Shown: in pieces, positions 1 through 38,494 of the stretch
Position numbering within the stretch: the first letter of the stretch is position 1
Layout: every line of letters begins with the position of its first letter
IMG/VR virus record: IMGVR_UViG_3300034066_000828
Span: 1-38,494 of that record
From: a virus
Length of the DNA: 38,494 bases
Reading direction: 5' to 3' (one strand)
Notes under the pieces: model-generated
The model's database searches: none
What the model was told of the DNA's origin: nothing
The model's input: only the letters and a program-made list of their open reading frames with translations
Program-made: the position numbers and the translations under genes

Positions 1-280
1 ATGGTTTCACAGTTTGAATGAGAATTCGTTCTTTGGTAGTGTCCCGTGCTTTTGCAAGTTGTTCAATCGCCTCTTGATTTCGTTTGGGCAACTGATCCCA
101 TTCTACTTGCTTTTCAACATAAGGTGATGGAAGAAATTTATCAATCTTATGGCATACTTTATCCAGAGAGTTGGAAATAAACTCTGCCGTTGCTTGTGCA
201 ATCGCAAACGGACCAAGCACAATCAACCGAATTGCAACAAAATGTGGAATGTATTTGAGGTAGGGATAGGTTTTAGTCAT
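1..280 (-). CDS. Small membrane protein, 3' end cut by window edge
   Basis: The reading frame opens at ATG 278-280 and runs off the window without a stop, giving at least 93 residues. Residues 13-35 form one hydrophobic segment (FVAIRLIVLGPFAIAQATAE), followed by a charged, partly helical tail (QLPKRNQEAIEQLAKARDTT). It overlaps the end of the upstream gene by 8 bases, so it is the last visible gene of the operon that starts at the promoter near 790. I do not recognise the family; a single-pass membrane protein with a cytoplasmic tail is an inference from hydrophobicity only. Confidence 0.7.
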   Translation of the reverse strand, partial: MTKTYPYLKYIPHFVAIRLIVLGPFAIAQATAEFISNSLDKVCHKIDKFLPSPYVEKQVEWDQLPKRNQEAIEQLAKARDTTKERILIQTVKP

Positions 281-443
281 TGGAATGAAGAATAGAGAGC
301 ATTTGTTGATGGTAGGCATCTGCTTCAACCTCACATTGATGAGATTCAGTTGGATCATCAATATGGTATTGTTTCATATCCAGAGTGTGCATCACCTCAC
401 CAAGAAGATCAACGAGTGCATCAATCTTTTGTGCGTCAGTCAT
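273..443 (-). CDS. Hypothetical protein, 56 aa
   Basis: A 56-residue acidic protein beginning MTDAQKIDALVDLLGEVMHT. Its ATG lies in an ATGA overlap with the stop of the preceding gene, and its own stop overlaps the next start by 8 bases, which is typical of translational coupling. It appears all-helical, with clustered His and Glu residues in the C-terminal half (DDPTESHQCEVEADAYHQQ). No family recognised. Confidence 0.65.
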   Translation of the reverse strand: MTDAQKIDALVDLLGEVMHTLDMKQYHIDDPTESHQCEVEADAYHQQMLSILHSND

Positions 444-613
444 TTACCTGTAAGATAGTTGAGGTCACTTACGATGCGTTGTGCTTCTTCTGGTGAGTTA
501 CATTCCTCTACAATGTAACTAAATCCATTTGAGAATGTTCGGCGGATTTTGTTACCTTCAGCAAAATAAGTTCCATAGCGAGCAGGGAACTGATTTAGGA
601 TTGCTCTGATCAT
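440..613 (-). CDS. Hypothetical protein, 57 aa
   Basis: A 57-residue protein beginning MIRAILNQFPARYGTYFAEG. It overlaps both neighbours by 4 bases. The middle part (NGFSYIVEECNSPEEAQRIV) has an alternating strand-helix look, like a small alpha/beta domain. No family recognised; gene status rests on the tight coupling and lack of any better frame. Confidence 0.65.
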   Translation of the reverse strand: MIRAILNQFPARYGTYFAEGNKIRRTFSNGFSYIVEECNSPEEAQRIVSDLNYLTGK

Positions 614-768
614 CGAATATACAAATACTTTTTGTTTTTAATCATGTGGTCTAAAACCATGGCAATCTTCTGTTCATATGTGGGATTATTGTGCTTCATA
701 CACTCCACATAAGCATCATGTAGACGAGCATAAAGATCATCCCAGTGTTGTTTGTTGATAGGGGTCAT
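610..768 (-). CDS. Hypothetical protein, 52 aa, first gene of its operon
   Basis: The frame extends up to a TTG at 798, but that codon sits inside the -10 box of the promoter at 790-795, so I choose ATG 766-768, giving 52 residues beginning MTPINKQHWDDLYARLHDAY. It is a helical, aromatic- and His-rich protein of unknown function with a basic end (MIKNKKYLYIR). It is the first of four coupled genes running to the window edge. Confidence 0.65.
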   Translation of the reverse strand: MTPINKQHWDDLYARLHDAYVECMKHNNPTYEQKIAMVLDHMIKNKKYLYIR

Positions 769-789
769 CGGTTTGTTGTGTATGAAGTC

Positions 790-795
790 ATTATA
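790..795 (-). promoter_or_regulatory. Promoter -10 box (TATAAT) after a terminator
   Basis: On the minus strand the sequence reads TTGTATAATGACTTCA directly after the T-tract of the terminator at 801-827. The same core recurs at 7760 (TTGTACAATAACTTCA), 29064 (CTGTATAATAACTTTA) and 32692. No good -35 box is seen; the terminator hairpin occupies that place. It would start a transcript about 15-20 bases before the gene at 768. Confidence 0.6.
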
Positions 796-800
796 CAACG

Positions 801-827
801 AAAAAGGGCACCTGTGGAGATGCCCTT
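801..827 (-). terminator. Rho-independent terminator
   Basis: On the minus strand a 7-bp stem AAGGGCA/TGCCCTT encloses a 10-base loop and runs into TTTTTC. It lies 12 bases after the stop of the gene at 839 and closes the operon begun at the promoter near 2679. Confidence 0.8.
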
Positions 828-838
828 GTGCCAGTTCT

Positions 839-1141
839 TCAAGTGTCCTTGTATTTCTCTTCTACTTCTTTCACACGCTCCATGAAACTATCATCACCAT
901 GATCACCTGAATACAGATAATCAATATGCCTCATAATCTCTGCCATCTTACGCATCTTTGGCAGTTGTTCTTTCAGATACTCAATCACTTCTGGTTCGTG
1001 GTTAGGATACCACTCATAACCATAAGTTCGGTCCTCATTTCTCTCCTTACCGTTGTTGAGAATTTCTTCTTCCAACTCATCAGCAAATTGTCCCACCTTG
1101 TAGTAATCGTAACCGCAGTTACCGAAGTGTCCACCGCTCAT
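839..1141 (-). CDS. Conserved cyanophage-type protein (MSGGHF family), 100 aa
   Basis: A 100-residue acidic, helical protein starting MSGGHFGNCGYDYYKVGQFA. Proteins with this MSGGHF start followed by a Tyr-rich stretch and a helical Glu-rich body are familiar small proteins of phages and some bacteria, function unknown. The C-terminal half (MRKMAEIMRHIDYLYSGDHG) has the 'dYL.SGDdg' motif seen in that group. It is the last gene before the terminator at 801-827. Family recall is from memory and not checked. Confidence 0.8.
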   Translation of the reverse strand: MSGGHFGNCGYDYYKVGQFADELEEEILNNGKERNEDRTYGYEWYPNHEPEVIEYLKEQLPKMRKMAEIMRHIDYLYSGDHGDDSFMERVKEVEEKYKDT

Positions 1142-1293
1142 TTCAGTTCCTCATCATTATAATACATTTGATACCAACCATAACTGAGTTCCTCAAAGAA
1201 GGCACAACGGTCTATGTTGTCATTATAATCAACAAATCTGGAATGAATACAACATGCCCAAGACCACCAAGCATCTTCAAACCATTGTTTCAT
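1138..1293 (-). CDS. Hypothetical protein, 51 aa, Trp- and Tyr-rich
   Basis: A 51-residue protein beginning MKQWFEDAWWSWACCIHSRF, with five Trp and many Tyr/Phe residues. It starts in an overlap with the previous stop and ends in a 4-base overlap with the next ATG. It has no clear membrane helix despite the aromatic start. Function unknown. Confidence 0.6.
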   Translation of the reverse strand: MKQWFEDAWWSWACCIHSRFVDYNDNIDRCAFFEELSYGWYQMYYNDEELK

Positions 1294-1484
1294 TTTCCTT
1301 CCAGAATGTCAAGTTTTTCGTGAATAAAATCAGTCACATCAATAGTATTCGCATCCACACCTTCTTCTTGGCAGTCAAGAATAAACTCCATAAATGAACC
1401 AAGAATCAGACATGCTTTACGCTTATCCTCTAATGGTCTATCAATATAATAAAGAATGTGCTCGTAGAGTTCGTCGTAAGTCAT
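1290..1484 (-). CDS. Hypothetical protein, 64 aa
   Basis: A 64-residue acidic helical protein beginning MTYDELYEHILYYIDRPLED. It overlaps both neighbours by 4 bases. It may be a small helical bundle; no motif recognised. Confidence 0.65.
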   Translation of the reverse strand: MTYDELYEHILYYIDRPLEDKRKACLILGSFMEFILDCQEEGVDANTIDVTDFIHEKLDILEGK

Positions 1485-1696
1485 TCGTCAATCTCCATGA
1501 TTTCAATGATAGATTTGATCTTTTGTAAATCTTCTAATCGTGCTTCAATCTCATCATATTCTTCACAGAATTGATCCATTCGTTCTTGATGTCCTTCATC
1601 ATCATAGTTTGTCTCTTCACGAATTTCCCATTCAATATCAGAAAGTCGTGCTCTTGTATCATCAATGAAGTATTCAAGAGTGTCAAGGAGTGTCAT
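1481..1696 (-). CDS. Coiled-coil hypothetical protein, 71 aa
   Basis: A 71-residue, strongly acidic protein beginning MTLLDTLEYFIDDTRARLSD. Heptad-like spacing of Leu/Ile through residues 15-65 (IEARLEDLQKIKSIIEIMEI) suggests a coiled coil. It overlaps the upstream proline-rich protein gene by 14 bases and the downstream gene by 4. Function unknown. Confidence 0.65.
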   Translation of the reverse strand: MTLLDTLEYFIDDTRARLSDIEWEIREETNYDDEGHQERMDQFCEEYDEIEARLEDLQKIKSIIEIMEIDE

Positions 1697-1976
1697 TTTC
1701 AGGAACAGGAGGGGGAGGTGATACTGGTGGTAGTATAGCAGGTTGTGGTGGTGTTTGTTGAACCACTGGAGGCACAGGAGATGGCAGTTTTAATGCTGTT
1801 GGAGGAACTTGTGGTTGTTGTGCCTCATCAAGTTTTTTTTCCAGTTCCATAACCTTTTGATCTAATGGACTTAAAGGAACTTCTTTTTGCGAATCTGCAA
1901 GTTTCCAACCAGTAGCACCAGCAGCAAAAATACTTGCAAGAGCAGCAAAAACAGAAACAGTCTTAGAAAAACTCAT
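1683..1976 (-). CDS. Membrane-anchored proline-rich protein, 97 aa
   Basis: Residues 5-23 form a hydrophobic N-terminal segment (SVFAALASIFAAGATGWKL), a membrane anchor or signal peptide without a lipobox Cys. A short coiled-coil part follows (residues 38-52), and the C-terminal half is a Pro-rich rod with runs of PP and PxxP. The layout, membrane anchor plus extended Pro-rich arm, resembles TonB-like linkers or phage spanins, but no functional domain is present, so neither role can be assigned. It overlaps both neighbours. Confidence 0.7.
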   Translation of the reverse strand: MSFSKTVSVFAALASIFAAGATGWKLADSQKEVPLSPLDQKVMELEKKLDEAQQPQVPPTALKLPSPVPPVVQQTPPQPAILPPVSPPPPVPENDTP

Positions 1977-2155
1977 TCAGAAATTTCCTCATCAAAAACA
2001 AACCATTCATACAGAGAGTTCATAGCACCCTCAACTACACAATCAACCACAGCATCTTCGTGTGGATTCTCTACGTGTTTATGAGCACGATTATACCCAA
2101 AACGAACACCTTCTTCAAGTGCCATTTCTAATACTTTACGAAAGTTGGGTTTCAT
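1973..2155 (-). CDS. Hypothetical protein, 60 aa
   Basis: A 60-residue protein beginning MKPNFRKVLEMALEEGVRFG, with a helical N-terminal half containing a His/Asn stretch (YNRAHKHVENPHEDAV) and an acidic C-terminus. It overlaps both neighbours by 4 bases. I recall similar small cyanophage proteins but no function. Confidence 0.7.
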   Translation of the reverse strand: MKPNFRKVLEMALEEGVRFGYNRAHKHVENPHEDAVVDCVVEGAMNSLYEWFVFDEEISE

Positions 2156-2292
2156 TTTTTATATGGACAATCTGGGTGATAAGTAAATTGAGTACAAGCA
2201 TCATACGCTCTAAAAAGTTTTTGATCACGTTGAACTAAAAATATATTCCATCCAACAATTGTAGCAAGTACAAAAATAATAGAACATTTCAT
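2152..2292 (-). CDS. Small membrane protein, 46 aa
   Basis: A 46-residue protein starting MKCSIIFVLATIVGWNIFLV, so residues 3-20 form a single transmembrane helix or signal anchor. The C-terminal 26 residues are polar and contain two Cys. It overlaps both neighbours by 4 bases. Function unknown. Confidence 0.65.
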   Translation of the reverse strand: MKCSIIFVLATIVGWNIFLVQRDQKLFRAYDACTQFTYHPDCPYKK

Positions 2293-2465
2293 GAATTATA
2301 TCCTTGAACTTTTAAAATAGCACGACGAGCATCATATGCTTGAAATTCAGTAGCAAATTCGGCAATTTTCTGATATGGTTCACGACGGTACAAACCCCAA
2401 CGAGTTGTACCAATGATACCACGAATGACATAAGGATTGTCAAGACCAAGGGGATATGGTTTCAT
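2289..2465 (-). CDS. Hypothetical protein, 58 aa
   Basis: A 58-residue basic protein starting MKPYPLGLDNPYVIRGIIGT. The 'WGLYRREPYQKIAEFATEFQ' stretch looks like a small alpha/beta domain. The start lies in a 4-base overlap with the upstream stop. No family recognised. Confidence 0.65.
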   Translation of the reverse strand: MKPYPLGLDNPYVIRGIIGTTRWGLYRREPYQKIAEFATEFQAYDARRAILKVQGYNS

Positions 2466-2653
2466 TTGATGTCACCTTCAGCGATCAGACCCATCATTTC
2501 ACGAGCAGTAGCAGCAAAATTAATGTGATCTTCAAGTCCTTCATCAGAATAAACTTTGAAGATGTCAGTTTCTTTGTAAGTGTCTAGGATCAAAGCACAT
2601 GCATCATACAGAGCAGCGATATGATGTGCTTTGGATGGAAAAGAAAGTGCCAT
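2462..2653 (-). CDS. Hypothetical protein, 63 aa, first gene of operon
   Basis: The open frame reaches back to 2722, but that part runs through the terminator hairpin and the -10 box at 2679-2684, so I take ATG 2651-2653. It is preceded by AAGGGAT at a suitable distance. The 63-residue product (MALSFPSKAHHIAALYDACA...) is helical and of unknown function. It heads a nine-gene operon of overlapping small genes ending at the terminator at 801. Confidence 0.7.
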   Translation of the reverse strand: MALSFPSKAHHIAALYDACALILDTYKETDIFKVYSDEGLEDHINFAATAREMMGLIAEGDIK

Positions 2654-2678
2654 GAGGTTATCCCTTGAGTACCCACAC

Positions 2679-2684
2679 ATTATA
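2679..2684 (-). promoter_or_regulatory. Promoter -10 box (TATAAT) after a terminator
   Basis: The minus strand reads CTTTATAATGTGTGGG immediately after the hairpin at 2688-2711. The transcript would begin about 20 bases before the ATG at 2653. The box shares TATAATGTG with the site at 11812-11817. A -35 box is not evident. Confidence 0.55.
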
Positions 2685-2687
2685 AAG

Positions 2688-2711
2688 GGCATCCAAGCGA
2701 ACCTGGATGCC
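2688..2711 (-). terminator. Terminator-like hairpin
   Basis: An 8-bp perfect stem (GGCATCCA/TGGATGCC) with an 8-base loop, followed on the minus strand by CTTTATA. The T-tract is short and merges into the next -10 box. It separates the frame-split gene at 2737-2930 from the small-gene operon. Confidence 0.6.
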
Positions 2712-2718
2712 TCATGTG

Positions 2719-2734
2719 CCACTTTTTAAAGTGG
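2719..2734. other. Palindromic hairpin, 7-bp stem
   Basis: CCACTTT and AAAGTGG flank two bases just after the stop of the frame-split gene. The stem can form on either strand. With no T-tract on the minus strand, it may be an mRNA 3'-end stabiliser or a part of the following terminator. Confidence 0.4.
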
Positions 2735-2736
2735 TC

Positions 2737-2930
2737 TTATTTCATTTCTATGTCATGTAAGGTTTTTAATCTTGCTTTTTGTTCACGAGTTGCCCTTGCT
2801 AACATTTCTTTATGGGCATGAGATATTTGTTGTCTCTTAGATATTAAATTTGAACCATCTGATACATCTTTGTGTAATCAGATGGTTCAATACTAGGAAT
2901 TTGTTCACAAAATTGCCTAAAAGTTTTCAT
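2737..2930 (-). pseudogene. Frame-split gene interrupted at an inverted repeat
   Basis: The first part starts at ATG 2928-2930 (MKTFRQFCEQIPSIEPSD) behind a late promoter and ends at TAA 2844-2846 after 28 residues. A second open stretch in another frame, ending at TAA 2737-2739, encodes a convincing basic helical tail (QQISHAHKEMLARATREQ then KARLKTLHDIEMK) but has no plausible start. Frame 2 has a stop at 2878-2880, so a frame switch must happen between 2877 and 2847, exactly where a 14-bp inverted repeat sits. Either the gene is broken or it is decoded by an unusual event. No canonical slippery heptamer is visible. Confidence 0.6.
2850..2890. repeat. Perfect 14-bp inverted repeat, 13-base loop
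   Basis: The arms at 2850-2863 and 2877-2890 are exact reverse complements (TTGAACCATCTGAT on the minus strand) around a 13-base loop. It lies inside the frame-split gene, at the frame change, and not at a gene end, so it is not an ordinary terminator. Confidence 0.9.
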
Positions 2931-2952
2931 ATCTCTGATTTTTATTATAAAT

Positions 2953-2960
2953 TATTTATT
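2953..2960 (-). promoter_or_regulatory. T4-type late promoter AATAAATA
   Basis: The minus strand has AATAAATA with its 3' end 22 bases before the ATG at 2930. It matches the cyanophage late motif (N)ATAAATA and its spacing equals that at 3190 and 4294. Confidence 0.6.
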
Positions 2961-2961
2961 A

Positions 2962-3168
2962 TCAGTCAATATTTTCAAGTTCATCTATAATTTGATAGAT
3001 TTCCTTACTAGTCTTCATAGTCATTGTTTCACATTCATCAACAACTGCAGATAAAAAAGTAGCAAGTGCCTTAGCACCAACTTGGTGTTTTTTTAATCTG
3101 GTTCTTCTAGAAGTGAGAGTTAAAGAATTTAAATAAAGATTAGATAAACGTTCTGCTCTTTCTGACAT
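2962..3168 (-). CDS. Basic helical hypothetical protein, 68 aa
   Basis: Two starts are possible: ATG 3178-3180 and ATG 3166-3168. I prefer the second, because AAAGGA lies 11 bases before it, whereas it touches the first. The 68-residue product begins MSERAERLSNLYLNSLTLTS, has a basic stretch (SRRTRLKKHQVGAK), and ends in an acidic helix. A late promoter sits at 3190-3197. Function unknown. Confidence 0.6.
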   Translation of the reverse strand: MSERAERLSNLYLNSLTLTSRRTRLKKHQVGAKALATFLSAVVDECETMTMKTSKEIYQIIDELENID

Positions 3169-3172
3169 AATC

Positions 3173-4273
3173 CTATACATCCTTTATGCTATTTATTTCA
3201 CTTTCTAATTGACTTATAATTTGATCTGGATTTTCAATACCGATAGAGTTTCTTTGTTGATCTCTCATAAAATCTCCACCAATATCTTTGGTTTGATCAT
3301 AATCACCAAGATCTAACTTCCTTTCAAGTTCTAATGGATTTGGTACATGACCATGCATCCAGTATTTGGGGTATATAATTTTTTTACTGCTTGATAATGT
3401 AGTTCCCCACATACCAAATGTACTATTTGCTGCAATATGATAATCACACATTGTCATGAGACATAAATCAAATGAATGATTATATAAATTATTTTTTATT
3501 TTTTCCAGATATTTGGGATGTAATTCATCAATAATAGATTTTACAGTCTTTACTTCTTTAGCAGCAATCTGTGCAATAACAAATTTGTAATTAAATCTAG
3601 AATGACCACTAAAATCCAACATTTTATCAATTAATTGACCATAATCACAATTAATAGGTTGATTGTCATTATAAATGTCGGTGATTAAAACAAACCTATC
3701 TCCCTGAAAAAGTGGATTGCCTTTTACATAGGACTTATCATTTGTAAATATAAAAACCTTTGCATCTTCTGGAAGAAGTTTTAAAGCATTTTTATAATAA
3801 TCATCACCACATACAAACATCCCACTAATAGGATCTAAAAAATCACCTCTTCTTATGTGTAAGGATATGATCTCTTGACCCTCAAATTTATTAACAAACT
3901 CTGCACACTTATTTTTTATAATTTTACGAAATATTAGATCTTTTTTTACTTCATCATAATATTCTTTTTTATAAAAGTTCATTGGACTTGGATATCCAAA
4001 TATTAAACTTTCATCTTCAAGACCTTTATTTACAATAGTATCAAAAGATTCATTATCCGCAAATTCAAGAAATTTATCATATTCAGTGTCTGGTCTTGTT
4101 GCACCATCAAAGGACACACCCTCAAAAGTTGATCTTAAATTTAAAAATTCAAACTCATCAGTACCATATTCATATCCAAAATGTTTTGCCAGACTTTTAA
4201 GCAAAACATATGAAGATATTTGATAACCCAATCCATTCCCAGTTGTATTATGCTCTAATCTTATTTTAATCAT
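3173..4273 (-). CDS. Glycosyltransferase, GT11 (alpha-1,2-fucosyltransferase)-like, 366 aa
   Basis: Family GT11 enzymes move fucose from GDP-fucose to a sugar acceptor. Key motifs are present: an N-terminal G-N-G-L-G-Y-Q (residues 12-18), HIRRGD at 139-144, and a C-terminal ANSTFGMWGTTLS near residues 283-296, the donor-site region that usually reads SxFSWWxAxL. Length is close to the usual 290-300 plus an extra C-terminal 50 residues of charged helix. There is no signal peptide, so it should act in the host cytoplasm. A late promoter precedes it by 20 bases. The gene is much more AT-rich than the operons on either side, suggesting exchange. Acceptor and true donor cannot be read from sequence. 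Confidence 0.75.
   Translation of the reverse strand: MIKIRLEHNTTGNGLGYQISSYVLLKSLAKHFGYEYGTDEFEFLNLRSTFEGVSFDGATRPDTEYDKFLEFADNESFDTIVNKGLEDESLIFGYPSPMNFYKKEYYDEVKKDLIFRKIIKNKCAEFVNKFEGQEIISLHIRRGDFLDPISGMFVCGDDYYKNALKLLPEDAKVFIFTNDKSYVKGNPLFQGDRFVLITDIYNDNQPINCDYGQLIDKMLDFSGHSRFNYKFVIAQIAAKEVKTVKSIIDELHPKYLEKIKNNLYNHSFDLCLMTMCDYHIAANSTFGMWGTTLSSSKKIIYPKYWMHGHVPNPLELERKLDLGDYDQTKDIGGDFMRDQQRNSIGIENPDQIISQLESEINSIKDV
3190..3197 (-). promoter_or_regulatory. T4-type late promoter AATAAATA
   Basis: AATAAATA on the minus strand inside the last codons of the GT11-like gene, 21 bases before the ATG at 3168 of the following gene. Confidence 0.5.
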
Positions 4274-4293
4274 ATTAATAAAAAAGGATAATT

Positions 4294-4301
4294 TATTTAT
4301 T
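4294..4301 (-). promoter_or_regulatory. T4-type late promoter AATAAATA
   Basis: Minus-strand AATAAATA (inside AATAAATAAATTATCC) ending 20 bases before the ATG of the GT11-like gene at 4273. Confidence 0.6.
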
Positions 4302-4316
4302 TAATAATGACTATTG

Positions 4317-4541
4317 TTAGATCATTTTAGAATCATTGAGAACTTCTATTTTAATTTCTATTGGAGAATCATTCCAATGTCTCATGACTCCAGCAACAAT
4401 AAAACAGTTAGTAATCAAATAAGTTAAAAAAATAAAAGTTCGGATACCTGCAATGGTATCCGACTCACGATCACATTTAGAAGCTTTTTCACCTAAAGAT
4501 TTTGCCCACCATCTCCAAAAAGTTTTAGAATTCTCCTTCAT
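4317..4541 (-). CDS. Single-pass membrane protein, 74 aa
   Basis: The chosen ATG (4539-4541) gives MKENSKTFWRWWAKSLGEKA, a polar region, then one transmembrane helix at about residues 34-53 (FIFLTYLITNCFIVAGV) and an acidic tail. The frame extends 9 codons further upstream but deeper into the previous gene. It overlaps the upstream gene by 17 bases. Function unknown. Confidence 0.6.
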   Translation of the reverse strand: MKENSKTFWRWWAKSLGEKASKCDRESDTIAGIRTFIFLTYLITNCFIVAGVMRHWNDSPIEIKIEVLNDSKMI

Positions 4542-4716
4542 AAAGTTCTTCTTCTTCGTATAGATCAAAAATCATGCAATCGATGCAAGACTTTAATTCT
4601 AACATATCTTCTTTATCTAGTCCATCTAATGTAATGGCATGTTTTTCACTAAATGCAATACAAAGAGAATATCCATCATCTGGATTATAAGATCCACAAG
4701 TTTGAATAACTTTCAT
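4525..4716 (-). CDS. Hypothetical protein, 63 aa
   Basis: A 63-residue acidic protein starting MKVIQTCGSYNPDDGYSLCI with four Cys spread along the chain and a Glu-rich end (YEEEELYEGEF). It overlaps the upstream gene by 4 bases. No family recognised. Confidence 0.65.
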   Translation of the reverse strand: MKVIQTCGSYNPDDGYSLCIAFSEKHAITLDGLDKEDMLELKSCIDCMIFDLYEEEELYEGEF

Positions 4717-4871
4717 GAGAAATCAACTACCATTTCAACATCAATTGCTCCTTGATTTTTAACATGTTCTTGCCATAAAATTGCGTCAGATACATCTAAA
4801 AATACTGCCTTTTGATCTGAGTAAAATCCCTTTTTATTCTTAGGATTTTTATACGTCACTTGGTACTTCAT
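4713..4871 (-). CDS. Hypothetical protein, 52 aa
   Basis: A 52-residue protein beginning MKYQVTYKNPKNKKGFYSDQ, with strand-rich character and a start ATG inside the end of the previous gene. The pattern (short strands, 'QKAVFLDVSDAILWQEHVKN', then a strand) suggests a small alpha/beta fold. Function unknown. Confidence 0.6.
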   Translation of the reverse strand: MKYQVTYKNPKNKKGFYSDQKAVFLDVSDAILWQEHVKNQGAIDVEMVVDFS

Positions 4872-5019
4872 GAATTAAATGAAAGTCTTCAGAATAAACA
4901 ACAACACAAACATCCCAACGAAAACCAGGATTACATATAGTCAAATATTGTGGAGAAATAAATTTTATTTTTCCAACATAATCTTTATATTTGACTAATT
5001 TTCCTTCTTCAATAATCAT
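4849..5019 (-). CDS. Hypothetical protein, 56 aa, beta-rich
   Basis: A 56-residue protein beginning MIIEEGKLVKYKDYVGKIKF. The short strands and glycine turn resemble an SH3-like barrel of the kind often seen in tiny phage proteins, but that is an inference. It overlaps its downstream neighbour by 23 bases and its upstream neighbour by 11. Confidence 0.6.
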   Translation of the reverse strand: MIIEEGKLVKYKDYVGKIKFISPQYLTICNPGFRWDVCVVVYSEDFHLIHEVPSDV

Positions 5020-5206
5020 TGCAAGTAAAATCGTTCAAAAACAACCAATTTTTTGGGACATCTTCTTCATCAATCACAAATTCCTCATGAATCGCTTGGG
5101 CATCAAAAAGATTTCCACAGTCCATATGATCAATAATTCTAGTACAAAAATAGTTTTCTACATTTGTAATACAATCTTCGCGGATTTCATTTAATTCAGC
5201 ATTCAT
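5009..5206 (-). CDS. Hypothetical protein, 65 aa
   Basis: ATG 5204-5206 is chosen over a TTG four codons upstream. The 65-residue acidic product starts MNAELNEIREDCITNVENYF, has four Cys, and ends in LFLNDFTCNDY. Helical; no family recognised. Confidence 0.6.
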   Translation of the reverse strand: MNAELNEIREDCITNVENYFCTRIIDHMDCGNLFDAQAIHEEFVIDEEDVPKNWLFLNDFTCNDY

Positions 5207-5211
5207 AATAA

Positions 5212-5367
5212 TCAACAATCGTAAATTTTGTTTTGATAATTTTTAAGAAGTTCAATCTCTGTTTGCAATTCTTGAATTTTATTCTCTAAATATTCAATTC
5301 TTTTTTGATGTTGTTCTTTTAATTCTTTAAGGATGTGATTAGCATGAGATACGTTGTGATAAGTCAT
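5212..5367 (-). CDS. Coiled-coil hypothetical protein, 51 aa
   Basis: A 51-residue protein starting MTYHNVSHANHILKELKEQH. From residue 12 onward it is one continuous amphipathic helix with Leu/Ile heptads (RIEYLENKIQELQTEIELLK), so a short dimeric coiled coil is likely. It ends 5 bases before the next start. Confidence 0.6.
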   Translation of the reverse strand: MTYHNVSHANHILKELKEQHQKRIEYLENKIQELQTEIELLKNYQNKIYDC

Positions 5368-5368
5368 A

Positions 5369-5602
5369 TCAAGTAGTAAAACTTTCTACAATTCGGGATT
5401 CCTGATCTTCACCAAGCAAGAACTTTGGTGCAGACACAACACGTTCCATAATACGACTATCATATTGACTATCGTATTCTTCTCTCCAATCTAAGAGAAT
5501 ATCGTGACACTCTGTATCATTCTCTGCAATTACATTAAAGAGACCACCATATTCGGAAGAAGGAAAGGGAATCCAATAATCAACAATGTAAAGATATTTC
5601 AT
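5369..5602 (-). CDS. Conserved cyanophage-type protein, 77 aa
   Basis: ATG 5600-5602 is chosen; a TTG eight codons upstream lies in the promoter leader. The 77-residue product begins MKYLYIVDYWIPFPSSEYGG, a start I recall from other cyanophages, function unknown. It is acidic with a WREEYDSQYDSRIME stretch. It is the first gene after the sigma-70-like promoter at 5626-5654, and the following genes to 4317 probably share the transcript. Confidence 0.75.
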   Translation of the reverse strand: MKYLYIVDYWIPFPSSEYGGLFNVIAENDTECHDILLDWREEYDSQYDSRIMERVVSAPKFLLGEDQESRIVESFTT

Positions 5603-5625
5603 GTTTTGATTTAAACAACTCCTCA

Positions 5626-5654
5626 AGTATAAATTAAATGTTTTTGTTTGTCAA
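5626..5654 (-). promoter_or_regulatory. Sigma-70-like promoter, TTGACA-17-TATACT
   Basis: The -35 TTGACA (5649-5654) and -10 TATACT (5626-5631) are separated by exactly 17 bases. It faces the gene at 5602. As a near-consensus host-type promoter it fits an early promoter. The 144-base gap between 5602 and 5746 holds this promoter, a hairpin and no convincing gene. Confidence 0.85.
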
Positions 5655-5729
5655 CAAAGTGTGTCATGGTTGTTTTCGATGGAACCATTGACATCATAAT
5701 GGATTTGATTCAATACGTGCATGTTGTTG

Positions 5730-5747
5730 GACACTTTAGCAAGTGTC
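5730..5747 (-). terminator. Hairpin at gene end, possible terminator
   Basis: A 7-bp perfect stem GACACTT/AAGTGTC with a 4-base loop overlaps the stop codon of the glycosyltransferase gene. There is no T-tract on the minus strand, so termination is uncertain; it resembles the palindrome at 2719-2734 in sequence and position. Confidence 0.4.
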
Positions 5748-6690
5748 ACATTTTAAAATTTAACAGATTTAATGCATTATCTTCGATAGGTAATCTTAGA
5801 TAATTTGTATTTTTGACTTTTTGTGCAATTCTACTCCAAGTAGAGTAGTCTGGCATGATAATAAATTTTGAATAAGCAATAACAAAAAAATCCAATAAAT
5901 CCTCAACGACTTTTTTATTTCTATCAATTATTGATTCTGGAAAACATTCTTTCAAAATATTTTTTAAATTCTCATAATAATTGGTTTTATCCTTTATAGT
6001 ATTTTTAAAATATCTTGTTTTGTAATGTTTGTAAAACTTTTCTGGTAGATCCGTGCTAATGTAAATTTTGACATTTTGATTAGATTCTAATAATTTTTCT
6101 ATTAATTTGAAATATACTTCATCCTTTATATAAGTATAAGCAGTTTTTAATATTGGTTTAAATGTTTCTTTTAAATATTGTTCCTTCAAACTTAGAGGCA
6201 TCTCATCTAGGTCATCTTCAGTTGAATATATTCCATGATATCTTCTAATATGAATAGAAACAAAAGATTTAAAATAGTTACTTAAAATATCATTTATAGA
6301 TGGATTTTTAAATTTTATCAAAGAATATGGATTTGAAATATCAAGTTCATCATATCCACCATCCACAATGTACCACTCATCAAGATACCAATAATCATGA
6401 GTCCTCAAATACTTAGTACAATTATCAAAGATTATTGTTTTTAAATGATTCTTGCTAATTTTGTATTTTTTTTGTTTCGTATAAAAATCTTCTTTTTTTA
6501 GTGCAATAGTATTCGGCAAATTTAAAAACTTTAGTTCTGGCCAATGTTCTTCTTGAACAATAATTTTATATTCAAAATTAGTCCTATAAGTTAAATAATA
6601 GAATTGCGTCCATATGTACATCCTATTACCAAAAGCAGTATCCTCTGGATGTATTTTTTTATCAATAATACAATAAATTGCTTTTTCCAT
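5746..6690 (-). CDS. Fucosyltransferase-like glycosyltransferase, 314 aa
   Basis: The ATG at 6688-6690 is chosen over a TTG two codons upstream. The protein carries SIHIRRYHG at about residues 145-153, the donor-binding HxRR motif of the GT11/GT23/GT65 fucosyltransferase superfamily, and near the C-terminus MPDYSTWSRIAQ, which resembles the conserved Ser/Thr-containing donor-site helix. The N-terminus GNRMYIWTQF (21-30) fits the usual 'GN.....' loop. It is only distantly similar to the gene at 3173. It is very AT-rich. Substrates cannot be deduced; modification of a host or virion surface glycan is an inference. Confidence 0.6.
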   Translation of the reverse strand: MEKAIYCIIDKKIHPEDTAFGNRMYIWTQFYYLTYRTNFEYKIIVQEEHWPELKFLNLPNTIALKKEDFYTKQKKYKISKNHLKTIIFDNCTKYLRTHDYWYLDEWYIVDGGYDELDISNPYSLIKFKNPSINDILSNYFKSFVSIHIRRYHGIYSTEDDLDEMPLSLKEQYLKETFKPILKTAYTYIKDEVYFKLIEKLLESNQNVKIYISTDLPEKFYKHYKTRYFKNTIKDKTNYYENLKNILKECFPESIIDRNKKVVEDLLDFFVIAYSKFIIMPDYSTWSRIAQKVKNTNYLRLPIEDNALNLLNFKM

Positions 6691-6727
6691 GTGCAATTTT
6701 ATTACTGATAGATTAATAATTATTTAA

Positions 6728-6763
6728 CAAAAAATGGGAGGTAGGGTAAATACCTACCTCCCA
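6728..6763 (-). terminator. Strong rho-independent terminator
   Basis: On the minus strand an 11-bp stem with core GGGAGGTAGG/CCTACCTCCC and a 7-base loop is followed by TTTTTTG. It lies 4 bases after the stop of the protease-like gene at 6768. The sequence just after it (GTTAAATAATTATTAATC) is a weak match to the late motif and may serve the gene at 6690. Confidence 0.92.
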
Positions 6764-6767
6764 TACA

Positions 6768-7217
6768 TTAAAAAGATCTAACAGGTTTAAAATTCATTTG
6801 CCCAGTCTCTATCAAATAAGTAATATACAGCGTCTCTTCCTGTTCTCGTGCTTCAATTTCATGTGGTTGATCTTCATAATCAAGATCTTCCACATTTACA
6901 GATCCATAATACATCTTCCCCCTTTTATCACGAAGATCACCAAAAACCCATTGACGAACATGAATCAACTCGTGAATCAGGGTCTTTATGTACATCTCAG
7001 GATTCATGTGAGTTTGCAATTCAATTAAAAAGTCTCTGGGTCTTTTGATGTCACCATCAACATCACAATAACCATAAACTAGTTCTCGTTTGAGACCTTT
7101 ATGAACAACACGTAGACCAATGTGATGTCTTGGCATGTACCGATTCATAAACCAATCGGTAACACTCTCACAGACCCGCTTTCGATAGCCATATCCAGAA
7201 GTTTCAAGGTAATACAT
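6768..7217 (-). CDS. SprT-like zinc metalloprotease-like protein, 149 aa
   Basis: ATG 7215-7217 is chosen because the frame further upstream begins only with TTG. The zincin signature HELIH is at residues 82-86 (TLIHELIHVRQW), with a probable third zinc ligand at His119 or the following acidic residues in DYEDQPHEIEAREQEE. This pattern matches SprT-like domains found in many phages and in Spartan-type DNA-protein crosslink proteases. Length is typical for the minimal domain, with no zinc ribbon. The physiological target is unknown. A strong terminator follows. Confidence 0.75.
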   Translation of the reverse strand: MYYLETSGYGYRKRVCESVTDWFMNRYMPRHHIGLRVVHKGLKRELVYGYCDVDGDIKRPRDFLIELQTHMNPEMYIKTLIHELIHVRQWVFGDLRDKRGKMYYGSVNVEDLDYEDQPHEIEAREQEETLYITYLIETGQMNFKPVRSF

Positions 7218-7279
7218 GTGCCCCAGTGAAGAAACCAAATGAACGAAGAGATGAAAATAAATTTATCCGCTTTTGTCAT
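7145..7279 (-). CDS. Possible small membrane protein, 44 aa
   Basis: An ATG three bases after the stop at 7282 opens 44 codons beginning MTKADKFIFISSFIWFLHWG, with one hydrophobic helix at residues 7-28. Its 3' half overlaps the start of the protease-like gene by 73 bases, which argues against it. It is kept because it fills the gap in the coupled gene order. Confidence 0.25.
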   Translation of the reverse strand: MTKADKFIFISSFIWFLHWGTCITLKLLDMAIESGSVRVLPIGL

Positions 7280-7281
7280 AT

Positions 7282-7737
7282 TCATCGTGCATAAAGATAC
7301 GAACCTGCCCAGTCAGCATGTTGAAGCAACCATTCACGCTGCTCAATGATGCGAAGATCATAGCGAACACCCTTGGCAGGTGCTTTCCAACTGGCGGACT
7401 TATATACTTGACCAGTTTGCTTATCCACAAAAGCATGAACAGAACGAGAACCAGCAGCGTTCATAATGATTTTGTGATACTTACGACCAGACTCAATTGT
7501 GAAGTCATAATCACAAGTACCCTGCTTCAGTTTTTCAATACAAGAATGGTGATAGGTAATACCAGTTTCGGTATTACCTTCCAGGCGATTAAGAGAACGC
7601 TGGTGCATCTTGATGCTGTAATCAATAAAGTTCTGACGTAGTGCCTCACAAAGGGCATAGGTGTGCCCCAGAACAGCAGCAGCAATGTCCTTCCGTGCCT
7701 CTTGCTGGGCGGCATAGTCAGCGAAGGTCGTGGTCAT
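7282..7737 (-). CDS. Conserved cyanophage-type protein, 151 aa
   Basis: The C-terminal half holds the motif string KYHKIIM, HAFVDKQTGQVYKSASWKAP and HADWAGSYLY. The same skeleton (KYYKI, HCFVDKENGLVYKPV, CADWRGYYL) occurs in the gene at 11202, so the two are diverged paralogues. I recall this 'FVDK.TG.VYK' domain from cyanophage genomes without a known function. The N-terminal half is helical. GC content is visibly higher than in the AT-rich neighbours. The promoter at 7760 precedes it. Confidence 0.8.
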   Translation of the reverse strand: MTTTFADYAAQQEARKDIAAAVLGHTYALCEALRQNFIDYSIKMHQRSLNRLEGNTETGITYHHSCIEKLKQGTCDYDFTIESGRKYHKIIMNAAGSRSVHAFVDKQTGQVYKSASWKAPAKGVRYDLRIIEQREWLLQHADWAGSYLYAR

Positions 7738-7757
7738 GTCCTTTGTTTGAACTGAAG

Positions 7758-8474
7758 TTATTGTACAACAGAATCCTCCAACCCGTTTGCTCCTGTGGAC
7801 AGTCGTTCATCTGTCCCCTGATGGTATTTTAAATATTCTTCAACAATTAATTCATTAGAAACATTATGTTCATCTGGACATTCAACAACAATATCAGCAA
7901 TTAACGTAGATTTTTCAAAAACCTTTTTGATATGTACACAGTTTTGCCCATGCTTTGCATCTCCATATGCACGTTTCAAAAACCAACTTTTTGAATCTTC
8001 TATTTTACCTTCACCATCCTTCCACTGCAAATTATAATTGTTAAAATCTGGATGATCGCATAAAAACACTCTAGCAAAGTATTTTTCACCATCTCTATAA
8101 TGTTGAATTAAAAAGTCTTTCATTATATTACAAGAAAATTGATCAAAACTTTCTTGCTTTTTTTGAATTAAAGTTAAAATAATTTGACTTCCCAACTCAT
8201 CATCCAACAGTGTTCTATCTTTAGAAATTGGTGCCCTACATTGCACATAACTTAAAGATTGTTTATTACCTTTAGCAAATTTCTTTTTTAATGATTTGAC
8301 ATTACAGAGATATTCTGGATTCACAACATCTGCCATAAAATGATCACCAGGAACCCATTGACTATTTGTTGCTTTGGCAATGATTATTTCCCAAGTTAAG
8401 GCATCAATAACACCCAATCTTTTAGCATAATACCAAACGCAGCAGTTAAAAATAAAATTATTAAATTCATACAT
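7758..8474 (-). CDS. Unknown protein, 238 aa, possible inserted nuclease-like gene
   Basis: The protein begins MYEFNNFIFNCCVWYYAKRL. Residues 28-65 contain WEIIIAKATNSQWVPGDHF and then NVKSLKKKF, a spacing reminiscent of an E...D...xxK nuclease core (PD-(D/E)XK-like), but one acidic residue is replaced by Asn, so this is weak. The last 20 residues (QGTDERLSTGANGLEDSVVQ) are encoded by DNA that also contains a hairpin and the promoter for the next gene, as if the frame had run into a former intergenic region. It is more AT-rich than its neighbours. Likely a recent insertion; function unknown. Confidence 0.6.
   Translation of the reverse strand: MYEFNNFIFNCCVWYYAKRLGVIDALTWEIIIAKATNSQWVPGDHFMADVVNPEYLCNVKSLKKKFAKGNKQSLSYVQCRAPISKDRTLLDDELGSQIILTLIQKKQESFDQFSCNIMKDFLIQHYRDGEKYFARVFLCDHPDFNNYNLQWKDGEGKIEDSKSWFLKRAYGDAKHGQNCVHIKKVFEKSTLIADIVVECPDEHNVSNELIVEEYLKYHQGTDERLSTGANGLEDSVVQ
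7760..7765 (-). promoter_or_regulatory. Promoter -10 box (TACAAT) inside the end of the upstream gene
   Basis: The minus strand reads TTGTACAATAACTTCA, almost identical to TTGTATAATGACTTCA at 790. The gene at 7737 starts 22 bases later, behind AAAGGAC. The box overlaps the stop codon of the gene at 7758. Confidence 0.5.
7797..7816 (-). other. Hairpin within coding end, possible old terminator
   Basis: GGACAG/CTGTCC arms with an 8-base loop lie 31 bases before the promoter at 7760, the usual place of a terminator in this genome, but there is no T-tract and the site is inside the reading frame at 7758. Confidence 0.3.
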
Positions 8475-8478
8475 AAGA

Positions 8479-8506
8479 CAAAAAGGGGGAGAAGATCATT
8501 CTCCCC
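8479..8506 (-). terminator. Strong rho-independent terminator
   Basis: On the minus strand an 8-bp perfect stem GGGGAGAA/TTCTCCCC with a 5-base loop is followed by CTTTTTGTC. It closes the membrane-protein operon ending at 8514. The next gene starts only 5 bases later, so that gene needs readthrough or a promoter overlapping the terminator (TTTTTGTCTTATGTATG resembles the junction at 11156). Confidence 0.9.
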
Positions 8507-8513
8507 AATAAAG

Positions 8514-8681
8514 TTAATCGATAATTTTTAAATTTTCCCTACAATAAACAAATCTTTTCCATTCCTCATCAGTAAAATTATCGCTAGCATATGGAATACC
8601 GACAACATAAGAACAAAACTTATTAATTTCTTCGGATTGATTGCCTGAAGCAATAATAGCACTAGCGAGGAGTTCGATCAT
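8514..8681 (-). CDS. Hypothetical protein, 55 aa
   Basis: A 55-residue protein starting MIELLASAIIASGNQSEEIN, with an ATGA overlap to the prohibitin-like gene. Its N-terminus is mildly hydrophobic but short. It is the last gene before the terminator at 8479. Function unknown. Confidence 0.65.
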   Translation of the reverse strand: MIELLASAIIASGNQSEEINKFCSYVVGIPYASDNFTDEEWKRFVYCRENLKIID

Positions 8682-9085
8682 TTATTCATTTGAAGTGTAG
8701 GGACAGGCATACCACCTTCAGTCGGAACATAGATGGTCACGTTGCCTTTGTTGGAACCTTCTTCCAGACCAGTGATATACAGATACTGAAGATACTCACG
8801 GTTATCTTTCAGACTATCACCGATGATTTGGTTTGCTTTAGCAACACCTTGAGCACGGATGATTTCAGCATCAGCAAGTTGTTGAGCACTATCTTTCTTT
8901 GCTTGTGCTTCCAGCACTGCTACTTGACGAGTATATTCTGCCTTCTGCAGTTCTGCTTTACCAGCAAGAGATTGTTGCCACACATTATAGAGTGGTCCAC
9001 CAAAGAATAGCAGAGCAACAACAACTACAAATCCAGCACCAAAGACAATAGCAACAGGGGTGTTTGGATCATTGTAACGAGTCAT
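8678..9085 (-). CDS. Membrane-anchored prohibitin/band 7 C-terminal-like protein, 135 aa
   Basis: Residues 10-31 form a transmembrane helix (VAIVFGAGFVVVVALLFFGG). Residues 42-85 are an Ala/Gln-rich helix and the following NREYLQYLYITGLEEG resembles the C-terminal 'AE..a...i...l..n..yL.yr.....' segment of SPFH/band 7 (prohibitin, HflK) proteins. The actual band 7 domain is missing, so this is a membrane anchor joined directly to the coiled-coil assembly part. Such a protein could mimic or poison host prohibitin or FtsH-HflK rings; that role is inference. Confidence 0.65.
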   Translation of the reverse strand: MTRYNDPNTPVAIVFGAGFVVVVALLFFGGPLYNVWQQSLAGKAELQKAEYTRQVAVLEAQAKKDSAQQLADAEIIRAQGVAKANQIIGDSLKDNREYLQYLYITGLEEGSNKGNVTIYVPTEGGMPVPTLQMNK

Positions 9086-9093
9086 AATTTACC

Positions 9094-9579
9094 TCAGAGT
9101 TTGAAAGGAGAAACAATAATACGGGGTTCAACATAAACAGGACGGGTTTTGCCACTACCAGAAGGATCAGAACACATCACCCAAGTACCTTCGGCACTGT
9201 CAGGAGAGAAGAGACCATTAGGATCTGCCTGTGGAAGAGTTGTGCCAGTGTATTCATACTTCTCTGGATTAGTGTATTGAGTGGCAGCAGGAAGACCATA
9301 CCCAATAGAATTACACAGAAACACTGGACGACCAGTAGTTTCGGGAACAGTGTAAGTATAAGTCACCAGACCATCTTGGTCACGCATTTCAATAATCTGC
9401 TTCAGCAACTTACGTTCACGGAAGTTCTTAATGGCAGGCATACCACTTTGAGCAGTACCTTCCTTCAGAATTCGCTCTTGTTGTGAACGCTGAGTATCAT
9501 CAGAATTTTGTTCAATTTCACAACCAGTCAGAGTAAGACCAAGAACAGTAAGTGCAGCAACAGAAACGATGGTTTTCAT
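9094..9579 (-). CDS. Predicted lipoprotein, 161 aa
   Basis: A classical lipoprotein signal peptide is visible: basic start MKTIVS, hydrophobic core, lipobox LTGC with Cys20. The mature part has conserved-looking blocks (GRPVFLCNSIGYGLPAATQY, TWVMCSDP, PVYVEPRIIVSPFKL) with two further Cys that may pair. I recall similar phage lipoproteins ending in this 'VEP.I.VSPF' block. It would sit at the periplasmic face of a membrane. It overlaps the next gene upstream by 4 bases. A role in superinfection exclusion or envelope change is possible but not shown. Confidence 0.8.
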   Translation of the reverse strand: MKTIVSVAALTVLGLTLTGCEIEQNSDDTQRSQQERILKEGTAQSGMPAIKNFRERKLLKQIIEMRDQDGLVTYTYTVPETTGRPVFLCNSIGYGLPAATQYTNPEKYEYTGTTLPQADPNGLFSPDSAEGTWVMCSDPSGSGKTRPVYVEPRIIVSPFKL

Positions 9580-9893
9580 TGGGGGAGATTAGAGATAAAG
9601 GATTGAAGGTCAGAAGGCATAGCATCAGCAGGAACTTCTACAGCACGATGCCGAATAATATCTGCAAGTGCTTTCTTATGTTCGGGTGATGCTTTGATGT
9701 ATTCAAACTGCATATTTTGCAGTTCTTGAACAGCACCAGTTCGGAAGGACTTTGACTGTTCAAAAGTATTCCTCCGAACATTCTCAAACTTAGGAGCAAA
9801 GAATGACGTAAAGATCAATTCGTGGTAAGCAATACCCCAAGTCAGGGCACCCAATCCAACGACACCACCGACAATAGCAAGAATAGGTTTCAT
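9576..9893 (-). CDS. Membrane-anchored helical protein, 105 aa
   Basis: Residues 4-22 form a Gly-rich transmembrane helix or signal anchor (ILAIVGGVVGLGALTWGIA). A charged helical domain follows (FENVRRNTFEQSKSFRTGAV, MQFEYIKASPEHKKALADII). I recall this soluble domain from other phages next to lipoprotein genes, function unknown. Overlaps both neighbours by 4 bases. Confidence 0.75.
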   Translation of the reverse strand: MKPILAIVGGVVGLGALTWGIAYHELIFTSFFAPKFENVRRNTFEQSKSFRTGAVQELQNMQFEYIKASPEHKKALADIIRHRAVEVPADAMPSDLQSFISNLPQ

Positions 9894-10069
9894 TTAGAAG
9901 ATACGTTGGTTTTGAAGATAGCATTAGCAAGGAAGATGATAGCAAAGTTCTGCCAGAAGGAAAGGGATACACCAAACCAAGACAGAATAAGTCCAAGCAA
10001 CCACGCTTCAAAGAATAGTCCAGCAACAGCAAGGACAATTACACCAAAAGCAAGAGTGAGAATTTTCAT
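9890..10069 (-). CDS. Small two-helix membrane protein, 59 aa
   Basis: A very hydrophobic 59-residue protein starting MKILTLAFGVIVLAVAGLFF. Two membrane helices are likely (about 3-33 and 36-52). The size and hydrophobicity recall holins or small membrane partners, but it lacks the charged tail expected of many holins. It lies inside a membrane-protein operon. Confidence 0.65.
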   Translation of the reverse strand: MKILTLAFGVIVLAVAGLFFEAWLLGLILSWFGVSLSFWQNFAIIFLANAIFKTNVSSK

Positions 10070-10075
10070 AATACC

Positions 10076-10366
10076 TCAGAGATTTTTAACTTCATAGAGC
10101 AGGACTTCAACTTCTTCCTCAGATAGATGCCCAAGAACATCATCAGTGATAGGAGTACCATAGCAGATATTCCAATCATCTTCAGTTCCTTTGATGACTG
10201 CTACCTCATACAGTCCTTCATCAGCACCATATGAACCGCCAAATCCAAAAGGACTTGTAAAACGTACAATACTTACACCATATCCATTATCAAAGAATTG
10301 ACGGGCAGCAATACCACGGTCAGGATAGTTAGTGTGAGGTTGGAAATCAAGATCAGAGAATTTCAT
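10076..10366 (-). CDS. Conserved phage-type hypothetical protein, 96 aa
   Basis: A 96-residue acidic soluble protein starting MKFSDLDFQPHTNYPDRGIA. The block 'GYGVSIVRFTSPFGFGGSYG' followed by 'YEVAVIKGTEDDWNICYGTP' indicates a beta-rich domain, then a helical end (LSEEEVEVLLYEV). Its overlap with the membrane protein gene upstream (4 bases) suggests joint function. I recall it from T4-like cyanophages without a known role. Confidence 0.75.
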   Translation of the reverse strand: MKFSDLDFQPHTNYPDRGIAARQFFDNGYGVSIVRFTSPFGFGGSYGADEGLYEVAVIKGTEDDWNICYGTPITDDVLGHLSEEEVEVLLYEVKNL

Positions 10367-10845
10367 TGTTGTTTTTGAATTTGCGTAGGAGGTGTTTCGG
10401 TTGTCTCAAAAGATTTGCGAATAAACTCGCCTTGTACAAATCCAACACCACCAAACAAAATGGCAGTACCAAGAATTAATGCTACAGCACCATTATTACC
10501 CGAATCAGATGCAGACTCTAAATCAGTTCTAAGAAGTTTTTGAATAATCCAGGTTGATGCTATACCACCGCCAAACATTAGGATCCAGGGAGTAAACGTA
10601 ATAAACGCCCATCCAGCAGCAACAAGACCAACAAGTGCAATGCTACCAGAGGTACTACCACCAGAAGATGAAGTAAATCCAGAAGAAGAGTCTGAAGATA
10701 CTTGCCTCAGATTATAAATCTGCTGAACGTCACCATGCTTTGCATAGATTTGTTCTTTAGCACCAGAAAACGTTGCAGCTTCAACTTCTGTTGAGATTTT
10801 GCCAACTTGAGAATTGACAAATACATCAGCTTTCCAAGTAGTCAT
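10363..10845 (-). CDS. Multi-pass membrane protein with N-terminal soluble domain, 160 aa
   Basis: Residues 1-50 form a small soluble domain (TWKADVFVNSQVGKISTEVE, GAKEQIYAKHGDVQQIYNLR) of a type I recall in phage membrane proteins. A Ser/Gly-rich linker leads to membrane segments at about 68-85, 88-105 and 120-135. The start is ATG 10843-10845 in a TGATG overlap with the upstream stop. Function unknown. Confidence 0.75.
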   Translation of the reverse strand: MTTWKADVFVNSQVGKISTEVEAATFSGAKEQIYAKHGDVQQIYNLRQVSSDSSSGFTSSSGGSTSGSIALVGLVAAGWAFITFTPWILMFGGGIASTWIIQKLLRTDLESASDSGNNGAVALILGTAILFGGVGFVQGEFIRKSFETTETPPTQIQKQQ

Positions 10846-11132
10846 CACTTGTTACCAAAACGCTGAGACCAGATGGAGTAAGAACGATTCTTCATCTCAT
10901 CAAGCATCATATATCGCTGACGAATTTCAGAGTCTTCTGGAAAATCATAAATGCACGGAATTGCAAGATCCATTCCATCAAGAGCATGAACCAGAATACT
11001 ATTCAGAAGATCGTGCTCTTCAAACGTAAACTCCATGGCAACAGGTTGTTGATTACAATAATTATCTGCGTTCAGTTCTTCGTCAGTATTGACGCTCTCG
11101 GCAAATTCTGCAAAGTTTGGAAGAGAAATCAT
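10845..11132 (-). CDS. Hypothetical acidic protein, 95 aa, first gene of operon
   Basis: A 95-residue soluble acidic protein starting MISLPNFAEFAESVNTDEEL, with a helical C-terminal half (RYMMLDEMKNRSYSIWSQRF). It is first after the promoter at 11156-11184 and heads the GC-richer membrane operon running to 8514. No family recognised. Confidence 0.7.
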   Translation of the reverse strand: MISLPNFAEFAESVNTDEELNADNYCNQQPVAMEFTFEEHDLLNSILVHALDGMDLAIPCIYDFPEDSEIRQRYMMLDEMKNRSYSIWSQRFGNK

Positions 11133-11155
11133 TGGTGTGTTTGTTTGACTCCCAT

Positions 11156-11184
11156 AATATAAGACAAAAAAAACCTCCCGTCAA
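11156..11184 (-). promoter_or_regulatory. Promoter TTGACG-17-TATATT, -35 box in terminator loop
   Basis: The -35 TTGACG (11179-11184) is the loop of the terminator hairpin at 11165-11189 and the spacer is its downstream arm plus T-tract. The -10 TATATT (11156-11161) follows 17 bases later. It faces the gene at 11132, with a leader of about 20 bases. Confidence 0.7.
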
Positions 11185-11189
11185 GGAGG
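11165..11189 (-). terminator. Rho-independent terminator
   Basis: On the minus strand CCTCC-TTGACG-GGAGG is followed by eight T. It lies shortly after the stop of the gene at 11202. Confidence 0.9.
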
Positions 11190-11201
11190 AGTGGACAGTT
11201 A

Positions 11202-11597
11202 TCAAATTGGAACATCACTCAAGTAATAACCTCTCCAATCAGCACAATCTATACATGTATCAATTTGATAAGATCTTTTCTTATTAGGAGAATTTCTATT
11301 AACTGGTTTATAAACTAATCCATTCTCTTTATCGACAAAACAGTGAATTTTTGAATCAGATTCGTCAGTAAATTGATGAATCTTATAGTACTTTTTAGAT
11401 TCTTCAATAAAAAAAGATCCCAATTCAAGATAATTTTCAAGTTCTTTTAACTTAAAATTATTGTCCCTAACATTGATATTATCTCTAATTTGTTTTTTCG
11501 CAATGCTAGAGACTTCATTAAAATAATTTGTAGTTAGTCTTAAACAAAGAAGTCCTGTCTTCAGTAAAATAGATTGAGTAGTAAAATCTAAATCCAT
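11202..11597 (-). CDS. Paralogue of the 7282 protein, 131 aa
   Basis: It shares the string KYYKI, HCFVDKENGLVYKPV and DCADWRGYYL with the gene at 7282, at matching spacing, but the rest has diverged and it is far more AT-rich. The N-terminal half is helical. Function unknown. The two copies probably arose by duplication or by acquisition from two sources. Confidence 0.75.
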   Translation of the reverse strand: MDLDFTTQSILLKTGLLCLRLTTNYFNEVSSIAKKQIRDNINVRDNNFKLKELENYLELGSFFIEESKKYYKIHQFTDESDSKIHCFVDKENGLVYKPVNRNSPNKKRSYQIDTCIDCADWRGYYLSDVPI

Positions 11598-11626
11598 TTA
11601 TTTTATGATACTTTATTAATTATGTA

Positions 11627-11779
11627 TCACATTGGATAATTGTCACCTTTTCCTTCCAATGTTCTAACAAACAATTCAGTAAATCTTTCCATTTTTTCAT
11701 AATGAACTTGAGACGGATTGTAATTAATTGCATCTTTAAGAGCAACCAACTCATCCCATTCTTCTTGAGTTAATTCCAT
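11627..11779 (-). CDS. Conserved cyanophage-type protein, 50 aa
   Basis: A 50-residue acidic protein starting MELTQEEWDELVALKDAINY and continuing NPSQVHYEKMERFTELFVRT. I recall this short helical protein from cyanophages, function unknown. It has its own promoter at 11812 and is followed by 29 bases before the next gene. Confidence 0.75.
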   Translation of the reverse strand: MELTQEEWDELVALKDAINYNPSQVHYEKMERFTELFVRTLEGKGDNYPM

Positions 11780-11794
11780 TTGTTTTTACGTAAC

Positions 11795-11817
11795 TGTGTT
11801 GATTTTAACACATTATA
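11795..11817 (-). promoter_or_regulatory. Promoter -10 TATAAT with a dyad at the start site
   Basis: The minus strand reads TATAATGTGTTAAAATCAAC. The -10 box is 11812-11817, and immediately after it TGTGTT/AACACA arms (11795-11800 and 11807-11812) form a 6-bp dyad covering the expected transcription start. A weak TTAAAA lies 16 bases upstream. The dyad could be an operator or a leader hairpin. Confidence 0.5.
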
Positions 11818-11871
11818 TGATTATCTATGGGATTTTTAATAGTCTCTTAATTATTGGTATTGCAAATCTTA

Positions 11872-12093
11872 TTATTCTCCAAATGGTCCCCAAATTCCCC
11901 TATCACCTTTCATCCGACCTTCAAGTTTATCCATTAGTTCATCAGTTTTAATAAGTGCTTCAAGATCAGCAATCATACAAGCAATATGTTTACCAACAAA
12001 TGGTTTTTCTTGCCTTGCTGCAAAGGCAAGGGCATTGCGAAGGGAAGATTCTGCTTCTTTTAAAGATTCTTCAACAGATTTTGATAATGCCAT
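11872..12093 (-). CDS. Conserved cyanophage-type helical protein, 73 aa
   Basis: A 73-residue protein starting MALSKSVEESLKEAESSLRN and continuing ALAFAARQEKPFVGKHIACM. All-helical; I recall this sequence type in many cyanophages, function unknown. It follows the sigma-70-like promoter at 12116-12144. The 92 bases after its stop hold the promoter at 11812. Confidence 0.8.
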   Translation of the reverse strand: MALSKSVEESLKEAESSLRNALAFAARQEKPFVGKHIACMIADLEALIKTDELMDKLEGRMKGDRGIWGPFGE

Positions 12094-12115
12094 ACTTTAA
12101 TACCAATTTATTTTA

Positions 12116-12144
12116 ATGTTAGTTTAATATTGTTACTTTGTCAA
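12116..12144 (-). promoter_or_regulatory. Sigma-70-like promoter, TTGACA-17-TAACAT
   Basis: -35 TTGACA (12139-12144) and a 4/6 -10 TAACAT (12116-12121) are spaced by 17 bases and lie just before the gene at 12093. A near match to the late motif (AATAAATT) follows it. Confidence 0.65.
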
Positions 12145-12151
12145 TGTACGG

Positions 12152-13318
12152 TTAAACGAACCATGTAACAATTGAATATCTAGATCCAGATTTAACTTCC
12201 ATAACTTCATGAGGATACATAAAGTTTGAGGGAAATACAATAGCAGAACCTTTAGGTGCTTTAATGATTACTTCTCTATCAAAAAAGGCAAACTCCCCAC
12301 CTTCATAATCATCATTTAAATTAAAAGAACAAGATACTGTTCTTGGAGTTGTTTTGTGAGAATCAGTGTGGATGGAATAATATCCCCCAGGATCATACCG
12401 TAAAAGATCATATCCACTATCCGAAATTAATTGACAATGTGGAAATTCTTCAACATATTGTTTAAGAGTATTACCAGAATATTCAAATAATAAAGAATCA
12501 ATTTGTTTTCTAGCATCAATATTTTTATTGATTACATCTGGCATAGACAATCCAATTGTATCACAATTACGAATAAATTTATTTACTTCACCATTTCCAG
12601 TTCTGCTTGGATTCCAATCCTCGCAGTTTTGATATTCTTTCAAAATTAAATCACATACATCTTCAGGAATTGCAGAATAATATATTTTAATATATGAGTC
12701 TAAAGGGTTTTTACTTTTATAGTTTTCTGTTTTTACTATCACTTCTGGACTTTTTTTAATTTCGGTAAAATTACAAAACTGTTTATTATCTTTATCAAAA
12801 TATAAAGATGCATTAGGACCTCTACTTCTTACATAATGTAAGAAGACTTGAGAACAATAACTTCCTGCGAATTCTTCTCTCCAATGAACTATATCTATAC
12901 CCAAATAAATTAAACCATCACCTGGATTTAGAGTAATCTTCTTTTGTTTTCCATTTGGCATTATAACCCAAATAGGCCAAACTATATCAGAATCTAAATT
13001 AACCGTAATTGATATTTCACATTCTTTTCTATCGGTGTGTGATGACAAAACACTTCCCTGTTCATACACTCTAGCATAACTATAAGTTGGTAAAACAGTT
13101 TCACCAATAATTGATGATACATTTGGTGTTTTTTCACACAACAATTCTAAAAATGAAATATAATTGTATTGAGATTTTGAAGTTGGAACTTGTGAATCTC
13201 CACTTAGATTATTTTCATTACATATTTTTATAAATTCTTCTGATAATTTTTTTGCCCTCTCTGAGCATATAAAATTAGGTACTACAACATACCCATTTTC
13301 AAGTAAAGATTGATTCAT
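12152..13318 (-). CDS. Tandem 2OG-Fe(II) oxygenase, 388 aa
   Basis: Two double-stranded beta-helix domains are joined in one chain. Domain 1 (about 1-170) has HTD at 94-96 and a distal His145 (YLGIDIVHWREEF), but no obvious Arg for 2-oxoglutarate. Domain 2 (about 205-388) has HTD at 317-319, His370 (FMYPHEVMEV) and Arg380 (SGSRYSIVTWF), the full 2-His-1-Asp plus Arg set of prolyl-hydroxylase-like enzymes. Such enzymes hydroxylate proteins, nucleotides or small molecules using 2-oxoglutarate and O2. Placement after the tail-collar genes makes a virion protein a possible substrate; that is inference. Confidence 0.8.
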   Translation of the reverse strand: MNQSLLENGYVVVPNFICSERAKKLSEEFIKICNENNLSGDSQVPTSKSQYNYISFLELLCEKTPNVSSIIGETVLPTYSYARVYEQGSVLSSHTDRKECEISITVNLDSDIVWPIWVIMPNGKQKKITLNPGDGLIYLGIDIVHWREEFAGSYCSQVFLHYVRSRGPNASLYFDKDNKQFCNFTEIKKSPEVIVKTENYKSKNPLDSYIKIYYSAIPEDVCDLILKEYQNCEDWNPSRTGNGEVNKFIRNCDTIGLSMPDVINKNIDARKQIDSLLFEYSGNTLKQYVEEFPHCQLISDSGYDLLRYDPGGYYSIHTDSHKTTPRTVSCSFNLNDDYEGGEFAFFDREVIIKAPKGSAIVFPSNFMYPHEVMEVKSGSRYSIVTWFV

Positions 13319-13335
13319 AATAAAATAACAATTTA

Positions 13336-14118
13336 TCAGTTATCTGGAATTTGTGCTGCGTCTACTTGGTGTTCTTGTTCAATGAGTTCTTCAATTTCAT
13401 TTACAATTGGAGAATCTTCATCTTCAAATAACATTTCTAAATTAAATTCATCTTCTAATAAACTTAAATCAAAGTTTTTGAAGTCTTGAATATTAGAAGT
13501 CTCATCTACTCCAGATTCCTCTTCATCAGTTTCTTCTTCTGCATCATATTCTGTTGGATCTACACTATCATCAAAGAGAGAAGGGTCAATATTACTATCA
13601 AAAATAGTCATACTATCATAACTCTTCTCTTTAGATTCATCTTCAATTGCATTTTCTGCATAGTAAAGATTGAGTTGATTCTCTTGAACCTTATTATAAA
13701 TTTGCTCTACTTGCAATTCAAATTCTTCTTTAACTCCATCCAAATGCTTATCTTGCTCTCTCAGCATTTGCTCCAATTCAAATTCATGATTTTTTTGCAT
13801 GACATCTAATTGAAGTTCAAGTTCTTTCATGGCATCTTCCCATGTCATTAACTTTTCTTTTTCAATCTCTGCAAGGATTTCTTGCTCTTTCATCCACTTT
13901 TGATATCCTTCAGTAAATAAATCTACATATTTTTTAATTTCTGATTTATCACTAAGTTCTTTATTTGGGATTGGTGTATTATATTCTAATTCTCCTTTAT
14001 CTCCATGCCACTGAATTGCATGAATATCAGTTTCTTCAAAAGGCCAATTTTCGGCAAAATACATTCCTTTGCCATCAACACTGATAAATTTGTCAGGGTA
14101 AATAACAGTTACTTTCAT
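13336..14118 (-). CDS. Tail-fibre-associated acidic coiled-coil protein, 260 aa
   Basis: Residues 1-50 (YPDKFISVDGKGMYFAENW, HAIQWHGDKGELEY) resemble the N-terminal domain of tail fibre assembly/accessory proteins. Residues 65-155 are coiled coil, and residues 160-260 are extremely rich in Asp/Glu, probably disordered. It directly follows the two collar-like proteins and a Cys-containing protein, so a chaperone or accessory role in fibre assembly is reasonable but inferred. Confidence 0.65.
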   Translation of the reverse strand: MKVTVIYPDKFISVDGKGMYFAENWPFEETDIHAIQWHGDKGELEYNTPIPNKELSDKSEIKKYVDLFTEGYQKWMKEQEILAEIEKEKLMTWEDAMKELELQLDVMQKNHEFELEQMLREQDKHLDGVKEEFELQVEQIYNKVQENQLNLYYAENAIEDESKEKSYDSMTIFDSNIDPSLFDDSVDPTEYDAEEETDEEESGVDETSNIQDFKNFDLSLLEDEFNLEMLFEDEDSPIVNEIEELIEQEHQVDAAQIPDN

Positions 14119-14456
14119 TGATCTGTTACCTCTTTTACATCTGTTGGTAGAATTTTATTTGTTTTTTCATCCATAGTTGCTTGAAGCATTTGTGCTGCAG
14201 CAGATAAGACATTAATATTGGTTTGATTTGCCTTTACCATTTCATTTCTAAATGATTCGACAGCAGCACCAGTAGATCTTTGTTGCTGAGAATTTTCAAT
14301 TAGCATCATAGGAAGCCAAGTAATAGCACAAGACCATTCATCAACTTCTTGTCCAGTATTAGGATTTACTCCCCTAACATGAGTATACCAAGAACATTTT
14401 ATACCAATGCAATCTTTTTTAAGAAGAGGACAATATTTACCAGGCTCAATTTTCAT
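14115..14456 (-). CDS. Conserved phage protein with Cys cluster, 113 aa
   Basis: An N-terminal module contains Cys9, Cys16, Cys21 and a later Cys43 (CPLLKKDCIGIKCSWYTHVR then EWSCAITWLP), a plausible zinc-binding or iron-sulfur site. The C-terminal half is helical (AAVESFRNEMVKANQTNINV). I recall this protein in cyanophages beside tail genes. A late promoter lies 35 bases upstream and it overlaps the next gene by 4 bases. Confidence 0.7.
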   Translation of the reverse strand: MKIEPGKYCPLLKKDCIGIKCSWYTHVRGVNPNTGQEVDEWSCAITWLPMMLIENSQQQRSTGAAVESFRNEMVKANQTNINVLSAAAQMLQATMDEKTNKILPTDVKEVTDQ

Positions 14457-14491
14457 AACTAGTGCAAAGTGTTTTAATAATTAGTATAACA

Positions 14492-14499
14492 TATTTATG
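14492..14499 (-). promoter_or_regulatory. T4-type late promoter CATAAATA
   Basis: CATAAATA on the minus strand, ending 35 bases before the ATG at 14456 and overlapping the stop region of the collar-like gene at 14495. Confidence 0.6.
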
Positions 14500-15052
14500 A
14501 TAATGTGCAAATAATCACATCAACATATTGAACACTCAGATCTGTGGTACTAGCAATATTAGAATTTAGACTAAGAGTACCACTCCAAGGGTGAGTATGA
14601 GATCCACCACCAGTAGATTCAAGCATACCGCTTGTGGCGACACTACCAAAAAAAGTTCTAGATCCAGCATTACTAAAAGGAGTTGCATCTGCACCACCAT
14701 TAGAACCCATAGTTCCAGTGTGAGTATGATTTGGTAGTTGTGTTAAAGAAAGTGTTGTATTTCCAACTGCCCCATCTACCGAATAGGATCCAGAAAATGG
14801 AAAAGATACTTCTGTACCAGTAGATATAAAAGCGTTAGATGCAGATATAGTTCCACCAGAAACTCCTCCAGATCCATTAACAACTCTCAACATTTTATTG
14901 TTTTGAGTTGTATCTTTCACCCAACCAGTAGGTGCATCTGCTTGATAAAATATTTTTTTAGTTCCAGCAGGATATATCCAATAAAAAGAATCTATTACAT
15001 CGGTAAAATCAGTTAAACTAAATCTTATCCCGCTACCAGTTAAAGCTGCCAT
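14495..15052 (-). CDS. Tail collar-like / short fibre tip protein, 185 aa
   Basis: It contains the typical collar-domain core 'KIFYQADAPTGWVKDTTQNN' and 'MLRVVNGSGG', then Gly/Ser-rich strands with HxH motifs (LPNHTHTGTMG and GGGSHTHPWSG), ending in LSVQYVDVIICTLS. In T4 fibre tips such HxH motifs bind iron in a trimeric needle; a similar role here is inference. It is a tandem paralogue of the gene at 15054, one base downstream of it. Virion protein, probably receptor-facing. Confidence 0.8.
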   Translation of the reverse strand: MAALTGSGIRFSLTDFTDVIDSFYWIYPAGTKKIFYQADAPTGWVKDTTQNNKMLRVVNGSGGVSGGTISASNAFISTGTEVSFPFSGSYSVDGAVGNTTLSLTQLPNHTHTGTMGSNGGADATPFSNAGSRTFFGSVATSGMLESTGGGSHTHPWSGTLSLNSNIASTTDLSVQYVDVIICTLS

Positions 15053-15053
15053 A

Positions 15054-15614
15054 TTAGTCGAAACTGCAGATAATTACATCTATGTATTGTACCCTCAAAT
15101 CCAAAGATCCAGTAGCAGTTGAAGTAATCCCAACACTTCCTGACCAAGGATGGTTATGTGATCCACCAGTTCCTCCAGGACTTACTACTCCACCAGTAGC
15201 AGTATTTCCTGGAGTTCTAAAAGAAGAACCCCCAGATGATGCAGAACTAGTACCACCAGTTAAGCTATCATGAGTGTGATCTGGTATTTGTGAAACAGAA
15301 AGAGTCGTATTTCCTACAGTTCCAGCAATATTTGCAGTGATGCTAATTGGAATGTTAAGGTTTTTTAAATCTGAAGGGAATGCAGAAGAAAATGTTAATC
15401 CTCCAGCACCAGATACTCCACCATATCCAAAACCACCACCAGTCCCACTAACAACTCTAAGTGCTTTATCATTATGTGTCGTTACTTTAGTCCACCCTGT
15501 AGGTGCAGAAGATTGATAAAAAACTGCTACTGATGATTGTGGAATAACATCATATCTTGAATTTAATGATGTACTATCATTAAATAGAATACCAGATGCG
15601 GTTAATACTGCCAT
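15054..15614 (-). CDS. Tail collar-like / short fibre tip protein, 186 aa
   Basis: It has the same plan as its neighbour: 'AVFYQSSAPTGWTKVTTHND', 'LRVVSGTGG', HxH motifs in IPDHTHDSLTGG and GGSHNHPWSG, and the C-terminal LRVQYIDVIICSFD. Framework residues are shared while the glycine-rich loops differ, as expected for duplicated receptor-binding proteins. A late promoter lies 31 bases upstream. Confidence 0.8.
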   Translation of the reverse strand: MAVLTASGILFNDSTSLNSRYDVIPQSSVAVFYQSSAPTGWTKVTTHNDKALRVVSGTGGGFGYGGVSGAGGLTFSSAFPSDLKNLNIPISITANIAGTVGNTTLSVSQIPDHTHDSLTGGTSSASSGGSSFRTPGNTATGGVVSPGGTGGSHNHPWSGSVGITSTATGSLDLRVQYIDVIICSFD

Positions 15615-15645
15615 TTTATAACGATATTATTTTCTTTTATTTACT

Positions 15646-15653
15646 TATTTATT
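15646..15653 (-). promoter_or_regulatory. T4-type late promoter AATAAATA
   Basis: AATAAATA on the minus strand in the gap between the AbrB-like gene and the collar genes, 31 bases before ATG 15614. This fits late expression of virion proteins. Confidence 0.7.
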
Positions 15654-15659
15654 GGAATT

Positions 15660-15893
15660 TTAATTCTCCTTTATCCAGAATCCATCTGCAATCATATCTT
15701 GATATGTTTTAGGTTGATCTTCTTTTACTTTTTTTATTGTAAAAGAACCATCATTATTATCAATCCAAAATACTTGATCACCTTCTTTTAAATTTGCTGC
15801 ATTTAAAAGATCTTCTGGAAAGTTAATAAAATAATCACCAGATTCTAAATCATATTGTACTGGTAAAGACCATTTGATTACTTTATCATCCAT
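15660..15893 (-). CDS. AbrB/SpoVT/MazE-like swapped-hairpin protein, 77 aa
   Basis: Residues 10-55 (SGDYFINFPEDLLNAANLKE, GDQVFWIDNNDGSFTIKK) follow the AbrB/MazE pattern: strand, 'lP.ell....l..Gd.v.w...', strand. These domains dimerise and often bind DNA or act as antitoxins. No toxin-like gene is adjacent, so a plain transcription or accessory role is more likely. The C-terminal 20 residues (YQDMIADGFWIKEN) are extra. It overlaps the upstream gene by 8 bases. Confidence 0.7.
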   Translation of the reverse strand: MDDKVIKWSLPVQYDLESGDYFINFPEDLLNAANLKEGDQVFWIDNNDGSFTIKKVKEDQPKTYQDMIADGFWIKEN

Positions 15894-16065
15894 TTTCTTT
15901 AAGTTGATTTAAATAATTTTCTATTTGTTCTGTTAAAATTTTTGTTAATTCGTCTTCTGTCTTTCCATTTAACCAAGAGTATGTAGGATCATCAGAATCC
16001 CATTCAACTGTAAAACTACCATCTTTCTCTTCAGTTACTCTTAAACTATCTTTTTTATTTGTCAT
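15886..16065 (-). CDS. Conserved cyanophage-type protein, 59 aa
   Basis: I take ATG 16063-16065 (MTNKKDSLRVTEEKDGSFTV); an ATG five codons upstream is also possible. The core 'DGSFTVEWDSDDPTYSWLNG' followed by a helix is a pattern I recall from many cyanophages, function unknown. It overlaps both neighbours. Confidence 0.7.
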   Translation of the reverse strand: MTNKKDSLRVTEEKDGSFTVEWDSDDPTYSWLNGKTEDELTKILTEQIENYLNQLKENG

Positions 16066-16246
16066 CTTCTTCCCAGTCATTTTTTTCTCTTTTACGAAGT
16101 TTTTTTAGTTCCTTCATTAAAGTTTTAATCTCTTGATATGCAGTTTCTGGGTTCATTTTGTTGGAAATCTCAAGACCAACAATATATTGAACTTTATCAC
16201 CAAATCTTGCCAAAGCACGTTCAAATTCAGTCAAAGATTCGTACAT
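16055..16246 (-). CDS. Hypothetical helical protein, 63 aa
   Basis: A 63-residue protein starting MYESLTEFERALARFGDKVQ and ending in a Lys/Glu-rich helix (KELKKLRKREKNDWEEDDK). I recall the start as cyanophage-typical. It overlaps both neighbours by 1 and 11 bases. Confidence 0.7.
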   Translation of the reverse strand: MYESLTEFERALARFGDKVQYIVGLEISNKMNPETAYQEIKTLMKELKKLRKREKNDWEEDDK

Positions 16247-16518
16247 TATGATTCCCCTAAAGTAAAGTCATTTAAATTTAACACTGGAGGATTAATTTTG
16301 TCAATTTTCGATTGTAATCTATTTTCAAGTTCATACATTGCATTTGCCATACAAACATTTTCTTTTTCAAGATAACGTATTCTGGAATGAAGATTGGCAA
16401 TTTCATCCGCAAGGGAAATTTTAAAATTCGTTCTATCTACCAAATTAACATTGTGAGTTTTTACATCATATTCTTCTAAAATTCGATCAAAGAATTTATT
16501 AATGATATTTTTAATCAT
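16246..16518 (-). CDS. Hypothetical coiled-coil protein, 90 aa
   Basis: A 90-residue protein beginning MIKNIINKFFDRILEEYDVK. Residues 35-72 form a heptad-patterned helix (IANLHSRIRYLEKENVCMAN), and the C-terminus is extended. It starts in a TAATG overlap. Function unknown. Confidence 0.65.
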   Translation of the reverse strand: MIKNIINKFFDRILEEYDVKTHNVNLVDRTNFKISLADEIANLHSRIRYLEKENVCMANAMYELENRLQSKIDKINPPVLNLNDFTLGES

Positions 16519-16661
16519 TATTTTACTCCAATCTCTTTTAGATATGAATGATAACGAAGAAAACTACCTAATCTACAAGGTCTACCTAAACTAAGACAAC
16601 ATTCTTGATATGATAAAAATTCATACCAAGGTGTTGTTGGATCTAATACATGATAGTTCAT
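16518..16661 (-). CDS. Hypothetical protein, 47 aa
   Basis: A 47-residue protein beginning MNYHVLDPTTPWYEFLSYQE with a CC pair and a further Cys (ECCLSLGRPCRLGSFLRYHS). It starts in an ATGA overlap with the SGNH-like gene and ends in a TAATG overlap. Function unknown. Confidence 0.6.
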   Translation of the reverse strand: MNYHVLDPTTPWYEFLSYQECCLSLGRPCRLGSFLRYHSYLKEIGVK

Positions 16662-17464
16662 AGTAATGAAAGATTTACGTTTATTAGTTCTGCAAATTCT
16701 TTATTAGTATCTTTACCACAATGCTTCATATCTCTTGCATAATCATCTTTTGGTTGATAAAAATCACAATTCAAAATACTAGAAGTGGTTTTAAAAACAC
16801 TAAATTCATAATATTTACAACAGTCTTTCCACAGATTACGAACTATTTTGACATTCATCATATTAAAAGGAACTAAGTGTTCTGCAGATTTTACGTTAAT
16901 ACTATCTGTCGGTATTTTATTATCAAAATAAAGTGGATGATATACAAGATATCTCATTAATGAAGTCCACCCATATACAACAGCAGCAGGTGGACCATAA
17001 CGATCATTTAAAATCATAGAATTGTGCAGTGCTAATTGAATAGATGAACCACCTACACCCATATTAATAACTGGCATACCTGTCAAATCTTCTAAAAAAG
17101 AAGAGATTGTATGCTTATCATCAACTCCCGTTCCAAATACATAAGAACATCCAAATATAACAATAGAATTTTTCCAATCTACTTCATCAAATTCTTTGGT
17201 TCTATATCCTTCAGAATTTAAAGTATATCCTACTTTATTATCACGATAATACCAATTTTCTGGTTGAACTTTTAAATTATTATTATAGAGATAATGAGAA
17301 TCTGTCCCAGAATAATCCCAAGTACCTTTTAAGCATAATCTATTAGAATTTATAGATTTGCCTTCATTATAAACTGTATGATTTGCAAGAGGTAAAAATT
17401 GATTATTATTAATTGACTTAATAATATTTCTATTATTAAACTTTAAATTAAATCGATTTATCAT
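16658..17464 (-). CDS. SGNH/GDSL hydrolase-like protein, 268 aa
   Basis: Block I is IVIFGCSYVFGTG at about 101-113 with Ser107 as candidate nucleophile; block II Gly is in VINMGVGGSS (132-141); block V is YARDMKHCGKD with Asp245 and His248, the DxxH catalytic pair. Block III Asn is less clear. This set marks SGNH hydrolases, which act as esterases or, in glycan clusters, as acetyl-transfer partners. No signal peptide, so cytoplasmic. It is a paralogue of the gene at 17920, and both follow a carbamoyltransferase gene, suggesting one pathway. Confidence 0.75.
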   Translation of the reverse strand: MINRFNLKFNNRNIIKSINNNQFLPLANHTVYNEGKSINSNRLCLKGTWDYSGTDSHYLYNNNLKVQPENWYYRDNKVGYTLNSEGYRTKEFDEVDWKNSIVIFGCSYVFGTGVDDKHTISSFLEDLTGMPVINMGVGGSSIQLALHNSMILNDRYGPPAAVVYGWTSLMRYLVYHPLYFDNKIPTDSINVKSAEHLVPFNMMNVKIVRNLWKDCCKYYEFSVFKTTSSILNCDFYQPKDDYARDMKHCGKDTNKEFAELINVNLSLL

Positions 17465-17574
17465 TTATATATGAAGTTATCTTCTTTTTTAATTTTGTTT
17501 TCCAATTTTTTTAGTTTCACTTTTTCAAAATATTCAATAATATGTATAAAGATTTTTTGTATTGAATTACCCAT
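17461..17574 (-). CDS. Tiny basic protein, 37 aa
   Basis: A 37-residue Lys-rich peptide starting MGNSIQKIFIHIIEYFEKVK, a single amphipathic helix. Its start is in a TAATG overlap and its stop in an ATGA overlap, so it fills the gap between two genes exactly. Function unknown. Confidence 0.5.
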   Translation of the reverse strand: MGNSIQKIFIHIIEYFEKVKLKKLENKIKKEDNFIYK

Positions 17575-17789
17575 TACAATTTACCACCAACAACACCTTC
17601 ATATTTAACTGAAGTATCAGTAGACCATCCTTCTTGCATTCCTTTCAAATAAAATCGGGTTGCCGATATACAATTTTCTTCCGTTAAGGTAGTAATTAAT
17701 TCTTTTCCATTTGCATCAAAGGATCTCCACGTTCCCCATCTAGAACGCTCAACATAAAAAGAATCATCAATTAGATTTTTGTTGTTCAT
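17574..17789 (-). CDS. Conserved cyanophage-type protein, 71 aa
   Basis: ATG 17787-17789 is chosen over a TTG nine codons upstream. The 71-residue product contains YVERSRWGTWRSFDANGKEL and LTEENCISATRFYLKGMQEG, which I recall from cyanophages. Possibly a small alpha/beta protein. It overlaps the upstream gene by 23 bases. Confidence 0.7.
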   Translation of the reverse strand: MNNKNLIDDSFYVERSRWGTWRSFDANGKELITTLTEENCISATRFYLKGMQEGWSTDTSVKYEGVVGGKL

Positions 17790-17892
17790 TGTTTTGGGAA
17801 TTGTGAATTTGGGCAAGAATATTTAAGAGTTCTGGAGTTTCTTCCCATTCCCAAATAGTACCATCTTTTTGAGTGTAAGTTCTTGTTGCCAT
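17767..17892 (-). CDS. Hypothetical protein, 41 aa
   Basis: A 41-residue peptide starting MATRTYTQKDGTIWEWEETP, beta-hairpin then helix, with a polar end. It overlaps the next gene by 23 bases. Function unknown. Confidence 0.5.
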   Translation of the reverse strand: MATRTYTQKDGTIWEWEETPELLNILAQIHNSQNNEQQKSN

Positions 17893-17919
17893 AAATCTTA
17901 CTGTTAAAATTAAATGATA

Positions 17920-18657
17920 TCACAAATTTAAATTTTTAGCAATAGTTTCTGCTGCAATTTTATTGGTTTCTTTTCCAGCATGTCCTAAATCTCTTGCATA
18001 ATCAACTTGTTTAATATAATCACAAGAAAGAGTATCTGCAACTGTTTTAAAAAATGTGAACTCATAATAATTTGTTCTATTATTCCACATTTCTCTAGAA
18101 ATTATGGATGATAATTTTAAGTTTACTGCAGGATGTTCTTCATTACTATTCCACGTTTCTCCCATTTTTTTAGAATCCTTTAACCAATTACCACAATGAA
18201 TTACTTCATTTTTGGTATAAAAAGGACACCTATATTGAGAAGACCATCCATAAATTATTGCTTTAGGAGTTGGATATTTTGCACTTAAAATAGCAGAGTT
18301 GTGTAAAGAAAATGTTGGAGAAGATCCAGGTGATCCCATATTAATCACAGGAATTCCAGTTATTTCTTCTAAATATCCTGATATGGTTTCATCTTCTGCA
18401 CTACCTACACCATAAATGTAAGAACAACCAAACAAAACTATACACTTTCTCCAATCAATGTCTTTAAATTGTTTGGTCCTATATCCAAAAGAATTTGTAA
18501 TATAATAAACAATTTTATCCCTATAATGCCATTCTTTTGGTTGAACTTTTAGATTGTGGACATATCTTTCTTTCGTATCTTGATCATACCAAAATTTATT
18601 AGATGGTTTATCTATCGGAAAAAAATTCTTACTGTTTAAATTTTCTAATATGTTCAT
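17920..18657 (-). CDS. SGNH/GDSL hydrolase-like protein, 245 aa
   Basis: ATG 18655-18657 is chosen because it makes an ATGA overlap with the carbamoyltransferase stop; the frame extends further but only inside that gene. Motifs match the paralogue at 16658: IVLFGCSYIYGVG with Ser79, VINMGSPGSS, and YARDLGHAGKE with Asp223 and His226. Both proteins also share HNLKVQP/NNLKVQP, a Tyr-Arg-Asp patch and the NS-G-YRTK(Q/E)F-DW block. The shared N-terminal region suggests a family of phage SGNH proteins with a common substrate type. Confidence 0.75.
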   Translation of the reverse strand: MNILENLNSKNFFPIDKPSNKFWYDQDTKERYVHNLKVQPKEWHYRDKIVYYITNSFGYRTKQFKDIDWRKCIVLFGCSYIYGVGSAEDETISGYLEEITGIPVINMGSPGSSPTFSLHNSAILSAKYPTPKAIIYGWSSQYRCPFYTKNEVIHCGNWLKDSKKMGETWNSNEEHPAVNLKLSSIISREMWNNRTNYYEFTFFKTVADTLSCDYIKQVDYARDLGHAGKETNKIAAETIAKNLNL

Positions 18658-20078
18658 GAAAATATTTTCACTCCATAAGTCTCTTCCCATTCTTTACAAT
18701 CATTCTCATCATTTACCATTGGTTTTCCTTTGATGTTTAAACTTGTGTTTAATAACATTGGACAACCAGTTTTCTCATTCCACAATTTTAAAAGATCATA
18801 GAGTTCTGCATTCTGTTGTCTATTAACAGTTTGAACTCTACTTGTCTTATCTATATGGACAATTGCAGGAAACTTTTTAGAATATCTACATTTAACCGCA
18901 TACTGCATATATGGTGATGAATTTGTAGGCATATTAAAATAGTCATGCACGTACTCTTCCATGATTACAGGAGCGAATGGTCTAAACTGTTGTCTCTGTT
19001 TTATATCATTGACCATTGATTTAATCTTTCGGTCTCTAGGATCGGCAAGCAAACTACGATTACCTAATGCTCTAGGACCAAACTCTGCACGACCCCTTGC
19101 AACTCCACAAAGACCATGATCCATTAAATGATCAACAATCTCTTCATTTGTTGCAACTGGTTTAATATGATATCCAAGATAAGGTCCATGCCAATCAATA
19201 TGATGTTTTTTATGAGCAAGAACAGATCCAATGGCAGATCCATTATCACCAGGTGCAGGCATAATCCACACATCATCAAAGTAATAATATGCAATTGGAT
19301 TTGCAACACAGTTTAATGCACATCCACCCATCAGAACTAAGTTTCTACTATCAACAATATTAGATGCTCTCTGTAGAATATCTCTAAACATTGTTTCATA
19401 AATGTCTTGAGTTGCAGCAGCAATATCAAAAGTGTTTTTAATGTCAGGTCTCCAATCTCTACATCCTTTATGTAAGTTTTTTTTAAATGTTGCAGTCCTA
19501 AATCCTATAAAATCTCTGTAGATATCATTTTCATAAAGAAGTTTATCCCCATAAGCAGACATGCCCATGAGGATATATTCTTCTTCATTTGGTTTTAATC
19601 CACACCTTTGAGTCATCGCAGAGTACCAAAGTCCGATGCTGTGTGGATATTTACGTTGAAACTTAAGTTTTAATCTATTACCGTTTGCTTCCCAGATAGT
19701 GAGTGTCTGAAATTCACCTATAGCGTCAATAACCACCACACAACATTCATCAAACTTGCTGGTGAAATAACCAGCACAAGCATGAGTATAATGGTGATCA
19801 TAATACTTGATTGGAACATCAACATACTTCTTGACGTTTTGGATCCATCCTTGACCTGCAAGAAGTTGTCTAAGTGTTTTCTTATACGGGTTCTCATACC
19901 AACAGACCAGTTCTGGTTTTCCAAACTTTAGTGCATAGTTAATAATATCATCATTCAAATATGCATCATTTTTTATACCACTAAATCTTTCACTTTCACT
20001 AGCAAAAACTAATGTGTCATTAACAAATACAGAGAGAGCTGCATTGTGACTTTCTGATGATATTCCCCAGGTAATCAT
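18654..20078 (-). CDS. NodU/TobZ-type O-carbamoyltransferase, 474 aa
   Basis: This family moves a carbamoyl group from carbamoyl phosphate, through carbamoyl-AMP, to a hydroxyl of a sugar or other small molecule. The start is ATG 20076-20078 in a TCATGA overlap with the radical SAM gene. Visible motifs are the N-terminal ASKHA-fold start (WGISSESHNAALSVF), a metal-site HHYTHA near residue 95-100, GMSAYGDK, a MGGCALNC block, and the C-terminal Sua5/YrdC-like FGPRALGNRSLLADPRD, FRPFAPVIMEE and LNTSLNIKGKPM. All expected core motifs are present, so it is probably active. Its partners are the flanking radical SAM and SGNH genes. Acceptor unknown. Confidence 0.9.
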   Translation of the reverse strand: MITWGISSESHNAALSVFVNDTLVFASESERFSGIKNDAYLNDDIINYALKFGKPELVCWYENPYKKTLRQLLAGQGWIQNVKKYVDVPIKYYDHHYTHACAGYFTSKFDECCVVVIDAIGEFQTLTIWEANGNRLKLKFQRKYPHSIGLWYSAMTQRCGLKPNEEEYILMGMSAYGDKLLYENDIYRDFIGFRTATFKKNLHKGCRDWRPDIKNTFDIAAATQDIYETMFRDILQRASNIVDSRNLVLMGGCALNCVANPIAYYYFDDVWIMPAPGDNGSAIGSVLAHKKHHIDWHGPYLGYHIKPVATNEEIVDHLMDHGLCGVARGRAEFGPRALGNRSLLADPRDRKIKSMVNDIKQRQQFRPFAPVIMEEYVHDYFNMPTNSSPYMQYAVKCRYSKKFPAIVHIDKTSRVQTVNRQQNAELYDLLKLWNEKTGCPMLLNTSLNIKGKPMVNDENDCKEWEETYGVKIFS

Positions 20079-20908
20079 GAGTTTAACTTCTCCCAATAAC
20101 TTACAGGAAGAGTTGGATCATTTTTTTGATATGGATTGTCAATATTTGCTGGGCACATAGCACAAAAACACTCATCTTCCCTATTTAAAAATTCTTCAAG
20201 TTCTTGATCAGAACAGTTTATATCCAATGGTTTATATTTTAAATAAGGATCCCATTTTTTGTCAAGTTCATATTTTTTTGTTTGCATCGGTAAATATGCC
20301 AGAGGTGGACACTTCCACAATTTACCTTCATGTATTTGTAGAGCCTTTTTAGATAAGCATTTTTCCCAACTTTTTCTTGGATCATTATCTTCATATGGCA
20401 TCATATTATTGCCAAATCCTTTATATTGGGGCATCCATGTATCTGTTGTAAAGTCCCAAAATTCTAAATTTATTCCATACTGCTTTCTCCATTCTTTAGC
20501 CAATCTATATCCTTTTTTAAATTTATTTACATACCCAGGATGTATTTTACTATGAATTGAAATTGCTAAAGTAGTATCAGTATCAAGCAACGCTTGTGGT
20601 AAATCAGAGTGCATATGCAAAAAACTTGCATTTGATACTAAATCAATTGCAGTTGCAGTATCTGGCCACATCATTCTTACCAGATAAATTATATCAATTA
20701 AATTCTTATTAAGAGTTGGTTCTCCACCCAATATAGTAAACAATTCTGGTTGCAATCTTCTACTCCAAGAATACAACCATTCATCACATTCTTTTAGAGA
20801 TAAAGTTCCAGAATGTCCGTGATTTGAATAATGAGAACATCCTTCACAACTAAAATTGCAAGTATGCGTTACATGTAATTCTATGTGCGGAACTTTAAAG
20901 GTTTTCAT
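20075..20908 (-). CDS. Radical SAM enzyme, 277 aa
   Basis: The iron-sulfur motif C17-x3-C21-x2-C24 (HTCNFSCEGCSHY) and GGEPT at 61-65 define a radical SAM core that cleaves SAM to start radical chemistry. Further Cys at about 187 (EKCLSKKALQIHEGKLWKCP) and near the end (CFCAMC) could bind an auxiliary cluster, as in SPASM-type peptide and sugar-modifying enzymes. It overlaps the carbamoyltransferase gene by 4 bases, so the two are probably co-translated. It could supply the hydroxylated or rearranged acceptor that is then carbamoylated (inference). Confidence 0.88.
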   Translation of the reverse strand: MKTFKVPHIELHVTHTCNFSCEGCSHYSNHGHSGTLSLKECDEWLYSWSRRLQPELFTILGGEPTLNKNLIDIIYLVRMMWPDTATAIDLVSNASFLHMHSDLPQALLDTDTTLAISIHSKIHPGYVNKFKKGYRLAKEWRKQYGINLEFWDFTTDTWMPQYKGFGNNMMPYEDNDPRKSWEKCLSKKALQIHEGKLWKCPPLAYLPMQTKKYELDKKWDPYLKYKPLDINCSDQELEEFLNREDECFCAMCPANIDNPYQKNDPTLPVSYWEKLNS

Positions 20909-21072
20909 TTACGATTTTCTATTTTAACTTTATTTTTTTTAAGTTTATGTCGTTCCAAATATTTATCGAGATGTTCTTTACATTCAAAATGACAAACTTT
21001 CTTAACCTTATTTTCTTCATACTCCAATCTAAATGGAAAATTCGGATAAGGAAATCTAACAGTATCAATCAT
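20905..21072 (-). CDS. Conserved cyanophage-type protein, 55 aa
   Basis: ATG 21070-21072 is chosen (MIDTVRFPYPNFPFRLEYEE); two ATGs lie upstream but inside the previous gene. The core 'CHFECKEHLDKYLERHKLKK' with two Cys and several His looks like a small metal-binding treble-clef or ribbon. I recall close relatives in cyanophages, function unknown. Confidence 0.7.
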   Translation of the reverse strand: MIDTVRFPYPNFPFRLEYEENKVKKVCHFECKEHLDKYLERHKLKKNKVKIENRK

Positions 21073-21262
21073 TTTTTGTCCCACCATAAAATTTACTTTC
21101 TGAGCTTTGATATCCAATCTCCCAAGCAGTTTTTAACCATTTTTTGATCATAGAATAATCTTTAGTTTGAGACGCATACTCAAAATCATCCCAAAACCGC
21201 TCAGATCGATAGGAAAATCCCTCCAACTCATCAAACCAATCATCAAAAGTTTTGTAATTCAT
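21065..21262 (-). CDS. Hypothetical protein, 65 aa
   Basis: A 65-residue protein starting MNYKTFDDWFDELEGFSYRS, rich in aromatic and acidic residues, helical. It overlaps its upstream neighbour by 4 bases and the next by 8. Function unknown. Confidence 0.65.
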   Translation of the reverse strand: MNYKTFDDWFDELEGFSYRSERFWDDFEYASQTKDYSMIKKWLKTAWEIGYQSSESKFYGGTKND

Positions 21263-22059
21263 AACTCAATCTCAAAGTTAGGGTCAAAGTCCAAGTTCAA
21301 ATCTCTATTGTTGTAACCATTGTAGTATCCTCTGGGATTGCAAACAATCCGACATTCACCGATTTTATAGTCAAATGAAGTATGGGTGTGACCGTGGGAC
21401 CAGACCCTAATCTCAGGGTTGTCCAGGATGAGACCGTCAAGATCGCTGACATAGGCACCGTTTGCGATGCCCGATTTTCGGTATTTTTCGTGAACGGACT
21501 GGTAAGAAGGTGCGTGGTGCGTGAGAACCCAGATTTTCTGGTTTTTAAAAAGTTCTAACTGTTCCAGAAGAAACTGCTTAGATTTACGATGGAAACCATA
21601 TGTATCATCAGGATTCATCTTACGATACTTTGGAGTGATACGAATAGTCTTATAATCATTCATACACTGTGCCGCTTCCATCATTTCCAGGGCATTTCCA
21701 TTACGGAAGTCAGTCCAAAAAGTAGAACCGATAAAAACCCAATCAGCAATCTTCACCACATTATCTTCCATCAGTTGAATACCTTCAGGAAGATTCTCTT
21801 TTAGAACATTCCAGGTTCCTTCATAGTTGTATCCATATGCTTCATGATTCCCTGTGATATACAGAACATGCATAAAATTGTCAGCACACTTCTTTAGGAA
21901 GTTAGTATAAACTTCTTTGAGAGAACCATTCTTTTTGAAGTGGCGAGCACAGAGAATATCCCCACCAAGGATCAGAACTTCACCCTCTCCAAGGTCAGGA
22001 ACTCCATGCCCGTGTTCACACATTTCCAAATGTAAATCACTGACTAAACGAACTTTCAT
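21259..22059 (-). CDS. Calcineurin-like metallophosphoesterase, 266 aa
   Basis: The start ATG 22057-22059 overlaps the stop of the RlpA-like gene. All five metallophosphoesterase motifs are visible in order: DLHLE (8-12), GGDIL, GNHEA, THHAP and GHTHT. They coordinate two metal ions for phosphoester cleavage. Substrate cannot be told from motifs: nucleic-acid ends, cyclic nucleotides and dinucleoside polyphosphates are all possible. In T4-like phages such genes sit among nucleotide and repair genes, as here next to the RNA repair operon. Confidence 0.88.
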   Translation of the reverse strand: MKVRLVSDLHLEMCEHGHGVPDLGEGEVLILGGDILCARHFKKNGSLKEVYTNFLKKCADNFMHVLYITGNHEAYGYNYEGTWNVLKENLPEGIQLMEDNVVKIADWVFIGSTFWTDFRNGNALEMMEAAQCMNDYKTIRITPKYRKMNPDDTYGFHRKSKQFLLEQLELFKNQKIWVLTHHAPSYQSVHEKYRKSGIANGAYVSDLDGLILDNPEIRVWSHGHTHTSFDYKIGECRIVCNPRGYYNGYNNRDLNLDFDPNFEIEL

Positions 22060-22370
22060 CCAACTACTCTCCAACATACAGTAGCGTTACCCTTACTCGT
22101 AGAAGAAATATGAGCAAAGGCAGCATAAGAAAGATCCAAATCAGCATGACTATATGGACCACGATCATTTACTCTTACAATAACTTGTTTTCCGTTGTTT
22201 TGGTTCGTTACCCTAATTTTGCTACCCATAGGTAGATAAGGATGAGCTGCAGTCCAACGATAAGCATCAAACCGCTCACCGTTAGCAGTTGTTTGTCCAT
22301 GAAATCCGTCTCCAATTCCGTAAAAAGTTGCAATTCCGCAAGTCAATCCAGCAATAAGTGTGTCAATCAT
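22056..22370 (-). CDS. RlpA-like double-psi beta-barrel protein, 104 aa
   Basis: The sequence follows the RlpA barrel: GIATFYGIGDGFHGQTTANG, TAAHPYLPMGSKIRVTN, VIVRVNDRGPYSHAD and LDLSYAAFAHI. RlpA is a septal lytic transglycosylase in some bacteria. Only the barrel is present, without a SPOR domain, and the first 10 residues (MIDTLIAGLT) are too short for a normal signal peptide, so export is unclear. It may help attack peptidoglycan at lysis, or be a virion-associated murein hydrolase; both are inference. Confidence 0.8.
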   Translation of the reverse strand: MIDTLIAGLTCGIATFYGIGDGFHGQTTANGERFDAYRWTAAHPYLPMGSKIRVTNQNNGKQVIVRVNDRGPYSHADLDLSYAAFAHISSTSKGNATVCWRVVG

Positions 22371-22372
22371 AA

Positions 22373-22825
22373 TCAGAAGTTCCCCAGACCTTGTGCAACA
22401 TCAAATACAAAGATACCACGCTGAATCCACATATTTACCACACGCTGCCGATCATCAAAAACTCCAATAATATTATGAGTTTTCTGAATTTCGTCAGCAA
22501 TTTCACCTTTGACAATACAATCATCACGATGATCCTCATACTTTCTCATATAAATCTCATCATAAAAGATTTGATTGTCAGTCAACCATTGAACTGTTTG
22601 TTCCTTATAATCATCCGAACGACCAGAAACAATAATTAAATCAACTTCACAATCATTACGAAGTGCTTGAAATACTTTTTGAACTGCTAAATGAGGAGTA
22701 TCATTTACCAGACCTTTATTCCAAGCATCCCAATTACGGGGCTTAGTGGCAACATATTGTTTGCGATGATGGACATTACAAATAGTTCCATCCAAATCAA
22801 AAATAAAACAATTACGTTCAGTCAC
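22373..22825 (-). CDS. HAD 3'-phosphatase, T4 Pnkp C-terminal domain-like, 150 aa
   Basis: The start is GTG 22823-22825, in a GTGA overlap with the upstream stop and after GAGGAA. Motif I is FDLDGTI with Asp10 and Asp12. Later come IIVSGRSDDYKEQT (motif II), the Lys of DDCIVKGE (motif III) and GVFDDRQRVVNMW (motif IV). This matches the 3'-phosphatase half of T4 polynucleotide kinase, which removes 3'-phosphate from cleaved RNA. In T4 it is fused to the kinase; here it is a separate gene two places after it. Confidence 0.85.
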   Translation of the reverse strand: MTERNCFIFDLDGTICNVHHRKQYVATKPRNWDAWNKGLVNDTPHLAVQKVFQALRNDCEVDLIIVSGRSDDYKEQTVQWLTDNQIFYDEIYMRKYEDHRDDCIVKGEIADEIQKTHNIIGVFDDRQRVVNMWIQRGIFVFDVAQGLGNF

Positions 22826-23052
22826 ACCACTTCCTCAAAATAATAAAAAGCATCGTGGAACACTTCATCATCTTCTCCAAGACACATCCATCCAGCACAC
22901 ATACTATCAGAAAATTCTTCCCAGGCACGGATTGCATCAGAGTGTGAGATTTCATATCCACGATCCGCAAAGATCTTCACGATGCGGTCAATATCATTTG
23001 TATATTCAATATGATGATTATACGGTTCCTTGAACCTCAACTTTTTCAACAT
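22822..23052 (-). CDS. Conserved cyanophage-type protein, 76 aa
   Basis: ATG 23050-23052 is chosen, with GAGG about 10 bases before it. The 76-residue acidic product contains EPYNHHIEYTNDIDRIVKIF and DAIRAWEEFSDSMCAGWMCL, which I recall from cyanophages. It overlaps the kinase gene by 35 bases and the phosphatase gene by 4, so it is part of the RNA repair operon by position. Function unknown. Confidence 0.7.
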   Translation of the reverse strand: MLKKLRFKEPYNHHIEYTNDIDRIVKIFADRGYEISHSDAIRAWEEFSDSMCAGWMCLGEDDEVFHDAFYYFEEVV

Positions 23053-23506
23053 AATCAAAGTCCTCATTGCGAGTTGGAATTTCAAATTGATGCCACATCC
23101 TCTTTAAGATGCTTTTTGGAATAAACTTCCCTTCACGGTGATCGTTCCGTTCCAGTGCCTCCTCTAGTGATATGACAAAGTATACAGCATCCCTGCGGTA
23201 AATGGAAGGGACTTTAGAAAGTTTTTTCTTTCGGGTCTTGACTGATAAGTTTGTCTGATCCCAAATGATGTTCTTTCCTTTATCCTTTGCCATATTCAAC
23301 TCAAGTTCAAGTTCCCTAGTTGCATCATCAATCACATCATCAAAAATCTGATTATAAGTCAGACCCATTCGTTGTGCTTGTTTTTCAATGTAATTATCAG
23401 TAGAAAGAACTACTGCATCCTTCCAGTAGTCCAAGTTCTTCAGTTTTTCAACATATGTGGATTTCCCACAGGTAGGAATACCACAAAGCATTAAAAGTTC
23501 AGGCAT
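23018..23506 (-). CDS. P-loop polynucleotide 5'-kinase, T4 Pnkp N-terminal domain-like, 162 aa
   Basis: The start ATG 23504-23506 follows AAGGAG by 7 bases. Walker A is GIPTCGKST at 9-17; STDNYIE at about 35-41 supplies the general-base Asp expected after the P-loop; IIWDQTNLSVKTRKKKL matches the 'D.tn....R....' lid region of T4 Pnkp. The protein ends after the kinase domain, with no phosphatase part. It would restore 5'-phosphate at RNA breaks before ligation by the RNA ligase encoded upstream. Confidence 0.8.
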   Translation of the reverse strand: MPELLMLCGIPTCGKSTYVEKLKNLDYWKDAVVLSTDNYIEKQAQRMGLTYNQIFDDVIDDATRELELELNMAKDKGKNIIWDQTNLSVKTRKKKLSKVPSIYRRDAVYFVISLEEALERNDHREGKFIPKSILKRMWHQFEIPTRNEDFDYVEKVEVQGTV

Positions 23507-23975
23507 AAACATACTCCTTCCATTCAGGAACATTAGAGGTTTTTAAACTAATTGTCATTTTATTAAATGGTGCCTTTGGTTTTTGATGCAATGGAACTCC
23601 CCACTCTTCTGGTGTCCTATCACCTTTTTTCGTATTACATAACATACAAGCAACAACTAAATTTTCCCAGGTGTCTTTACCACCTTTAGATTTTGGTATT
23701 ACATGATCAATAGTAAGTTGTTTTATTGATCCACAATACTGACAACGATTATCATCTCTTTTATAAACCAACTGTCTTGATGGTTTACATGACATTATTT
23801 TAGAAATTGGTAACTGTATGTAATTAATTAAACGAATTACTCTAGATGACAGTAGTTGTGCTTTTTCTTTTAAAAGAAGCACAATAGCCCTTTTCCAATT
23901 ACAAAAATTTATTGGTTCATAACTTGCATTAAGAACTAATATTGTTTTATGTGGTTCTAGTAATATGGTTTCCAT
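23499..23975 (-). CDS. HNH endonuclease, 158 aa
   Basis: The zinc-finger HNH core is complete: CQYCG, LTIDHVIPKSKGGKD, WENLVVACMLCNTKKGDRTP. The N-terminus VLNASYEPINFCNWKRAIVL matches a widespread bacterial HNH family common in cyanobacteria. That suggests acquisition from a host, not a classical phage homing enzyme. It sits between the RNA ligase and the kinase and overlaps the kinase by 8 bases. It could nick host DNA, act in packaging, or be a homing element that spares its flanks. Confidence 0.88.
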   Translation of the reverse strand: METILLEPHKTILVLNASYEPINFCNWKRAIVLLLKEKAQLLSSRVIRLINYIQLPISKIMSCKPSRQLVYKRDDNRCQYCGSIKQLTIDHVIPKSKGGKDTWENLVVACMLCNTKKGDRTPEEWGVPLHQKPKAPFNKMTISLKTSNVPEWKEYVYA

Positions 23976-23979
23976 AAAT

Positions 23980-25122
23980 TTACCAAACTAAGTTTCCCCA
24001 CATCCAACGAGATTGGTCTATTTTAGTTTGTGAGGTTAATGATTTTTTAATAGATTCTACCAAGAGACTTTTAGAACCTTTTCCAGAATTCATTGCATAC
24101 ATGAATGGTTGTAAATGAGGACTAAGTTTTTGAACAAATTCTACAGCAAAGGATTTTTTATCTTGATAGTGTTTTCCTTTTTGATATGTCTCAGCTAAAT
24201 TAAATGCAACATCATCCACATTAATCCAAAATGCTTTTTGAAAATATTTCAATCTACTTGCATCAGAATCTAATAGCAAAGGAATTACATCATCAACTTT
24301 ATCTTCAATAATTACATCCAAAACATTTTTTTCTTGACTGATTTGCTCTTTAGTTTTATGACGAAGTACATACTCTTCCGCTTTAATTTTCAACATATGT
24401 CCATTGTCAAACCTTAGAACAATACCTTCTTCATCCTCAAGATTACGAACATACTCAACCAATTCTTGGATATTCATATTATCTGGCCATTTTTTAACCA
24501 GAGGAATATTATATTGTTCTGTTAGAAGACGCAGATTATTATATGAACAATAAGATCCATTTTTAATACTTCTTAGAGCAGTAAGAATTAATTTATCTTC
24601 TGGATAATCAACAACAATTCTGTTTTTACGAGAACACCATTCAAAGATTGCAGTTAAATTCCGAGCAATACAATGATTAATAAAATTTGCATATTCTGGT
24701 TTATCTGAAATAAAAATTTCAGCATTTATTGCAACATCAGTAATTCCTGCTTTTGTGGCAAGTCTAAATCCATGTTCTGTTGGAATAGGACGAATCATTG
24801 ATCCATCCATTTTTTCAAGAACAGTATGAAGATCAAATCCTACAGTATCAATATGAGTTTCTTCTCTTTCATTTAAATTAAAAAACTTATGATAGGGACG
24901 CGAAATCAAATTACCATCAACATCAAAAATTAATCCCCGACATTCCCTACGAATCATACCATTAATATCATTTTCATCATTAATATCAAAAGTATTATCA
25001 AAAGCTACAGCATAATTTACAACAGTATAGAATCCTTTATCAGTTACACGAAATTCGTCATAACCTTCAATAGCATTCTTAACTTGATCCAAATGTGTAA
25101 TTGTTGGAAATTTGTAATGCAT
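23980..25122 (-). CDS. rnlA: T4 Rnl1-type RNA ligase, 380 aa
   Basis: The ATP-dependent ligase motifs are in order: KMDGS at 104-108 (Lys104 is the AMP-bearing residue), AIFEW at 158-162, EEGIVLRF at 231-238 and LKIKA at 244-248. RECRGLIF (59-66) precedes motif I as in T4 Rnl1. The C-terminal 120 residues are helical, as in the tRNA-recognition domain. Length matches T4 Rnl1 (374). The known T4 role is repair of tRNA cut by host anticodon nuclease, together with Pnkp, whose two parts are encoded just downstream. Confidence 0.9.
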   Translation of the reverse strand: MHYKFPTITHLDQVKNAIEGYDEFRVTDKGFYTVVNYAVAFDNTFDINDENDINGMIRRECRGLIFDVDGNLISRPYHKFFNLNEREETHIDTVGFDLHTVLEKMDGSMIRPIPTEHGFRLATKAGITDVAINAEIFISDKPEYANFINHCIARNLTAIFEWCSRKNRIVVDYPEDKLILTALRSIKNGSYCSYNNLRLLTEQYNIPLVKKWPDNMNIQELVEYVRNLEDEEGIVLRFDNGHMLKIKAEEYVLRHKTKEQISQEKNVLDVIIEDKVDDVIPLLLDSDASRLKYFQKAFWINVDDVAFNLAETYQKGKHYQDKKSFAVEFVQKLSPHLQPFMYAMNSGKGSKSLLVESIKKSLTSQTKIDQSRWMWGNLVW

Positions 25123-25145
25123 GATTCTGGTTTACTATGTTCCAA

Positions 25146-25174
25146 TGGTAGCAAAAAAAGATCAAAAAGACAAC
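25146..25174 (-). promoter_or_regulatory. Possible promoter TTGTCT-17-TACCAT
   Basis: -35 TTGTCT (25169-25174) and a 4/6 -10 TACCAT (25146-25151), 17 bases apart, lie in the 68-base gap before the RNA ligase gene. No terminator is seen upstream. Confidence 0.4.
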
Positions 25175-25190
25175 AGGGTATAAATTATTC

Positions 25191-25424
25191 TTATCTTAAA
25201 AACCTGTCTGATAAGTCAAGAATAAAAAGTATTTCTTCTATGGTATTTTTATATTCTGGAAATCTAGCCATTATTTTTACCTTTGCATTTAATTTTTTTG
25301 CAAGATCCATCATTTCTGGTCGTTCCATCAACCATGTCCCTTCCTCATAGGACATGGTATCCTTTTTATTCTCTAATATTTTTTTAAAAATATTTTTATA
25401 AATTTTTTTATCTTTTTCTGTCAT
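25191..25424 (-). CDS. Hypothetical helical protein, 77 aa
   Basis: ATG 25422-25424 is chosen (MTEKDKKIYKNIFKKILENK). It is Lys-rich at the N-terminus and helical throughout, ending EEILFILDLSDRFLR. It overlaps the oxygenase-like gene by 17 bases. Function unknown. Confidence 0.6.
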   Translation of the reverse strand: MTEKDKKIYKNIFKKILENKKDTMSYEEGTWLMERPEMMDLAKKLNAKVKIMARFPEYKNTIEEILFILDLSDRFLR

Positions 25425-26124
25425 CCGCAACTCTCATTTTTTTATCTTTATCTGGATACATAAAATCTGCAACGATGACACATCTATAATAATCTTTTGC
25501 GACTATCGGAGGTGGATGTGCTGGTTGATGATTTACTGCAGAATGATGTAAAAGCAAAGAATTTTCGTCACCAGGAATTACAACTTCACGTCCATTATTT
25601 TCAATCAATGTTCCATAAATCCTTGAAGGATTTTGCAAATAAAAAATTAATCCCAAATCAAAATGTTGATGACTATGAGTATTTCCGTAGTTTATATACA
25701 ATTCTTCTGCATATTTTTCCTCAGAAACATCTCTCAATCTTTTTGCCCAATAAGATTGAATTTTTAATTCCAGAATTTTTGGATTATTTGTTATCTTTGC
25801 ATAATTGTACAAATGGGTTTTCACCATTTTAAAAAAATTAACCCAACATTCTTTATTTTTTAACTTTCTAGTACTAAGTTCTTTAGTTGCTTCTACCGAC
25901 AAATCCCAATTAGGATTTTTAGACAATTCATCGTCAATCTCTTCTAACAATGCTTGACGATCTTCTAAACTTAATACATTATATGCCCTATAAATTGTAT
26001 TACCACAAAAATCAAAATGATTGTGCGTTCTTGGATCATCTGGATATATTACATTATAATGATTTAAAGGACCATCTGGATCTTTTAAAATATCTGCATG
26101 TTTAACTCTTAAATCTTCTTCCAT
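25408..26124 (-). CDS. Putative 2OG-Fe(II) oxygenase, 238 aa
   Basis: The C-terminal half fits a phage-type 2OG-Fe(II) fold: SHQHFDLGLIFYLQNPSRIY with His154 and Asp156 as the HxD pair, IPGDENSLLLHHSAVNHQPA with a distal His at 194 or 199, and YYRCVIVADF with Arg214 as 2-oxoglutarate ligand. The N-terminal 120 residues are helical and not recognised. Substrate unknown. It is one of three such genes in the window. Confidence 0.6.
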   Translation of the reverse strand: MEEDLRVKHADILKDPDGPLNHYNVIYPDDPRTHNHFDFCGNTIYRAYNVLSLEDRQALLEEIDDELSKNPNWDLSVEATKELSTRKLKNKECWVNFFKMVKTHLYNYAKITNNPKILELKIQSYWAKRLRDVSEEKYAEELYINYGNTHSHQHFDLGLIFYLQNPSRIYGTLIENNGREVVIPGDENSLLLHHSAVNHQPAHPPPIVAKDYYRCVIVADFMYPDKDKKMRVADDRKR

Positions 26125-26134
26125 TTAATAACTC

Positions 26135-26380
26135 TCACTCATTTAATTCTTTTTGTAGTTTTTCTGCTTGTTTCATATATTTACGCATCATCAACCATTG
26201 ACTTACAGGATTGGTCGTAACTAAAGGATGAAATCTTATCATCCAAAAAAATCTTTCTGTGTTTATTTTTAATAATTTAATACATAAATCAAAAAATCTT
26301 ACCACATTTGGATCTGTTACCATAGCATAAGTAACAAATGCAAATATAGTAAGAAAGATTAATTGTAATTGAGTTAACAT
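26135..26380 (-). CDS. Conserved cyanophage-type membrane protein, 81 aa
   Basis: Residues 3-22 form a membrane helix (TQLQLIFLTIFAFVTYAMVT), and a second semi-hydrophobic stretch at 29-50 ends in FFWMIRFHPL. The C-terminal part is a basic helix (MMRKYMKQAEKLQKELNE). I recall relatives in cyanophages near uvsW- and uvsY-type genes, function unknown. Confidence 0.7.
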   Translation of the reverse strand: MLTQLQLIFLTIFAFVTYAMVTDPNVVRFFDLCIKLLKINTERFFWMIRFHPLVTTNPVSQWLMMRKYMKQAEKLQKELNE

Positions 26381-26412
26381 TATAAAATAACAACTTTATT
26401 ATATATCTTGAT

Positions 26413-26967
26413 TCAGTCCCACCAATGTTCTAAACATTTAATAGCATGATACAATTGCTCTGCGTAATATGTATCAGGATTTTCTACCTTTTTAAGTTCT
26501 TCTATGTATTGAATTATACCTTTTGTGACTGAATTGATTTTAAAATATTCATAAAATTGAAAACAATCAAATTTTTCAATATATTTAAACATACTATTCC
26601 AATTCTCCTCATATCCCTTGGTATATACCTCTTCTCTCTCCAAGTTATTATCATTTACAAATTGAATTGGAATATATTTCCTGTCGTCTAGTGCCTTTTC
26701 TTCTTCAGTCCTTTTTTCACTAAGAAGTTCTCTACCAGTATCTGCATCTAGCATTCTTATGCCATCTCTATATTTTTCATAGAGATCAAGATCAGTAACT
26801 ATTTCTGTTTTTTTCCATTCATTACATTCATCCATAAATCTTTGCTTTATGTATGAATATTCTTCAACCTCCCAAGCACGAAAGACAAGATTTAATTTAT
26901 AACATCCCTCATCATGGTATGAAGGCCAGTGCCGATAAGAAAAATGAGTAATCTCATAAGATTTCAT
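26413..26967 (-). CDS. Unknown protein, 184 aa
   Basis: A charged soluble protein starting MKSYEITHFSYRHWPSYHDE. It is mostly helical, acidic, with several Trp/Tyr-rich patches and the end YHAIKCLEHWWD. No motif recognised. It overlaps the oxygenase-like gene upstream by 4 bases, so the two are probably co-translated. It could be a partner or structural protein. Confidence 0.65.
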   Translation of the reverse strand: MKSYEITHFSYRHWPSYHDEGCYKLNLVFRAWEVEEYSYIKQRFMDECNEWKKTEIVTDLDLYEKYRDGIRMLDADTGRELLSEKRTEEEKALDDRKYIPIQFVNDNNLEREEVYTKGYEENWNSMFKYIEKFDCFQFYEYFKINSVTKGIIQYIEELKKVENPDTYYAEQLYHAIKCLEHWWD

Positions 26968-27443
26968 AGTTTTAGTCCCCCAACAAGAATTCTTTTTTGA
27001 TTGGAAAAAATAGCAGAATGAACAATATCCGAAGAAAATAATACCATTTTATTTTTAACTGGTTTTATTTTTATTTCAGAATCAAGATGGAGAACGGTAT
27101 CTCCATCATTACAAGAATTAAGATAAAGAATAAAACTATAGTCTTCATTATGATCGTGTTTATGTGGTGCCATTTCACCACCATTTTCATAATCAATCAT
27201 ATGCAAATAAAAGTATTTTAGTTTTTTATTTACATATTCCTCACAAGTAGATTTTAATTCTTCAATAATATCTAAAAATTCAACATCACCTACAAATTTT
27301 AGCAGATTTTTTGTTGCAAAGCAATTTTTAGATAGGCAGTTGTTTGTAGTATCTTGAAGTAAATCAGATTTATATTTAAAATATGATATCCATTTGTCAA
27401 AATAATCTGCATAATCATATTCAAGATGTTTTATCTGCCACAT
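26964..27443 (-). CDS. Putative 2OG-Fe(II) oxygenase-like protein, 159 aa
   Basis: ATG 27441-27443 is chosen; a TTG four codons upstream lies in the previous gene. The C-terminal half has a beta-helix pattern: GGEMAPHKHDHNEDYSFILY with His94/His96 and Asp97, a strand-rich middle, then FSSDIVHSAIFSNQKRILVG with His142 and Arg151. This spacing fits small phage 2OG-Fe(II) oxygenases. Metal ligand assignment is uncertain because several His and Asp are clustered. Confidence 0.6.
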   Translation of the reverse strand: MWQIKHLEYDYADYFDKWISYFKYKSDLLQDTTNNCLSKNCFATKNLLKFVGDVEFLDIIEELKSTCEEYVNKKLKYFYLHMIDYENGGEMAPHKHDHNEDYSFILYLNSCNDGDTVLHLDSEIKIKPVKNKMVLFSSDIVHSAIFSNQKRILVGGLKL

Positions 27444-27444
27444 A

Positions 27445-27639
27445 TTATTTTTCAATTTTCCAATTAGGATCTTTCTTTTTGTTGACCCAAAAATAATACA
27501 TCTTATTAAGAGATTCCAAATAAATCATATCATCCTTTTCATCTTTAACCCTACAAGAATGAAGGGAATTCATTATGGAAGAAAAGTTGTACTTTGCTTT
27601 TTTGGTGATAGGAGAGACGTAGATGAATTTAGATTTCAT
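27445..27639 (-). CDS. Conserved cyanophage-type protein, 64 aa
   Basis: A 64-residue basic protein starting MKSKFIYVSPITKKAKYNFS and continuing IMNSLHSCRVKDEKDDMIYL. I recall this as a common cyanophage small protein, function unknown. It begins three bases after the preceding stop. Confidence 0.75.
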   Translation of the reverse strand: MKSKFIYVSPITKKAKYNFSSIMNSLHSCRVKDEKDDMIYLESLNKMYYFWVNKKKDPNWKIEK

Positions 27640-27642
27640 AAT

Positions 27643-27816
27643 TTAATTAATAAAAACAGTTCCAGATTTGGGTTGAGACGAATGTTGTTTGATAAAATTG
27701 CGGGCAGAACGTTCGGTCCTACAGACCTTTAACTGCTGTCCATCATAAATGACCATAAGTTGATTTCCAAATGGAACGGCGGCATAACCATCTTTAGTAA
27801 TAAATCCTTCTTTCAT
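27643..27816 (-). CDS. Conserved cyanophage-type protein, 57 aa
   Basis: A 57-residue basic protein starting MKEGFITKDGYAAVPFGNQL and continuing VIYDGQQLKVCRTERSARNF. It is strand-rich, then a helix, like a small DNA- or RNA-binding fold. It starts in an ATGA overlap with the helicase gene. I recall it from cyanophages, function unknown. Confidence 0.75.
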   Translation of the reverse strand: MKEGFITKDGYAAVPFGNQLMVIYDGQQLKVCRTERSARNFIKQHSSQPKSGTVFIN

Positions 27817-29042
27817 CGCTTAATAGTAGAAATTGCAGGTTGACCTTGTACAAATACCGTATCTACGATATTTTGGAGACGCTTAACAGTAGCAATACCA
27901 ACATTACTGTAAACAGGAACATGAACTAGACCGAATGATTTGGTGTAGTCGCTAAGTTTGCCTGGAGTAAGTGTACCATTCTGAATACGCTTGACATCAT
28001 CAAGATGAAGACGCAAAACACGACCAACAGATTGGCACATCTCAATAACATTCATTTGACGCATCATAATCAAAGAAGTAAGACCAGGAACAGAGATACC
28101 TTCACTCAAAATAGAATAATGCATGACGATAAATTTTTTGTCAGGATCTGCACCAAACTGATTGACCAATTGAAAAAACTGTTCACGGGAGATTTTCTGA
28201 TCATTCAAAAATGCACCATGTTTGCTGGTAATCCAGAGGAGATCATACCCCATAGACCGCACTTCTTTCATAAAATCAGTCTCAGCAAGCATACGGACCA
28301 TAACCTTAGTGTTAGGAGCAGCAATCAAAACTTTATCCATATGGTCTTCATTACAAATAGTATCCAACAAAGTCATACAATCGCGTTCTGCCGCCTCTTC
28401 GCCCTTAAGACGAATGCTACCGATATTAATGGGATTAATTTTAGGAGGAATCAATGATCCATTATTGACCAGTGCAGGTGCAGGAACATTGCAAATAACC
28501 CGACCATAAACATCACTATTATTCATACCTGGTTTGGAAGAAGTAGCAGAATACTTAGGAGTAGCAGTAAAGAAATAACAGCGATCAGAATTAACAGAAA
28601 AATACTTAGTGGAATCGAAGAAATTCCTTTTAGTAGAGTTGTGTGCTTCATCAAAGTAAATGCTATCAACCTTAATACCAGACTCTTGAATACGATGAAG
28701 AGAATGATAAGTGGTAACAATCAATTTATTACCATTAGTATGATAATTCCAAGCATAGATCTGATTAGGATCTGTAGTAGTAAAGTAGGGAAGATCACTT
28801 TTAGAATGAACATGCATCACAGAAGCATTGGTGATGTGCTCAAGAAACTCGGAAGACAATTGCCGAGCAAGCATGAGGCGAGGAGCAACAACAACAATAG
28901 TTTTATTACCCTCGTCAAATTGACGCTTGGCATCCATAATGGCAACAAGACTCTTGCCGCCACCAGTGGGGAATACAACGATGCCAAGACGCTCCTTAAG
29001 CATGATCTGCAATGCTTCGTGCTGGTGGGGGCGAAGAATCAT
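27813..29042 (-). CDS. SF2 DEAD/DEAH helicase, 409 aa
   Basis: ATG 29040-29042 is chosen because the upstream extension crosses the -10 box at 29064. Motifs are Q-like LRPHQHEAL (3-11), Walker A PTGGGKS (25-31), DEAH (131-134), TATP (159-162) and QSVGRVLR near 330. The order is that of type III restriction/UvsW-like SF2 translocases. It lacks the N-terminal domain of T4 UvsW, so the exact orthology is unsure. Likely roles are recombination or replication-fork remodelling, or motor function with the methyltransferase-like gene next to it. Confidence 0.88.
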   Translation of the reverse strand: MILRPHQHEALQIMLKERLGIVVFPTGGGKSLVAIMDAKRQFDEGNKTIVVVAPRLMLARQLSSEFLEHITNASVMHVHSKSDLPYFTTTDPNQIYAWNYHTNGNKLIVTTYHSLHRIQESGIKVDSIYFDEAHNSTKRNFFDSTKYFSVNSDRCYFFTATPKYSATSSKPGMNNSDVYGRVICNVPAPALVNNGSLIPPKINPINIGSIRLKGEEAAERDCMTLLDTICNEDHMDKVLIAAPNTKVMVRMLAETDFMKEVRSMGYDLLWITSKHGAFLNDQKISREQFFQLVNQFGADPDKKFIVMHYSILSEGISVPGLTSLIMMRQMNVIEMCQSVGRVLRLHLDDVKRIQNGTLTPGKLSDYTKSFGLVHVPVYSNVGIATVKRLQNIVDTVFVQGQPAISTIKR

Positions 29043-29063
29043 GGTCTCAATCTCAATAAAGTT

Positions 29064-29069
29064 ATTATA
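29064..29069 (-). promoter_or_regulatory. Promoter -10 box (TATAAT)
   Basis: The minus strand reads CTGTATAATAACTTTATTGA after the hairpin at 29081-29096, giving a leader of about 20 bases before the helicase ATG. No clear -35 box. Confidence 0.6.
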
Positions 29070-29080
29070 CAGCAAAATAT

Positions 29081-29096
29081 GCCGCCCTGGGGCAGC
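29081..29096 (-). terminator. Terminator-like GC-rich hairpin
   Basis: On the minus strand GCTGCC..GGCGGC folds into a 6-bp stem including one G-T pair with a 4-base loop, followed by ATATTTTGC. It lies 8 bases after the stop of the methyltransferase-like gene. Confidence 0.55.
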
Positions 29097-29103
29097 AGAG
29101 TGG

Positions 29104-29520
29104 TCAGTTCAAAAATTGGTCTAAGGTAATTGGTCCTAACGTACCATCAAATCGGTAATGATATTCCAGGGCATCATAGCACACATAGTGAGGATGGGAG
29201 GTGGACACCCCAATTCTTTTACATAATTCTTTATGATTATCTTCCATTAACTCCACAGCATATAACATATTATCTACAATATGCTGTTCAGTATGATATT
29301 GTCTAAGTGCTTTAAGTAATTGAACTAAAAAATTACCGTCACCAGCACAGTTATCAATAAATTTAGAACTTGGATCTTTAAGAACCTCTTCTGGAATATC
29401 CAAAATCATTTTATCAATTAGGGCAGGAGGAGTAAATACCTCCTGCGTCTGTTTGATTCTCTCATCAGATCTCTCAAGTTGAGATCCATGCTTTTTGTTA
29501 TGTTTATTTTTAGATGGCAT
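29104..29520 (-). CDS. Truncated N6-adenine methyltransferase-like protein, 138 aa
   Basis: Motif X is QEVFTPPALIDKMI (26-39), motif I DNCAGDGNFL (56-65), motif II around Glu90 (YAVELMEDNHK) and motif III near Asp116, all from the SAM-binding half of gamma-type adenine methyltransferases. It stops before the catalytic NPPY motif. It may bind SAM or DNA as a subunit, or be a degenerate domain. It overlaps the end of the 1056-residue gene by 11 bases, and that protein has its own NPPY. Confidence 0.75.
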   Translation of the reverse strand: MPSKNKHNKKHGSQLERSDERIKQTQEVFTPPALIDKMILDIPEEVLKDPSSKFIDNCAGDGNFLVQLLKALRQYHTEQHIVDNMLYAVELMEDNHKELCKRIGVSTSHPHYVCYDALEYHYRFDGTLGPITLDQFLN

Positions 29521-32500
29521 TATTTTTCTTTAAATACTCAACTTCTTCTTCAGTAAAACCAAATTGATCAGACAAATTAGCATAGTCTGTAATGTCAGGT
29601 ACTTCACCATTTTTAATGGCGGGAGTAAATCCAGCAGTCTTTTTGTAATTATCAATAAAGAACTGAATAATTTTATTGTCAAAGATTTTACTAAGACGAT
29701 CCCCTTCTTCTTCCGAAGTAATTGGACACCAACAATTAAACATACCCACAAATCCGCTAGAGGTAAAGATGCCACCATTCTTATACGTAGAAGAGAATGG
29801 AACAATAAACTTTAGCACATCTCCAGTTGTAGGAACAATATTGGTGCGTTTAACTTTTTTAGAAGAGTGGTAGATCTCATACTTGCCATCAGGAATATGA
29901 TCTTCTTTAGCAATTGCTTGACCCATCTTTAGAGGAATACGTGGATGGTTAGAGTTAGCAATCTTATTAAGGATAGAATGCTTAAGAGCAGAATCTCCAA
30001 CAAGAGGAAGACCATCTCGCAAATCCCAAGTAAAGGAACCATCATGAGTAATGACAGTGGTTTTACCCTGATAAGGTTCATTTGTAAGATGCCAACGACA
30101 AATAGCAACACCCTCAGTAAAGTAATCATCTGCAGTATAATCAATCATTTTTAGATTATACTTTGTAGAGAACAACTTCATAAACTTTTTACCTTTACCT
30201 GTTGTTCCAAGAACAGATGAAGGAGTAACTTCACAAATGTCTCCTCCAGGAGCAACCAGTTCAAGGTGCTGTTCAACCACAATAGGCCAAAGTTTATTGT
30301 TCTTTGCTTTTTTGGTGGGATCGTTATATGGAGGATTTGCTAAAATGGCGGTAAACTTCATATCTGGATGAGAGTCAACAATATTAATACTATCATTGAT
30401 ATATTTTACACGATTACGATGACTATTGCAACTCTCCCATACGGTAATGTTATTTGGATCCACTTGTCGCTCTAAAAGACGGGCAGTGTGAGATCCACTA
30501 GGATCACCAAACATGTAGACGTTAGAAAGATCATTGCAGTTATCAATCATAAGATCAAAAAGTTCGACAGGAATAGACTGTTGAATTTGAGAAGACACAG
30601 ACAACTCATTAATAGTATGAGAAACGGAATTCCTAATACTCTTTTGAATACTATTAGAAACAATACCAATACGACGAGTTAAAAGTTCAATGCTATGAGG
30701 GTTCTTACTAATCACATCATCAAGAATACCCTCACAGTCACCAGTAACAGAAGGATAAACTGCAGAACCAATAACATCATTGATTGAATATACATTTTGA
30801 CCATTACGAATGATGTAGAACATGGTCAGAGGAATAGACTCAAGAAGTGCCTTGACAGTCTGCTTCTTCAAAGTGTCAAGGTCATTAGACTTTTTTACAC
30901 GCTCAGTCTCCCGAACGATACAACTTTTGTTGTTGGCACCCTCATCGTTAAGTTGTGATTCTTTCATAACCGTGGAAAGATCGGTTTTGAGTTTTAGATT
31001 AAAATCGCTAATCTTACTAAGGTCCAGAGATTCTACGATACTGGTAATGGTAGAGATGCTTCCCTCAACATCAGCGGCGAGGGCATCTTCAAAAAGTTCT
31101 TTACTGAGTTCTTTAAATCCATCATTCCATTCGTGAATATTGGTAAAGTCAACTACACTATATTGAGATAGTGCAGGATTATTATCACATGCAAGTTGGA
31201 ATGCTGTGTGAATGGCACGGAGACACCTCTGAGCATCAAAATCAATCACCCACCAATCATGAACACCAGAACCACCACGGAAAGCAAATTGAGTCCAAAA
31301 CTCAATAGATTCACCACCTTTACAATTAATAACGGTATCAATTTTTTTGGCAGTTACACCAAGAACGTTTGCAGATTGTGTAATGATAAGTGCTTTTGAA
31401 TTTTCTTCAAGAAATCGGTTAATATCATCTTGATCTTTATTAGTATCTGAAGTAACAACTAGGGAAGGATAATAACAATGCACCAACTTTTGAAATGCAT
31501 GACATGCTTTGACACTAGGAAGTGCCATCATGTGATATGTACCCCTTAAAAGACGATCTCCAATGCGAATCTCTCGTTGGGGACCAAAGTATTTGTGAAT
31601 AAATTCCCGAACAAGAATCTCATACAAAAACTTATCATCTTCCATTGTGAAGATATTCTTCATAGCATCAGGATCATCACCAAAAATTTCCTGATATGCA
31701 GAAGTTTGGTATTTTGCGAAAGCAATGTTCATTTTAGGACGCTTAAAAACACCATTTTGAACATCAAATTGTTCATCAAAATAAGTATACACAAACTTTT
31801 GGCGTTCATCAGGGAACATCCAGCAAAGTTTATGAGCAGTCCCAGAAATATAGCAGATACGACTTTTAATTTTGTTGCGAAGAGTGGTGAACTGTTTAGC
31901 AGTACCACCAATATGTGCTTCATCAAAAGCAACAAAATCAATATTATGAATCCTATCAATACGTGTAATAAAGCTCTGTACAGTACCCCATAGAACAATA
32001 TTTACATCACGTTCCATCCAGTATTCAAGATACGTTTCCCAAGAAGGATCTTGAACAGAAATGTATTTAATTGTAGGAAAGAATTCGTTAGAATCATTTT
32101 CCCAAGAAGCTTCTGGTGACCTTTGACGAGAACAAACCAGAGAAAGTTTATAATTACTATCTACAATATGCTTGAGAACCATAGCAGACTTACCTGCACG
32201 GCACTTGGCAAACAACAAAAATTCTTCACTAACATTCCATGCAGAAGCAATTTTTTGCAAAAACTTCTGTTGATATGGGCGAGGTTTAAATTCAGTATAT
32301 ACTTTTTCCTTACCAGAGAAAAATTTCTCATAGATCATTTGAACGATGATCTCAAGATTATAAAATTTTGGATCAAATTCAAAAGTCTCACTATTTTTTG
32401 CACCAATCCTTTTCATCCCAGGAAGAGTATCCAACCAAGAATGAATAATCTTATCGTGTCCAGCGTCCTTACCATCATCACGAGTAGATACATTTGTCCA

Positions 32501-32680
32501 CCAGGCGTAATTAATGTACTGGTCTTTTGTTTGAGCAAGCGTCTGCTTTGCTTTACCATAGTCACTATTGCGATGACGATGATCATAAGTATAAATTGTC
32601 TGACCAACGTTGAAAGAATTTACGCCGCTTTTAAGACTATCAACGTAGATATTGACCAGGGACACAGATAATAAAATCAA
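29510..32680 (-). CDS. GIY-YIG-like/SF2 ATPase/adenine methyltransferase fusion, 1056 aa
   Basis: Domains in order: 1-105, GIY-YIG/T5orf172-like (NIYVDSLKSGVNSFNVGQT, DHRHR, then AGHDKIIHSWLDTLPG, with Asp where the catalytic Glu is expected); 130-480, SF2 ATPase with CRAGKSA (160-166), DEAH (253-256) and SGTAH (279-283); 480-700 helical coupler; 715-850 methyltransferase with GDPSGSHT near 723 and NPPY at 781-784; 850-1056 a possible target-recognition region. This is the layout of single-chain type ISP restriction-modification enzymes. There is no ATG start: TTG 32678-32680 (after GGAG) or GTG 32663-32665; a stop lies just upstream in frame. Product would methylate or cut DNA; activity is unproven. 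Confidence 0.85.
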   Translation of the reverse strand: MILLSVSLVNIYVDSLKSGVNSFNVGQTIYTYDHRHRNSDYGKAKQTLAQTKDQYINYAWWTNVSTRDDGKDAGHDKIIHSWLDTLPGMKRIGAKNSETFEFDPKFYNLEIIVQMIYEKFFSGKEKVYTEFKPRPYQQKFLQKIASAWNVSEEFLLFAKCRAGKSAMVLKHIVDSNYKLSLVCSRQRSPEASWENDSNEFFPTIKYISVQDPSWETYLEYWMERDVNIVLWGTVQSFITRIDRIHNIDFVAFDEAHIGGTAKQFTTLRNKIKSRICYISGTAHKLCWMFPDERQKFVYTYFDEQFDVQNGVFKRPKMNIAFAKYQTSAYQEIFGDDPDAMKNIFTMEDDKFLYEILVREFIHKYFGPQREIRIGDRLLRGTYHMMALPSVKACHAFQKLVHCYYPSLVVTSDTNKDQDDINRFLEENSKALIITQSANVLGVTAKKIDTVINCKGGESIEFWTQFAFRGGSGVHDWWVIDFDAQRCLRAIHTAFQLACDNNPALSQYSVVDFTNIHEWNDGFKELSKELFEDALAADVEGSISTITSIVESLDLSKISDFNLKLKTDLSTVMKESQLNDEGANNKSCIVRETERVKKSNDLDTLKKQTVKALLESIPLTMFYIIRNGQNVYSINDVIGSAVYPSVTGDCEGILDDVISKNPHSIELLTRRIGIVSNSIQKSIRNSVSHTINELSVSSQIQQSIPVELFDLMIDNCNDLSNVYMFGDPSGSHTARLLERQVDPNNITVWESCNSHRNRVKYINDSINIVDSHPDMKFTAILANPPYNDPTKKAKNNKLWPIVVEQHLELVAPGGDICEVTPSSVLGTTGKGKKFMKLFSTKYNLKMIDYTADDYFTEGVAICRWHLTNEPYQGKTTVITHDGSFTWDLRDGLPLVGDSALKHSILNKIANSNHPRIPLKMGQAIAKEDHIPDGKYEIYHSSKKVKRTNIVPTTGDVLKFIVPFSSTYKNGGIFTSSGFVGMFNCWCPITSEEEGDRLSKIFDNKIIQFFIDNYKKTAGFTPAIKNGEVPDITDYANLSDQFGFTEEEVEYLKKNNAI

Positions 32681-32691
32681 ACTACTCCATT

Positions 32692-32722
32692 ATTATACAC
32701 CATAAAAAAGGGGGGTTGTCAA
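32692..32722 (-). promoter_or_regulatory. Promoter TTGACA-19-TATAAT, -35 box in terminator loop
   Basis: -35 TTGACA (32717-32722) lies in the loop and inner stem of the terminator at 32704-32728; -10 TATAAT is at 32692-32697. The 19-base spacer is longer than the usual 17, so the promoter may be weak or activator-dependent. It faces the gene at 32680. Confidence 0.55.
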
Positions 32723-32728
32723 CCCCCC
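32704..32728 (-). terminator. Strong rho-independent terminator
   Basis: On the minus strand GGGGGGTT-GAC-AACCCCCC is followed by six T. It is 7 bases after the fibre stop codon and ends the structural transcript. Confidence 0.95.
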
Positions 32729-32735
32729 TGACAGT

Positions 32736-35700
32736 TTATAGATTGTCTAGTCGCTTCTTCAGATCTTCAATTTGTGTTTGTTGTTCCTTAATCGCCTCAA
32801 TCAGAATTGCAACCATATTTTGATATGCAACTGATTTTACTCCCTCATGATTTTCATGAACTAATTCTGGGAGGACTTTTTCTACTTCTTGAGCGATGAG
32901 TCCAATAGTATGTTGTTCTTTATCAATTCTATCATATTCTACACCACGAAGTTGTAGAACTTTAGCAAGAGGATCATCAATATTTTTTACGTTTGTTTTA
33001 TATCTTTCATCAGATAGTGCAGTAATTTCACCACTAGCAGTTATATTACCATCAGAAGCAATTCTAAGTTGCTCAATTGGTGCAGAAGGTCCAGATTGTT
33101 GTGTTCCGAATGTAATAGCAAATTGTCCTGTACTACCTTCAGCAACACCTCTAATATATCCTCTTACACCATTATTACCAATATCATTACCCTCCCAATT
33201 AATTCCACCATACTGGTAGGCAGAAGTAATTGATGTATCAGATTGAACAAATCTTAGGAAATTACCAGCAGTATCACCAGTAGTTGCTGGATTTGTTGTA
33301 ATAATAACATCATTTTGGAATGTTGAAATACCAATTGTTCTTAATGTATTAACATTAACTTGCTGATTAAATGTGGTTATACCAGTATTAACAAGGAATC
33401 CATTTGGAACGTCAAAAGTTAACTGGTTTGTTCTAATTGTAGTAACACCAGCAAATATAGCATTACCACCAACATATAGTGCAACACTTGGAACAGATGA
33501 AGTTGTTCCCATACCAACAGCTCTTGTGGTAGAGATACCAATACCATCAAATACCCAAACGTCAGATACATTATCGAGACCAGATCCATCACCAACAAAT
33601 GCACCACTAAAGATACCACAATATCTTTCTGTTCCTACAGATTTAATAGGACCGAATTCTTGCCAGGAATTCTCTAATGTATAAACCCAACCAACAGCAA
33701 CTCCACCATTAGGATCTGCTTTATAGACAATATCTCCAGCATTTCCAGATAATCCTGGAGTAGCAATTCCTACAGTATATTTTCTAGAAGTTGTAGATTC
33801 ACCTTGGAGGAATAAAGAAGACGCTAAAATTCCATCTTCAGAAGTTGATGTTATTTTCTCAGTAAAAATTACTGGTCCATTGAATTCTGAGATGATAGTA
33901 GACTCAGTTCCACCTTCAACTTTTAATCCTCTAGCAACTGTCAGGTCATCTGTAGAATCTACATCAAAACCTACTGCTTGTGTATTAGAGGTAATGTCTT
34001 CACCTCTAACAGTTGGAATTGGTGCTTTAGTTAATAAGTCTTGACCAGTAGATGCGTTTGTTACTTTATTAACTGTATAGGTATTACCATTATCATCTAA
34101 TCCATTATAAATTGGAGTTCCACCGTCATCACTTACAGATTGAGATAAGACTCTTTCAACATCAATAAACTGTCTATCTTGTCTTTCAGGAAGTGCTGTG
34201 GAGTAGTTACCTGGGCCATATCCAAGATATTCGAATGTATGTCCAGAAGCACGTAAGATAGAGTTTCTTCTAAATTCAATAGGTTTAAATCTTACTCTCT
34301 TAACAACAGATCCTGCTGGATGAGATTGCTTCGAAGTTCCAAATAATCCACGGAATACATCTATTGCAGTATTAATTACAACAGTTTCACTAATACGCAT
34401 TATTTCGGTATTAACAATAATATAATCACCAGCTTGCCAGTTACGATCTAATGCATTTGTAACTGTAAGAGTATTGATTGTTGGATCTACTAATGCAACA
34501 TCTAAAGTAGTTGTAATTCCAGCATATTGAGCAACAAGTCTACTCGAATTTGCTTCATTATCTACAGACAGCAATCCACCTTGTGCGGCAAATCCTGGTA
34601 TATAAATGTATGCAGTTCCAGAAGATATTGGTGAGGTCGTACCTATTCCAATATTAAATTCAAAATCATTTAATCCAACAATTTTTGATGCAATGAAATT
34701 ACCATTATAAACGCTTTGATTAAATCCACCAACTTTGAATTTAGTACCATTCACAAATCCATGAGATTGAAGTGTTGTAACACTTGCAATTCCAGTTACA
34801 TTATTATATGTAAATGATGTAATCCCTAAAGAATTACCAGTAACATAAGATTCAACTGTATTTAAAAGAGTGGCATTAATTTTACTCAATCCATTGGTAT
34901 TAACTCCAGCAATAGGGGTAGATCCAGTAAATGGATATTGTGCTATTACCTCAGAAGAAGATACAACTTGAATTTGATTGGTCTGTCCTACATTAATTCC
35001 AGTAATTCTATAAAGATTATTATAAGACCCAAAAACTTTATCGTATAAACCACTTATAGAAATTACATTACCAATATCATTATTAATTTGAGTTACAGAT
35101 ACTACACCAACAATATGACCTAAAGTTGTACCTACACCAACTACAGAAAGAGTATTGCCAATTCCATAAGCAGATCCACCATCAATAACTCTAACATCTG
35201 TTATTCTACCTAAGGCATCAACTTTAATATTTGCAGTGGCATAATTTCCAGTTGTAGATCCAGCAAATCCTACTAATTTAGCATTATAAAGGGTTTCAAT
35301 AGATCCAGATCCAGATCCATAATTTTCACCAGCACTTACAATACCAACTCTAGTAATTCTATTCAATCCATGATCAATTCTAGTGTATAATGTATGTGCT
35401 AATCCAGAAGAAGACTGAATATCTGTTAATCCAAAACCTACAGCAAAATCATTAATGCTTCTTACAATACTTTCTCTAGTAATAGAATTTTGAGGATTAT
35501 TAACTTCAACTAATCCTAATGGAGAAGGTAATGCAAAAGATACTGTTGGATCTGGATCAGAATTAATATTGTCTCTATCTAATTGTGGATAAAGATTTTT
35601 TACTGGTTGTGAGAACCTTAATTGAGTAAATGGTTCAACAGAAGGAGAATTGGAAGAATCAACAATAGTTAAGTGATAAACACCGTCTTTGGTATTTGGA

Positions 35701-38494
35701 ACATACTGCTGAATTTCTTCTGATTTGTATATTACAAAAGTATTATTGAATCTAACTCTCTTATAATATGGTAAATTTATATCTCTAGTTGAGGTATCAC
35801 TTTGGAATAATCCTGGATTTGTAGTTAATCCAATTGTGAATTCTCTTCTAGAAAGTTTAGAAGTTACATAATATTCACCATTAAATCCACTATTACCAAT
35901 ACCAGTAGTATTAAATCCAGATTTAATATTATTGATCTGAATCAATGATCCCACAGATAATTCATGTGGAATTTCAGTAGTAAGAGTTGCAATACCAACG
36001 GAATCCCAAATAGCATTAGATATAAATCTATAATTCCTTAATTCCGATGAATTATTTAAAATTACAGCATCAACACTATTATATTTTCCAATTTCTTCTT
36101 GTGTTGCACCAATAGTAGTATTAGATTCTTGAATTACAAATCCATCTCTAGGTGGTCTTGCAACAACTGCAGAATCTTTTGGTATTACATAACGAACTTT
36201 ATAAATCTTATCGGTTAATGATCTAGTATCAGACTTTCTAGTAATAAATGTTCTTGGAGTTGTTCTTCCCAGAGTCGTAGTTCCAAGACCAACAACACTA
36301 GAATATATTTGATTGTAACTAGATATTCCACTGACAGTAATATACCACTGCCCATTACCACTATCAAATTGAATTGGATGCCCAATATCTCCAGATTTTT
36401 TGTCAGATACTCTACTTTCAAATGTTAAAATACCACCCTTATTATTAACAATTACAGCATCTTCAGTAATTGTATCATTAAAAGTTTGTGCAAGTTTAAC
36501 TTGATTGGAATTAATTCCCGCAGTAATAGCATAATAAACTTGGTTATGATTTAATCCATCAGGAAGTTCACCATCACTACTATAAACTCTTAAAGATTCA
36601 CCCTGTATAAATTGGTGGGGTGCAGTTAAAGTAAAAGTATTAGAAGAAATACTATTAATACCAATATTTGTTCGGCCAACAATAGCTTCTTTATAAGAAG
36701 AACTTTCATAAATACCCCTTCCTTGGGTATTTGGCATTATAATTTTCGATGTTTTTGTTGTAGATTGTCCGTTTATATTAAGAAGAACTTTCAGTTCATC
36801 ATTTATTTTAGATCCAATTCTATATCCATCAACAACAGATAATGGGGGATTAGCTAAATCGGTTTCGTTGTAAAGATATAATCTTGTAGTGCTTCCAATA
36901 CCTACTGTTGCTTCTACGTCAATAGAAGTGTATTCAATGTTAATATCTTCACTCTGAATTTCTTGAGGAGGAATAATATGTGTTATAAATCCAGTATCGT
37001 CTCTTGGGAATGCTTCTTTTTTAAATCCCCTAGCGACAAGAGATTTTGCACCAAAGTTTGAGTTAGAGTTTGTAATAGAGTGGTCACCACCACTTTCCGC
37101 TAAGAAGTGATTTGCATATCCAATAGCAAATACAGAAACTAACTGTAAGAATGCATCGTTGGATGCCTTAATGTGGAAGTTTTCATATTCTGGTTTATAT
37201 ACCGCAGAAGAATTTGTATGAATATTCGATACTGCTGTTTTATCTTCGTATACACCAGAAGTAGAATTATATTTTAAAAATGCATTATCATCTTTTTGTA
37301 GACCAATGCCTGTAAATTGTGCCACAACCATGGACTTAAATCCATCGGCTTTATTACCATCAGCATGAAGACCACACATACCAAATACTGATCTAAGAGA
37401 ACAGTTAAAGATATATGGAGATGCAGAGGTAACAGTATCTACAACAATATTAAGAGTTGGAGTTCCACTAACAATTGTTGGTAGAGGATTAGCAGGAGCA
37501 GAAGATGTTTTATAAGTAATTCTAGTAGAACTTTCCGAAGTACTTACAACATATTGACCATTATAACCAGCAGTAGGAACACCCTCAATTCTAATTGGAG
37601 TATCTACATCCAATCCACCGATTGATTCTTCGATATCAACAGTGATTGTGGTTGAAGATACTACACCATCACCAGCTTTAATACTTGTAATACCAACATT
37701 TTGTCCTTTTGATCCAACAATTCTATATTCATCAATTTTTGTTTGAACATCAACTCCACTATTTGGAAAATCTGGACTTATCAATCTTCCACTGGAAGAT
37801 CCATATGTAAGAGCTATTTTATCATAATATAAATCTAAATCAGTCTTTGTGGTTTTATATGTAATATAATCATCATCAATAATTACTGGATTTACACCAT
37901 CAGCATATTCAAAACACGTAAGTTTGTGGTGAGAGAAATTTGGAACAAACTTAGTAGGACCATAATCTTTAAATACAACACTATTTGGGTCCGCATCAAA
38001 AAATGTAAATTGATAAAAATAGCAAGATCCAGTTACTCTAAAAATTGATGTTCTATCAATTGTAGAATCTTCTGGATTGGGAATAAATTTAGCACGGATT
38101 TTAGTTTTTCTAAGATCCATACCAACAATAGATGTACCACGAGGAATAATAATACCCCCATATACACTATTCATTTTATAAAGATCATTAGTATCATCAT
38201 TAATATTAAAGTTAGAATTTAAATTAAATTCTGGGAATTCATTAGATACTGCCCCACCTCTGGTTAACCAATTATTACCAGCTACTGGATTATCATGTAT
38301 AGGTATCCATCCTGGCCTATTATCAATTAAATGTTCTCCAGGATAAACGATAATTGTTGTTCTACCAAAGCGATCATTATCCAGACCTCTTTGATAAGAA
38401 AATCTTGCGGCTTCTATTAAGGCTCTTTGAATAGTTTTAAAGGGTCTGACCAGAGAATTACCTTGATTCTCAATACTGTCAGTTGAATCTATAC
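32736..38494 (-). CDS. Giant tail fibre with S74 chaperone, 5' end outside window
   Basis: The frame is open from the window edge to the stop at 32736, at least 1919 residues. ATG 38172-38174 is internal; the upstream part (SLVRPFKTIQRALIEAARFS, FGRTTIIVYPGEHLIDNRPG) reads as a beta-helix start known in cyanophage structural proteins. The C-terminus (about 33014 to the end) is an S74 intramolecular chaperone, beginning LSDERYKTNVKNI with the Ser-Asp pair used for self-cleavage, and ending in a coiled coil (LIEAIKEQQTQIEDLKKRLD). Between lie repeated modules of about 60 residues centred on YNG/FNGxY. It is a trimeric receptor-binding fibre in outline. Host range contacts lie in an undefined part. 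Confidence 0.92.
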   Translation of the reverse strand, partial: IDSTDSIENQGNSLVRPFKTIQRALIEAARFSYQRGLDNDRFGRTTIIVYPGEHLIDNRPGWIPIHDNPVAGNNWLTRGGAVSNEFPEFNLNSNFNINDDTNDLYKMNSVYGGIIIPRGTSIVGMDLRKTKIRAKFIPNPEDSTIDRTSIFRVTGSCYFYQFTFFDADPNSVVFKDYGPTKFVPNFSHHKLTCFEYADGVNPVIIDDDYITYKTTKTDLDLYYDKIALTYGSSSGRLISPDFPNSGVDVQTKIDEYRIVGSKGQNVGITSIKAGDGVVSSTTITVDIEESIGGLDVDTPIRIEGVPTAGYNGQYVVSTSESSTRITYKTSSAPANPLPTIVSGTPTLNIVVDTVTSASPYIFNCSLRSVFGMCGLHADGNKADGFKSMVVAQFTGIGLQKDDNAFLKYNSTSGVYEDKTAVSNIHTNSSAVYKPEYENFHIKASNDAFLQLVSVFAIGYANHFLAESGGDHSITNSNSNFGAKSLVARGFKKEAFPRDDTGFITHIIPPQEIQSEDINIEYTSIDVEATVGIGSTTRLYLYNETDLANPPLSVVDGYRIGSKINDELKVLLNINGQSTTKTSKIIMPNTQGRGIYESSSYKEAIVGRTNIGINSISSNTFTLTAPHQFIQGESLRVYSSDGELPDGLNHNQVYYAITAGINSNQVKLAQTFNDTITEDAVIVNNKGGILTFESRVSDKKSGDIGHPIQFDSGNGQWYITVSGISSYNQIYSSVVGLGTTTLGRTTPRTFITRKSDTRSLTDKIYKVRYVIPKDSAVVARPPRDGFVIQESNTTIGATQEEIGKYNSVDAVILNNSSELRNYRFISNAIWDSVGIATLTTEIPHELSVGSLIQINNIKSGFNTTGIGNSGFNGEYYVTSKLSRREFTIGLTTNPGLFQSDTSTRDINLPYYKRVRFNNTFVIYKSEEIQQYVPNTKDGVYHLTIVDSSNSPSVEPFTQLRFSQPVKNLYPQLDRDNINSDPDPTVSFALPSPLGLVEVNNPQNSITRESIVRSINDFAVGFGLTDIQSSSGLAHTLYTRIDHGLNRITRVGIVSAGENYGSGSGSIETLYNAKLVGFAGSTTGNYATANIKVDALGRITDVRVIDGGSAYGIGNTLSVVGVGTTLGHIVGVVSVTQINNDIGNVISISGLYDKVFGSYNNLYRITGINVGQTNQIQVVSSSEVIAQYPFTGSTPIAGVNTNGLSKINATLLNTVESYVTGNSLGITSFTYNNVTGIASVTTLQSHGFVNGTKFKVGGFNQSVYNGNFIASKIVGLNDFEFNIGIGTTSPISSGTAYIYIPGFAAQGGLLSVDNEANSSRLVAQYAGITTTLDVALVDPTINTLTVTNALDRNWQAGDYIIVNTEIMRISETVVINTAIDVFRGLFGTSKQSHPAGSVVKRVRFKPIEFRRNSILRASGHTFEYLGYGPGNYSTALPERQDRQFIDVERVLSQSVSDDGGTPIYNGLDDNGNTYTVNKVTNASTGQDLLTKAPIPTVRGEDITSNTQAVGFDVDSTDDLTVARGLKVEGGTESTIISEFNGPVIFTEKITSTSEDGILASSLFLQGESTTSRKYTVGIATPGLSGNAGDIVYKADPNGGVAVGWVYTLENSWQEFGPIKSVGTERYCGIFSGAFVGDGSGLDNVSDVWVFDGIGISTTRAVGMGTTSSVPSVALYVGGNAIFAGVTTIRTNQLTFDVPNGFLVNTGITTFNQQVNVNTLRTIGISTFQNDVIITTNPATTGDTAGNFLRFVQSDTSITSAYQYGGINWEGNDIGNNGVRGYIRGVAEGSTGQFAITFGTQQSGPSAPIEQLRIASDGNITASGEITALSDERYKTNVKNIDDPLAKVLQLRGVEYDRIDKEQHTIGLIAQEVEKVLPELVHENHEGVKSVAYQNMVAILIEAIKEQQTQIEDLKKRLDNL

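What the first reader, a model, noticed from the sequence alone, without database searches (positions are those of the whole stretch)
29510..32680. Single-chain nuclease-like/ATPase/methyltransferase protein in a phage
One 1056-residue protein joins a GIY-YIG (T5orf172)-like N-terminus, an SF2 motor with DEAH and SGTAH, a helical coupler, an adenine methyltransferase with DPSGSHT and NPPY, and a C-terminal recognition-like region. This is the domain order of type ISP restriction-modification enzymes (for example LlaGI), but with a different nuclease fold and about two thirds of the length. A lytic phage carrying such a protein could modify its own DNA against host restriction, cut host or rival phage DNA, or use it as a methylation-gated translocase. 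The catalytic Glu of GIY-YIG appears replaced by Asp, so it may only nick or bind.
Basis: partly seen in the sequence, partly recalled or inferred. Interest (0 to 1): 0.82.

Follow-up and report, generated by a model that had tools for sequence, protein, structure and literature searches.

The report
Phage restriction-like enzyme made by frameshifting
A virus of ocean cyanobacteria carries a DNA-cutting, DNA-tracking and DNA-marking enzyme whose gene contains a conserved ribosome-slip signal that should make a short and a long version from one message, a trick known from a DNA-replication gene but, as far as I could find, not reported for this class of enzyme.

Summary
The ORF is real (minus strand, 1056 codons, 32680->29510). 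The predicted structure supports a T5orf172-type N-terminus, SF2 motor, helical coupler, gamma-type adenine methyltransferase and C-terminal region; the best solved-structure match over the whole chain is the Type ISP enzyme LlaBIII. (1) In the linker between motor and coupler lies a complete dnaX-type -1 frameshift signal: GGGAG, 11 nt, A_AAA_AAG, then a hairpin with compensatory changes. It is kept in all 24 contigs of this clade. In 14 (window included) the long frame is open and a slip ends one codon later; in 10 the 0 frame stops and only a slip reaches coupler and methyltransferase. The roles swapped at least three times on the tree, yet the same two products result: about 600 aa (nuclease plus motor) and about 1050 aa. 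(2) The methyltransferase motif I is degenerate, and a 138-aa gene directly downstream (29520->29104) carries canonical motifs X and I but no NPPY, so this is probably a two-protein methyltransferase. I found no report of programmed frameshifting in a restriction-modification-type enzyme. Frameshifting, methylation and cleavage are all inferred, none measured.

The parts
29510..32680 (-). Nuclease/motor/coupler/methyltransferase gene (long form, 1056 codons from TTG 32680; probable start GTG 32665)
   Evidence: phrog_22930 over residues 20-712 and phrog_3689 (DNA methyltransferase) over 725-1046
32369..32656 (-). T5orf172/GIY-YIG-like N-terminal domain (about residues 9-104); invariant G26, K43, D76 (in place of Glu), E98
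31001..32290 (-). SF2 helicase-like motor (about residues 131-560), DEAH and GTAH
30887..30991 (-). Disordered linker between motor and coupler (residues 564-598, pLDDT < 50), which holds the frameshift site
30908..30912 (-). Shine-Dalgarno-like GGGAG, 11 nt 5' of the heptamer (GGAG, GGAGG or GAGAGG in relatives)
30890..30896 (-). Slippery heptamer A_AAA_AAG in the reading frame, kept in 24/24 contigs of the clade
30885..30887 (-). -1-frame stop (TAA) one codon after the slip; ends the predicted 598-aa short product (593 aa from GTG 32665)
30850..30881 (-). Stimulatory hairpin; arms 30874-30881 (CCTTGACA) and 30850-30857 (TGTCAAGG); -14.9 kcal/mol, z -3.4; compensatory changes in relatives
30542..30880 (-). 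All-helical coupler-like domain (about residues 601-713)
30013..30541 (-). Methyltransferase catalytic domain; degenerate motif I DPSGSH (726-731), NPPY (782-785)
29513..30012 (-). C-terminal region, presumed target recognition
   Evidence: position and LlaBIII-like topology only
29104..29520 (-). 138-aa gene, overlaps the end of the large gene by 11 nt; canonical motif X (QEVFTPP) and motif I (FIDNCAGDGNF), no NPPY: presumed AdoMet-binding half of the methyltransferase (phrog_4376)
32692..32728 (-). Terminator-like hairpin with T run (32704-32728) after the tail fibre gene, then TATAAT (32692-32697): probable own promoter; hairpin with T run kept in the 8 relatives inspected, with a -10-like box (TATAAT or a close variant) after it
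   Evidence: promoter role is inference

Best explanation
A T4-like cyanophage encodes an ATP-driven, Type-ISP-like restriction-modification-type enzyme in two forms from one gene. Ribosomes reach A_AAA_AAG in the motor-coupler linker; an upstream GGGAG and a downstream hairpin make a share of them slip back one base. In the window the 0 frame gives the long form (nuclease, motor, coupler, methyltransferase, recognition) and the slip gives a 598-aa nuclease-motor ending V-K-K-V-stop. In sister phages one base is missing and the roles are exchanged, with the same two products. The methyltransferase part probably takes its AdoMet-binding half from the 138-aa product of the next gene. Most likely (inferred) the long form plus the 138-aa protein recognise and mark a DNA site, and short and long forms assemble in a set ratio as a site-dependent DNA translocase and nuclease used against competing DNA while phage DNA is methylated. 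Conserved signal: shown. Actual frameshifting, the two proteins, the assembly, methylation and cleavage: inferred. My confidence by part: real -1 frameshift signal about 0.93; split methyltransferase about 0.75; short and long acting together about 0.55; nuclease activity about 0.6.
For: Frameshift: heptamer in 24/24 contigs, 17 distinct junction sequences; all 14 fused genes stop in -1 one codon after the slip, all 10 split genes open in -1. Of 124 Lys-Lys codon pairs in 14 genes, 16 read A_AAA_AAG and 14 of these are this site. Only 3 of 22 invariant Lys columns keep one codon; two are the heptamer. GGAG/GAGG-type sequence about 11 nt 5' in every case; 3' hairpin z -2.0 to -5.3, 92.2% of cells paired, 6 of 12 pairs with changes on both sides, covariation score reached by 0/500 shuffles, slid controls 20-42% paired. 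Fused relatives without the heptamer (L020, L042, L043) lack SD and stem (-3.5, -5.1 kcal/mol) although the peptide TVKALLES is kept. No ATG/GTG/TTG in the -1 ORF before codon 21. At least three fused/split swaps forced by well-supported branches. It is the only one of four in-frame A_AAA_AAG in the window's ORFs with SD, strong hairpin and immediate -1 stop. dnaX precedent: about 50% shift and stop one codon later; roles reverse by one nucleotide (PMC5009743); SD 6-17 nt before and structure 5-8 nt after the site are the known stimulators (PMC4066793). Architecture: LlaBIII top over full length. Split methyltransferase: the 138-aa gene matches N6_Mtase 21-89 and the large protein 109-234 (the latter weak, E 0.041, with Eco57I 51-170 at E 8e-7); stand-alone relatives begin at NPPY and are followed by the 138-aa homologue; it lies close to the methyltransferase gene in 27 of 28 locus entries L042-L069, which include some repeats.
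Against: No expression, ribosome-profiling or mass-spectrometry data. Slip efficiency in cyanobacteria is unknown. Relatives without the heptamer make only the long form, and two-gene relatives (S-CAM7, ACG-2014f) keep the coupler on the nuclease-motor subunit, so the short form is not needed in the whole family. Asp for Glu may disable cutting. The large chain keeps a Rossmann half with a degenerate motif I, so in-chain AdoMet binding is not excluded. The stoichiometry idea rests on the dnaX analogy alone.
Confidence: 0.72

Rival explanations
1. Plain single-chain Type-ISP-like enzyme; the heptamer in the window is a harmless relic or coincidence and only the long form matters.
For: The window's 0 frame is open throughout; heptamer-less fused relatives exist.
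Against: SD, heptamer and covarying hairpin are all kept in fused genes, with the -1 stop kept through different sequences (GTC TAA, GTC TGA, GAT TGA); a relic would drift.
Confidence: 0.12
2. The split copies are broken genes or assembly errors, so there is no frameshifting.
For: All are metagenome contigs, without cultured examples of the split form.
Against: Same split in independent samples and in lineages only about 50-58% identical to the window; the A run has one length in all copies and the indel lies after it; both ORFs are otherwise intact; the overlap always sits on A_AAA_AAG in the -1 sense.
Confidence: 0.03
3. The A run causes transcriptional slippage rather than ribosomal frameshifting; two products still result.
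For: Thermus dnaX uses this route (PMC5009743).
Against: Only six A's followed by G, whereas the slippage runs cited there are of 9; conserved SD and hairpin are ribosomal stimulators.
Confidence: 0.07
4. The short form is only a by-product of a control that limits the long form; no assembly of short with long.
For: Two-gene relatives keep the coupler on the motor subunit and heptamer-less ones make no short form.
Against: The site falls in a disordered linker at the domain edge and -1 stops are kept immediately after it, which fits a selected C-terminus.
Confidence: 0.3
5. The nuclease-like domain is inactive and the complex acts only as a methyltransferase or translocase, for example against host restriction.
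For: Asp replaces the GIY-YIG Glu in 30/30 relatives; no PDB match for the domain.
Against: D76, H80, K43 and G26 are invariant or nearly so, unlike a decayed domain; Asp can bind metal (general knowledge).
Confidence: 0.3

Closest known systems
Type ISP restriction-modification enzymes LlaGI / LlaBIII (PMC4872093; PDB 4XQK)
   Same: Order nuclease, SF2 motor, helical coupler, gamma N6-adenine methyltransferase, C-terminal recognition; LlaBIII is the best structural match over the whole chain
   Different: T5orf172 instead of Mrr nuclease, about two thirds of the length, degenerate motif I plus a separate AdoMet-half gene, phage-borne, predicted -1 frameshift giving a short nuclease-motor
dnaX tau/gamma -1 programmed frameshift (E. 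coli; PMC5009743, PMC4066793, PMC6787027)
   Same: A_AAA_AAG, SD-like element upstream, downstream hairpin, stop one codon after the slip; reversed arrangement in some members
   Different: Unrelated protein, here a restriction-modification-type enzyme in a phage; efficiency not measured
Synechococcus phage S-CAM7 gp055/gp056/gp057, ACG-2014f and MA10 homologues
   Same: Homologous proteins (36-42% identity), with a 138-aa-type gene nearby
   Different: S-CAM7 and ACG-2014f: two genes split after the coupler with ordinary overlapping starts; MA10: fused, no slippery heptamer
ICP1 Odn/Gp88 T5orf172 nuclease (PMC8263062)
   Same: Phage-encoded T5orf172-type nuclease aimed at competing DNA
   Different: No motor or methyltransferase, keeps the catalytic Glu

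Membership tests
Type ISP R-M | N-terminal Mrr-family nuclease | tested here: not met
   N-domain resembles T5orf172/GIY-YIG predicted folds, no Mrr match
Type ISP R-M | SF2 helicase-like ATPase followed by an all-helical coupler | tested here: met
Type ISP R-M | gamma-class N6A methyltransferase with motifs X, I and IV in the same chain | tested here: inconclusive
   NPPY present (L020 has NAPY), motif I degenerate DPSGSH; canonical X and I in the neighbouring 138-aa gene
Type ISP R-M | Single polypeptide | tested here: inconclusive
   Long ORF open in the window, but 10 relatives are split by frame, others are two genes, and a 138-aa partner is linked
Type ISP R-M | Site-dependent ATP-driven translocation and cleavage | not testable with these tools
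   needs purified protein
dnaX-type -1 programmed frameshift | In-frame X_XXY_YYZ heptamer conserved beyond amino-acid need | tested here: met
dnaX-type -1 programmed frameshift | SD-like element 6-17 nt upstream | tested here: met
   11 nt spacer in the window (criterion from PMC4066793)
dnaX-type -1 programmed frameshift | Downstream RNA structure with covariation | tested here: met
   absent in heptamer-less relatives
dnaX-type -1 programmed frameshift | Measured efficient shifting | not testable with these tools
   needs reporter or proteomics
GIY-YIG / T5orf172 nuclease | Fold | tested here: met
   BFVD matches, probability 0.9-1.0 but E only 0.002-0.04 outside the family; no PDB match
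GIY-YIG / T5orf172 nuclease | Catalytic Glu | tested here: not met
   Asp in 30/30

The most novel reading that the evidence does not exclude
A restriction-modification-type motor enzyme whose subunit ratio is set by programmed -1 frameshifting, with repeated evolutionary reversal of which frame encodes the long form, and whose adenine methyltransferase is shared between two genes (catalytic/recognition half and AdoMet half), a layout that recurs in other T4-like phages.
Probability: 0.6. Interest if true: 0.85.

Novelty: new variant of a known kind. Interest (0 to 1): 0.74.

Why it matters
Programmed frameshifting is known in dnaX, transposases and phage tail genes; I found no report for a DNA restriction or modification enzyme. 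The frame swaps with unchanged outcome form a natural experiment: they imply selection for both products and suggest slip efficiency near 50%, which is directly testable. The split methyltransferase would explain many unannotated 130-140 aa genes in T4-like phages and shows how a translocating restriction-type enzyme can be built from separable halves.

Tried and rejected
Bacterial origin: two genome-contig scans gave no relative except one contig in a Rhodobacteraceae MAG, probably misbinned phage DNA. PDB sequence searches with the whole protein and the N-terminal profile: nothing meaningful. PDB fold search with the N-domain: nothing, resolved by the viral library. PADLOC and NCBIfam: no defence-system assignment for the large protein. 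T5orf172 Pfam search in related phage records: none. Internal start for the -1 ORF: rejected, no start codon near the overlap. Frameshift at the 2-gene junction of S-CAM7-type relatives: no slippery heptamer near the stop in those checked, mostly an overlapping or adjacent ATG. Extra DNA pattern scan of viral contigs: no new members. Rfam and tRNA scans: nothing. Profile comparison of the 138-aa protein with the methyltransferase part: no relation detected.

Full report
Observation. The listed start is a TTG; a GTG at 32665 aligns with the starts of relatives and is the likelier one. The protein belongs to phrog_22930 (unknown function, residues 20-712) and phrog_3689 (DNA methyltransferase, 725-1046). 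Relatives occur in Synechococcus phages MA10, MA01, ME01, MC09, S-CAM7 and ACG-2014f and in several dozen IMG/VR contigs. The window is a fragment of a T4-like cyanophage: tail fibre with S74 chaperone, T4-type RNA ligase, and a phage helicase whose relatives are almost all cyanophage.

Architecture. AlphaFold2 on a 38-row alignment gave mean pLDDT 82. Foldseek against the PDB puts LlaBIII, a Type ISP enzyme, first (E 4.6e-18) with an alignment over the whole chain. TM-scores are modest (about 0.42), as expected if domain positions differ. The N-terminal domain modelled alone (pLDDT 87) finds nothing in the PDB. In the viral library, below one homologue, the best matches include many proteins named T5orf172 or GIY-YIG (probability 0.9-1.0, E 0.002-0.04). 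Asp76 replaces the GIY-YIG Glu in all 30 relatives examined.

The frameshift signal. Some relatives seemed broken into two ORFs at residue about 600. In all of them the second ORF is in the -1 frame and the overlap sits on GTA/GCA AAA AAG. All 24 contigs of the clade, 17 distinct junction sequences, keep A_AAA_AAG in frame. In 14, including the window, the 0 frame runs on and the -1 frame stops at the second codon (GTC TAA, GTC TGA or GAT TGA). In 10 the 0 frame stops within 0-6 codons and the -1 frame opens into coupler and methyltransferase without a usable start codon. The indel that separates the two states lies after the A run, whose length never changes, so homopolymer error is not the cause.

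Controls. Of 124 Lys-Lys codon pairs in 14 genes, 16 read A_AAA_AAG, and 14 of them are this site. Among 22 invariant Lys columns only three keep a single codon, two of them in the heptamer. A GGAG/GAGG-type sequence lies about 11 nt upstream throughout. A hairpin follows (window -14.9 kcal/mol, z -3.4; others z -2.0 to -5.3). Its pairs covary: CCTTGAC/GTCAAGG, CCCTAAC/GTTAGGG, CCCTGA/TCAGGG; 92% of cells paired, six pairs with double changes, 0 of 500 shuffles reach the covariation score, slid versions 20-42% paired. Fused relatives lacking the heptamer keep the peptide but have neither SD nor stem. On a maximum-likelihood tree with junction residues removed for the clade members, fused and split states changed at least three times. 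In the window's ORFs of 90 codons or more, only this one of four in-frame A_AAA_AAG has SD, strong hairpin and immediate -1 stop.

Precedent. E. coli dnaX uses the same three elements and stops one codon after the slip; in other bacteria the roles are reversed, and near 50% efficiency one nucleotide can exchange them (PMC5009743; PMC4066793; PMC6787027). The repeated swaps here suggest, by inference, an efficiency near one half. Searches for frameshifting in restriction-modification-type enzymes found none; the library is open-access only, so this is not proof of absence.

Where it falls. The site lies in a disordered linker (564-598) directly before the coupler (helix from 601). The short product is nuclease plus motor; the long product adds coupler, methyltransferase and recognition.

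The methyltransferase. Motif I in the large protein is DPSGSH rather than the usual DPxxGSG, while NPPY is kept in nearly all relatives. The next gene (29520->29104, 138 aa) overlaps it by 11 nt and has canonical motif X and motif I but no motif IV. The two proteins match complementary parts of Pfam N6_Mtase: 21-89 and 109-234, the latter weakly. In L099-L106 and in Prochlorococcus phage P-SSM2 the catalytic protein starts at NPPY itself and is followed at once by a homologue of the 138-aa gene. The homologue lies near the methyltransferase gene in 27 of 28 locus entries checked, some of them repeats. A direct profile comparison found no similarity between the two proteins, as expected for different halves. 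I infer a two-chain methyltransferase; the Rossmann half still present in the large chain leaves this open.

Function. Shown: conserved architecture and frameshift signal. Inferred: two proteins, their assembly, DNA methylation, translocation and cutting. Given the ISP-like layout and the use of a T5orf172 nuclease by phage ICP1 against a parasite (PMC8263062), restriction of competing DNA with self-marking is the likeliest role; pure modification or translocation remains possible because of Asp76.

Verdict. The unexpected feature is the frameshift signal with role reversal.

Noticed in passing
L107:1991-10316: One 138-aa-type AdoMet-half gene followed by five methyltransferase-like genes with NPPY/NPPF, two of which begin right at the motif: possibly one AdoMet subunit shared by several specificity subunits.
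   Followed up: partly
L110:2015-3950 (Klebsiella phage PKO111 gp114/gp115): A protein joining a LEM-3-type GIY-YIG domain (E 2.7e-15) with an NPPF region, followed by a gene with a motif-I-like FLEPSAGDGN: a similar nuclease plus split-methyltransferase layout in another T4-like genus.
   Followed up: partly
L046, L054, L056: Two tandem methyltransferase paralogues between the nuclease-motor gene and the 138-aa-type gene.
   Followed up: no
window:12152-22077: Cluster with 2OG-Fe(II) oxygenase, Nol-like carbamoyltransferase, radical SAM and metallophosphoesterase genes.
   Followed up: no
L112 (PAHT02000089.1): Relative in a Rhodobacteraceae MAG, 64% identical, cut by the contig end; probably a misbinned phage contig.
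   Followed up: no
window:32704-32728: The terminator-like hairpin between tail fibre and the enzyme gene has TTGACA in its loop region and a TATAAT 19 nt further; the TTGACA is not kept in all relatives.
   Followed up: partly
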